From Adineta ricciae (taxonomy: Eukaryota; Rotifera; Eurotatoria; Adinetida; Adinetidae), in assembly GCA_905250025.1 (NCBI GenBank), contig CAJNOJ010000023.1, forward strand, positions 62,001 through 126,000: a DNA stretch of 64,000 nucleotides, read 5' to 3'. Below are positions 1 through 64,000 of this stretch, piece by piece. The notes under the pieces were generated by a model. It ran no database searches and was not told the origin of the DNA. It saw only the letters and a program-made list of their open reading frames with translations. The position numbers were made by a program, and so were the translations under genes. Position 1 is the first letter of the stretch. Each line of letters opens with the position of its first letter.

Positions 1-3000
1 CTTGTCATCGGGTTTCTTCACATGTTCATTCGATGCTTGATTGAGATTTTGATTCGAACTGCTGACAATTTCTGTTTGTACATCAACAAACGAGGAATCT
101 TTTAGTTTTGATATGTATAATTCATATTTCGAATGCTGTAATTTCTTCTCATCCATGGTTTGCGAGACGAGTGAGCTGAAGACGAGAAAATGTTTACCCA
201 TTTGTTGTGCTATGATCAAGATGATGTCCAAGCATTTAATTTGTAATTGCGTCGTATTACGGATAATACGCAAGAGTATTTGTAAAATAGCTGAAACGTA
301 ATCACTTAGAAAGACTTTGTCAGCTAATTGTTCGATGGTATCCAAAGCTTCTTGTCTCAATTTCATTGGATACATATGCGTTGAAGCAATGTCTAAGATA
401 GATGGTAGAACGACATTAAAATGCGGTTTTAGTGTTTTGCCGAATTTATTCAATGTTGAGAACATTTGCGACAAGATTAATTGTCTATCTTGCGTTTGAC
501 TGGGTGATAGATTTATTAAACTGATATTATTTGAATCAATGCGAAAGATTTTCATCACGAATGGTAATAATAAGTGAATATAATGACGAAATTCACTATC
601 TAAAGCAGCTGCTAACGATTCAATGGTTTGGATAAGTAAAATTTGTAGATCGTTATGCGTATCCCAGTAATCACGGATTAATTGTACGACATCATTCACG
701 TACGGCGTAATGGAACTCTTAATTGAAATGATAATAATGTTGATTTGTCGTACATAGGGAACTAAGTTTCGATCATCTGTATTGCGCACGACAGATAATA
801 AGCGCGGTAAGACAAGTGAAACGTATTGAGTACAAATGCTACCTAACCATTGAAGTATGATTGAAATAGCTTGAACAGCTTTCAGGTGTAATTGTGGACT
901 ATTTGGATCTTTAAGCACACGAAGGCAAACGTAGATAGCCATGGATGTGTAGAAATCATGTAAAGATTGAGCGCCAGATGCAACTAGGAGTTCATTGGAA
1001 GAGATTTCTATCGGATCTGGTTCACCCCGAACACGATGTGTTAAGGTAATGTCATTGACATCGAAGGATAGTGAACGCAGAGGATCATTACTTGACCGTA
1101 CATGGTATGGATCGATGGCACCGAGAAAGCCCAGTACTCGAATTGTTTCTCGACGAAACGGTGTTTCTTCAGACTTCAAAAATTGGAGGAGAACATCGAG
1201 TAAAATCGGATATTTTTGCAATGGTTCTATGACATAACAGCAACTTTCAACGATTTGTCCGATTGTCCATAGAGCGACTTCACGTTTACGATAATTTGAT
1301 GTGTCTTGCATCATATTGATTAGAATCGGAAAAAGGTCATGAATACGTTGATCGAGATCAATACCGCAAACTTGTGCTTGCTCACCAACAGTTCGAACTA
1401 AGGCAATCAATACATTCGAATGTTGTTCATGCTGTTTTATCAATGGTAACAGTGCCTAGAGGAAAAACGCGAAATTCATCAAACGACAATCAAACAAATT
1501 CAGACTAACTTGTGTGATGGATTGCATGTATGGTCGGACTATTCTCGGTGTATTGGCAATTAATTGTCCCAATAATCTCGATGCTTGTTCTTTTCCACTT
1601 AACGAACAGCCAATTTCTAATTCAGTTAACAATTGTAATAGAAGATGTCTTAATGGAGGCAAAACATATGCCGGATTAATATTTGATAAACGTCCAATTA
1701 AACTCAATGCTAACTCTCTGATTTCATGACATTCATCATGTACAGAGAAGAATAACAACTCTAATGCTTCGGATTTGGCAAGAAATTGTTTAAAATCATC
1801 TTGTAAAGTAAGAAATACGTTGTAGCGCACGTCAGGATCTAAATCAGTTACACCAATAGTTAGGATTCGTTGTGTTATCGAACCAATTTTAATTCGTAGT
1901 TTGTTCGCTGCTATCAGTGAACTTGTTGTGTTCGCACAGAGACTAGTTTGCGATGGTGGTACTAATAATTTTCTTAGCAGATGAGTTATCGTAATGATAG
2001 ATTCAATTCTAATTCGAACATTTTCATGTTCAATAAATCGTGAGTTCAATGTGTCGATAAAAAACGGTTCGATCGCTTGTGCTTCAAAATCGAATATTCT
2101 TAATGTTTGTAAAGCGATTAATATTGTATCATTTTGTTCATTCGTTAAAGTGGAACTATATGCGACAGGATTACATAAAATTGATCGAAGATTTTCTAAT
2201 AAACCTTGATGAATTTTACGTTTTGTCTCTGTTAGTATCAACGGCATGGAGCATAATTTGTCTAAACAGAATAGTAATGAATGATTTAAACCACAATGTA
2301 GTAGATATTCTAATAAAGTATCTAGACATTTTGATGCTTCAGGACCCGCTTCACCAATCATCGTTATACAAGCGAAAACGCTTGAATCAGGCGATGTATA
2401 ACGACATGGCAATAAACTATTCATAGATGATGGTTGTTGCGATTGCGATGAAGCTGTGGATAATTGATTTGAATTATTACGGCGATGAGAATGTGTCGAC
2501 GCTATGGAAGTGTTCGTTGATGAAATAGGAATAAACGTTTGTTTTATACATTCGAAAATCTTTGACATATCTCTCGTTAGTGGCGTTGTCGTTATTAACA
2601 AATCTGTATCAGTAGTTCGACTTGCTTTATCCGACAGAATCATTAAACCTAGCGCATGAAAGGCTAATTGTCGTTCTTTAAATTCGCGTGAATTGATACG
2701 TTCGAATATGAAAGTCATTGTCGCATCGACATACGGCTGATGGGAGAATAGCTTGTAGTTTAACGATGCTAGACGAGGTAAGATGCGAATTAAAACATTG
2801 GCAATCATCGATTTCGGTTGTTGACGATACTGGAATACTTGATTGCATATGGGAAGAAAGTTTTCTAACATTATTGAGCGCATTAGAGATGATTGTACTT
2901 GAATTTGTGATTGCTCTGGATTGTCGATGATATCCATTGGAGACAAGGGACCAGTGCGTTCAAATGTTAATGCAACACGAGAACGATGCACATCCTATAT

Positions 3001-4415
3001 GATAACTATCTACGTTCATTCCTGCGATATTACTTGCTCTTTTTCGTCTCCGACGACTCATCGTCACGCGTAACAACAAAAACAGACGAAAAAAGAAGAT
3101 CTTACTTTATAAGAAATCGGTTTGGGTTTAGGTGCGCTATATGGTTGAATTAAATCTTGACAAATATTCTGAAAAAATGCAAGCATTGATTGGGAAATTT
3201 GTGAATATGAGCTGTCTCACTTCGAATTTGACATCCGATACGCGTAGCAGTTCATTTAATAGTAGAAGTCCTCCATGGATACGATCTTCCTTCTGTGTAC
3301 TTTTGCTTTTGGATGAATCAACTGCCAAGCATTTCATAGCTTCTCTAAAAGCCATCTAAACAAGCAAAATTATGAACATTAAGCAATCTTTCTCATTCGT
3401 CACAAACATAGTATGCTTTCAGAAATGTATTTGATTCGGGATTAATCTGATTGTTCGCATTACTACTGGCTAGTTCTTGTCCTGTTGCCATTTCACTGGT
3501 ATTATTCTTTTGTTCTTCACGTTCACGGTCGATTAAAACAACTAAAGTTGCTTGCATTGTTTCAGCAAATGCTTCACGAATATATTGCTGAAAAATAAAT
3601 ATCGAACATTTTGCTTCTCTCCTTTCCTCTCTTCAATGCGATTTACTTTTGGATCTGTCATTGTACCAAAAAGTTGTTCGAAAAATTGTTCCACCGGTGT
3701 TATCAAATGGTAGTATCGGGATGGGGCAGCAAGTGCGATTTCTTTCAATATTGTTATGCCACTGTAACGTCTTGTTTCGTGTTTTTCATCTTTTGATATT
3801 CGCTCAAGGGCTTTGGGCACATCCAAGGAAAACTGGTCCATACTCATACGACCACAACCCTAGAAGTGTTATGTTTGATTTGATTAAGGGAAACGAGAGA
3901 GGAAAAGATGAAAATGAATTTACTTTAACTAGAATACAAGTGAGCTTGACGACAAGTTCGCATAAATTCGCGTCGACTGACATCTGTTTATAGCCGCGCA
4001 AGGTGGGTTCTAATTTATTGCTTAGTTCGGTATAAAAATTCTGACCGGCACATACAAAACATACTGCAAATAGATCGATTACAGTTTAACGAATGATTCA
4101 ATGATGAGAATACATACGAATAACAAGAAGTGCAGCACGATTTTCATTGATATCATTTGGATTACTCATTTTCTTACGAACAAACTCTTGCACGTGCTCT
4201 GCAATACTTGTTACAACATCCGAAGGTGCCTAAATCATTATTTCTGATGTTCACATTTTCCAGCAACAAGAATTTCTACTTACATCAGCATATTGGGCTA
4301 TGATACTCTCATACAGTTCATCGGTTGCTCGCCGTCGTGTTTCTTCATTTGAGCTCTGTAGACCTTCGACATAGTGATCCAAGAAGGTAGAGAAACGGTT
4401 ATCTGCCACAGACAT
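1..4415 (-). CDS. MTOR: mTOR serine/threonine kinase, N-terminal HEAT region (3' end outside window)
   Basis: This is the N-terminal part of the TOR kinase, the scaffold and catalytic subunit of TORC1/TORC2 that controls growth from the lysosome surface. Only the HEAT-repeat part is in the window; the FAT, FRB and kinase domains would lie beyond base 1. Reading leftwards, it starts at 4415 (MSVADNRF...), runs through several short exons and then two long ones (2995 to about 1508, and 1454 to 1). Diagnostic stretches include DRIHGGLLLLNELLR, ITIGVTDLDPDVRYNVFLTL, HEIRELALSLIGRLSNINPA and TPRIVRPYMQSIT, which track animal mTOR closely and in order. Introns follow GT-AG, for example 1455-1507. 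A consensus 3' splice site (TTTCTTCAG) ends 6 nt before the ATG. The PTCD2-like gene ends only about 204 nt upstream on the same strand. Family assignment is firm; exact exon edges in 3000-4250 are approximate. Confidence 0.92.
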
Positions 4416-4421
4416 ATTTAT

Positions 4422-4430
4422 CTGAAGAAA
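4422..4430 (-). promoter_or_regulatory. Candidate trans-splice acceptor of mTOR
   Basis: TTTCTTCAG ends 6 nt before the mTOR ATG, and no obvious upstream exon is seen. It could instead end a 5' UTR intron. Bdelloids use spliced-leader trans-splicing, so either reading is possible. Confidence 0.4.
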
Positions 4431-4619
4431 CAAACTTGTATAGTACCTTTTTTTCTACTACCAACAATATAGATTGTTAGAATAGCTTTTTTTTTCTTGT
4501 TATCAAAAACACACATTACACTAAGTTCATAATAAACAGCAAACGAAAGAAAACAAACGAAAAGCTATGCTTGTGTGAGCAATGTGTATGAATAGCCTAA
4601 AGAAATTTTCATTGGACAA

Positions 4620-6806
4620 TTATTGACGATTCGCACGTTCCCATGGACTTTGTTCTTGTGTTGGATTTTCTTCATTCGTTGAACGAGTTCGTCTTGGTGA
4701 TTGTGTGGCATTGACATCATCTTCGGCAGCTCGTGGTGATCCACTCGAACGTTGAGATATTGATGTTGCGCTTCCACTACGCCGTGGGGATGGAAAATCA
4801 TCATTGTTACGGTTTAAACGTTCGAACGATTGATTTTGTTGTTGGCGGCGACCATCTTGTCGGGAGAGATCATTGAACGACGATGTTCGATTACGAGATG
4901 GAAAACGATCATTGTTGTTATTACGTTGATAACCATCTACGTAAGAATTTTGGGAGCTAAACTCAAGAATGTAATCGATTGTCATAGTTGAAAGATACGA
5001 CATACCGACGATCGTAGCCGTAATCTTGTCTTTGGAATCTGTTATCCCCAGATCGGTTTTGTCGGGAAAATCCACCCATATCTCCTTGTCTGAAATTGTT
5101 AAATCCTTGGTTGAATCCTCCGCGATCACGCTAAAAAATAACATTTCAAATATACGAATATTTGATGGTTTTTATCGATCATTACGAAATTTCCGACTGT
5201 TCTTTGGAAACTATTACGGATATTTTGTGTCGAATTGAATCGGTTTTGACCAGTTCGACGACTATAGTATATAAATGAGACACTATTTTGTGTATTATAA
5301 AGAATCGACTTACTTGATTGGCTCACTGAGATATTCAGGTAAATCGACGGTTGATAGACGATTGTTCTTCAAGACAGATTTCGATAATTCTTCGAATCGG
5401 TTCAAAAGACTTTCATCCTTCGTTTTCTCTACCGCTGTTCGAATATGTCTCATCTAGTGTGCGAACCAAACCGAAATCGATTTCTTTTTCTGGCATCAAA
5501 TACTCACCACAAGTGGAAAAACGCGTCGTCGATCATTGATAGCTGGCGTTTGTTCAGCAAGTAAGTGAACAACATTAATTGCTTCTTCCACTCGACCCAT
5601 GTCAGCGTAGCAAATAGCCTGAAAAACAGCGAGTAGACGATGCGAAAACTCGATCTCAAATCCTACTCGAATATTTTGTACTGTAGCTAAGTTTTGTGCT
5701 CGGATAGTGCCTAACACTTCCATGGCAAATGATGGATCACCTTGTTGAATACCCAACAAAGCCGTCATCGTTGCTGCACGTGAATTTATGTTTGTATCAC
5801 GTTCCTTTACTTTGGAAATTAATTCTTTCGCTTTGGCCAACGATTGTTGGGTGTTCTAAAGTTTCAGTAAATAAAATATGGAATTGACAACGTCGGATGA
5901 ATCTTACTTGACGGTATAATCCTTCAATAGCTAACATGACAACATCGGATGGAAAAGCTCGTCCGCTGCTTGTGTTAAAACCTCGTTGTGAACCGTATTC
6001 AAAGACTTTGATGGCATCATCGTAACGTTTGTCTTCAATTAACTTGTTCATCAATACAAGTGCTGATGCCGAGTCATTGAAAACGTTTTTTAAACTCTAT
6101 TCATATAGAAACGAATCGATGAATTTTCCATGAGAAGAAAAGAAAACAGATGTTTGTCTTACCTCATCCAAGTATAATTGTAAAGCAAGATCAGTTTTAT
6201 TCTGTGTATAGAGTAAACGCATAACAGGTGAACCAAAATGATAATCACTGAATTTAGTTTTATTTGTGCTGTATCTATATCACAATCACGAATTCAAATA
6301 GAAAAGTTTCTCAAATCAGTATGTGTCTCACTTTTTCAATGCTTGAATGACACCATTGATCTCATCATCATTGTTAGCAGTCATAATCATATTACGTAAA
6401 TCTTCAGTAAACACCTGAGAATCTGCTTGACCAATTGATTCAAGGAAACGTTTTTTGAATCCATCTAAATTTCATCCGAATGAAAACTACCAGAACACAA
6501 AAAAAAACAAATTACCAAGCGATGGTGCATAACGAGAAGCATGCTGTTCGCGAGATGATTTGAAACTGTCAATACCAATGCCTGAACTGGAAAATATCGT
6601 TCGCAATTGCATGTGAAGATTTCCACATGATGCACCTAGGCGAAGAGAAATAAACTGAGTAGCAAAATATCATCAGACTGGATTTAATGTATAGACACGA
6701 TTTGCTATTTAAGTTGTCTTGTCATGTTAGAATGGATGGATTCTATATTTGATCGAAACTTACGATTAGCAGTGAGTAGAGCAACGCGTCGAATGATATC
6801 AGCCAT
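4620..6806 (-). CDS. PTCD2: PTCD2-like mitochondrial pentatricopeptide protein with RG/N-rich tail
   Basis: This resembles pentatricopeptide repeat protein 2, a mitochondrial RNA-binding protein that in mammals supports processing of cytochrome b transcripts. It starts at 6806 (MADIIRRVALLTAN), with a CTAG acceptor abutting the ATG. About nine exons are joined by introns of 50-65 bp. The core reads like PTCD2: an FGSPVMRLLYTQNKTDLALQ helix pair, then KNVFNDSASALVLMNKLIE and DKRYDDAIKVFEYGSQRGF, then helical repeats around AKELISKVKERD and ICYADMGRVEEAINVVHLL. After the repeats (from about 5130 down to 4620) comes a tail of about 130 residues rich in Arg, Asn, Gln, Gly and Ser (RDRGGFNQGFNNFRQGDMGG, then many NNN, QQQ and SPRR runs). 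I do not recall this tail in vertebrate PTCD2. Family call is moderate; another PPR-like helical protein is the alternative. Confidence 0.65.
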
Positions 6807-7550
6807 CTAGAATAGAAAATGAAATGCTTGCACTGATTATCTAATCTTCATCAATGAATCATGAAGATAATAGAATAGAAATATTCCATGTTCTAATTGA
6901 AAAACCGAACTAAATCGTTGTTATTCAATGAGATAAGAGATCAGTTGGTGGAAGATGTGAATTGAGTTTTACAAAATACGAGATCATCGCTCGAAATGAT
7001 AGATTAGAATAGAAGTCGACATATTTATTGTAGAAAATAAGAAAAACAATTCCGATATAGATGCAGAATTTTATGGATTAGAAAAAGCGTTTTTTATTGG
7101 AGAGAGGCGCTCATCTAGTTGCTCAATATTTACCGTTGACTATTTCAGAGAAAATTCCAAATGGTAAAAACAGAGTTAATAGACAAGACTTTTCTTGTAA
7201 ACAATTACGTACTTCATAAAAATGCTTATAGATGTCGCTTTTCGGTTCAGAATCAATAAATGAATGGGTTCGTTCGTGATGCAATACGCAAGAGCCTATT
7301 GGAAAATAGACTGCAGCTGAATATCTTCCTATCTGCTCAGTGGCATCCTAGTAATGGCATTGTCAATTATTTGTTTGATAAGTTCGTCGTTTTTGTGTGT
7401 TGATTTATTAAAAATCGGAAGGGGAACAAACATCGAGGATGAACATGCATAGCGGATCTGTTCTACTAGGAAAGCAAAGTTTAGAAAAAAGGATAGCAAC
7501 TTTCTCATTCTAATCAAATATGAAGTGCAAAAGATTCAGGGAAGCACTAA
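6807..7550. other. Intergenic region between PTCD2-like and GYS genes
   Basis: About 740 AT-rich bases lie between two minus-strand genes. A 62-codon minus-strand open frame at 7329-7517 has no recognisable features and is probably chance. Just upstream of the PTCD2-like start is a TTTCTATTCTAG acceptor-like sequence (6807-6818), a candidate trans-splice or 5' UTR intron acceptor. Confidence 0.5.
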
Positions 7551-10500
7551 TTATGACTGTTGTTTTCCGTCTGTCGTCGTCACGTTCTGTTTATCGCCAA
7601 AAGGGGTAGAGAACGCTGTCGTCTGACCACTTGTTGGTTCAAATGAACAAATATTGCCCGAGCTACCCGATTGGTGTAGAACATCAGGTGCAGAGAAATC
7701 TTGTTGAGTTGATATGGATGCTTTTCGGTCCATGTGAGGCTCTTGCCTTTGACCATCATGTGCATCACTGAATGCGCCATGGTCGGGCAAACCGAAGTCG
7801 ACTTTTTCATCAACTTTCTTCGTTGGATTTGCAGGCGGTGCAGTTGGTTGGTTTTCTTTTCCAAGAGTGATTTGGCTGACTTCATCATCAGCGGCAGATG
7901 TTAAAGTTGGCTCATCATCAGCAGCAGCTGAGGCATTGGCAGCGGCAACAGCGGCTGCTCGAAACTGTTTGTCCAAGGAAAGATGAGTGGCCGATGCCGG
8001 ACGAGGAAATGATGGTCGATATGTTTGATCATTGACTTTCTAACGAGAGAAAAGACACAAAATGAAGATGTGAAAATTCATCCTGAGTAAGGAAACTTAC
8101 TTGATCAGTGGATGTTTGTGGTGTTTGATGTTCCTCATCTTCATCACTACCTTCATCGTCATGATCAGGAGGTGCAGGAGTTGATGAACGAGATACAGCC
8201 GGAGTTGATTGATTGGACAATGATTCATTTGTCTAAAAATGATTGTTCTATTGCAACATTGATCTCATAAAAGAAAGAATTTTTCTATACAAATCTAAGC
8301 ATTTCATCTTCGATTTCAGGGTGAATTCGTGTTAAAGCCATTTGACGAGCACGATGATAATACTAGAAAAGGAATTATACAAAAAAACTGAGATATGTTG
8401 TTTCCCTTGAAACTTACGATTCCCAATGTATTCCAATCCAATAGTTCACTCAATCTTTCTGTACGGTTTCGTAAAATGATTCGCTGCCGTCTTGTTAATC
8501 TCGTAAAATCAAACATATACTAAAACATGTCAAGAATTTTCCTGGAGATTAGCTTCGTGATTCTTCGCAACTCAGTTCTACCTGTGCCAGCTGTCGAACT
8601 GATTCCTCTGCACTTTTGAATCTTCGATCAACAACATATATACCGTATGTTTGCGGCTCATTAACATGTTCTTCCATAAAGCAACCGAAACCACTTAAAT
8701 TGGTCGAAATATTAGGCACACCCAGAACTGTGCATTCAGCTGGCGTATAACCCCAAGGTTCATAGTAGGATGGAAACACACCCAAATGACATCCACGGAC
8801 AAATTCTTCGTAATCAAGTGGTAGCAATGGACTTGTTGAACGTAAAAATTCTGGATGAAAAATTACTTTAACACGATCCCAACGGTCGTTGAATAATCGG
8901 CAACGACGTAAAGCATTTAGAATCGGATCGCGATTGTCATCGTTAACGTTATGTGTACAAATGGGTGGTAAAGCTGACCGCTACAATGACGAAAAGATTG
9001 ACTTGGGAGAAGAAAAACACTCGAAAGTATACTTGTGAAGCGTAAATACACTTCTTAAGTTCAATGATGTCTCCAGGTTGTAAAATTTGTTCTCCCTTTG
9101 GAAGTTGACCTCTAAATGTACCCAAAACAATGACTAATCGTTACCATAAAGAACTCTTCTCGGATTACCTGAGACATATTTCATACAGTCGTTTGCCGAT
9201 GTCACTTTGTACATTCTGAACAGTGTCGCGAAGCATTTTAGCGACTGATTGGCCTCGCAAAGATTCAATATTGAAGTTATTGGTCGATGTCGGAAAGATT
9301 AGAAATGCAACAATAGTCATATCCGAACCCGCCGCCTAAGAAAAACATCCAATCGATCACTGTAAAGAACGCATTCGCTTACTTTTAGCATGTGATTCAA
9401 TCGAGCTAACGATTCAATGAACATATCAGCGCCTTTATTAGAAAATTCATATCGACCAGCAATAAAAAAGTACAATGTCTTGTCCAAATCAAAATCATAA
9501 TGTCTAAAATGCATACTGAAGTTTATTAGAAAATTAAATCGAATAACATACCCATAGAAATGGCCACGAACAAATGCATTGAGTTTTTCCTTATTCTGGG
9601 CGTGTAAGTTTTGAAATTCATGCAAAGCAGCAAAGACTTGAACGTTAAGCCCATTAGGAGTCAAGACATCTGATAAGATTCCTTTCGATATCGATACGCA
9701 TGAAGATAGTGTAGTTTACCTGGTTTTTTTCGTAGAAGATGCTCTGATTCTATGCCAGTAATTTTCGATACAGTTGTAAACACATGAGCACATGATGCAG
9801 CAGCACGTTCGATACAGTACCGATGGTAGATCTGACGATCTCCAGCTTCTTTATCTAGATTAAACTAAACATAAAACGAATGACGAAGATAATGACGTAT
9901 GAGATCTCTTCGTATGCATACGTAAGGTAAATGATTATAGAAATCTGTTGATCCAGCACATAAGTATCTTCCCAGAAGTGTTGCATGGGTCGTGAATATT
10001 AAAGCACAATCGTAACCACGAAGACGAGTCATTATTAAGCCAATACCAGTCAACCATTCATGAAAATGTGCAATAACGTAACTCTTCTGTCTTTGTTTAA
10101 CTTTATCGATGAACTAAACGAAAATATTCATAACATTTCGATGATATTTTGCCTAGATCTTACAATTCCAATGAACCAAAACACGCAGAAACCGAAGATC
10201 AAGGCATCATTCGATTCTCTATCATGATATGGTATGCCAATACGTGCGTGCTCAAAGAAGTCTCCTTTCCAACCGTCTAATCGAGAAGCCGCTGATCCGA
10301 TATCGAAAAGAACGACTTGTGGAAAACCTTCAATCAGCCAATTTCCAGTGATAACCTAAAAATAAACGAAAAGCACAATAGCAGTGATATTTCACAAAAT
10401 AGCTCGACTTTACATGAACACCATACTGTCTCATTTCATTGGCAGCTTCTCTAACAACATCGATTTTCGATTCACCAACTTCCACTTCAGTTTTCACAAA

Positions 10501-10789
10501 TGAATCATTGTATGGACCCAGACAAATATAATTATTTCCATATTCTTTTTTAGTTATCGGTACTTTCGAACGAATGACCGTATAAATTCCTCCAACTAGA
10601 CAAACAAATGAAGAGTTTCATTTTGAATATCATGCAAAAAGTACCTTTATTTGCTACTTCCCATGAAACTTCTAGAAGCCATTTGTTCAATTGATCAGCC
10701 ATTTCTCCATTATCCAGGTATTGATCAAAGTGAATGCCTTGGGAAGTTTTCAAGGATTTCGCAGCATTTTTTATCTTCGATTTTGACAT
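7551..10789 (-). CDS. GYS1: Glycogen [starch] synthase
   Basis: This is the animal-type UDP-glucose:glycogen glucosyltransferase (GT3), the chain-elongating enzyme of glycogen synthesis in the cytosol. It starts at 10789 ([12 protein letters not shown]), with about eleven exons and short introns. Landmarks in order: [20 protein letters not shown] near the N-terminus, [51 protein letters not shown], and the catalytic E-x7-E in [18 protein letters not shown]. The glucose-6-phosphate arginine cluster is intact ([20 protein letters not shown]). The C-terminal tail is Ser/Thr/Pro-rich with an acidic run ([13 protein letters not shown]), a PRPAS motif like mammalian phosphorylation site 3a, and Ala-rich stretches. 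The mammalian N-terminal phosphosites are not evident. A 16-bp palindrome lies about 105 bp upstream of the ATG. Confidence 0.95.
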
Positions 10790-11325
10790 CTTTCGATCAA
10801 GAAAAACACCGGGTTATGAATAAATATATCTATCAACTGATAATAAAATAAATAGACGACAAAAACGTTTTTTGATATGCGTGTGAAAATATAATTTCAC
10901 CTAGGTGAAACCTGTCGATATTCTACGGCGCGGCCGATGGTAAAAATGCAAAACAGGCAAAGGTAGATTCGAAATGAAAGTACATTCGACGATTCTACGC
11001 TACTAGTATTTCAGGGGTTATGAGTGCGTTTGTTTACTAGCTTAGCTGTGTACGCCCAGATTGAATGTAGGTGGCGCCATGTGCTGTTTATCAAGTTTAT
11101 CTATTATTTACCGTCTGTATAAAAATAGCTATCTTGTTCCTAAGAGGCGTGTTTAAAGTTAAATAAATCGTACAATGGCATAATTATTCGAATGAAATAT
11201 TCATTGCAAATCTAATTTTGAGACAAAAGATGCTTTTGACAGAAATAGAATGATGTTACAGTTCTGTTCCAGATACTTGTAAATCGATTTTGAAGTTTGA
11301 AAAACGGATATTTATATGACACCCA
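10790..11325. other. Intergenic region upstream of GYS
   Basis: About 540 bases without a supported gene. It should include the GYS promoter. The only structure I see is the perfect palindrome at 10895-10910. Confidence 0.5.
10895..10910. promoter_or_regulatory. 16-bp perfect palindrome upstream of GYS
   Basis: TTTCACCTAGGTGAAA reads the same on both strands and sits about 105 bp upstream of the GYS start codon. It resembles a contracted form of the palindromic T-box site, or an everted AGGTGA repeat. It is a candidate dimeric factor site; function is not shown. Confidence 0.35.
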
Positions 11326-11329
11326 CAGA

Positions 11330-12404
11330 TACAAACAGAACTAGATCCAGAATTCGTATTACGGAATAAAATACTGTCGTCGTCGATTGCATTTCATTAA
11401 TTGACGGATCAAACGGCGAAATATCGGACGATATTTCGGTGATAATATCACAAAGATCAGTGGCAACAACGATGATGAGTACGCGATAAACTAGAGACAA
11501 ATTTGTCAATTCGATCGAATGTAAGTCGAAGAAAGCATCAATACTAGTCGCGGTACATCAACTAAAACAAGAAAATAACAGGCAACGATAATATGTTGGT
11601 AGGCGCAAAGAACATAATTCAAATGTATGTAGACGGAATGATTTCGTTTCAACGTCATTCGGTGTTTTGTCAACGCGGTTATCCATATGAATGGCGAACA
11701 GAAATTGATCAGAAACGGTAGAAGAAATGAAATAAGATCTGTTAGACGTTCGTATTGATGCATGCATAAAGTCTTAGAAGTAATTATACAATAATTACGA
11801 TGCCAAATATATTCCAATTGACGATGAAATGGATAGTGAATCAAACGGATAGCATGATAGAATATTAAACACCCTCAACGAATTTCGCGACGCATTTACT
11901 CCCGATTTTATTGAATGATACGCCTTGTAAGATGACGATTGTTCGTTCTAACGTCACACATGCTGTTAACGATTCTTACAGCGAAGGAAGAACGATTTGA
12001 AAGTATTCTGAGAATATACAACTGCTTTCGATATGTTGTTGAGTCATTTCGAAGAAAACATGGCAGATGATTATGGTCAAATTCAGCTGACCGATAAGTG
12101 ATATCCATAAACGATAAATTCCACTTCCCATTTCGCGAACATTTGCTTGACAGAATGTTCCGAAGAAGAGAAGATTTAATAGAGTGCCAAGAAGGTATAC
12201 ACATAAGTGAATATTAAATGGTATCGAACCAATTAAACATAAAAATATTTGGTAGGATGAGACCGTCGAATATTGACAAATCGATCTATAGGAACAGAGC
12301 GAAAGATTCGAATGTTGAAAGGAATTAATTAAGCAGTCAGTCATTGTGATGAACTTCTTGCAGCGTTTGGAGAAAGACAGACTATGAATAGATTCACCAA
12401 GCAT
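11330..12404 (-). pseudogene. Degraded rhodopsin-like 7TM receptor
   Basis: The minus strand carries recognisable pieces of one 7TM receptor in the order of a typical intronless bdelloid receptor, broken by stops and at least one frameshift. Near 12300-11980 are two membrane segments (FNIHLCVYLLGTLLNLLFFG; ISLIGQLNLTIIICHVF). In the same frame after a TAA stop (11976-11978) follows ESLTACVTLERTIVILQGVSFNK, which matches the end of TM3 and loop 2. A further stop and a frame change follow. Another frame (11844-11506) holds the TM5-TM6 part (SFLLPFLINFCSPFIWITAL, then HIIVACYFLVLVDVPRLVLM). After two more stops comes a TM7-like stretch (FIAYSSSLLPLIFVILSPKY). Splicing does not obviously rescue it. 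I infer a pseudogene; the ligand class is unknown. Confidence 0.6.
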
Positions 12405-13323
12405 CGGATTTTATTTAGTCTCATAAGAAAAAAGCGACGACAATGGAAGAAACTTAATTTAAAACAATATTTGAAAAGGAGGGAACTATAGGTTTATTGC
12501 GGTCGACTAATAAAAAGAAATTACTAGACGTAATTATCTATGAATGTATTCAATGCTATCAATTAGTAATCGTAATTTATAAAAAAAAGAAATATTCTGA
12601 ATGATTCAAAATTTAGCAGGACAGTATTAGGGGGTAAAATGACCGAGATGTAGCGAGAAGATGTGATCAGGCCTTTTTGCATCTTTTGTTGAACACATTC
12701 GTGATATTCCTCGATCATCTTATACTTGTTCAAGATGAATACACGATCTGAAATATTCATTTGATTTAAATGCACTATTCGATTTCACTTGATCGAGTTT
12801 TGCACGTTTAGGTGTGGAATATCTGTTTTCTCTCGGGTACAAACGGCGTCACATGTAGATGACCCACGAGAATAACACTGGACAAGCAACAGATTTCTGA
12901 TGAGACAAGCTCCAAGTAGAAGTCTTGTTGATTTAAACGATAATCGAATACACAATGCTCATTCCTATGACATGCTCCTGACTTAGAAACCGAATAAACA
13001 TGGAAATTTAATCTGTCAATATCCCAGCAAAAATAACGCGTTCGTCTTATTATTTATTTGACTTTGTATCACTGCAAACCCGCTTCAAGACATATAAATA
13101 TTCCTTCAAAGCTCACATTTCGTAGTTAATTATGTGACGTATAATGAAATGTTTGACGGTGTTGATTTATCCATACGACCTCGGTCAATATTTTCTTGGT
13201 ATAACAGCAGATTAATGAAAAACATGTACGTCAATTGACTAGTCAAAAGTCGATATAATGTTTTACCAATGAGAATTCATTTCTTTTTGATAAATATCAC
13301 ACATTTCTATCGAACGCTAAACG
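12405..13323. other. Intergenic region upstream of the polyprotease
   Basis: About 920 bases. A minus-strand frame at 12563-12766 beginning MNISDRVFILNKYKMIEEYH is open for about 65 codons and begins after an acceptor-like ATTTCAG, but I recognise nothing in it and do not call it a gene. No clear TATA box is seen directly before 13324. Confidence 0.4.
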
Positions 13324-16300
13324 ATGAAACTTTGGCATCAAGTACGATGTTTGTTTTTATTGACTATTGTCGTAGAATCTAAACACTTTGCATGTGAAAA
13401 GAAACATTCGTGTGGGTGTGGTCACTCCAATGTCGAAATCAATACTCGAATTATCAATGGTGAAGAAGCTGTACCATTTAGTTGGTCCATGGTTGTTTCG
13501 ATACGTTATGATTTGATTCACAATGGAAATTCATTGATGCATGTGTGCGGTGGAACTATCTTAACCGAATCGTTTATTCTAACTGCAGCCAATTGTTTAG
13601 ACGAACTAAAAGGTAGCGTTATAAATGCCAATGTGACGATTGCTGCTGGGATACATCGACGATCTCAGCCGAGACAGATCATTCGAAGTGTAGATCAAGT
13701 TATTATTCATCCGAATTGGACTGGATCATGGAATCAATACGAAAATGATATTGCCCTACTGCATCTATCGCAACCAATTGACTTTTCTCGGAATTCGTTG
13801 ATTACGCGAACATGTTTGCCAGAACAATTGAGCACCGATGAGGAATTATTGCAGTATCCGGTACCGGGTTTGAATTTGGTTGTTGTTGGATGGGGCCGAC
13901 GTGTTTTTCATGGTGATGATTCTGATATTTTACAACAACTACCAGTTACAACACTCAATAACAACCATACAATATGTAAAAATATGATCAGTGATCCACT
14001 GAGTCAATTCTGTGCTAAACTACACGATGCAAGCGGAAGTAAGAATATATTGTTATCATTGATTTAAATGAATAGCTTCACGTATTTTGATATATAGGTC
14101 CCTGTTATGGTATGAAATTGAATGTTGTCATTTTTTCTTGATGTTTTGCAGCGATTTCCTAGGCGATTTCGGCGGGCCAATACTTCGATGGCTGCAAGAT
14201 CGATGGGAACAAGTCGGTATCGCATCATTCACACCAGACGGATGTGAAGAAAACTCTGCTACTGGATATACTCGATTAGCATATCATCGTGAATGGATTG
14301 ACGAACAAATAAAAGATAAGGATGAATCGACTGACTATCCATTGCTAACGACCGTTACTGATGAAGTTATTCCTGAACCATCTTCAAACAACTATCAATG
14401 CGACAGAAACGAAGTTCCGTGTGGTTGCGGTCGTCGACATGTTCAATTCTCTCCATCAAAGATCATGAACAATAATCATGAGGCCGTTCCATATAGTTGG
14501 TCAATGATAGTTTCTATACGTTCAAAGAACAAAAATAAACATTTATGTAGTGGATCTATTCTAAGTGAATTCTACATACTGACATCAGCATCGTGTATAG
14601 AGAATTTGTCTACCTATGGTTTAATGGTGTTAGCCGGTATCCATAATCGATCCGAGGCAGCTGGAATATATCGAAAGGTCGATCGAATCTTTATGCATCC
14701 TAATTATGCAGGTCATTTAGATAATTACGCAAATGATCTTGCTATTCTGCATGTATCTGAACCATTCTATTTCGAATCTAGTATGTTTATCAGTCGAACA
14801 TGCTTGATGGAAAAGGATTCTTGGACCACTAATCCTGTATTTTATCCATCAGCAGGTTCAAAGTTAGCTGTTGTAGGATGGGGTTTGATGAATTGTCAAA
14901 ATAAAAGTAGAGAACAAGATTTACTGCAGCAGATTGAAGTTTATTCAACGGATCAATTGGAAAAAACGTGCTACATCTTGGATAAACACCAAAATTTTCA
15001 GTTCTGTGCAGGATTAGCCAACATGCAAGGGGAAGGTTAGAAGTGCTATTTTAAAGGTATTTGTAATGTGGATTCTCTCTCTTTTTAGTTCCATGCGTTG
15101 GTATGTAAACTAAAACTTTTTAAAAACTTCTTATTCCTATCTTCACTTATCTAACAGGTGATCCAGGCAGTCCTGTTTTCTTATGGCTCCGTGACCATTG
15201 GGTACAAGTCGGCATCGGATCATATATATTCGATTATGGTGCCTTCCGAAATTTAGGAATTTACACGCGAACTATCGAGTATAACGAGTGGATACAACAG
15301 ATTATCGGTAATTGTTCCTCTAAGGATCCGTTGTGGACGACAACAACTACAACGCCTGTCCCTCATACTACGGTACAACCAATCTCATATCCATGCAATC
15401 GATCGGCAACTTGTGGTTGTGGTCCTGTCTCTGTGAGCTTGACACCACCACGTATCGTCGGTGGCGAAAATGCTTTATCATACAGCTGGCCAATGATGGT
15501 CTCTATACGTTTTTCGTTTCCAGCTCGTCATTGGTGTGGCGGAAGTATATTATCAGATTCTTATATCCTCACTGCTGCGCATTGTCTCTCTCTATATGTA
15601 TTAAACCCACCAGCTAACATTACTATCTCAGCTAGTTTAACGAATCTCTCGGATCCGAATCAAATTCTTCGAAGGGTTGACCACATTTATATCCATCCTG
15701 AATATATAGGCCATCAAGATAATTATCGTCATGATATTGCTGTCCTGCATTTAAATGAATCATTAGCTATAGAAAACCATTCGCTTTTGACTAGAACTTG
15801 TGTACATCGTGTTGAACCACCAGCCTTAAGTAAAGACTATATAAAAACTGGAACTCCTCTGGCTGTTATTGGTTGGGGTCGAGCGCGACCTAATTCCCCC
15901 TTTGAATCTACAATTCTCCAACAAGTTGAAGTATACGCCATTGACAATGACGATCCGGTCTGTCAAGATATAACAAATAACACCGAAATACAATTTTGTG
16001 CCGGGCTACATCGCGGCGGTAAAGGTAAAAACTGAATGCGGTTTTGAGTTAAATCTGATGTTCTTCTTCGAGTTTAGATGCATGCCAAGGTAAAGTCCAT
16101 AGTACTCTCAAACTTCTTTTTTTTGTTGATGTTCATCAAATTTTATTGTCATAGGAGATTCGGGTGGACCCATCTTTCAATGGAGAGATAGTTATTGGGA
16201 ACAGGTAGGCATTGTTTCTTATGGAAAAGGTTGCGCAGAACCTAACAAACCCGGTGTTTATACTCGACTGTCGTACTATTATGATTGGATTAGTGATATC

Positions 16301-16525
16301 CTTAAAAACAGTAGTGAACACTTGGAGCCAAAAGTGACATTCGAGACGACTTCATCAACATCAGTAGAATTTACGGTGACTGCTAATGTAAGTTTGAACG
16401 ACACGACGACAGCATTGGCAGAAAACAAGACAACACAATTTGTAAAAAATATTGCTCCTGCTAGTCGTGAAAGTAAATTTCTTTTCATGGCAATTGGATT
16501 TGTACTGGTGATTTCCTTCGAGTGA
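13324..16525 (+). CDS. Polyserase: three tandem trypsin-like (S1) domains, only the third intact
   Basis: This is a predicted secreted or membrane-anchored polyprotease of 953 residues. Exons are 13324-14038, 14098-14109, 14163-15035, 15089-15100, 15158-16024, 16078-16089 and 16155-16525. A short hydrophobic N-terminus ([11 protein letters not shown]) acts as signal peptide. Each S1 domain is preceded by a Cys-x5/6-CGCG linker. Domain 1 has TAANC and GDFGGP, so His57 and Ser195 are lost. Domain 2 has TSASC and GDPGSP, also inactive, and a degenerate activation site. Domain 3 has RIVGGE, TAAHC, HDIAVL and DACQGDSGGP, so it keeps the triad and Asp189 (trypsin-like specificity). All three domains are split by the same pair of phase-1 introns around a 12-nt microexon. 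A Thr-rich linker precedes domain 3, and the C-terminus ends in a hydrophobic stretch ([15 protein letters not shown]), possibly a membrane or GPI signal. The exon model keeps frame throughout. Confidence 0.88.
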
Positions 16526-16575
16526 AACATTAAACAAAAATTTTGTCTGTTCTGCTTTTTCTTCGAAGTATTACG

Positions 16576-16581
16576 AATAAA
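16576..16581 (+). terminator. Polyadenylation signal of the polyprotease gene
   Basis: AATAAA starts 51 nt after the stop codon. Confidence 0.5.
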
Positions 16582-16991
16582 AATAATCGATACTCAAGAA
16601 GAAATACGAGAGAGGCTTTTCATCAGTCGCACTTGAAAAATCCCGTTTATGTACTTTTGTAACATAGTCACCTCTGATGAATAATATAACCTATCCAACT
16701 CAAGAGAAGAACAAATAACAATAACAACAATACAACATACGTATATAATTGTTATACAAAACGACAACTACAAGAGAAATTCAGACGCAATTTGATATTC
16801 TCCGTTGTATTCATTCATTCAATCATATCTTCTTCGTATGCATATGAACGGCATAACAATCTTACTTGTTTTGTATTTTTTGGCCTTGGATAAGTACGAT
16901 GTTGTCACATAAGTAATCATTTCTACGCAATAATCATAATGCACAGACGTCATTTAATGAAAAACACGAAAATACAATGGCAGTAACAGTG

Positions 16992-17000
16992 TATATAAAT
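16992..17000 (+). promoter_or_regulatory. TATA box of the CAP-domain gene
   Basis: TATATAAAT lies about 45 bp upstream of the ATG at 17041, a fitting distance for a TATA promoter with a short leader. Confidence 0.55.
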
Positions 17001-17040
17001 CATTGATACATTCTATTGTATTCAATTGATTTCATCCACA

Positions 17041-17828
17041 ATGATAGTATCATTTATCGTTACATACTTGTTCCTGTTTTCGTACACGCATGGTGATGAT
17101 CATTTTCGACAAATGATAAGAAATCGATTAGCCAGAGATGTTCCAGCAAACAAATTCTTCGGCCCCGGTTTCAATTGGTGGCGTTCAACTACGAGCAGAT
17201 CGACACGGCCTACAAGTTCAAATACACCAGCTGCGATTTCATCCACAGCACAGACAGTTGTTACATCATCTGTAATGCCAAGCAGTACAACAAGCTCATC
17301 TTCACCATTCACAACTTTCCAAAATGAAGTGTTGGCTCAAACAAACAAATATCGTGCAATGCACTGCGCGCCTAATTTGAAACTCAATGCTACACTCAAT
17401 AGTATTGCTCAAGCCTATGCTGTTAAGTTAACTACACTCAAAACCTTAACACACAGTAACAACAAACTGGGAGAAAATTTGTACATGACTTCATTGACAT
17501 CAACAATGGATGTCAATTCGGTCAAAGGTACCTACTTTTCTTTTATGAAATTTGCATCGATCGAAACTAAGCTATTGCTTTATTAGGTTCACAACCCGTT
17601 GATTTGTGGTACGCTGAAGTCAAAGATTACAATTGGTCATCGCCTGGTTTCACATCCGGAGCAGGACATTTTACTCAACTGGTATGGATATCATCGACCG
17701 ACCTGGGTGTTGGCATTGCTTGTGCGAATGATGTCAGAGCTTGCTACGTTGTGGCAAATTACTCGCCAGCGGGTAATGTCTTCGGTCAATTTCCTGCGAA
17801 TGTAAAGAAAGGATCACCATGCACTTAA
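17041..17828 (+). CDS. Secreted CAP/SCP-domain protein
   Basis: A 242-residue predicted secreted protein of the CAP superfamily (CRISP, antigen 5, PR-1). Exons are 17041-17527 and 17587-17828. The ATG at 17041 gives a clear signal peptide (MIVSFIVTYLFLFSYTHG). A Ser/Thr/Pro-rich spacer spans about residues 45-90. The CAP domain follows: helix 1 with LAQTNKYRAMHC, then a His and GENLYM, then CAP1 (GHFTQLVW) and CAP2 (ANYSPAGNVFGQF). These match the GAPR-1-like branch. CAP proteins bind sterols or lipids or act as extracellular signals or defence proteins; substrate here is unknown. It has a TATA box upstream and AATAAA at 17919. Confidence 0.88.
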
Positions 17829-17918
17829 TGCTCTAGTCCAAAACGCACTATCAACGGTTTTTTTCTCTTTTCTTTCATCGTTTTCTTACTACTAAATTTC
17901 CAACAGTGCAAGTTCATA

Positions 17919-17924
17919 AATAAA
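17919..17924 (+). terminator. Polyadenylation signal of the CAP gene
   Basis: AATAAA starts about 90 nt after the stop codon. Confidence 0.5.
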
Positions 17925-18088
17925 GCAATCGTTGAACAAAGATGTCTCCCTTCGCAGTTATATTTGCATAGAGAAAAGTCTGTCTTTGTTCTATTGGTTT
18001 TCTTTCATAATGACGGTTTCCTAGGAGGACAAAAGTAGTAGTCATTCATTTTCACCTATAGCATCAAGCGTGTATTTTAATTATCCTA

Positions 18089-18820
18089 ATGGCAAGTTTC
18101 CTATCTCGTTATTTAAAATATATCTCATTCTTCGTTCTGATCGTCGCTATCCTATACAAATATGAAATACCTGTCAGTCCGTCGAATAGTAAAACACTGC
18201 TGATAAAGAAGAATTCGTTACTTCCATATGATAAAGTACAAGTGTATCAACTGATTACAAATATTGATAAATTTACCGGGGTTTGTTCTCCTTCTTCATC
18301 TTCTTTTGCTGGAAAAATCTCGTCTTGTCTCTGTTAGTGGTATCCAAACGTTGCTCGTGTTGAACATATGAAAGCTACTGCACCACGAGCAAAGAAACCC
18401 GAAGGCGAAAAATATCGACTGATCACCAAAATTCCTTTGATTGGTTTGTAGACTTGTTACGTTCTATTGAGAAAGAAAACGATACTCTGTCTAGGCGAAA
18501 TATCATCGGAATTAACTATTCAAAAAACCAATCGTCCTGAACAGTTTATTTACTCGGTAAATTCCTGGTTACTTGAAACAAATTTCATTGAACTGAAGAG
18601 TAACTTGAAAAATAAAAATTCAACTGATATCGAATGGACAGTCTACACAAAACGGCGTAGTGCTCTTTTTCAAGTAAATCGAAAGAAATTCTTTCGTAGA
18701 ATAATGCATGCATCTATTCTTCTTTTCTAGTATGTCATTCTCCCATTTGCGAAATTTTACAAGAATCAACTTGTTCGTGAAGCATTATTCTCCTTGATGA
18801 TTCATTTCCGTAATCTTTAA
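18089..18820 (+). CDS. SRPBCC/START-like lipid- or ligand-binding protein with N-terminal membrane segment
   Basis: A 188-residue protein from four exons (18089-18280, 18338-18443, 18495-18673, 18731-18820); joining them keeps one frame. The N-terminus is a hydrophobic segment (YISFFVLIVAILYKY), likely a signal anchor. The rest has the rhythm of the polyketide cyclase/START-like fold: YQLITNIDKFTGWYPNVARV near the start of the pocket, paired strands around EKYRLITKIPLIGEISSELT, then IEWTVYTKRRSALFQYVILP and a C-terminal helix (KNQLVREALFSLMIHF). Members of this fold bind lipids, quinones or other hydrophobic ligands. The fold call is by pattern and moderate; the ligand is unknown. Confidence 0.6.
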
Positions 18821-18883
18821 ACTGTGATATTCTTCAGACGTATCTCAATGTCGTAGTCATTTTTGTTTTTTTTTCCGTGATAT

Positions 18884-18889
18884 AATAAA
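18884..18889 (+). terminator. Polyadenylation signal of the START-like gene
   Basis: AATAAA lies 64 nt after the stop codon. Confidence 0.45.
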
Positions 18890-19140
18890 TCCATTGCTGG
18901 GGAAACTCATTCATTTTTAGACAAAAACTACCACTAGCTTTTTGTATTTACCGAAGAAAAATAAATATGTCGACACATCGTGTGTAATAATCAATATTGA
19001 CTTGAGAATATAGGAAAAAATTTTTCAGCTGTGGTAAGAATTTATACTTGATTGGTATACCTTCAATTTCAATTCGAATACTAATACAACTCTTCTCCAA
19101 AAGAGCTAAATATTACTTGTTTACTAATCGCTAGTATTAC

Positions 19141-19178
19141 ATATGTCGGTCGATTTAGCTGAAGGACAGCCGACATAT
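19141..19178. repeat. Short inverted repeat / hairpin
   Basis: ATATGTCGG (19141-19149) is the exact reverse complement of CCGACATAT (19170-19178), with a 20-nt loop. It lies between the 3' ends of two convergent genes. Function unknown. Confidence 0.4.
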
Positions 19179-19530
19179 CTGCTCGGAGTATAGGTCACAA
19201 ATGTTCATCATACAGACACAGCAAGCTATTGATTGTCCTAATGATCCTCAATTTCTGGTTGACTCTTAGTGATATAGAAAATGTCAGTCAAATATCAACA
19301 TGGCCATGAAGTAATTGACTGTATATGTCAAAAGTTTGTCACTATGTATCACAATGAATAGCCTTGCAGTTGATATAAATTTCATGAATAGGATTATCGT
19401 CTTGACATACAAGCGTAGGTCGGTTGATTCGAGAATGGAAGACGAACTTGTGTGTTTGAGAATCTTTTATTCAATCATGACAACACAAATAAACACTACA
19501 TAAATATTCTCACTGTCTAATACTGCACAG

Positions 19531-22500
19531 CTAAACCACAACTTCATACACTGTTTTTTTATTTGAAGAATCGTTTTTCATCGGTGTTGAGTAAACACCA
19601 TCATTGTCATCTCTATCATTGTTTTCGTAGTATGGAAAACCATAGGTGATGTTTTCTGGTGGACAATTAGTAGTTTGATTTTGCGTTAGGGATTGATTGA
19701 GATCGGCTACAGTCAATTGATCACTGTTCGATAGGATTGATTTCTGTTCACTTGAAGTATTCGAGAGTTTTCCTTAAGACAAAAGAGATTTGTTGATGTG
19801 TGCTTCTGGTTTGAGAAAGAATGTGAAGTACCTGGAAATGGATCAAGATTTAAATAAGATGGTGGTATTTGTTGCTGTTCGGGATAAGTGATGTTCGAAA
19901 AGAATTTCGTTGAACTAGAATAGTTCGATAATCAAAAAGCGAAAGAGCTCTTATAGATCAGTTCTACTTTGGTGTAACTGGTTCGAGGATCACGGGATGT
20001 TGACAAGATTTTTTATTCGAAATGGTAACTAAATGCAATAGACAGTTTACTTCACAATTCGTACAGGCAAACTTCTTACTCAGACTATGAGTAGGGTTTC
20101 GCCGTCGTTTTCTCCGTTTCAGTATGAAACAGAATATGCACAGACCGATCAGAATGAGTAGCGTAACAGTAATCACCGACGAGACGATGATGAAAATCCA
20201 ATTGAATGTTGTCTCACGTTCTAAAATTCATAATGTTTCATTCTCTGGTGAAATTCGAAGGAAAATTTTCATTTACTTATTTGCACTGGAAATATTTCTC
20301 CACAAAAGTTTTCATACTGATCGAGACAGATCGATGTGTTGACTACGCGATTCAAAAAAGCTTTGTCCAATTTGATCATGCCACTCGATGTGACCAGACG
20401 TTGACAAGTGTGTGTATAGTTTGAGACTTCGATGCGTATGCAGAGCGGTACTTTGAGTGATGTGAAAACGGAATCATTGATGCGATAATGGATCGATCTC
20501 TCCGAAACATGCAATGACGAATATTCCAGATGTGGAAGCTCTGTAAACGAAAGAATAGATTGCGACTATCCGAATGAGAACAAACCTTCTTTGCCTATCG
20601 GCAGATCTTTTGTTTGGACACGAAGAAAAGCACTCTTGGCACTTTGACCCAATTGATTATGAGCTCGAACGGTAATATTGTAATGTTCGAGATGTTGAAG
20701 TTCTACAAGCAAAAGAGGATTTCAAATGGATGATTGTATAACTAAATATCGGAAAATGACTTGTAAATGTAAATTGTGTTTGATTTGTTTCTTTCCACAA
20801 AGAATTATCCAATGAAATCCAAAATGATTGCGGCCATCCACCATCGAATCCCGGCTTCCACTGGACGCTGATTGCTGAATAGCCGACATTTGTTACATTG
20901 AAATCTCTTGGTGAATCAGGTACATCTAAACATAAAAGAATGACTTGTTTATTTAGATCGAACAAATGAAGAGCAGCTGTCAGAAATCTGATTGATTGAT
21001 TGATAAGCTATTAATCGAGGGAAAATTCCATCCTGTGAACGCTTGGAAGTATATGTCTACGTGATATGATAATGATCGAGAAAAGAGCAAACACAGTAGG
21101 CGATGAGAATCGAACTTACAAGTAAAGTGTATGTCAACATACCTTTTGATCTCAGTTGGATATTTGTCGAATTATATCCTAGCTTATTTGTTGCATTACA
21201 TGAATAGAAACCGTAATCTATAGTTGACTCGATTTGGTGAAGAATTAAATACGAGGACGAATTCTTTTGTAGAATCGAATATTTTGTTGAGTTGAGTAGA
21301 ATTCGATTTTCGAATTTCCAACTAATTGTTGCTTCGGGATAAGTATCGATTTGACAATGTAATTCAATATTAGTTTCTTGAAGATCAACAGCAACGATCG
21401 TATGCTCAGCGTGAACTTTAGGAACATCTAGAGACAGAGAACAGCAACGCGTTCGATCAGATTATCAAAGGCGAAGTATTCTTACATTGAACGAGAACTT
21501 TGATTTGAGTTTTATTGAACCGTTCGATTGCACTTCCATTGGAATATTTTAGTGTATTCTTCACTAAACATACATAGTTTCCTGCATCTTCTTTTGAAAC
21601 TTTCTCGATAACGATTGATGATGTCAAAGCACTTGTATTGAGCCTTTCATTATTTTTATACCATTGATAATAATCGATCAACGGATAGGAATTGACATTA
21701 CATGATAGCACTAATCGTTCATTCTCAGTCTTGATCCCACCACCAATCAATTCTATCAGAGGCGAATCTATAAGAAAAATATGATAATTTATACACTAAA
21801 GAAGAGAACACTCTGTTTCAAATCTACATTGAACCCGAATGTTGACTGATGATTGACTTTGACCAATTGCGTTCGTTGATGAACATGTATATTCTCCGTC
21901 ATCCGCACGTTTTATGGATCGTAATACCAACGATGGTGAAGTATTACCTGGAATCAAACAGTCAGATGATTCTCTTCACAGAAGACATCACAAACCAGGT
22001 ATGAGAACTCCATTTTTCAACCAAATAATTGGTTTGATCAATGACGGGTTGGAATCGATTTGACAGTCGATTGTTAGATGATCATTTTCCGTGACGAGTA
22101 AATTGAGATTCGAAACCACTGATCGGTTCGAATGCAAACTCACCTCAGGTTTATCTATTCAAAATAAATAACAAACAGTTCACACTTTGGATACAATCGT
22201 ATCGGTTTTACATTGAATATTCAACGTAAATGATGCCTGCAATGGTTTATCTAACGCTTGATTGTGTATCTGACAAGTCAGTATTGCATTATGGAAACGT
22301 TTCTCCAATGGTAGATGTAATTCACTGTAGGATTGTCGTGTATTTGGATAGATGTGATAGAGTGATCTAATGGAAAATTTCTCACATGTAAATATTTTTT
22401 TAGTGATCAACTCACTCGTTTAATTGAATATCATTCAATAACCACTGAAATGTTGGTAGAGGATTGCCACCTTTTGTTACACAAAGAAATCTTCCGATTT

Positions 22501-23197
22501 GATGTTCAACTAAACTTCGATTCGTTTGTTGAAGATCCGGTTGAGATGGTCGAGCTAAAAACGCAAACCCGAAATGTTACATCAACATTATTGAGACGAT
22601 CCAAACGAAAAAGATATATTAACCCTGTTAATCCTAATTAGAAACAATTATCGAACAATCGTACATCCGTCATTTGTACTATCAATCTCAAGGTAAAACT
22701 ATCCAACTGTTTAAATGTCATCGACTTACTTAAAACAGTTAAGTGAACATTAATCGATAAAGCTTGATCGAAGTTTTGACATAAATATCTTCCGCTATCT
22801 TGTCCGACAACGGATTTGATAATTAAATTATATTGATCAGTGATTTCGTATTTTCTCTTATCACCAGATATCTCCGTGTTAACTGAGAGAACAACATCAT
22901 CCTTTGACCTATGCGATTCACCAAACAATCAAAGAAACATGCACACATCGTTTTCACTACTGACCACATAACACGATCGCGTTCTTGTAATCGTTCAAAT
23001 CGACATTTAAGTATAACATCACGTCCTTGTTTTTCTGTAACTGTTCGCGTATCGACTATTCTGGATGTATGTATCCATTGAACAATGAGAAGTACGAGGA
23101 AAACTAGATTAATCATTTGCAATCGAAGTAGAGTAAAATAGAAGGAAAATGAATCATCAGTGTGTTAAATCTTACCGACGATTGTTATTTGATACAT
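19531..23197 (-). CDS. Ig/FN3 single-pass cell-adhesion receptor
   Basis: A type I membrane protein of the immunoglobulin superfamily. The best start is 23197: exon 1 (MYQITIV) splices to VFLVLLIVQWIHTS, giving a clean signal peptide. Five Ig-like domains follow: GRDVILKCRFE...DSGRYLCQNF; GRFLCVTKGGNPLPTFQWLL...ILTCQIHNQ; HLTIDCQID...DDGEYTCSST; RLVLSCNVNSYPLIDYYQWY...DAGNYVCLVK; IELHCQIDTYPEATISWKFE...DYGFYSCNAT. Then one clear FN3 domain (ISVQWKPGFDGGWPQSFWIS, HYNITVRAHNQLGQSAKSAF) and a Cys-bearing juxtamembrane region. The membrane segment (FIIVSSVITVTLLILIGLCI) is followed by a KRRKRRR stop-transfer motif. The cytoplasmic tail has ITYGFPYYE and VYSTP tyrosines and ends YEVVV, a possible class II PDZ ligand. 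The layout recalls nephrin/kirrel or fasciclin-type receptors, but no orthologue is assigned. Confidence 0.82.
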
Positions 23198-24835
23198 TTT
23201 GTTCGAATGAATTGAATACGTTAATCTGAATGTGAAGTGTAACGATGAAATTTTATTATGTTACGTCAAGTTAAAGTTCAACATAAGATTGTTCGATGTG
23301 TACACCGTTGCTTCATATCCTTCGAGTCACCGAATAGAAATGAATTTGTAAATAAACTAGATGACGAGCAAAAAAGGATCAAGTCGATTGAAAGAGGATA
23401 GAAATAATTATGATTTCTTCGCCTTCTATACCAATGATGAGTAAATAGACATTCGCTTGATAAAAGAAATGAATGAACGGACACTACATCTTTCTCCTCC
23501 TCGTCGCTTGTTCTTGTTCTTGTTCTTCTTCCTCCTTTCTCTCCTCCTCTTCCCCTTCTCTCTCTCTCTCTCTCTCTCTCCATCAACAGAGAAAACAGGA
23601 ACAAAGTATACAGATACGTCGATTATCTATGTGCAGAACTCTTTAATTCCATTTTTATAGTTGTACAAGACATATAGTCACTCGTACTACTAACCAATAA
23701 TTTTCGTCGAACGATCCATTTGATTCCAAGCACGAGAGTTGTTAATCTTAGGCCAGTTATATCACACCTTTGTCTAAGAACTTTTTAACGTGCATATGTA
23801 TAGCACAGTATGTGGCTTCATCATGTCTGAAGAAAAGGCATTCTTCGTCTTGATGACTTTTAATTATAGTCTGTAGAATTGTTTAAACATTTCTTGATCA
23901 TCATCATATCCGGATTCGTCTTTGTCTTTTCTAACTCTTACGAAGGCGCCGGCAGATGAGTGATTGAGATGGTGTCATTTCCTTGTGCAATCTTCTACTT
24001 ATAGATTTCTCCTTCTTCTCCTATCGATATGAAATAAAAAGGAAAAGAGGCAACGGATTAGAATGAGTATATGATAGATGTTTATTTATGTTCATCAAGG
24101 GCAGTTAATACGATTGCGTCAATTTTCTTCTTCTTGTTTATTTTTTCATTCGAATATTGATACGAAGAGTGAACCTGTACTGTTCAATGTAGCTCATGTC
24201 TTATGAATATCAATTAACTGTATTGTATATGTATACAGTGCGATCTAATATGATTTCCTCGAGATATTCAACACCAGAGATTTGTTTCACATGAGTATGT
24301 TCCGTTGAATCGTTGTTTCTTTCTGATTTGATTAGTAATAAGATTATCTTTGATGTAATCATATATATTATGATAGATGTCAAAGTTCAATGTCTATTCT
24401 TTTGAGATTTTCTAATAGCATTAGATCTGCATAAGATCAACTTGAATGATAGTCACCAGTAACTGAAATAATAATTGAGCATGCAACGTGCATGTCTTGA
24501 AAGAGAAGAAAACCTCAAAATTGATTGCACTGTGTTGATTGGTATTCAGAAGAAGACTTTTGTGTCAGATCGTCTGCACCTTGAAATAGTGATAATAGAG
24601 ATGCAATCGATCATACAATAACTAATCTTGACACAAGCTTTTATGAAAATTGTTCCATTCTATATCCGAGAGAAATCGCCTGAAACCATATGAATTACAA
24701 TGAAAGTTTCTTTTCCTTTATCTTCGATTTAGAAACGAAAACAGTTAGTTTATTTACTTTGAATAAACTAGACATAACATAAGTACGAAAACATGCAAGA
24801 AATAATTTGAGAATGTAATTCCCGAAGAAGTGGTC
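23198..24835. other. Long intergenic region, no gene seen
   Basis: About 1.6 kb between two minus-strand genes. It contains a pyrimidine-rich block ending in (TC)12 at 23557-23580 and a small inverted repeat (CATGCA-ACG-TGCATG) near 24480-24494. The 108-codon minus frame at 23278-23604 is a translation of the low-complexity block, not a gene. It probably holds the promoter of the Ig/FN3 receptor. Confidence 0.5.
23557..23580. repeat. (TC)12 microsatellite
   Basis: Twelve perfect TC units within a longer pyrimidine-rich tract (about 23500-23581). Confidence 0.9.
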
Positions 24836-25950
24836 TTATGTGACAACGGTTGTTGTGATTTGTTGTTTTAATTGATGAGCAAGGCGAGCTAAATGTTCGT
24901 TGCGTTCACGCAAGTAACGAATTAGATCAGCTTGTTTTTCCAGAACATTTTCGGTGTAAGTTTCATCACTAAAACAAAAAATAAGCAACATCAAGGTCAA
25001 ATTCATGAAGTATCGACAAACCGGAAGCCAATTTCATTGGCCGATGTCTGTGGTGTGACGAAACTCGACAGGATATCGTCTTGTGCCGCATCTGGATATG
25101 CACGTTCTTTATTGAATTTGATTGTAATAACTTCAAACAAAAATATGTTCGTATTTTTTCACGTTGCACAATAAACCTTACCGAGATACCATATGAGAAC
25201 AGTTAAGATGATAATGACTTCGAGTGTTGTTAAAATGGCAAGACAATGCCAAGGCTGAACCGGTAATATTGACAATTGATAATCTTCGAGCAGTTTGATC
25301 ATAGCAACGAGAAGTGCGTTACCTGGACAAGAGCTCGAACTTATCTCAAAAGCAAAATTTAGTTTTCTCACCTGTTGAGATAACAATCAATGGTGTACGT
25401 CGTAGATTTCTTGTTCGACGGTAGAATTCCAGATAACCGTTTCGACGAGATAAATCTTGATAATAATGATACAAACTAAACGCATCAGTATTCGAAATTT
25501 TAGATAATATCCAACCTGTTCAACTCACCGATCGAATATGACACAAACGATGTAATTACCAGCATGTACATACAATGCAATATTGTACGGTGAATGATTA
25601 TCACATATTTGGTGGATATTCCGATCGTAACATAGATATGGAAATAGAACAATAACAGTTTCGAATAGAAGCTACGGTGGAATTGAATAAATTGTGGATA
25701 GAACTTGCTTTTCATGTCTTACTGTAAGTAAAATATGAATAATGATAAATGCTGTCGTTGGTATTCGTCGATAGGTTTGTTCTGTTCGTACGATCAAAGG
25801 TAAATTGTCTTGTGTTGTGTCTTCATTGACATTTATTGAACGATCTTCGAAAGTCATTCCCTGAAAATGAAAGAGGTTCATTCAGAAACGAAGACGAACA
25901 ATTTCACATACTCCGCCATGCCGTCCTTGTTGGTTATTTAAACTGACCAT
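24836..25950 (-). CDS. TMEM192: TMEM192, lysosomal membrane protein
   Basis: A multi-pass membrane protein matching TMEM192, a homodimeric four-span protein of late endosomes and lysosomes. It starts at 25950 (MVSLNNQQGRHGG), with about seven exons. An acidic N-terminus leads to the first hydrophobic helix (IPTTAFIIIHILLT). Further helices follow around 25680-25510, then LQDLSRRNGYLEFYRRTRRT (DLSRRNGYLEFYRRTRRT matches the family's YNLIYRSTR region), STGNALLVAMIKLL and CLAILTTLEVIIILTVLIWY. The most diagnostic part is the C-terminal coil (VLEKQADLIRYLRERNEHLA), matching human VEKQGDTIEYLKRHNALL. A TTTTTCAG acceptor abuts the ATG, and the upstream FCP1-like gene ends only 84 nt away, so the two may be co-transcribed. 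Confidence 0.82.
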
Positions 25951-25960
25951 CTGAAAAACA
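25951..25960 (-). promoter_or_regulatory. Candidate trans-splice acceptor of TMEM192
   Basis: TGTTTTTCAG directly abuts the TMEM192 ATG, inside an 84-nt gap after the preceding same-strand gene. There is hardly room for a separate promoter and 5' exon. Confidence 0.55.
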
Positions 25961-26034
25961 TGAGCAAAACAAGAAAAAAATTGTTCATGGAAATAAAACA
26001 TTCTGTCATTTAAAAATTTTTCTTGTCGAGTGTA

Positions 26035-26787
26035 TCAATCCCAACCTGAATCCCACGAATTCTCTGATTTATTTTCAATCTCTTTCAATGGTGGATCATC
26101 ATATGGATTTCGTTCGACGTACTCCACTACCGTTCCATTCCATTCTAATAAACCTCTTAGCCATTTTCTCAAATGTCCATTGACATCTAACGTGTCATCT
26201 TCGTATATACGTATATTATGATTGTCATCGTATAATTCAAATAATTTCCACGTTCGAGGATGGATCGCTGTGTGAATCGGATTGTCACGAACTTTTAACT
26301 TATTGTCATCGATTAATAAGGTATGATCGGTTAGTTGAACATCACTTGGTTGATTAATTAGCCAACGCTCATTAATGTCAACTGTATCCCAAACCGATGT
26401 AAGACGTTTGTAGAATGATTTCATCTTTTTCGGATCGGTTGCTGTTGGATCTTCTTCCACGAAGCAATTGTCTTGATTCCACCAGAACAATAATCGATCA
26501 CGTTCATGTTCATCGGGAAACAAAGATTCCACAATAGGAGCTATATTATGTTGCAAGACGGATGACCAGATAGCCACATGGAAATGTTCGAGTAACCAAT
26601 CGAGAAATGATTTGACATGTGGACGAAACCATACAGCGAAATTACCTTTCGGCTCGGGACGTGCTAGATGTCCGAGACGGTACTCGTCTTCGAAGAGACG
26701 TTTATTTTTAACATAATCACTTTTATAAAGCCGATGAATGAGAAGACCATTGAGATCAAGAATTATTAAACGTTTTACTTTTGACAT
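26035..26787 (-). CDS. FCP1/NIF-type HAD-family protein with DLN catalytic motif
   Basis: A single-exon 250-residue protein of the FCP1/NLI-interacting-factor branch of HAD hydrolases. Motif I is IILDLNGLLIHR: the nucleophilic Asp is present, but the second Asp of the usual DxDx(T/V) is Asn. Other family marks are kept: VWFRPHVKSFLDWLLEHFHV, AIWSSVLQHN (motif II), and the acidic metal motif TLLIDDNKLKV. The tail is acidic and polar. Canonical family members dephosphorylate Ser/Thr, such as the RNA polymerase II CTD. The Asp-to-Asn change at the general acid/base could weaken this or change activity; DLNG-type relatives also occur in plants and fungi. Substrate unknown. The next gene, TMEM192, begins 84 nt downstream on the same strand. 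Confidence 0.85.
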   Translation of the reverse strand: MSKVKRLIILDLNGLLIHRLYKSDYVKNKRLFEDEYRLGHLARPEPKGNFAVWFRPHVKSFLDWLLEHFHVAIWSSVLQHNIAPIVESLFPDEHERDRLLFWWNQDNCFVEEDPTATDPKKMKSFYKRLTSVWDTVDINERWLINQPSDVQLTDHTLLIDDNKLKVRDNPIHTAIHPRTWKLFELYDDNHNIRIYEDDTLDVNGHLRKWLRGLLEWNGTVVEYVERNPYDDPPLKEIENKSENSWDSGWD

Positions 26788-27121
26788 CTCTGGGAAGAAT
26801 AAATAATAATATTAATCTTACAAACGTGAGTGAGATTTTTTTTTACTATGAATCATAGCTGAGCTTTCTATTGGTTGGAACAATGGACCAGTCACATGAA
26901 TGGTAGTATTAGTTTTGTAGATGAGAATATTACGATGGAATATTGCTGATCAATCGATTTGAAATAATTTTTGTTGGGTGATTTTAAATTTGGTCTCATA
27001 TGAAGATAAAACAAGAATATGATCAGTTGTTTCAGTGACTAATGACGAAAATATCTGTTATCATCATTACTTCTGTTCTTTTTTTTTCATTTTCGAGATC
27101 TTTGAGCTTTAGGCAAAGAGA
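26788..27121. other. Divergent promoter region between FCP1-like gene and MFSD1
   Basis: About 330 bases separate two divergent genes, so it should hold both promoters. A TTTCGAGATCTTTGAGCTTTAG acceptor-like sequence ends at 27112, 9 nt before the MFSD1 ATG. No TATA box is clear. Confidence 0.45.
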
Positions 27122-28959
27122 ATGGAGGACTCAACAGCTATTAACAGTGAACGTGATCGATTAGTTACGACACCAGCATCAACAACGGGAGTACTCAATC
27201 CACGTGGACCGTATTTAAAATGGGTTGCTGTATTTTTCATGTGCTTTTTATCATTTGGTAAAATCATCCGTCATTCTGTTTAGAAAAGTGGCGTAATAAA
27301 GAAAATATTCTTTTTGCTTAGGTTCATATTATTGCTATGATAATCCAGCGGGTTTACAAGATGTCATGAAAGATGATTTGAAGATTTCGTCGTCGACTTT
27401 TACATCTTTCTATTCATGGTATTCGTGGCCTAATGTCGTGTATGTTTAAGAATTGAGTATTGTGCTTGATTTGGTTTATTAATGAAACTTTTTGGTAGAC
27501 TGGCAGCTGTTGGTGGTATTTTGATTGATAAATGGCTTGGTGTTGCTCGTGGTGCGACTGTCTTTTGCGCTTTTATTCTTGTTGGACAAGTCATTTTTGG
27601 TCTCGGCGGTTACTGGCGTTTAATCTGGCTGATGAATACCGGTCGATTCATCTTTGGTATTGGCGGTGAATCACTTTCAAGCGCACAGAATGCATATGCG
27701 GTCGCGTGGTTCTTCGGCAAACAACTGAACTTCGTCTTCGGCCTTCAACTTTCATTTGCTCGAGTGGTATGTTATACATTGAAAGACTATTTTAACTGAT
27801 CTTTTTATTTTCTTCAAGGGAAGTTTGGTCAATATGAATACAATCCATCGTATCTATGATTCACTTGATCCAAGTTTAACTGGCCCACATCGTATTGGTA
27901 CGACACTTTTAATTGCTGTATCAACTTGCGTGGTCTCGCTGGCATGTGCATTGATCCTTTGGGTGTTGGATATCCGACGACGTAAAGTTATTCAAGAAGA
28001 CAATCCACCAGATCCAAGTTTGTCTTGTTTCTCTATTCCTTCATGCTATTCTAATTCAACTTCTCTTCTAGATGACGAATTTCATATTCGAGGTATAAAA
28101 CTGAAGTAATCCACATTTGACATGGTCTTTTCTCGCACACTCGTTTTTAGACATTCGACATTTCTCCGCCTCCCTCTACTGTGTATTTATCATTTGTGTC
28201 TTCTATTATGTTGCTATCTTTCCATTCATTGCTGCAGCACAATTACTTTTCGAATCGAAATACAATCTATCACCGGCTTGGTCCAACGCATGCAACAGTT
28301 TAGTTTACTTCATGTATGCTTATAAAAAATACAAGATTGCGTTAGACAACTATCGATTTTTCAGGTCAGCTATACTTTCACCAATTCTCGGCTATGTCGT
28401 TGATCGAACCGGTAGAAATCTTTATTGGTTAATGGGCAGTATAACAACAACTATTATTGCACATGCACTTCTTGCATTTCTTTTCATTCATCCGGTGGTT
28501 CCTTTGGTTCTCATGGGTATTTCATACTCGATTTTAGCTGCATCTCTATGGCCTATGGTCGCCTTTCTTGTCCCCAAGAAAATGTTAGGTACAGCTTATG
28601 GCTTCATGCAATCGATTCAAAATCTCGGTCTGGCCGTTATGTACGTTTTCGTCTTGTGTGAATTCTATTCGTATCGCATTCCTTAATTCTCCTTTAGGAA
28701 CATCTTTACCGGTTTAATTCTCGATAGTTACGGTTATTTCATGTTGGAAATCTTCTTTATCATCTGTCTCGAAATCGCTTTGTTAGCAGCTGCGTTTCTC
28801 TACGTCTATAATTCGGTTAAGAAAGGTATGCTCAATGATTCTCCAACTGTTCGTCGTGTTAAACAAGCGGAAATCGATGCGAAAACAAATACAACCATAA
28901 ACAATATCGGTGAATCCCTCGCATCATCCGAAGATGACAATAAAGTTTCTTATACTTAA
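27122..28959 (+). CDS. MFSD1: MFSD1, lysosomal major-facilitator transporter
   Basis: A 12-span MFS transporter matching MFSD1, which in mammals exports dipeptides from lysosomes together with GLMP. It starts at 27122 (MEDSTAINSERDRL), with about nine exons. Characteristic segments in order: SYYCYDNPAGLQDVMKDDLK, YSWYSWPNVV, GGILIDKWLGVARGATVFCA, FIFGIGGESLSSAQNAYAVA, FGKQLNFVFGLQLSFARVGS, then NMNTIHRIYDSL and IICVFYYVAIFPFIAAAQLL. The C-terminal half has ILGYVVDRTGRNLYWLMGSI, WPMVAFLVPKKMLGTAYGFM and QSIQNLGLAVMNIFTGLILD. These match animal MFSD1 almost block for block. The tail is hydrophilic (ends DNKVSYT). It is the first of five same-strand genes with gaps of 105-212 nt. Confidence 0.92.
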
Positions 28960-29144
28960 CAATTTCTATTGAAAATCGATTCGAAATGTCTTTCAAAACT
29001 TTAATTTAACTTTTTCTTCTTTTTCTGTGATTTATTTTAAACATTTGATTATCTAGTGAAAAAAAAACGCAATGAAGCATTCGTAACAAAGTTTTCAATG
29101 ATTTTCATATACATACATATGTTTTTCTACAAAAAAAAACCTAC

Positions 29145-29154
29145 ATGATTTCAG
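29145..29154 (+). promoter_or_regulatory. Candidate trans-splice acceptor of TIMM50
   Basis: CATGATTTCAG ends 17 nt before the TIMM50 ATG, within the 212-nt gap after MFSD1. No 5' exon is evident. Confidence 0.4.
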
Positions 29155-29171
29155 ATTGATCAAAGTGAGAG

Positions 29172-30730
29172 ATGCTTCTCTCCATGTTACGATTAAGACC
29201 ACTCGTTCAGAGATGTTGGTCTATTCCTCATACAATATCACGTTTTGAACAACAAACATTGAAGTTAAATCACCGAACATTGACATTTTCTGCACTGTGT
29301 TTACAAAAACCGCCATCAACTTTGAATGAAAAATCAACGCAAAAAGTCTCGTCGTTGGTGGGTGAGAATGAAAATAAGACTCCTTTCATATTTTCCAAAA
29401 CTTCAACTGATCCGAAGTACACAAAAACAGCAACCGATGAAGAAAAACGTGAACAGGCTGCGAGAGCCGCATGGGATGTGCGAATGTTGAAGTATACCGG
29501 TTATTTCCTTGGTATATGGTTAATCTCAACAGTTGGTTACATTATTCTTGTTTGGGGTGCACCACAAATCGATCAAGAAGGCAATCTGATTCATGACCAA
29601 TATTCTGACTTGCCCTCATGGCAAGCATACTTACAACGATCATTTCATGGTATTATAGATTATTGGCAAACAATTAAAGATCCTACAAGTGATAAACTTC
29701 TGCCTGAACCACTGCCAGCACCTTACCAACCATTATATACATTAGTTATCGAAATGTCAGGTGTGCTATTACATCCCGAATGGGCTTACAATACTGGCTG
29801 GCGATATAAGAAACGACCGGGATTGGATTATTTCATTAAAGAAGTTGGATATCCTGTTTATGAAGTTGTTATCTATACGAAAGAAACACCATGGGTATGA
29901 ACCATTCAATCTCATACGGCAGGATAAGATGAGTTTGTTGTAATCAAACAGTATCGAGCAGAGAAGGTGTTTGTGTGTAAGATAAGATAAGTTGACTTGT
30001 TCTCGTTGCATATCTTCTATCTGGTCAAGTAAATTTCGATAAAATAAAATGACATAAACATATTGTTTGTCTTGAGAGATGATGCGTCTTCTTTCTAGGC
30101 TGCTGAATCCGTTATTCAAAATATGGACAAAGACCATCGTATAATGTATCGTTTGTATCGTGAAAATACTCGTTACATTAATGGAGCGCATATTAAAGTA
30201 ATGAACTCGCCAGTCTATGCTGCTTTCTTTAATCATATGAAGCTACCTTTGTCTAGGATCTTTCGTGTCTGAATCGAGATATCAAGAAAATCATTTTCTT
30301 GGATTGGGATGAGAAATCTTATCAGTTACAACCACGAAATGCATTACATCGTTTGAAAAAATGGGATGGAAATGATGATGATCGACAATTGCTTCATCTC
30401 GCTGCATTTCTACGAAGTTCGTGCATTGTATATCGACTTTTCTTAGTCATTCTCGCTGTTCTTCTGTCTTTTAGTGGTTGCAGCCAGCGGTGTCGATGAT
30501 GTTCGTGATGTCCTCGATCATTACAATCAAGAATCTGATCCAATCGAAGCCTTTCTATTTCGTCAACAAAAACTGCTAGTATGATCATAAATGCCTTCGA
30601 TTTTTCCGTACACTTCTTGTTTTTTTTTCGTCTCATTTAGGAAGCTGAAGAACAAAAACGACAAGCCGCAGCACAATCAACTGTGAAACAATCCAAAGGC
30701 CTATTTAGCAATTGGACAAAACGATTTTGA
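29172..30730 (+). CDS. TIMM50: TIM50, mitochondrial inner-membrane import receptor
   Basis: The Tim50 subunit of the TIM23 presequence translocase, which receives preproteins in the mitochondrial intermembrane space. It starts at 29172 with a basic targeting sequence ([16 protein letters not shown]). A membrane span follows ([20 protein letters not shown]). The C-terminal FCP1-like domain reads [50 protein letters not shown], then [20 protein letters not shown] and [20 protein letters not shown]. As in other animals, the HAD nucleophile is not kept (EMSG). Exons end near 29895, then 30099-30200, 30256-30419, 30476-30579 and 30642-30730. The first intron (about 200 bp) is longer than usual here. 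ZFYVE26 starts 105 nt downstream. Confidence 0.95.
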
Positions 30731-30819
30731 ACAATCGTCTCTTCATGTTACTTCTTTTCCTTGTCTCTCATTTTGTTTCTCTACTATTTCAAAATAGATT
30801 TCTCGTTCTGTTATTGTGT

Positions 30820-30829
30820 TTAATTCTAG
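30820..30829 (+). promoter_or_regulatory. Candidate trans-splice acceptor of ZFYVE26
   Basis: TTAATTCTAG ends 6 nt before the ZFYVE26 ATG and lies within the 105-nt gap after TIMM50, too short for an obvious independent promoter and 5' exon. Confidence 0.5.
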
Positions 30830-30835
30830 ATAAGT

Positions 30836-33800
30836 ATGAGTGTTCTAGAAATTCATCACGAATTTTTCGACACTGACACACGAAACACTGAACATTTATA
30901 TCAAGCTTTTTGTAATCACGTCTACTTGGCTCAATGGGAGCTGGCGCGAGTATGTTTACAAGCTTTATTTCATAAGCGATTAGAACTGAATCCAAATCTC
31001 GAAGAATTGCTGATTGATATCATTCGAAATCCGACCACTTACTGGTTTGAAAATCAAAAATATTGATCATTAATCACTTAAAAGTGCTTGTTTTTTCCTT
31101 TGATTAGCACGGGATCGAAATCAATACCGACGCCATTTCATTTCGCACTACTCTTAGTCGAAGAATGTCGACTGAAACAATATCTGGATGCTGTAAGTAG
31201 CTCTAAAACCATCTACAATTCACATATTCACCTACAAACTTCTAGACAATTCTCGATTCATTGAAATCCTATGCGAATTTTAAATTTCTCTTGGCCGTCG
31301 GCGATATTCAGCCAAGCGCTCAAGTTGCTCAAGTAAACTCTAATCACTAGAAATTCGTTTTCTATGAGATAATACCATCGTAGGAATTCGACCGTCTCCA
31401 TACTGACACTGATACTCTTCCGTTGAGTCTAGTCACTGACTCCATGGCTGATTTTCTAGTTGATCTATGGTTACATGAAATACCCCGTGTGTATACTCTC
31501 GTTCGTTCATATCTTTATGCATCTATTCCTTCGATACACATCTGGCTGATTCATATTCATAAACGTGCTCTGGACTTATGCTTGCAGCAAATCAAAAGTG
31601 TGAATAATGAACAGCAGAAAACGACCCTCACCGATTTACTTCTATCGCTACATTTCTACGCTTGTGATAGCAATGAATTTCGTAGAACCATGCGTGATAC
31701 GCTGAAAAAAATCGTTATTTATGCAACCGAGGGCAATGATAATCACGGTCAATTGTTTAATTTGAAAACGCTCTATCGTTCGGTTTTGAATAACGAGCAT
31801 TTAGCACGATTTATCAGTGAATTAGAAAGTATCTACCGACGTGAATTACTGAATAATGAAACGGTGATTATGCATTTTTTAAAGAAGCATTCTTTTGACA
31901 AGGAGGATTTCTTTTGGAAAGAACTTTACTTGTATCTCATCGAAAATAAATTAGATTTAACAACGTGCGTTCTCGTAAGTTTAACTTTCATGACTTCCAG
32001 AAATCAAAAAGAATCTGCTTGATTTAGAATGATGGAATAACAATGATCCAGAATCGTGATTATTCATCATTAGATCAACTGTTAAACATTAAACAATTGT
32101 CATCCTTGCATTTGTATGTTTTTCTTCTTGCATGGACACATGTTCGCACAATCAATGATGCATTAGTTTTACACGGCTCAATCGATTTGATCAAAGGTAG
32201 AAATCCAACCTTGAACAAATGTCTGCAATTATTCCTATCGCATATTGAATTTGTCGCCTGGTTATATAACGTTCGAAAGTAAGTCGTCATTATTCGTCTT
32301 CTGAGATCTGTCTAATTGATGTTTGTTCATTCGAGTAGAATTGATCCGTAAGTATTGATTGTTTTTTCGCTGATCGCACACGACTTTCATGTATGAGATC
32401 GAATTTTGAAGTGCTATTTCATTCGTAGGTATCATGATGGTATATCACCTTTGCCAAACATGTCAGATCTGTTAGCGTTGTTACAAACGAGTTCACCATT
32501 GTCGTTGATACATCGGTTTTTGGATATACAAACGATCGAGTCAGCGACAATTCTGGAGAAAATCGGGAAAACATGGGTCAATCTTGATGATGATAATGAA
32601 AAAACGGAAAAACGTAAGGAATTCTTCAGCAATTGAAATAATTCACATTCTTCTGGTTCAGGCGTTCACTTTGAGGATGATCCAATACATCTATTAGAAG
32701 GTGTTGGTTCACCACAGATAACTGCCTCAATGATATTTCTCGGTTATCTGGCAATCAACAGCGTGGCACAACGTATCCTATCAACTGATAATCAAACTGA
32801 TACATCAGACTTGTTTTCCACAACAAAATCGTATCTGAGTAAAATCTATCCGTTACGCTTCCGTCTAGAAATACTGGAAAACGTGTTCTCGTTGGTCTTT
32901 ATTCAACAAAGTGAACTGAAAATCGACGAAAGCATTGAAATCATTGAGCAGTCGACCAATACACATACGTCGTCATTAACAACCTCGGATAGATTTCTAT
33001 CATCATTACAAAGTAACTTGACGAATGACAGTTTTCATACGTCAACAAATGCTAGCATCAAAACACAATTATCAACAAGGAAATTCGATAATGAACTAGA
33101 CGAGAATACAGATGATAATGTTTCTGCTTGCAGTAGTTCGATGAGTTCTGTTGGTGCATCGCATCACCATCATTCTATGTATCGAACCGGCTTATTAATC
33201 AATCAAGAAGTACTCCATCAGCTATTAACATTCATATGCGATCAACTGGATGAAGCTCGGACACTTTATCAAAAAATCAAAGATAAAGCTATTGATCGTG
33301 GAACTGTCGATGTAGAAAAAGCTTTAGATAAATGGTTTCTTAACTGTTCTATCACTACCAGCGAGCAATTTGCCAATCGAGCCTCGAAATTGAGTAATAT
33401 TGTTCGAGAAGCTGTGTGGAGGTATCAACTATTAACAACGGATACGAAGCAATCGGCAACGGAAGAAACTAAAATTGATGGACAAGAAAAAGAACTCGAT
33501 TTAGTGTATAATCCAACCATAAAAAAACAGATCCTTCCTATACGTAAGTACATATTGGAGATAAGTTTTGAGAAATGTCGAGTTTTTCGTTTAGCTGTCC
33601 ATAAACATTCGCGTCGGCGAAAACGTCGTTCGCGACTCTCGGAATCGAGTGTATCAAGGTAAGGTTTATTCGAATAGTATCTAAAACGAAATCGTTTTTC
33701 CTGTTATTAGTGCATCATCTTATTATGGAAATAGTTTAACGAAAGCAGGGTCAACGTTGGTTTCCCAAATATTATCAACACGCGACAACCTACTGGCTAT

Positions 33801-36800
33801 TTGTCTACGAGAAGGCAAAATCACCGAAGCAAATGAAGTTATTCGAGTAGATTGAACTTTCTTTGTTTGCTTTTCTGATTACAATCTGTTGTCCTTCTAG
33901 TTATTCAATATGCAGGATCATCCACTAGCTGTCGAAGCGAAATATAGTAAATTATTTCATGATACTGTTATTCAATTAGCAAAAAATTCTCCATCTTCGA
34001 ATCCACCGGTAGAATCCTCGACAGCCAATCTATCCCTAGCAGGCTTAGCCGCATTCGCATCTAATGCTCTCGGTCATTCCTCGGTTCAAAATGATATTCA
34101 GCCCTTATTGGAAGCTGCTCAATCGACCGCTGTTTCATCCACATTACCAACATCGAATTACTTCGATCATGAACATTTTCTTTCGTTAACTCTCTTCGAT
34201 CTTGCAATCAATGCACCAACGATGTCGATCAGCAAAACATTGCTCGACATGGCACAACATCATTTACCCATTCCTCGGCAACTTTTCTCATCAAATTCTT
34301 CGGCGTATAACAATCAAACGAATAAAAATTCTTCGCCAAGAATCAAAAACTTGAACGATATGATTAACAACTATACACAACTGGCCAATTCCTCGAATAG
34401 GTCATTCCATGATTTGTTACTTGATGTAACTATACCACTAGATGGAAATAAAGCAACCAAAACGATTCAGTATTATAAAAGACTTGACGAACATTGCCGA
34501 CAGTATTACATCAATGAAGAAAACGCTTTGCCAATCGAAGAACAAGTGAAAATCACAGGTGAATTCTTCGAAAATGATCCACAAGCGAAAGTGGATTTAA
34601 TTGCCTTCGTTAGGTAAATCTCCAATCTAGCATTCTTATCAATTAAAAGAGACGATCTATTTCCCTTTAGAAATAAATCCAATCCGCCCAAACTATCTTC
34701 ATCATCTTATGTTAACTATTTTGCCATTTTTCATACCTATTTACAAAACTTCCGCATACTCTTAGAAAAATTTCCCATTCAAGACATATCTGGTGATGTT
34801 GATCTATCCAAACATTCGCCACTGTCATTAATCCATCGGATCGTAGCACGATCAACGGATATTGATCTCACACAATTACAGTTGATGACATCGAAATTAA
34901 ACATCGATATATCACTCGCCGTTAGCTTGAATATCATCCGTCCTTTATTCACCGATAAAACCATTACGACCTCAACGCTATCCTCGAATCGACGTACGAC
35001 GCTGCTAAATCAGCAATCAATTGACATATTCACTTATCGGCAACGGTCGATCCAACAGCAACAATCGCAAACAATATCGAATGAAGTCTCGGTGGAGAGT
35101 GCTAAAAAACAAATAAGGAAGTCATCGACGTTTCTCAAGCGTCTAACGAGTAAATTAGATGAGTTTCAGAATGAACCTCGATCATTTAATGAAAATCCCG
35201 AGAAATTTATACGAACGTTACTTATTAAATTATTAGATTCTATTCGAAGTAAGTGTCATTAAAAATCACAAATACCAATCTTCGTTTTCTTCGTAGAAAT
35301 CATACAAGAATCCAATCATACTCATATGAACATTGAACACGTCGACAAATTACTGGCGATTGAAGATTATGATGATATTCTCAATGCATTACCTTTACTA
35401 AGTTATCTCGATCTCGGTACTCTAATGAGCAATGAAGAACGTATATGTTTCTTCGCAAATTTGTACAATTTTCTAATCATCGTTTCACATATTGAACTGA
35501 TTCGAACGACTCTCACACAAATATCAATGAAAAAAACCACGAGCGTCTTTCGTAATGATTTAGAACGTCTCCTATTTCTCTTAAATACACGTATTGATAT
35601 TGGCCAACTCAAGCAGATCTCCTTGTATGACATTCGACATCACATCTTGAAACAAAATATTCTAAATGATGGTCTAAAGTTTGAGATCGATCCCAATGGA
35701 CCATACCATCATTATGCTCCGGTCATTTCCAATGATCAACATATTAAAATTGGTTTGATACTGAATGATTGCATATTTTCATCAGCACCGTTTCTGATTC
35801 TAACACCCGAATTGCTCAACGAACAATTACAACGGTCTATACGAGATTTCATTGACAAATGTGTAACAATAAAAACGAGTGAAACGGATCAAGCACTCGT
35901 GATTGTTCTACCACACGTTCTTCAGAGTCAATTCGATCAGACAAAAGATGATATGATCAAATTCATTGATGAGTATTCATCGAACAACGAAATACTATGT
36001 GCGATGAATGGTAGGATGATTAAGTAGCAAGTTATTGATAAACGACTTTCTCATTTTTTAGAAAAGCGCACGATAACAACTGAAGTCATTTTAAATCGAA
36101 CAGATTTCGCTGTAAATTTCGAATACCATTCCTATTCACATGATTATGACAGACAAAAACGTCGTCGTCGTACGAGTTCACTACCATCTTCAACGTCGAT
36201 AACAACCATATCATCTTCATTAGATTTTCTTCCTTCAACTACAACACTACCCAATCATCTTATCGATTCTCGCACGATATCCTTCGTACAAGAGAAGTCA
36301 CCTGCACTAGGCCAGATTCTTCAAATATATGTTCAATCGGTTGTCCACAATCAAGCCATTGAAAACGATAAGACACCTTTGAAAAGTTACTTCACAAGTC
36401 TTCTATTATCTCCAACACTAATTCAGTCGACTTCATCGATTGGTGATGAATGGTTTCGTTCCATTGTCTTAAACGATTTAACATATCAACACGATCTTCT
36501 TCTCTACCTTTGTTCCTTATTATGGAACGACGCGCGCTATTTGGAAATTGTCGAACTATTCGATTCATTATTACCATCATTCATCGTCCATTCCTCATAT
36601 TGTCAAATCTTACGTGATCTAGCTTTATTGACATTGACCAAACAAACACCTGAGCCCGATCGCGCTTATCACTATCTACGCAAAATTCACGACTGTCATC
36701 TATTAGTTCACGCAACTATAACCTATCTACCGCGATTTGATGGCCCAACATGTCTGAACGTGCTTCAATTATGTTTAACATCGTGTAAAAAATCCCATCC

Positions 36801-39800
36801 GGACTATATCAGTTGGATACAAGGACGATTGAATAATATGTACGTTTATAAGACACTTTGTCTTGGTGCATTGGCACAATTCAACAAATATATGGAAAAG
36901 ATTTCTAAAGACGATAATCAATTGAATATTTCGATCGATGACATGACGATCAAGGTCACTACGTCGAAATGTCTGACATGGCAACGAGCAGAAGAGCATT
37001 CGAAACGCGATCCATTAGCCGTTGTGAATATGTTCATCTACGAAAAACAATTCGATATGGGACACAAATGGCTAATGTTGTTAAACAACCACGTTGATGA
37101 AAGCTTGATTGACAGTGTTCGATTAAAATTAGTTGAAGAACATATTCAGTGGTTATTAAGAGAGGAGAACATTGGCAGTGGCAATCGAATTCTACAAATT
37201 ATTGACACGATTACAAAGACCGATGATAAATGGCATTTATGTACAGAGTTAATCACGGATTTGTCCAAACAAAAACTAGTCACATATACGAAATCGATTC
37301 CATTTTCGAGATTATTCATCAAATTTCGTGTGATACAATATATGCTAGCACACTTTGATGAGAAGTCGAATTATTTCCAAGGACAATATGATCGGTCGAA
37401 ATTATGCATTCTGGCTGTTGGTTTAGCTATCTTTTTCAATTGTATTCCATTGGAACAAACCGATTCCTATGTACAATTGGTTGGACAGCCATTGCTTATA
37501 TTGGAGCAGTTATTGATGAATAGTTCGACGGATATAGCGAAGATAACGATTGATACATTCAAAGTTTTGATTGAAAAGTATGCAATGAAGGAGAAAATTA
37601 ACGTTAAGCAAATCGATCAATTGATTGAAGTCTATACGAAGAAGAGCGTCCGGCTAAATGTTGTACAACAGAAGGAAGAAACAACAGTACCTGAGAATAA
37701 GTAAGCATAGTTAAATTTCTAGAAGAATAGCTCCAAAGAATACCTGACTAATACCCATTTCTAGATCGGTTCCTCTGCCATCAACAAATCTACAGCATGA
37801 CCGCCGTCGTACATCTCTAGTACCTTCTCTCAATGCCAATCGTCGCAAGAGCTCTCAAGATCTATCACCATTAGGCCGTCGTAATCAAAGTAGTGGTGCA
37901 AGCAATTTCTTCAGCACCATACGCCATCGCATGTCACCGAAAACATCGATATCTTCTCCAATTGCACCCGATAGTGACGCACATTTATCCTCGCCATCTA
38001 CAATTGCGTCGTCACCAAACACGAATAGTCCGCCAACATCAAGTTCAATTCCAATCAAACAACCACCAACATCTACATCATCCGTTTTTGATTATCTATC
38101 ATCATCATTCACCAATAAGAGTTCTATCAGTGAAAATACAGTAAAACCATCTCAAACAACTGATTACACCGTACCATTGGCTGTTCCGACACGAAAATTA
38201 TGGATATCTGATGACGACGTATCTGTCTGTATGTGTTGTAACGAAGCACGATTTTCCATGTTCAATCGTCGACATCACTGCCGACGTTGTGGTCGCGTCG
38301 TATGCAAACCATGTTCTCAACACACAACGGTAATTAACGAACGTCCTGAACGGACATGCAAAGATTGTTATCAATACATGCAAAATAATCCGCAGCCATT
38401 AACTAATGCACGACCCGAAACGAACAACCCGGCGAAGAAGATCGATAATCTTCGCTCGTAAGTAATTTAAGTGATTTCTATTGAAAACTAAGAGAATTCT
38501 GCTCTAGTTTATCGCGACCGATCAGTTCGTTCAAGAGACAATCGATTACTCAACTCTATCTATCAAATCAGCATGGCTATGAAGGTAAATCCAGTCAACT
38601 TCTATTGGGTACATCATTAGCTAATGACACTCCAAGTATTCTCGAAGAAAATTGTTTGATGCTCAGTGCGAGTTTTTCAACCGCTAGTCCATTATTAAAA
38701 AATAGTAAACTCACCGGTCCATCTGGGCTTGATTCTCCGCAAAAACAAGATCAAGCTGCAGATATGCCAGCCATTCCTATCATTAGTGATCAAGTTCAAT
38801 ATCAGCTCACCGGTACAGCGAGTGACGAAAGTTTACGTCATGATTTTCACTACGATCAATCTCCAAGTATATCTTTATGTTTATCATTAATCGAATTGCA
38901 TTCCAATCAATATGAATGCGGCAAATTATTACTGAAACTTTGCGAATATTTATCTGAACAGTTATCAAGTAAACAACGCAACAGCGAAATTGATTATGGC
39001 CTAGTTTTGAATATCATCAAAAATCTTCTATTCACAGCAAAAATGAAACTAATGACTGCACATGTTGATGATGAACAAATAGGTGAACAGCAAAAATTAT
39101 TGGCGTCGTGTGACATGTATAATAACTCAGTCGATATTTTGAATCGATTGAATATGGCAAACTGTTCATTACCAGCTTTGAATGATCTTTTGCAACAGGA
39201 TACATTGCGGAAAATTCGTAATCAGTTATTGGACGACGAACGATATCAATTAGCGATGGATATATCTACACGATGTAACTTAGACACGCAAACGATCTGG
39301 TTTCGTTGGGGAATGGGTATGACTACATAATCTGACGAAAGAAATCGATCTCTACGAGTAAATTTTGTGTTTTAGCTTACCTTCACATTGGCCAATTCGG
39401 TGAAGCTCGTGATAAATTCGAAAAATGTCTCCAAAAGACCAACGAAACAAGTGATCTGATAACTAAACAACAACAACGTGGTGTCGTTAGTCAAGAGAAA
39501 CTAGTTAACGATATCGTTTCTTACTTGGAATCATTCCGTCCGTTGAGATATTCCATGAAATGTCAATATCTTGCCGAACAACAAATTCGACAAACCGGCC
39601 AAGCACGTACTAGCTTGAAATACCTCAATAGTCTTTCAACAATACCTCGACTACCTGATAAACCAACAACAGGTTTGAATTCTTTCTAAATCTTTTATAA
39701 AATACAATCTTCTCCATTGCTTATAGCGATCGACAGCGAAATTTTATTCTATCTGACAACTTATAGCGACGACGCCCATATTTTGAATTACTACATTCGT

Positions 39801-40944
39801 CACGAAGATTACAGACGCGCATTTGAATATAAATGTTCCTTGATATCATTTCGTGATCACATTTATCTTCCATTATTGAAACGTAATCATCTGACACATC
39901 TATTCAACTACATATCTTCGCATAATAACACATCGTTAGCGCATCATTTGAAATTTGTATGTACGTATTTGAAAGAACAGAACATGTATCACTCGTTACA
40001 ACAATTACAAATCTTCTTGAACGATTTTAACAATGCCGGATTTACAGCAATCAAGATCTTTACTGCGAATCGAACGAACTATGTGGATCTATATGAGAAA
40101 CGGGTGAAATATCTACAACAAGGTTTAGAATGTTTCCAACAAGCAAAGGGAGATACTGAACAAACAACAAACAAAATCCAAAGGTAAATTATCATTTTAT
40201 TGAATTCATCTGTATCCTTTTCCTTTGGTTAGTGCACGAAGTAAAATCGAACTTCAACTTGATTTAACTCGACATATCTATACACAACTGAAACGTTTGA
40301 ATACGAATGGCGCAGCGGTGCTACCGAACTGTCCGACAGTGTTCGATGGAAAAGACGCGATAATAAAGCTTATTCTCGGCCTGTTAATGGTATCAGACAC
40401 AATGTCAGTTACATTTAGTTTAATTAATAAAATAATCAACGTAAGAGTCGAAGTTTTGCGTTCTATCTTTTATATGTTTTCTTTAAGGAAATGAACGTTT
40501 CAATCAATGAAGTATTCCTTCCGTGTGCCGAAGAAATAGGTAAACGTCGAGATTATCGTATTCTCCAGCAGTTACTGCAAGCAATGCGAGAGAATGGGTA
40601 CAATGACATGAAACTTCACGATGAGATTATCGAAGTGTGCATCAGAGAAAGCGGTTCTGATGTTCAACAAGTAAAATACATATATGTGCGCTCGATTCGC
40701 TTTCAATTATTGATGCTTTTAGAGCAAAGAACAAGACATTCTCATTCAAATGATTAAAAACGATGACACTCGAATCAACGTTTATATTGCTGTTGGTAAA
40801 TTACGTGCTGCTTACTTAATCGCCATTCGTCTTGGCAGAGAAGATAAGGTTCGTTTGATTCGCGACGATGCATTGAAGAGCGGACAAACAGCTGTCTACG
40901 ACATATGCAAGAAATGGTTGGAAAACCGTACCAGTGAACAATGA
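30836..40944 (+). CDS. ZFYVE26: ZFYVE26 (spastizin), FYVE-domain protein
   Basis: A very large, mostly alpha-helical protein with one FYVE finger. It matches spastizin (SPG15), which binds PI3P, works with spatacsin and AP-5 in lysosome reformation and acts in cytokinesis. It starts at 30836 (MSVLEIHHEFFDTDTRN); about 17 introns of 45-90 bp separate the exons. The FYVE domain lies at about 38195-38390. It begins KLWISDDDVSVCMCC (WxxD box), followed by the RRHHCRRCGRVVC basic patch, and ends with RTCKDC, so all eight zinc ligands and the PI3P-binding motif are intact. Helical repeat regions flank it. The C-terminal helices (VYIAVGKLRAAYLIAIRLGR, YDICKKWLENR) close the protein. Homopolymeric Ser stretches near 33000-33180 and 37800-38150 are likely disordered. 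The AATAAA at 41067 follows. ZW10 begins 190 nt downstream. Confidence 0.85.
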
Positions 40945-41066
40945 ACATTCGAAACAAATCTCTAGTCTTTCTTCGTTCAAACTGCAATGAATATGTTCTT
41001 TTAATCTTTTATTTCTGCCTGTGATTATAGTATTTTTAATAGGTGATTCTTTTTCCTCTCGAAAGA

Positions 41067-41072
41067 AATAAA
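41067..41072 (+). terminator. Polyadenylation signal of ZFYVE26
   Basis: AATAAA, about 120 nt after the ZFYVE26 stop and 60 nt before the acceptor of the next gene. Confidence 0.55.
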
Positions 41073-41121
41073 ATTCACGGCTTGTCTTCTAGTTTATGTA
41101 ATTGATTTCGATTGTCGTATT

Positions 41122-41132
41122 CTCTTTTTTAG
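41122..41132 (+). promoter_or_regulatory. Candidate trans-splice acceptor of ZW10
   Basis: CTCTTTTTTAG ends 2 nt before the ZW10 ATG and about 60 nt after the upstream polyadenylation signal. This is the classic arrangement of an operon-internal trans-splice site. Confidence 0.55.
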
Positions 41133-41134
41133 AT

Positions 41135-43850
41135 ATGCTAGCGGATTTCCTAGAGAAAAATGAGATAAAGACGTATAATGGTAAGTGTTAACGACGGATC
41201 GGTTTGTCCATCTACAGAGTGAAGTTAATGACGTTTTTTTTAGAGTCGATCACGTCCGATCAAATAAACTTGTTGAAGTTAAGTCTTAAACAAGAAATTG
41301 AAGATAAACAAAATCAGATTCATCAGTTTTATACGACAAAACTTCAAGATATCACCAAGATCGATGAACAGACGGAAAAGCTCATTGGACAATGCGAACA
41401 GTTAGAATTGAAACGAAAAGAATTGATTGAGAAAATCGATGATTACTCGAAGCTTGAAAACCATGCGCGACATGTCAATTCGAATTATCATCAAGTTCAA
41501 CATTTAAATCATTTCATCGACGGGATCAAACAATTGATCGATCTACAAACTCAACTAAAAGGTAGAATCAGTGTGCAAAACTCTTTTCGGAGATCATTCT
41601 GCTCTTCAAATAGAATGTCGACAATTCTGTAAGAATGGTGAGTTAAATCAAGCAAAGATTTCTTACACAACCATTGAATCTCTTCTGAACGATGAATATC
41701 TATTCCCGACGAAAACACCACACCCGAATTCGCCATTATACGACACATTGCAAAGATCTGCCCGGCAATTACGCTCTGATATCTGTCAAACCCATCACAC
41801 TCTATGGAATGATGGTGTTGATCGTACAGGAAAAAATGAATTGAGACTCAATTTGAAGTATGTTGATCAATTATTTCAATGTACATTTCATGAAGACAAA
41901 GGAGAGAAGACTTTGATGGAGAAAAATATTCAATCATTTGCAAATTACTGTTTCCAGCGAATCATTCAAGTTCTACTCGAGAAAAACATGAAATTAAACG
42001 TCGATGTAGAACAAACGAATGTCACTATTCGATTAGAAGCCAACGAAGATTCTGATAGAAATGACATTGAACAATTGAATATGACGTTACGCGATATAAA
42101 AAAGTTCTTCGAAGTGTTGAATACGTATGTTTTATCCAGAGTAATGAATGTGCAAACATCAAAAGAAGAGTAAGCACGGAAATCTCTTGTTACTGGTTTT
42201 CCAAAAGTGATTTGATCTGTTTCAGATCGGTGGAAACTATTTCAATAATGGCAATATTTTCTTCGGCGATTGCAAATGATTTTGTCGAAGGTGTACGTGA
42301 ACAGATCTTAAACGTAATTCCAAATGATTTCGAATACACCGATGTGTTTCGTACATTATTAGACACTGTTAAAGATTTAGAAAATTATTTGATCCGAATG
42401 AAATTCTTGGTAGCGAAAAAGACTTCGAATATTCTCTCCTCAGTTGTGGGAAATATCGAAGAATCGATTATAAAAAGTCGATGTCGAGCGTATCTTAACG
42501 AATGTCGACAGTTGTTACAATCGAATGCAAATCTTAATACGTCGTTCAAAACGATTGAAGTTGGAGACAATGAACAGTTATTTCAACAAACGCAGCAGGA
42601 AAAAGAACGATACCAAAGTCAAACATCAACGAATATTTTATCCACAACTATCAGCCTGGATGAACTCGACGCAAACATGTTTCGATTTCCTCGTACAATG
42701 ATTGTGTAAGATGTGAATTTCAGTGGGACGATTCTTATAGAATTCGTTTTTTTCCTTCTTAAGAGAACATGTGTATGAGTATATGGCGTTTGTTCGAAAG
42801 ATTTTACAAGAAGCTGATCAATTAGAAAATTACGGTGCGCATCTTTGTGCAACAGCGAGGAACATGATGGAATTATTTCATGTCATGTACGCTAATCTAC
42901 ATGAGAAGAAAGCTCAAGAATTTCCATATTTAACTGGTAAGAAGTTAAAGAGCGAAAGATCCTTGTCCTGGAGTTTGGATTTCTTGTCTAACTTAGAGTC
43001 TTTTTTTTTCTTCTAATTTTGAATTTTAGCTTTGCATTTTAATACGTATATGTATGTGGGACATGAATGTCTTCTTTTGGGCGAAGAGTATTACCATTTG
43101 AAGACGAAGACCGGAGATGGTCAACCAATAACATTTGTTGATTATGTTGCGATATTTCGTAATCAAGCAGCGAATCTGCTTAAAACACAGTTGGACTCAC
43201 AAAGAGATTTGTTAACATCATTTATTAAAGAAGTTGGAGGTTTGAGCGAAAAAAAAACACAATTTGATCTAACCAGTTGTTGTTGCTTTTATAGCTTTTC
43301 ATAACATCGCTGACGAAGCAGAGAATCATGATCTTCTGAAGCGGACAATTAACAAATGTATAATACAGATGGAAAATCTTTCACATAACTGGCGGAATGT
43401 CTTCTCCGCTCATGTTTATTTTAAAGTTCTTGGTAAAGACATTCATTGCCTATGCATTTTTTTATTTGTTCGATTCATTTAGCGTATTTATGCGATCATG
43501 TTAGTCAACTTCTTCTCAAAGAAACTTTATCACTCGAAGATATACCTGAACAGGAATGTGGAATTATGGTCAATGGATTTACACAATGGTCGACATTCTT
43601 ACAAAATACACTTGTGAAAGACGAGATTAGTCCTGGTTTGAACGTTCTTGCACGACTCGCGCCTAATCTGACACGATTCAGTGAACTGTGCCTAGTGTTG
43701 AACAGCTCATTGCAAACAATTGTAGATCGATGGTTTAATGGCCAAGGACCGTTGGCGAGCCAATTCACTGCGATGGAAGTGAAACAATTGATTCGAGCAC
43801 TTTTTCAAACGTCCGACCGGCGAACAGCGGCGCTTGCTAAAATTCAATAA
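41135..43850 (+). CDS. ZW10: ZW10, kinetochore / Dsl1 tethering complex subunit
   Basis: This is ZW10, a subunit of the RZZ kinetochore complex and of the NRZ/Dsl1 tether for Golgi-to-ER vesicles. It starts at 41135 (MLADFLEKNEIKTYN) with a short first exon; about nine exons in all. The N-terminal half is coiled coil (LLKLSLKQEIEDKQNQIHQF, TEKLIGQCEQLELKRKELIE). The middle is helical (DFEYTDVFRTLLDTVKDLEN). The C-terminus is diagnostic: SSLQTIVDRWFNGQGPLASQ, FTAMEVKQLIRALFQTSDRR, TAALAKIQ, matching the end of animal ZW10 nearly residue for residue. The TAA stop is part of the AATAAA at 43846-43851. HINT3-like begins 109 nt downstream. Confidence 0.92.
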
Positions 43851-43851
43851 A
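43846..43851 (+). terminator. Polyadenylation signal overlapping the ZW10 stop codon
   Basis: AATAAA includes the TAA stop at 43848-43850. If used, the 3' UTR would be only a few tens of bases. Confidence 0.45.
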
Positions 43852-43959
43852 ATATTTTCTCTTTTTTCATTTCTTTTCTTATGTACTTAGTTGTTTGCTT
43901 TGGGGAAGAATGATCTTATGTCTTATATTTTCATAGAAGTATCCTTTTTAAGATAATCC

Positions 43960-44620
43960 ATGGGCGGCGAACATTCGACAACTCGACATAAAAAAGGCGT
44001 GGTCTATTCGAAGAAAACTGGTGAGATCGTTGAGTGTTTATTTTGTCGCATCGTACGTGGAGAGTCACCAGCAAATCAACTATGGTATGCTGACGATCAC
44101 TGTGCAGTTTTCATTCCGCGAGGACCAGTCGCGCGATTACATTTATTAGTTGTACCATTAGAACACATTCAAAATATTTCAACACTCACTGAAGAACATC
44201 GCCCACTGTTAGAACACATGAGAAAAGTAAAGCACATGAAAGAAAATGACGAATGTAAATCCGTTATTTTAGGTAGCAATCGAACAGCTTCGTGTTCATT
44301 CTCAGTACATCGGATCTAGTGAATCTCCATTGGTACCACTTGCACCTCCTCCATCTCATTATGCATTTAATCGAGGAAATTTGTCGATTTTAAATCCAGA
44401 TATCGTGTCTTACAAAGATGAGAAAACTTCAAGGGATGATTCATTTGACTTTTGTTTTCATCGTCCACCTTACAATTCGATTGATCATCTTCATTTGCAT
44501 GCGATTCAAGTACCTTTTCGAAATTTGGGCAATCATTTGATGTTTGCGAAAGCATTCCGCTGGCATGCATCGTTTGATAGCGTCTTACATAGTCTAGCGT
44601 CGCCGAAAGCGAAATTGTGA
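43960..44620 (+). CDS. HIT-family nucleotide-binding protein, HINT3-like
   Basis: A 204-residue HIT protein from two exons (43960-44226, 44273-44620). The N-terminal HIT half has CLFCRIVRGESPANQLWYAD, then HLLVVPLEHIQNISTLTEEH. The catalytic H-x-H-x-H is intact (SIDHLHLHAIQVPF). The C-terminal end (FRWHASFDSVLHSLAS) resembles the HINT3 tail (SYWFITADHLIEKL). Family members hydrolyse adenosine phosphoramidates or acyl-AMP. Between the two halves lies an insertion of about 60 residues rich in Pro, Ser and Asn (PLAPPPSHYAFNRG...SYKDEKTSRDD) that is longer than in vertebrate HINT3. The aprataxin branch is less likely because no zinc finger follows. It is the last gene of the 27-44.6 kb same-strand run. 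Confidence 0.82.
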
Positions 44621-44646
44621 TCTTTCTATTTATTTATTTTTGTTAA

Positions 44647-44652
44647 AATAAA
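44647..44652 (+). terminator. Polyadenylation signal of the HIT gene
   Basis: AATAAA about 27 nt after the stop codon. The neighbouring protease gene converges from the other strand with only about 58 nt between them. Confidence 0.5.
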
Positions 44653-44709
44653 TGTTTTTAATGAGTTTTATCAGGTGAAAGAAACCAATTGCTATTATTT
44701 TCCTCTCAT

Positions 44710-45962
44710 TCAGTTGACTCGCGGACGATTGATGATCTCACGAATCCATTCGATATACGAAGCTGTTTTAGTAAAAACTGTCGGAAAAGCTTGTTGACCA
44801 CATCCAATAGCATAACTAACAACACCAGCTGCATACCAGCGACCATTCTTGAAATAGAGTAAACCACCACCACTATCTCCCTGGCAAGATCTAAACAAGA
44901 ATCATTGACTATCTAAAAAGAAAATAACAATGCGAGCAGCATACCCATGGTCTCTATCAGCAGGTCCAGTATGGGCAGTACACACTTGGCTTTTCGCTTC
45001 ATAAGCAAAATACATGGAGCAATCGGAAATAACACGTAGACGAGCTTGAAGAAGAACTGGACTCGAACTATTCCACATTTGATGTGCAGTGTTACCCCAA
45101 CCAACGACATAGACAGTGCTATCCAGTGGTGGTTCGGCAGCCTAGTCGAATAGTGCAAGACAAACTACTCTCATGAAAACTGGAGTAAACTTACATTATC
45201 AACCAGACAAATTGGTTGTACATCTTGAGAGAATGTGATTGGTGAAGCTAATCGAATAATTCCAATATCATCTGTTGAACGTGGCTCATTATAAGTTGGA
45301 TGTAGAACTAACTCAGCGATAGGCATAAGTTGTCCTGATGAGAAACGATTATGTGCACCAACACGAGCGAAATAATTGCCAAGATCTTCCGAGTAGTCTA
45401 AACAATGTGCGGCAGTTAGTATATGCCATTGATCAATGATCACACCGCCGCAGTCATGTACATTTTTGTACTGCAACGAAACAGCCCATGGGAATGAGTG
45501 TGGCACAGCTTCGAAGCCGTTCACAATTCGAAGTGGAGAATTCGTATGTGGTTGACGAAAGGTTTCGCCACATTGAGGTTGAGGTTCTTGTTGACTTGGA
45601 CAACAAAAACGAACACGATAATCAGGACAACGTGATGCTGCTGAACCCATACAGAAAACACCATTATTATTGATTAATGTCTGATAAAGTGATGTTTCAT
45701 TGTGAGATTTGCCCACGACTGAATATTCAACGTTTAAAACTGTATCACATCGCGCTGCGTCAGGGTCAAGTTTTCGAATAACTGATATATCTTCTATGTC
45801 ATTTCCATTCGTAGTTGTTCGAGGATTTTGTGTATTGAACCACGATGTCCATGATGCTGTTTTCGGATCACATTCGTCGTCATTAGGTGATGAAAGTTCT
45901 TGCTGAGCAAAACTCTTTGATGAAAACAATAGAAAAGCAAATAAAAGCAGATATGATGCCAT
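44710..45962 (-). CDS. Secreted WxxW domain-trypsin-like serine protease
   Basis: A 381-residue secreted protease from three exons (45962-45195, 45141-44945, 44890-44710). The signal peptide is MASYLLLFAFLLFSSKSFA. Residues about 30-125 form a WxxW/CILP-like domain: CDPKTASWTSWFNTQNP at the start, VIRKLDPDAARC in the middle, CPDYRVRFCCP at the end. This module occurs in mucins, otogelin and CILP. The S1 domain follows from about residue 145 (RIVNGFEAVPHSFPWAVSLQ) with TAAHC, TDDIGIIRL and SCQGDSGGG, so the triad is complete. The residue equivalent to 189 is Gly, not Asp, so specificity is unlikely to be trypsin-like. A TATA box at 46034-46041 lies about 75 bp upstream of the start. Confidence 0.88.
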
Positions 45963-46033
45963 CAGTATATATGATAACTGCTTTCTATACCAAACCCTAT
46001 TTGTCTATAGATTGATATAGAACGTAGCAGTAG

Positions 46034-46041
46034 TTTATATA
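46034..46041 (-). promoter_or_regulatory. TATA box of the WxxW-protease gene
   Basis: Read on the minus strand, ACCTATATAAACTA carries TATATAAA about 75 bp upstream of the start codon. Confidence 0.5.
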
Positions 46042-47408
46042 GGTAAGTTTATTAAAGTACTAAAGTATTTATTCATTCTTTTCGAGATTATCATTGGAAG
46101 TATTTGATTGTTTTTGTCAGCAGATCTATGAAATTTGATATTGTAGTATTTATTAATAGACAAAATCGCAATTAGTAAGATAAAATGAAATCGTTACTTT
46201 GGAGGCTGGTATGTATCAAACAGCAATCTCGTCAGAATGAAAATCATTTATCGTTCGGTGTTCTTCGGAGCAAAGAAACCTGACTATTCTGATAAATTAT
46301 GTTTTCTTTTCGTCATCATACTCGATCGAGTAGGAACATTGGCGAAAGCCAATGAGCAAAAACGATCATAGATTCTTTAAAGATTAAAATACCTGACGGA
46401 TGAGTGCACAATAAACGATTTTGGGGTATTCAAATCACGATGCTCTCATATTTGCTCACGAATGTATGAATATTTTTATCATCGTTACCACAATTGCACT
46501 TCACATATTTTCGACTTGACGAAAGATAATTACGCGCAGAGAATGTCTCTACTGATTTCATCTATTTGACTATCTGATAAAAATGAGTAAAACTAGGTGT
46601 CTCGAAGACCAACTTCGGGAATTTTCATGGCCAATCAGAACCTTTCATATACCGATCTGACGAAATTCAAATTACAAGCTGAATCACGGAAATGATCTAT
46701 GCAAAATACCATTGGTTGGTTGATTGATGGTTTCTACCGGTCGAGTTATTAATGACATTATCATTGTGAGAAAAATCATCGACCTACATCGATTTAGTGA
46801 TGAAATGCACTATAACAGTGAAGATGATTCATATATCCATTCGCTGTTATCTACACATTTCTCTATTTCCGAGTAATCTCCATATAATATAAACGAAAAT
46901 GATTGTTTTTACTGTATTTGTTCTCGTTATCGGACGACAGTATTGATGTTTGATTTCGATGCTGAAGACTATCGTTTTTTTCCTCTTTATCTCGTATTGG
47001 TATGAGTGTGAGGCATGTTGTTTCACAGCATAACTGTCAGCAAAAAAATATTTTCTAGTCATTTATGTGTCATATCTCAAATCAATTGTGTAATTACACA
47101 CAGTCTAATTTTTGTATGCTAATTTATAACCTTGTTTTTTGCTATTGACTGTTTCATACGTATAAATAATATTTGACTCAGGATGACATTCGAGAAAGGA
47201 AAGGTAAGACGAAAGGGCGCTGCGAAACTGTAATTATCTACGAGTAGTTTTTTTAAGGGAAAAGAAATGTTGGTAAATTTACTGAGCAGAACAAATGAAA
47301 ATTTCTTCGCAAAACTTGCGCTTCAGTTTGAGTATGAGTCATTATTATGTTGTTAAACCGATGCAAAAAAGAAAGAACAGAACACACGAGAATATTTCTC
47401 TCTCTGCA

Positions 47409-47418
47409 TATATAAAAG
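47409..47418 (+). promoter_or_regulatory. TATA box upstream of the MAP kinase phosphatase gene
   Basis: TATATAAAAG, about 310 bp upstream of the ATG. It would need a longer leader or a 5' UTR intron ending at 47700. Confidence 0.4.
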
Positions 47419-47721
47419 AGATGAAAAACATTGTATTACTGGTTTGCTGCTGACTCATTATTAACATAGTTTTTCATGTTAAATAATAGAGCAGACAGAT
47501 TAGAAAGAATTTATCTGCCGTAGTCATCGTGACATATTTGAAATTGATTTCAAACAAAGCGAAAGTAATGTTTGCTGTTTTATCTTTGAATTCACAAATC
47601 ATGACGAATATGTACTTATACATTCAAGTGGCCAGTCACTCTTCTTCTAAGATGATGAATAATCCATATACTTTTTTTTCTTTCTATTTCTATCTTCTAG
47701 ATCACACATTTTCATTCGTTC

Positions 47722-49186
47722 ATGGCTACATGTATGGTTGAAGACAGCAGACTAACAGCGATACATTGTCAAAGCATAAACTCCATGGAACAAGCATCGA
47801 CATCAGCGTTGGAATCGATCAGTCAACGATATGAATTGAGTTTTCAAATAGATTCGACTACAATAATGAAGAATCAAGATTTGATCAAAAGACGACAATT
47901 TCATCGAAGTTTGACCTTTACAACAACGAGCGATCGAACACCGATACTAACAGACAACAGCTGTCTTTCACAAGCTGTTTCAACAAATAATAAGAATGAA
48001 AGTATGAAAATGGATATATTTAGATTATCTTCTACTTGATTTTCTATGCCTAGCTGCAATCAATCGACCAAAGCTTCTGCTTCTAAATCCACCAACACCA
48101 CTACTCCGAACGTGTCTAAGTTATCCCGCAACATCACCACATGAATTCTTTGCAATCGAGGATGACAAATTTTCTTCATTACCTAGTCTGACATCTCCAC
48201 CAGCGAAACGCCTACGACCTCAGACCTTGATATTCACACCAACAGAACAATCAGCGCCTGTCCTATCAACAACAAACTCTTCTCCATCGATTCATTACCT
48301 TGATTCATTGGATTTTTCTACGAAATTAAAATCGAACTGTTCAATGATCATCTTCGATTGTGGCTCACCTATTCGTTTCAGTGAGAACAGTATCTGTAAT
48401 TCGTTGCTTCTTCGCGTGTCGGATAAAATTTCACGCAAACGATTCAAAACCAATCCAACACAACATCTACCAGTGGAAATCCAACATCTAAACGAATGCG
48501 ATGCCATCCTATTATACGATGATTACAAGAAGACAAATGAAACCGAACTATCAGCAGGAATTAAATGCGTATGTGAAGAAATTCAGCGATGTTTGACAAC
48601 AAAATCTGTTTCAATACTTATTCTGAAAGACTCTTTTGAATATTTCGCCAGTCTATATCCAAATCTATGCATGCTATGCCAAGCCGCAGCTGACAACACA
48701 CCATTGATAGCACCACAACTAATTACTCCAGATATTGAACAGATAGATTGTCCAATGACGCATATCATGGACGGTGTCTACGTGGGAAATGAATCCAATG
48801 CAAAAAATCTCGACGAACTATCGGCGGAAAACATTCGATATATCGTTAATGTAACATCTCATGTGCCCCTATATCATTCCGATCGCCTGCATTACTATCA
48901 CATCTCCGCTGATGATACTCAAAAACAGAATTTATTGAATTACTTTGACGAAGCTTATGAATTCATTCATCAAGCGATTACAAGGCATGAAAAAGTTCTT
49001 GTTCATTGTGTTGCTGGTATAAGTCGTTCGCCAGCGATAGTAATTAGCTTTTTAATGCGTTATGCCCAAATGAATTTGAATGATGCTTATAATTATGTGA
49101 AAATGAAACGTTCAATTGTTTCGCCGAATCTGAATTTTATGGGACAATTACTTCAATATGAAAAGCAATTGTTAGAACAAAGCTGA
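47722..49186 (+). CDS. MAP kinase phosphatase (dual-specificity phosphatase, DUSP10-like)
   Basis: A 470-residue MAPK phosphatase from two exons (47722-48001, 48054-49186). The N-terminus is Ser/Thr-rich and likely disordered. Two basic-hydrophobic MAPK docking candidates are seen: KRLRPQTLIF and, in the rhodanese-like CH2 domain (about FDCGSPIRFSENSICNSLLL), ISRKRFKTN. The catalytic domain starts near MTHIMDGVYVGNESNAKNLD. It has YYHISADD (general acid loop) and the active site VHCVAGISRSPAIVISFLM. It ends with VSPNLNFMGQLLQYEKQLLE. The SPNLNFMGQLL ending is closest to DUSP10/MKP-5 and DUSP1-type enzymes. These dephosphorylate Thr and Tyr of ERK, JNK or p38. Which MAPK is targeted cannot be told from sequence. 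Confidence 0.9.
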
Positions 49187-50135
49187 GTCACTATGAAAAG
49201 AAAACAAACAAAAAAAAAGAGAAGTAGCCGATATTTATCTTTTTTTTTTAAATTTATTTATGGATATTGTTTATATTTTTCTTTTCTTGTTAAAATTTCT
49301 TGTTTCAGTTCTTTTCTTTCTTATTTACACAAAGATTCAGCGAAGAAATAGTTAACTTACAGAACAATTCTCTCTCTGTCGGTCGATAGCCTACTGCGTA
49401 ATTACTTTTAGTCATCGGAAGGAAGATGATGTAACACATTACGTTCGAAAGTTACATTTTATCGAAAGCTATGTACTGAGAAGTCGCATCACATGACGCT
49501 GACTTTCAATAGGTTATGAAAAGAAGAAAACTCGGATTCATCGATATGATTCATGATATACTTTGAGTGCCTTATAAAAGAATTAAGGAAGTGCGAGTCA
49601 CGTACTAATGCAATTCAATTCTTTCAGATTTAAAAAGTGAAAGTAATTGTGTTAAAAGAGCATGCTACTTGTTAATGTGGAAAAGAAGGCTCGAAAGCGT
49701 CGATTTTAAATTTGTCCTTGATAGTGCAGAAAAGGCATTCGACTATATGCGTATATTGGTTGTTTTTTTTTATGACAAATGTTTAAATATTAACTGTTCG
49801 TGATTATCGGCAAGAAACTCGAGCTAACTCAATGCTGTTTTTGTTGCCGTTGCTTATAGATGCATATAACGAATGACGACGATGTTTCACTATAAATTTT
49901 TCATTGACATTAACGTAATTACGAAAGTTTGACTTTTAAGGTCAGTTGTTCGTTTCGAATGAGACATACACATGTGTGTGTCGATATCTGTGTTTCATAT
50001 TTCTTTTGAAATTTCAAATCAACGTCATACAAAGTAAAAAAAAGAGAAAGAGACAATTAGAATTTTTCATATCAGGATTTCACCGAAAGAAACAAGATTA
50101 GTCTCATATTCACCAGATGTTTCTGCTTGATTTAT
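49187..50135. other. Intergenic region between convergent genes
   Basis: About 950 AT-rich bases between the 3' ends of the phosphatase and the diacylglycerol kinase. I see no gene or clear repeat. Confidence 0.45.
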
Positions 50136-53100
50136 TTATCGATTTTCATTTCGTAGTACCAACACTTGACCCGCATGGGTGATATTGAAAGCAGAAGAAT
50201 CGGGTATATAGAATGGTTCACCGTCCATTTGTGCAGTCATTGGACCGAATGATTCAATACGTAAATGATTGCATTGTGCAATACGTATGCCACGAAAGCC
50301 GATATGAATTGTAGCCATATGTGTTGTACTCAAGCCGACGACTTCGATTTTCTTGTCGCCAAAATCTTGCCGTTCAAAGCGAGTGGCAGTATTATTCATC
50401 GTTGATATTAAGGTTGACGATGATGCGTTTATTTGATCATTTGAGCATTCATTCAATGCGATGACTTCGTAGACATCATGTGCATTTGGTGGGATGTCAG
50501 CCAGCTCGACTGAACTAGTGGAAATTTGTTCGAATGAGTCCGAATCCTTTTGTATCATAGTCGGAGGTGATGAACAGGAATTGTTCGATGATTTGCCCCA
50601 TGGATTTGTTCCCGAAGCATAACCGGGTATATTTAACACGAGTAATGTATGGCAGTTTTTAATGAAGTCCGTCAGATCTTCGCCATCACATTTCAAACGC
50701 ATGTAGGAACTTAGATTCCATAATTTCGATCGTGCAAAATCGTTTAGATATTTACAACTTTCATTTAGATACATCAATTTGTTTTTCAATGGCGAAGAAA
50801 ATTTTCGTGGATTACGTGTGCGTCGATGATGGAATTCTAAAGCGATAGCAGCGTCTAAACCAAAACTCATATAATTGATAAACCGACTATTTGGTAATGT
50901 GCGGTGATTTTGATAGGAGGCACGTGTGGTATCACGAATAAATTTTGGGTGTGAAATGAATGATAAGAATGTACGCGTAGTCGAATTCTGAGCTGTAGTT
51001 ATGTTAGAATTACTTGATTCGATCGGCTCGAGCGTCACTTGCCAACGGTCTAGAGCAATGGATTTGGCACGTGGGATTTGAATTAAAGTTGATAATAAAC
51101 GTTTTGGATCGTATTGTTCACCCCAGGATAAGACACGTGATAGATCATTACCTGTTCCTAACGGGCAAATACATACCGGTGGATTATTCAACGGCGGGTA
51201 TATTTCTGCCAAACGACTTAACACCCAGCCGACTGTTCCATCGCCACCAAATACGCAAATACGTATATTTGGTAGAGACGAATAGATATTTATGGCATTA
51301 ACAATAGTCTGATCGTTTTCCAGTAGAAATACTTGGCGGGGATTGAGCAGACGTAACAGTTTACGATAGATTTTTTCTCCGCTCTGTCCACCGGAACGTT
51401 TATTGATGAAAAGCAGTAGAGGTGTGTAGATCGTTTCATGATCATTATCTGTTGGATATTGTGCGCGAAAAAGTGGAGTACTGCCTGGTAAACGGCGAAT
51501 CCACTGTGGTCGAACAATGATGTGTCTAGAAAGAAAACAAAGTGATAGAAATATAGATTCGATGCACTTTCATTGATATACCTGAATACGCCATAATCAC
51601 ATCTATTTCGATCTTCATGAGTGAATACTTGTTCCCAACATCGTCGATGATAACCACGTGTGCACCACAGACATTGTAGACCGCCTGCTGCTGTTGACGG
51701 TTTCGGACTATCAGGTATTGGACTTTTCGAATAGCTTACACCTTTAGTCATAATGTCTAATGTAGGCATTGTCGATGGTCGATTAGCCCCACTGAAGATC
51801 GGATTCGACATTGATTTACGTTTGCAAAAGGCGCAAGGTTTAGAAAGTGCAGTTATAGGCGACCAGAAATGACGATCTGGTCGGTTCTGTTCATCTTCAT
51901 CGTGAAATGATGGACGACATGCGGGCATTGAACTACTTCTAACTGCTGAGAGATTTGATAGATGATGTGTATGTACAATGAGAAAACACGATTCGCATTG
52001 AACAAGTGCGAGAAGAATTGGTGGCCTGGGATTTTTACACGAGAAAAATGAACATGGTGGCGATGAGGTCGGATCAGTAGGAGTAAATGGAAACCAACAA
52101 TGTGCGGTCGGATACGCTCGATCTGTCCAGTCGGTACCATAGGAGATTGGAATGTTAGCTTCCGACAATGCAGAAGCAGTTGGCGGAGACGATGGCATAC
52201 TAGTGAACGGAAAATACATATTATTTGTTCTCTAGTAAACAAACGGAAAGAATCTGTGTAGCAATAGATATATATCCATTATTTTGTTATCATCTTCTCC
52301 TGCTCTTTGACAAATATTGCCTTTACATTACAAATTCAATAATATTAATTGATCTGTCAATTTATTCTTCTCATCAAGACAACTGTTTTGTTAGTTTATT
52401 CCTCCAAGTTTGACAGTCAATTTTCTTTCTATTTACTTCTCTAATACGTACACGCATATATTATATATATAATGCCAGAATACATCGAAAAAGGGACGAG
52501 TAAATAGCATGTCAAACAAATATTTTGGCGATATATGTACATTGATTATTATTAGTCGTGAAAGACAGAAAAAAGCTGCATGCTAATGAATTTGATATTT
52601 ACCTTTTCGAATCCGGTTGCGATTCATCTAGTATTGGATCAGTCACAGCAGTCATATAATCAGTCGATGATGTACGATGATATTGTTGTTCATCGTCATC
52701 TCGATCGTCGTCATCGTCGTCATCGTCATCATCATCATCGTCATCATCATCATCATCGTCGTCCGAATGAGTCGTCGCCGGTTGGCCTAATAATATTGAA
52801 TGATGAAATTTCGAAGATAGGTGTTCGGTAGGTGTTGCTGGTAATGAAATCGATTCGGTGCGATCCAATTTTTTGGTTTGTATGTTCATGACACGTTTAT
52901 TGGTATCAATGTCTATTCGTCGAAGATCACGTTCGAGTATTCGATGATTGTTTCCGTGTCGATTGGCCAACGCATCACAATCACGTGCTTGACTGATGGA
53001 ATCAAAACTTGAATGAGCATTTACGTCTCCACATGTTGATATTGGCGTTGCTAATGACATAGCTGTGTCAATACATGATGTATATTCAAGAAGTTTGTGA

Positions 53101-53138
53101 GATGAACGAATTAACGTCGGTGATGTTGACTCGGCCAT
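50136..53138 (-). CDS. DGKE: Diacylglycerol kinase, epsilon-like, with polyaspartate N-terminal region
   Basis: An 847-residue lipid kinase that turns diacylglycerol into phosphatidic acid. Exons are 53138-52603, 52199-51582 and 51525-50136; the joins keep frame. The long N-terminal exon is mostly disordered and holds an Asp tract of about 20 residues. C1 fingers follow: a degenerate first one, then a clear second one (HFWSPITALSKPCAFCKRKS, GLQCLWCTRGYHRRCWEQ). The motif NRCDYGVFRHIIVRPQWIRR matches the DGK-epsilon C1-catalytic junction. The catalytic domain has FINKRSGGQSGEKIYRKLLR, VFGGDGTVGWVLSRLAEIYP and CPLGTGNDLSRVLSWG. The accessory domain (LDRWQVTLEP, FINYMSFGLDAAIALEFH, VVGLSTTHMATIHIGFRG, MTAQMDGEPFY) carries an insertion of about 75 residues. 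The hydrophobic N-terminal helix of mammalian DGK-epsilon is not evident. Confidence 0.85.
52691..52763. repeat. Imperfect (GAY)n trinucleotide repeat encoding polyaspartate
   Basis: An array of ATC/GTC units on the plus strand that reads as GAT/GAC codons in the diacylglycerol kinase gene. The mixed synonymous codons suggest the Asp run is kept by selection or is old, not a fresh expansion. Confidence 0.8.
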
Positions 53139-53600
53139 TCTTTCAATAACGAAACAAAGAGACTAAAATATGTGCGGAATACATATGAGTGTTTTTTTGT
53201 TTGAGTAGATGAGAAGACAAAGAAGAAAATATGTCAACGACACAAAAAAGAGCGATCAAAATTTATCGGAACTCTGTGCTTGTCAGTCGCTCTTCTTTCA
53301 TCAGTGTTTCTCGATAGTTATACGGCTATAGTATTCTACTCGTCAACAGTCTGAACATCTTCATCGAATATGACAGTTATTTCTTTTCTTCGTTTTTTTT
53401 TGCCTCATTTGTTTCTCTTTTGCTCCAGCATGGTGTCTGCTATGTCACCAACATAGCTAGTTTACGTTCGTGTCGACGATCGATGAAGATGATGATATAG
53501 AACGACTGGCACATTTGTTTTTGACAAGAAAAAGACAATAATAACGTTGTCTTTATTGTCTCAATCTCATTTCCACTCCTACTGTGTCGAGATCTGAGCT

Positions 53601-53620
53601 CGCGCGCGCGCGTGTGTGTG
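53601..53620. repeat. Alternating purine-pyrimidine (CG)6(TG)4 tract
   Basis: Twenty bases of perfect CG then TG alternation, the sequence type most prone to Z-DNA. It lies about 460 bp upstream of the diacylglycerol kinase start. Confidence 0.8.
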
Positions 53621-54040
53621 TTATATGCATATTAGGCACGCCAATGAGATAAATCGATGAAGTCTATTGTCAGCTTTGTTTTGACAATGAATTCATCTAA
53701 TCAATTTATCAGATCTGAGCAGGCAATGTGCGAAAAAACTTATTGCTGTTTTTCCTCTTCGATTTCTTTGAAGTCAGCCGATGTACAAACAGTACGAAGG
53801 AAAGTCATGCGCACGTAATTTACTTACCTGTACGGTAAATGTTGAAAGTTCGTCTCATCAATAAACTCATAACAGTTATCTCATGAATTGTAACGATATG
53901 TTCGTATAAACGAGCATGAATAAAAGCCAGAAGTTTGCTGTTATTTTTTTGACAGACACGCAGCACCCAAACACACGCACGCACGCGAAGACAAAGCGAG
54001 AAAGAAGAAAAAAAACGATGTTATCAAACGGAGCTGAAGG

Positions 54041-54075
54041 ATTTCTTTCTTTCTTTTTCTTCTTCTTCTTCTTTT
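54041..54075. repeat. TTC-rich polypyrimidine tract
   Basis: TTTCTTTC and TTC units on the plus strand in an intergenic region, with a matching A-rich run just upstream. Triplex-prone simple sequence. Confidence 0.7.
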
Positions 54076-54500
54076 TGAGGGTGAGGGTGCTGTCAAGACG
54101 GAATGCATATTGTGTTATGTTTTGACATACATTAAAAGAAGAGGAAAAAAAGTAGGAAGAAGGTGCATGAATGTTGATGGAACTTGAATATGACAAAACA
54201 CGCAACTAAAAACAAAATCTTGTTCTTTTCTTCGAGATATGTACTTGTTTTTCTTTTCAATGCTCTCGTTCGAAATGAAAATAATGAATACGTTGTCGTT
54301 TCACCTGATAAAAAGCTCACTTCATGATCTCCGACAATGCTGATTTTGTTAGATATCTAATACGTAAATATCTGAGGAAATAAAATATTAACAAAATATG
54401 TCATTCATACTCCCAAAAGGATTATTAGTCACAGATTAAATCTCGTTTTTTTTTATTACATTTTTCTTTATTACACATGAAAAAAAAACACATAGAAAAA

Positions 54501-55304
54501 TCATGAACTTGCTGCATGTTGTGCCATTTTTCTGAAGACCATGGCTTCGTAGTCTTCTAAATCAGGTTTCGTTAAATCAACAACACTAGCTGGTTCGGTC
54601 GTTGTTGCTGACGATGTGTCTCCTCGTTTCTGGAGTTTAACCGAGGCGAACGGTCGCTCAGGAAAACCTTTTTCACTTTCAATCAGTTTCGAAATGTGAC
54701 TTTCATTGAATTCAATCAATGCACGTTTGGGAGGTAGATTAACAATAGTTGTAATGTGACCATATTTTCCAAAAATGTCTCGCAACTCGCCGTCAGTGTA
54801 GAATACCGTCGTAGGAGAATATTTGATGATCAAATTTCGATGATGAGCGCAAGTTTTTTCCTTCTCGATGATTTTATGAAGATTTTCGAGTTCTTCATCG
54901 ACTAAACGATTTCCTTCGCGTCTCAAGCGTTCAACTTCTGCATGTAATCGATCAGTAGTGAATTTGTCGTTAGTTGATTTGGCTGGTTGAGTCACGGATT
55001 GCTCTCTTCGGTCGAGATCTTCTTTGAACTTTTTCCGTTTTGCATCCATGCTGGACAAACGTTCTTGCTGAACCTTTTGCTGTCGTCGCGATGCATCGTA
55101 GGCCAACCGTGCTTGCTTATCAGTTAATAATTCCAATGCTCTTTTGATCAACAAAAATTGTTCTTTTTTCTCATCGTCGTCAGGAAATTTATCTGGATGA
55201 CATTTCAAAGCTTTCTTTCGAAATGCTGTGGTTAATTCCTGATCTGTACATGTTTCAGGAAGGTCGAATAGTTGATACAGATCCATTTTCGTTAGGTCGG
55301 CCAT
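54501..55304 (-). CDS. DNAJC17: DNAJC17, spliceosome-associated J protein with RRM
   Basis: A single-exon 267-residue protein with an N-terminal J domain (MADLTKMDLYQLFDLPETC at the start, KKALKCHPDKFPDDDEKK with the HPD motif). A charged coiled coil follows (residues about 75-155: QQERLSSMDAKRKKFKEDLD, EVERLRREGNRLVDEELENL). A C-terminal RRM (NLIIKYSPTTVFYTDGELRD, IFGKYGHITTIVNLPPKRAL, FASVKLQKR) completes the DNAJC17/Cwf23 layout. The protein works with the spliceosome in other animals. The ATG at 55304 starts MADL as in the family. An acceptor (TTTTTCAG) ends 8 nt before it, and the HECTD2-like gene ends 127 nt upstream on the same strand. Confidence 0.92.
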   Translation of the reverse strand: MADLTKMDLYQLFDLPETCTDQELTTAFRKKALKCHPDKFPDDDEKKEQFLLIKRALELLTDKQARLAYDASRRQQKVQQERLSSMDAKRKKFKEDLDRREQSVTQPAKSTNDKFTTDRLHAEVERLRREGNRLVDEELENLHKIIEKEKTCAHHRNLIIKYSPTTVFYTDGELRDIFGKYGHITTIVNLPPKRALIEFNESHISKLIESEKGFPERPFASVKLQKRGDTSSATTTEPASVVDLTKPDLEDYEAMVFRKMAQHAASS

Positions 55305-55312
55305 GGTTCTAT

Positions 55313-55322
55313 CTGAAAAAGA
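55313..55322 (-). promoter_or_regulatory. Candidate trans-splice acceptor of DNAJC17
   Basis: TTTTTCAG ends 8 nt before the ATG, in the 127-nt gap after the HECTD2-like gene. Confidence 0.5.
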
Positions 55323-55431
55323 AAATAAATATGTATATATGGTTTGCTTCACGTAAAGAAAAATGGAATGATTAATTTATTTTTACGAACGAAAAGAAAA
55401 AGAAATGTTTTGTATCTTGGCGTTTGTGTTA

Positions 55432-59199
<3,768 letters not shown>

Positions 59200-59439
59200 A
59201 ATCAAATTCACTCTTTCATAATAACAAAATGACACTATATACACTTAATGCGTCATGCTCACGTCTTCTTTTTTTCGTTTTGTCTCATTGGTTTACATCG
59301 ATAGCCAATGATATGTTTACAGAAATGACAATAATACTTTCTTCTTCTTCTTTTTCTTCTTTTCACGTATTTTTTATTATCAGCGTTCCTATCGATACAC
59401 GAGTCAAAAGAAAAAAGGTGTCTTCGTTCATTTGGATCA

Positions 59440-61659
59440 ATGCCACAAGCGGTTTTAGTGAAAGCACAATACTTAATCTTATTTAGTTTTTTGTTAACAT
59501 TTTTTGTTATAACAAATGCCTTCTACACCAAAAGGCAATTTTATCCATCAGTTGTCTATTTAACCAAATCGAACACAAGTCTTGCTGTGAGCACCACGCT
59601 TTCGTTCATTTCGACTTCAATAAATGAGTATTTCTCGTTTAGGTACTGTATGTGCAAGCATTTGTCTTTGTTGTTCTTTTTGGAAAACTTGCTCAACGAA
59701 TATTTCTTGGACAACTGCGTGCTATTGAGGCTGAGGTTAGTGAGAAAGGCTAGTTTCAATCTGTATTGAATTCGCTTGTTTCTTTTCAAGCATTTATACG
59801 ACCGTGTATGGTTTTCAGTCACAGAAACATGTTTAGCGTTTACTGTATTTCGAGAGGAATTCAGTTCACACTTTGTGGCATTATTTGCAGTTTTACTCTT
59901 TCTCAAATGTTTTCATTGGTTAGCAGAAGATCGTGTGGATTATGTAAGTCAATGTTCATGTTCTTTCCATGAAAAGAAAGTCAAGTTTTATGTAGATGGA
60001 ACAAAGTCCTGTGCTGGGTGCGATATTTCATGCGAGAATTATCGGTAAGACCAGATATGTGGAAACTGTGATCGTCACAAAATTGGTTTGATACTTCCTA
60101 GGTCTTCTTAGTACATTATTTGTCTTTGATTATCTATTTTTGTCATCGGCATATACGTACACATTAGCAAAAGGTGCTTCTGTCCAGATCGTTTTTGGTT
60201 TTGAGGTATGAAACAGAGAAAAGCGAAGAATTTAGTTGTTTATTGACATGTCGATCTTCTTCTAGTACGCTATTCTAATGGTATCGGTTATAGCTACTGG
60301 AATTAAATATATCCTTCATTTCATTGAAATTCGTGCCGGTGAGCAGTGGGAAAACAAAGGAGTCTGTATGCTCTACTCCGATTTAATTCTCGGATTCATT
60401 CGGCTTACATTGTACATGCTGTTTATCATCGTTATGATGAGAATTCATACATTTCCATTGTTTGCTATTCGACCAATGTTTATGGCCATGAGGTAATTTG
60501 GATTTCGTAAAAGTACGATATTGATAATGTCGATGATATAGAGCGTTTCGAAAATCTTGTACTGATGTTCTGGAATCGCGACGTGCTATTCAAAATTTGA
60601 ATACTATGTATCCAGATTTAACAGCTGACGAACTTGCCAATGTTGCCGATACAACGTGTATTATCTGCCGGGAAGACATGCAAGTACAACAAAGTATCAA
60701 ACGCTTAGCTTGTCAACATATATTTCATAAAAATTGTTTACGTTCATGGTTCCAACGTCAGCAGACTTGTATGTATCATCCATAGAACTTTTCTTTTGAA
60801 TCTTGGATATATTCCGTCATAGGTCCTATCTGTCGTACAACTGTATTACGAGCACCAAATCCTCCTCGAGCTGCTGCAAATAATGCTCAACCTGCCGCAG
60901 CAGCGGCAGCGGCAGCACCGCCACCAGCTGCAAATACTCCACCGTCACCACCACCGTCCTCATCTTCCTCTGCTACTTCGGCTTCGCCGCCAAGAAATGC
61001 GACAACTGCTCAAACAACATTTTCAACTGCCACTGCAACTGGTGGCACTGGAGTATTTTCACAAATGCCAATAGGTTCCTTTCCTATGGTATTACCACCT
61101 TTCGGTATAACATACTCTGTAAATGGACAAGATCTTTTAAATTCATGTGTGTTTGAACATTTAGCTTTTCCTCCTCCGCCTTTACCGCCTGCAAATTTTA
61201 CTGGTATGTCTGAAGAAAATATTCGCGCTATGGAAGGGGCAGAACTATCTCACGTTCAAGCACGTATACAATGCTTACGTAACGTTAGAACACTACTAGA
61301 TGCATCAATGATACAAATGCAACAGTACATGAATATTGTCTTAACACAAAGGTTCGTTTATTTCGTACGATCGTCTACTATTTCATACAACTCTATCTGT
61401 ATTTCTTAATAGTAATATGGAAAATAGTAATCGTTTGTTACAGAATCTTGGCTCTGATCTTGATCAAGTATTTCCATTATCTGACAGATCAAATATGACT
61501 ACCAATGGTAGAGTCTTTGTTATTGTTCATATCAATAATTCGAATGTATATTTAGATGTGAATGTAAACGATCCTGATATGCTACGTCGCCGACGGTTAA
61601 ATCACTATGGACATCGATTATCACCAACGAGTGTTGATCAAAATGATAAGCAGAGTTAA
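59440..61659 (+). CDS. SYVN1: SYVN1/HRD1 (synoviolin), ER-associated degradation E3 ligase
   Basis: The membrane RING E3 ligase at the core of ER-associated degradation. It starts at 59440 (MPQAVLVKAQYLILFSFLLT), with about nine exons. Membrane part: FYTKRQFYPSVVYLTKSNTS, VLYVQAFVFVVLFGKLAQRI, FLGQLRAIEAEHLYDRVWFS, VTETCLAFTVFREEFSSHFV, LLFLKCFHWLAEDRVDYMEQ, IVFGFEYAILMVSVIATGIK, then HTFPLFAIRPMFMAMRAFRK. The RING-H2 finger (CIICREDMQ, RLACQHIFHKNCLRSWFQRQ, QTCPICR) is completed across an intron near 60769-60824. A Pro/Ala/Ser-rich segment follows, then a conserved C-terminal helix (NFTGMSEENIRAMEGAELSH, LRNVRTLLDASMIQMQQYMN). Order and spacing match animal SYVN1 throughout. Confidence 0.96.
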
Positions 61660-61899
61660 ACTCCTATTCATCACAAACATCGCTGAATTCACTCGTCGCA
61701 TCTTTTTCTGTTCATTCATTCATCGTATTATGTACAGACAAGAGTTCTTTTCCGTAATAAGTTATCCATATAATAATCGCTCATATTGAAATTCTCATTT
61801 ATTTCACAAATAACAACCTTTCTACACATATTTATCACTGTTAGATAACATTCGACACAAGAAAAAAAGTTACAAAACAGTCTTTTTACTGTTGGTTTC

Positions 61900-63234
61900 T
61901 CAGAAGTCTTGTTCATATGCTTCGAATGGCTGCAGTGCGAATTGTACAATTGATTCGAGTATCCATTCTGGACCGAGAAAATGAACACCGTTGGAGCGAG
62001 ATAGTTCAAACAATTGTTGCTCATTTGAAGATTGAAATCGAAATAAATCAGTACAGAGCACAATCGTCAACATTGAACTCTCGATCGATGAAGTCAAAGG
62101 AAATGTATTCAGGATAGAACCGTGACATAATTGTATCAATGACGCTAGTTCAACTTTCGACTAAAACAAAAAATTGAAATTTTAATTGAAAAGCTATTCA
62201 CTTTGAATTACCATTTTATCTTGACAACCATCGCATAGAAGAAAGAATTGACAATTGTGGAATAATTTCATTTGTTTTGCTAAGCGACTCTTTCGCATAC
62301 CATCGTGATATTCTCCGAAAGGAATGTCACCGCGAATTTCATACTTCATTTCATTCAGAATCTGATTGTGTTGCAAACATTCGTTAATCCATTGATAACT
62401 CATGATGAATAAATGACGAGCAATTGCTTGAAATAGTTTCATCGTTAGTGGACACAAAAGTGGTTGTTCTTCATTTCCGATGATTAAATGTGTTGTACAA
62501 TTGTCAACTTGTTCGCATAATGCCACTTGATCCGAATGATTCATAGCAAAACGTTGAAGATTTGTCTGAAATGCATCGGAATTTCTGTTAGAGTACTATC
62601 TTTCTAAGTTGTTTTCACTTACAATTTGTTCGCTATTGAGACAAGAATATGCAATACAGATACGTTTATCGTTCGAATGTGTTGAATCACTTGTTTCATC
62701 TTCAGATGAGAACGATAAATCAAGAATCTTCTTCAATTCGTGTAGATCGTCTTTTTCGTTCTTCTTTTGTCGCTTTCCATTTATTTTCACTGGTAATTTG
62801 TGTTCTTTACGCATTTTCACACGAGCATTTGTAAACCAGATGGTGATTTGCGCCGAAGTCATTTTCGTTTTGGTCATCAGCATTTGTTTTTCACTCTCTG
62901 TCGGATCTGAAAATACTCATATGAGCGAGAAACGATAGGAAACAGAATACTTACATGGATGATCCTGATGTTCGTACAACCATTGTTTCAATGGACCAGT
63001 AGAATTTCGTTCGCGACCGGTTGTACTGAACAATGTTGATAATTTGCTATTTTCCGTATCCATCATTGACTCGATCGACACTACAGGACTGTTGAGATAC
63101 TGTACTGCTGTTACCGTATTCAGCTGATCAGTCGTTTCGCAGGATTGTTGACTGAGTATGTCCATTAATGAAGACCCAGCTGACGCTATTGCGATACTGA
63201 TCAATGAATTATTCGACGCAACTTCCGATGGCAT
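61900..63234 (-). CDS. TALE homeodomain-tandem BRCT fusion protein
   Basis: A 392-residue protein from four exons (63234-62955, 62906-62623, 62565-62212, 62160-61900), all frame-consistent. Residues about 73-131 form a TALE-class homeodomain: GPLKQWLYEHQDHP, then the PYP three-residue loop, then ITIWFTNARVKMRKEHK as the recognition helix. The sequence is closest to Iroquois/Mohawk types, with Thr at position 50. A basic stretch and an acidic Ser-rich linker follow. Residues about 174-262 form BRCT 1 (RICIAYSCLNSEQ, VDNCTTHLIIGN, FIMSYQWINECLQHN) and about 282-380 BRCT 2 (LFHNCQFFLLCDG, GVHFLGPEWILESIVQFAL). The linker (KYEIRGDIPFGEYHDG, RKSRLAKQ) is BRCA1/BARD1-like. Phosphopeptide-binding Ser (YSCL) and Lys (TMKLF) equivalents are kept. 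No RING is present. Predicted to bind DNA and phosphoproteins in the nucleus. Confidence 0.85.
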
Positions 63235-63732
63235 TTTATCAATAGAATACTTGTGCTTTGAATTTCTCAGGCAAGATGCGTATATAAAATTAGCAAATGC
63301 ATTTGCATCAGATATATACTCTTCAGGTGAACAATGAAATGCCGACCGCAGCGAAAAAGTCGGTCATCGACAGATATGCTCGACGGCTATGATCACAGAT
63401 TCGCATTGTTTCCTATGAAGACGCATATGGACGATTGATGACCGTTGGAAATGCTACTAGCAACGATTATGCATATCAATTTTTCATTCGAAGCAGCAAT
63501 CCTGTACGTTCAGATCCGAGTTCACTTCTCTTACACTATTCACTGAATGAGATAAGATGAAAGGGAGAGCTAATTGGTTCATCTACTTCACTTATTCACA
63601 ATAGAACAGAACACGACTCTGATTACTGTTTCATAAACATAACAAGATGATCTATTCTAATTTAAATTGGCTTTTCCTTATCAGAATAATAAAAGTATGC
63701 CAAAATAATTCGTTTTCATTCACAAAATCAAC
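63235..63732. promoter_or_regulatory. Divergent promoter region of the homeodomain-BRCT gene and the 63733 gene
   Basis: About 500 bases between divergent genes. Near the homeodomain gene are TATATAAAA (63281-63289, plus orientation; TTTTATATA on the minus strand) and a palindrome with an ATTTGCAT octamer (63293-63308). Nothing else recognised. Confidence 0.4.
63293..63308. promoter_or_regulatory. Palindromic octamer-like element
   Basis: GCAAATGCATTTGC (63293-63306) is a perfect 14-bp palindrome. The plus strand at 63301-63308 is ATTTGCAT, the POU octamer (ATGCAAAT on the minus strand). It lies about 60 bp upstream of the homeodomain-BRCT start codon and next to the TATA-like element. Confidence 0.4.
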
Positions 63733-64000
63733 ATGCCTCGCTCACACCATTCTCGCAAACGTCATCATTCTTCGTCTTTCATCAAATTCGTTGCCCGCAT
63801 TCAGCACACATTTTCTTCGAAAAATCTCAAATCATCAACTCCAGTTGTTTCACAAATGCCACCAATGCATCCTGTGAATTCAACTCCTGTAAGTTTCATC
63901 CACTGAAAACAAGTTCGCATTTCGTCAATCCATTCTCTTCTGCAGGTACCGATATTTCCATCGTTTCCAAATCATCCACGTTGTCGATTGTCACAAATTC
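63733..64000 (+). CDS. Start of an unrecognised gene (runs off the window)
   Basis: An ATG at 63733 opens MPRSHHSRKRHHSSSFIKFV, continuing to HPVNSTP. A GTAAGT donor follows at about 63891, with a CTGCAG acceptor near 63946; the frame continues VPIFPSFPNHPRCRLSQI to the window edge. The N-terminus is basic, His/Ser-rich and then Pro-rich, so probably disordered. I do not recognise the protein; the coding call rests on the open frame and the splice-consistent join. Confidence 0.5.

Follow-up and report, generated by a model that had tools for sequence, protein, structure and literature searches.

The window, a stretch of 64,000 nucleotides from Adineta ricciae (positions 62001-126000 of contig CAJNOJ010000023.1, here C23, in an assembly of 130 Mb), carries on its minus strand a gene of four exons. 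Their spliced frame remains open for 392 codons and encodes a TALE homeodomain followed by a tandem BRCT pair. The product is identical over its full length to P0001, an unnamed A. ricciae protein at NCBI, and the same four exons were picked by a simple gene finder made for this analysis. The three introns, of 48, 57 and 51 nt, all run from GT to AG, and the exons and introns lie where an earlier note on this DNA had first placed them. The features of the gene are as follows.

62955..63234, minus strand: exon 1, residues 1-93 plus one base, coding the N-terminus, the homeodomain arm and helix 1; its spliced frame is that of P0001
62623..62906, minus strand: exon 2, coding the homeodomain PYP loop, helices 2 and 3, a variable linker and the first strand of BRCT 1
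62212..62565, minus strand: exon 3, coding the remainder of BRCT 1, the inter-BRCT linker and the start of BRCT 2
61900..62160, minus strand: exon 4, coding the remainder of BRCT 2, with the stop codon at 61902-61900
62803..63009, minus strand: TALE homeodomain, about residues 76-128, split by intron 1 (62954-62907), placed by Homeobox_KN and predicted helices
62326..62673, minus strand: BRCT 1, about residues 172-268, split by intron 2 (62622-62566), with S181, T229 and K231 in the phosphate pocket and F233 in the +3 pocket
61912..62268, minus strand: BRCT 2, residues 288-389, split by intron 3 (62211-62161), with M306 and L374 in the +3 pocket

The N-terminus encoded by exon 1 is predicted at low confidence and is probably disordered. 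P0001 is assigned to two contigs in the protein set. On the plus strand at 60786-61659 lie two open frames (60786-61409 and 61345-61659), perhaps a single gene, arranged tail-to-tail with the fusion gene about 240 bases from its stop codon.

The reading of both domain types in one spliced frame was borne out by Pfam matches above the cut-offs. In the homeodomain half, Homeobox_KN (PF05920) matches residues 85-123 with an E value of 2.8e-17 and 62.7 bits against a cut-off of 24, and the general Homeodomain family (PF00046) scores 35.5 bits against 22.9. Helices are predicted at residues 80-88, 97-107 and 111-128, of which helix 1 (80-88) is short. The span from Leu82 in helix 1 to Trp117 in helix 3 covers 35 residues, compared to 32 in ordinary homeodomains, and this difference is the three-residue TALE extension between helices 1 and 2. 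In standard homeodomain numbering, W48, F49, N51 and R53 are kept in all 12 short proteins compared. Helix 3 of the window protein has Thr50, Val54 and Lys55; position 55 is Gln in some Rotaria short copies and Ile in the long form described below. As the TALE Arg55 is lost, the sequence specificity of the domain is only putative.

Over a 50-residue core, the homeodomain shares 56% identity with an IRX-like copy of A. ricciae on contig C282, 54% with human IRX, 48% with human MKX and 38% with TGIF-like copies. In a tree of 50 columns, built with only six own-genome cores and with human reference cores, short and long copies group together (96/86), and this clade is joined with IRX at 90/89. 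In this small tree of few columns, the nearest kin by sequence is Iroquois, from which the fusion protein differs in its tandem BRCT tail and in Thr50, Val54 and Lys55 of helix 3.

The BRCT half contains two stretches matched by the Pfam BRCT family, the best at residues 172-252 (E 4.6e-17), and a BRCT_2 match whose best stretch is residues 288-389 (E 2.7e-12), both above the curated cut-offs. The earlier note had called the pair BRCA1/BARD1-type. Only the first half of this name is retained: the family profile gave 7.4e-31 for BRCA1 versus 1.5e-6 for BARD1, and BRCA1 is the best match by both sequence and predicted fold, which makes the pair BRCA1-type. Compared to BARD1, which has a RING, ankyrin repeats and a tandem BRCT, the fusion protein lacks RING and ankyrin and gives that far weaker match. 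Its BRCT pair is alike in type to the C-terminal pair of BRCA1, a reader of phosphoserine-x-x-Phe, whereas the protein as a whole is short and carries a homeodomain instead of a RING.

Six of the nine pocket positions examined are the same as in human BRCA1 (S1655, T1700, K1702, F1704, M1775 and L1839). The key Ser and Lys of the phosphate pocket are thus kept, as first proposed; the other three positions differ (G1656 to C, R1699 to L and R1835 to P). Judging by the titles of PDB entries, the substitutions G1656D, R1699Q and R1835P have been examined for their effect on phosphopeptide recognition. Rat BRCA1, too, departs from the human residue at 1835. Comparison of six short copies showed Thr at 1655 in Didymodactylos and Ile at 1839 in two of the six; in the long copies, T1655, S1700 and I1704 (BRCA1 numbering) are seen. 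Residues W117, F118, N120, R122, T229, K231, F233, M306 and W372 are invariant in all 13 aligned short proteins.

The absence of a RING from the fusion protein, as first noticed, was confirmed by Pfam, in which neither a RING nor an ankyrin family matched; none of 17 family proteins or models carried a RING either, a set in which P0018 and one model are alleles, three members come from Didymodactylos and two are cut after the BRCT pair. No BRCA1 or BARD1 with a RING turned up when the assembly was searched with the human RING and BRCT sequences and with two RING profiles. The human BRCA1 BRCT query gave 22 matches at E ≤ 1, of which 19 are fusion-family places and three (on C149, C236 and C32, 3.6e-5 to 0.03) are known as matches rather than as gene models; it missed the family places at C133:190k, C133:192k and C23:48k. 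The human BARD1 BRCT query found nothing better than E 0.005. By script, no RING match came closer than 20 kb to any BRCT place, the nearest pair being 23.7 kb apart, when 125 of 128 RING rows were set against 44 BRCT places (the three omitted are repeat places). Among the 150 of 392 RING candidates that were scored, only C3:71516 was seen by eye near a BRCT place, whose strand it shares and from which it lies about 9.5 kb downstream. Such a search may miss a RING that is diverged, split or unscored, and the N-termini of models may be incomplete. Altogether, these results suggest that the assembly has no standard BRCA1-BARD1 pair. Against this stand two A. vaga genes that, in the part of PMC12220480 available, are labelled BRCA1 (FUN_025314) and BARD1 (FUN_018514).

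The earlier note had counted a lack of the fusion in other rotifers as a point that would refute it; this did not occur, since copies were found in nine named bdelloids. Against a set of 5.77 billion proteins, the first search listed 17 at E ≤ 1e-3, and precomputed domains place Homeobox_KN and BRCT together in 15 of them; of the exceptions, P0015 is a piece with BRCT alone and P0017 a protein with the homeodomain alone. Its named sources are A. ricciae, A. vaga, A. steineri, Rotaria sordida, R. sp. Silwood1, R. sp. Silwood2 and Didymodactylos carnosus. A search with the longer type (19 proteins at E ≤ 1e-3) added R. magnacalcarata, and a profile search (21 at E ≤ 1e-9) added R. socialis. The sole species-named match outside bdelloids is a plant homeodomain protein without BRCT (3.2e-5); since the protein search requires shared five-letter words, the absence of the fusion outside bdelloids is unproven. 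No paper on a homeodomain-BRCT fusion in bdelloids or rotifers was found in a body of literature that took in few subscription papers and, for some, the title or start of the abstract.

These copies bear directly on whether two adjacent genes were mistakenly joined, for which we found no supporting point. Exon 2 (62906-62623) codes homeodomain helices 2-3 together with the first BRCT strand, as the earlier note had pointed out, and the same fusion occurs in several species and in paralogs. In addition, the environmental proteins P0005 and P0012 are continuous fusions on contigs 1426 and 1348 bases long, which leave 226 and 130 bases of non-coding room, while the matching gene of A. ricciae has five introns that add up to 262-263 bases. 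With too little room for such introns, these contigs probably derive from spliced RNA, although for P0005 the shortfall is slight and the intron lengths are taken from A. ricciae. A mistaken join is therefore hardly credible: nine named bdelloids have the fusion, as do two short ohnologs and the longer zinc-repeat paralogs, which confirms that it is a real single bdelloid protein.

Comparison of the window gene against its short paralog (short B) by a simple Nei-Gojobori count gave a dN/dS of 0.15 for the homeodomain and 0.20 for the BRCTs, a rough ratio given a dS of 1.2; the values are 0.07 between short-B alleles and 0.28 between long alleles. By this measure on sequences, both halves are under purifying selection. 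This equal constraint, together with the four residues kept in every short protein, speaks against a relic homeodomain that would do no more than bring the protein into the nucleus or touch DNA unspecifically, leaving the work to the phosphopeptide-binding tail. The substitutions at positions 54 and 55 and the short helix 1 would fit such a relic, which we consider improbable.

In A. ricciae the family comprises short and long forms. The window gene at 61900-63234 (short A) was found as a single copy, whereas short B (C201 and C133) and the long form (C77 and C8) are allelic pairs. Contig C3 carries a related long gene. The long paralogs, which combine Cys/His repeats with a homeodomain and a BRCT pair, lie at the following places.

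C8:201000-206000: L032
C77:361000-366000: L031
C3:57000-64000: L033

The long proteins, mostly of about 730-840 residues, were found in eight named bdelloids, and each of the 11 checked has three CX4C..CX2H-like matches; in Pfam scans of five of these long forms, proteins or models, Zf_WRKY19 gave a match under its cut-off in three and none in the other two. The model on C3 ended before the BRCT exons, and P0024, from another A. ricciae contig, is a near copy of this gene in which homeodomain and BRCTs are annotated together. P0024 is annotated as a single protein of 1091 residues in which the first BRCT pair is followed by another, diverged one, and the corresponding stretches on C3 (58.8-63.3 kb) were modelled apart and incompletely; it is either an annotation join or a real four-BRCT protein.

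The architecture, conservation, purifying selection, predicted fold and most pocket residues, all observed for the fusion protein, point to a DNA-bound phosphopeptide reader, likeliest for phosphorylation-gated control of transcription, a reading to which we give roughly even odds (about 0.5). We propose that the Iroquois-like TALE homeodomain would set the protein on DNA, from which the C-terminal BRCA1-type pair may bind a phosphoserine partner and bring it there, and that the output would be transcription control gated by phosphorylation. An artificial protein that joins the DNA-binding domain of GAL4 to the BRCA1 BRCT pair switches on transcription, as PMC3078593 states and makes use of. 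Like the fusion protein, this activator combines a DNA-binding domain with a BRCA1-type BRCT pair; it is a laboratory construct, whereas the bdelloid protein, its putative counterpart, is natural. Because this artificial activator works, and because several paralogs bear other putative DNA-binding zinc repeats, a role in transcription is at least as likely as one in damage. Points against a reader of phosphopeptide and DNA are the C, L and P at 1656, 1699 and 1835, the variation at other pocket positions among the short and long copies, the lost Arg55 and the short helix 1.

The earlier note had instead proposed a factor that ties a DNA sequence to phospho-dependent damage signalling, an interpretation that is partly supported. 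As the main rival, though a rather unlikely one, the BRCTs would read ATM/ATR-type phosphosites at breaks and the homeodomain would keep repair at, or steer it to, chosen DNA. Bdelloids survive many DNA breaks, the BRCT pair is BRCA1-type, and RING-bearing BRCA1 or BARD1 was not found within the limits of the search, all of which count for it, as does the report of A. vaga without p53 in the part of PMC10809525 available. However, BRCT, BRCA1 and homeobox are absent as terms from the main text of that paper as available, and we infer that sequence-specific binding would not bring a protein to random breaks. In the accessible main text of the bdelloid DNA-repair paper PMC6264785, BARD1 and homeodomain are likewise absent as terms, its BRCA passages name BRCA2 and its BRCT passages concern polymerase lambda.

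If the reading as a transcription regulator is true, nature built the kind of protein made in laboratories as evidence that transcription can be driven by the BRCA1 tail, and bdelloids would offer a living-animal test of direct gene control by BRCT phosphopeptide reading. The fusion protein may let them link phosphorylation signals to chosen DNA sites, and whether their stress tolerance rests partly on a rewired BRCA1 module would become testable. So is the question of how breaks are repaired in an animal without a recognisable BRCA1-BARD1 ubiquitin ligase.

A genome search with the fusion protein gave 22 BRCT places, with a homeodomain in the same model in five and adjacent in a sixth (C3). 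It is conceivable, if on balance doubtful, that bdelloids dropped the RING-based BRCA1-BARD1 and expanded the BRCT module into a RING-less family of about 20 loci, several with DNA-binding fusions (homeodomain, CX4C..CX2H zinc repeats), as a new class for phosphorylation-gated transcription or repair targeting. The BRCT-pair models L039/L040 (C9:127.9k and C23:580k), L046 (C133:192k) and L047 (C23:48k) lack a homeodomain but carry between one and three Cys/His repeats of similar form, and are putative further DNA-binding BRCT proteins. Inspection by eye shows a shared Cys motif, C-x-D-[VL]-[ST]-x-C-x-C-V, ahead of the BRCTs in the long BRCT-pair models L036/L037, L041/L042 and L043/L044; in the three of these that were scanned, Pfam matched nothing there. 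C23 and C133 each have a BRCT gene with repeats of this Cys/His kind (at 48 kb and 192 kb) and a homeodomain gene (at 124 kb and 260 kb), with order and strand alike on the two contigs, as expected for ohnologous blocks.
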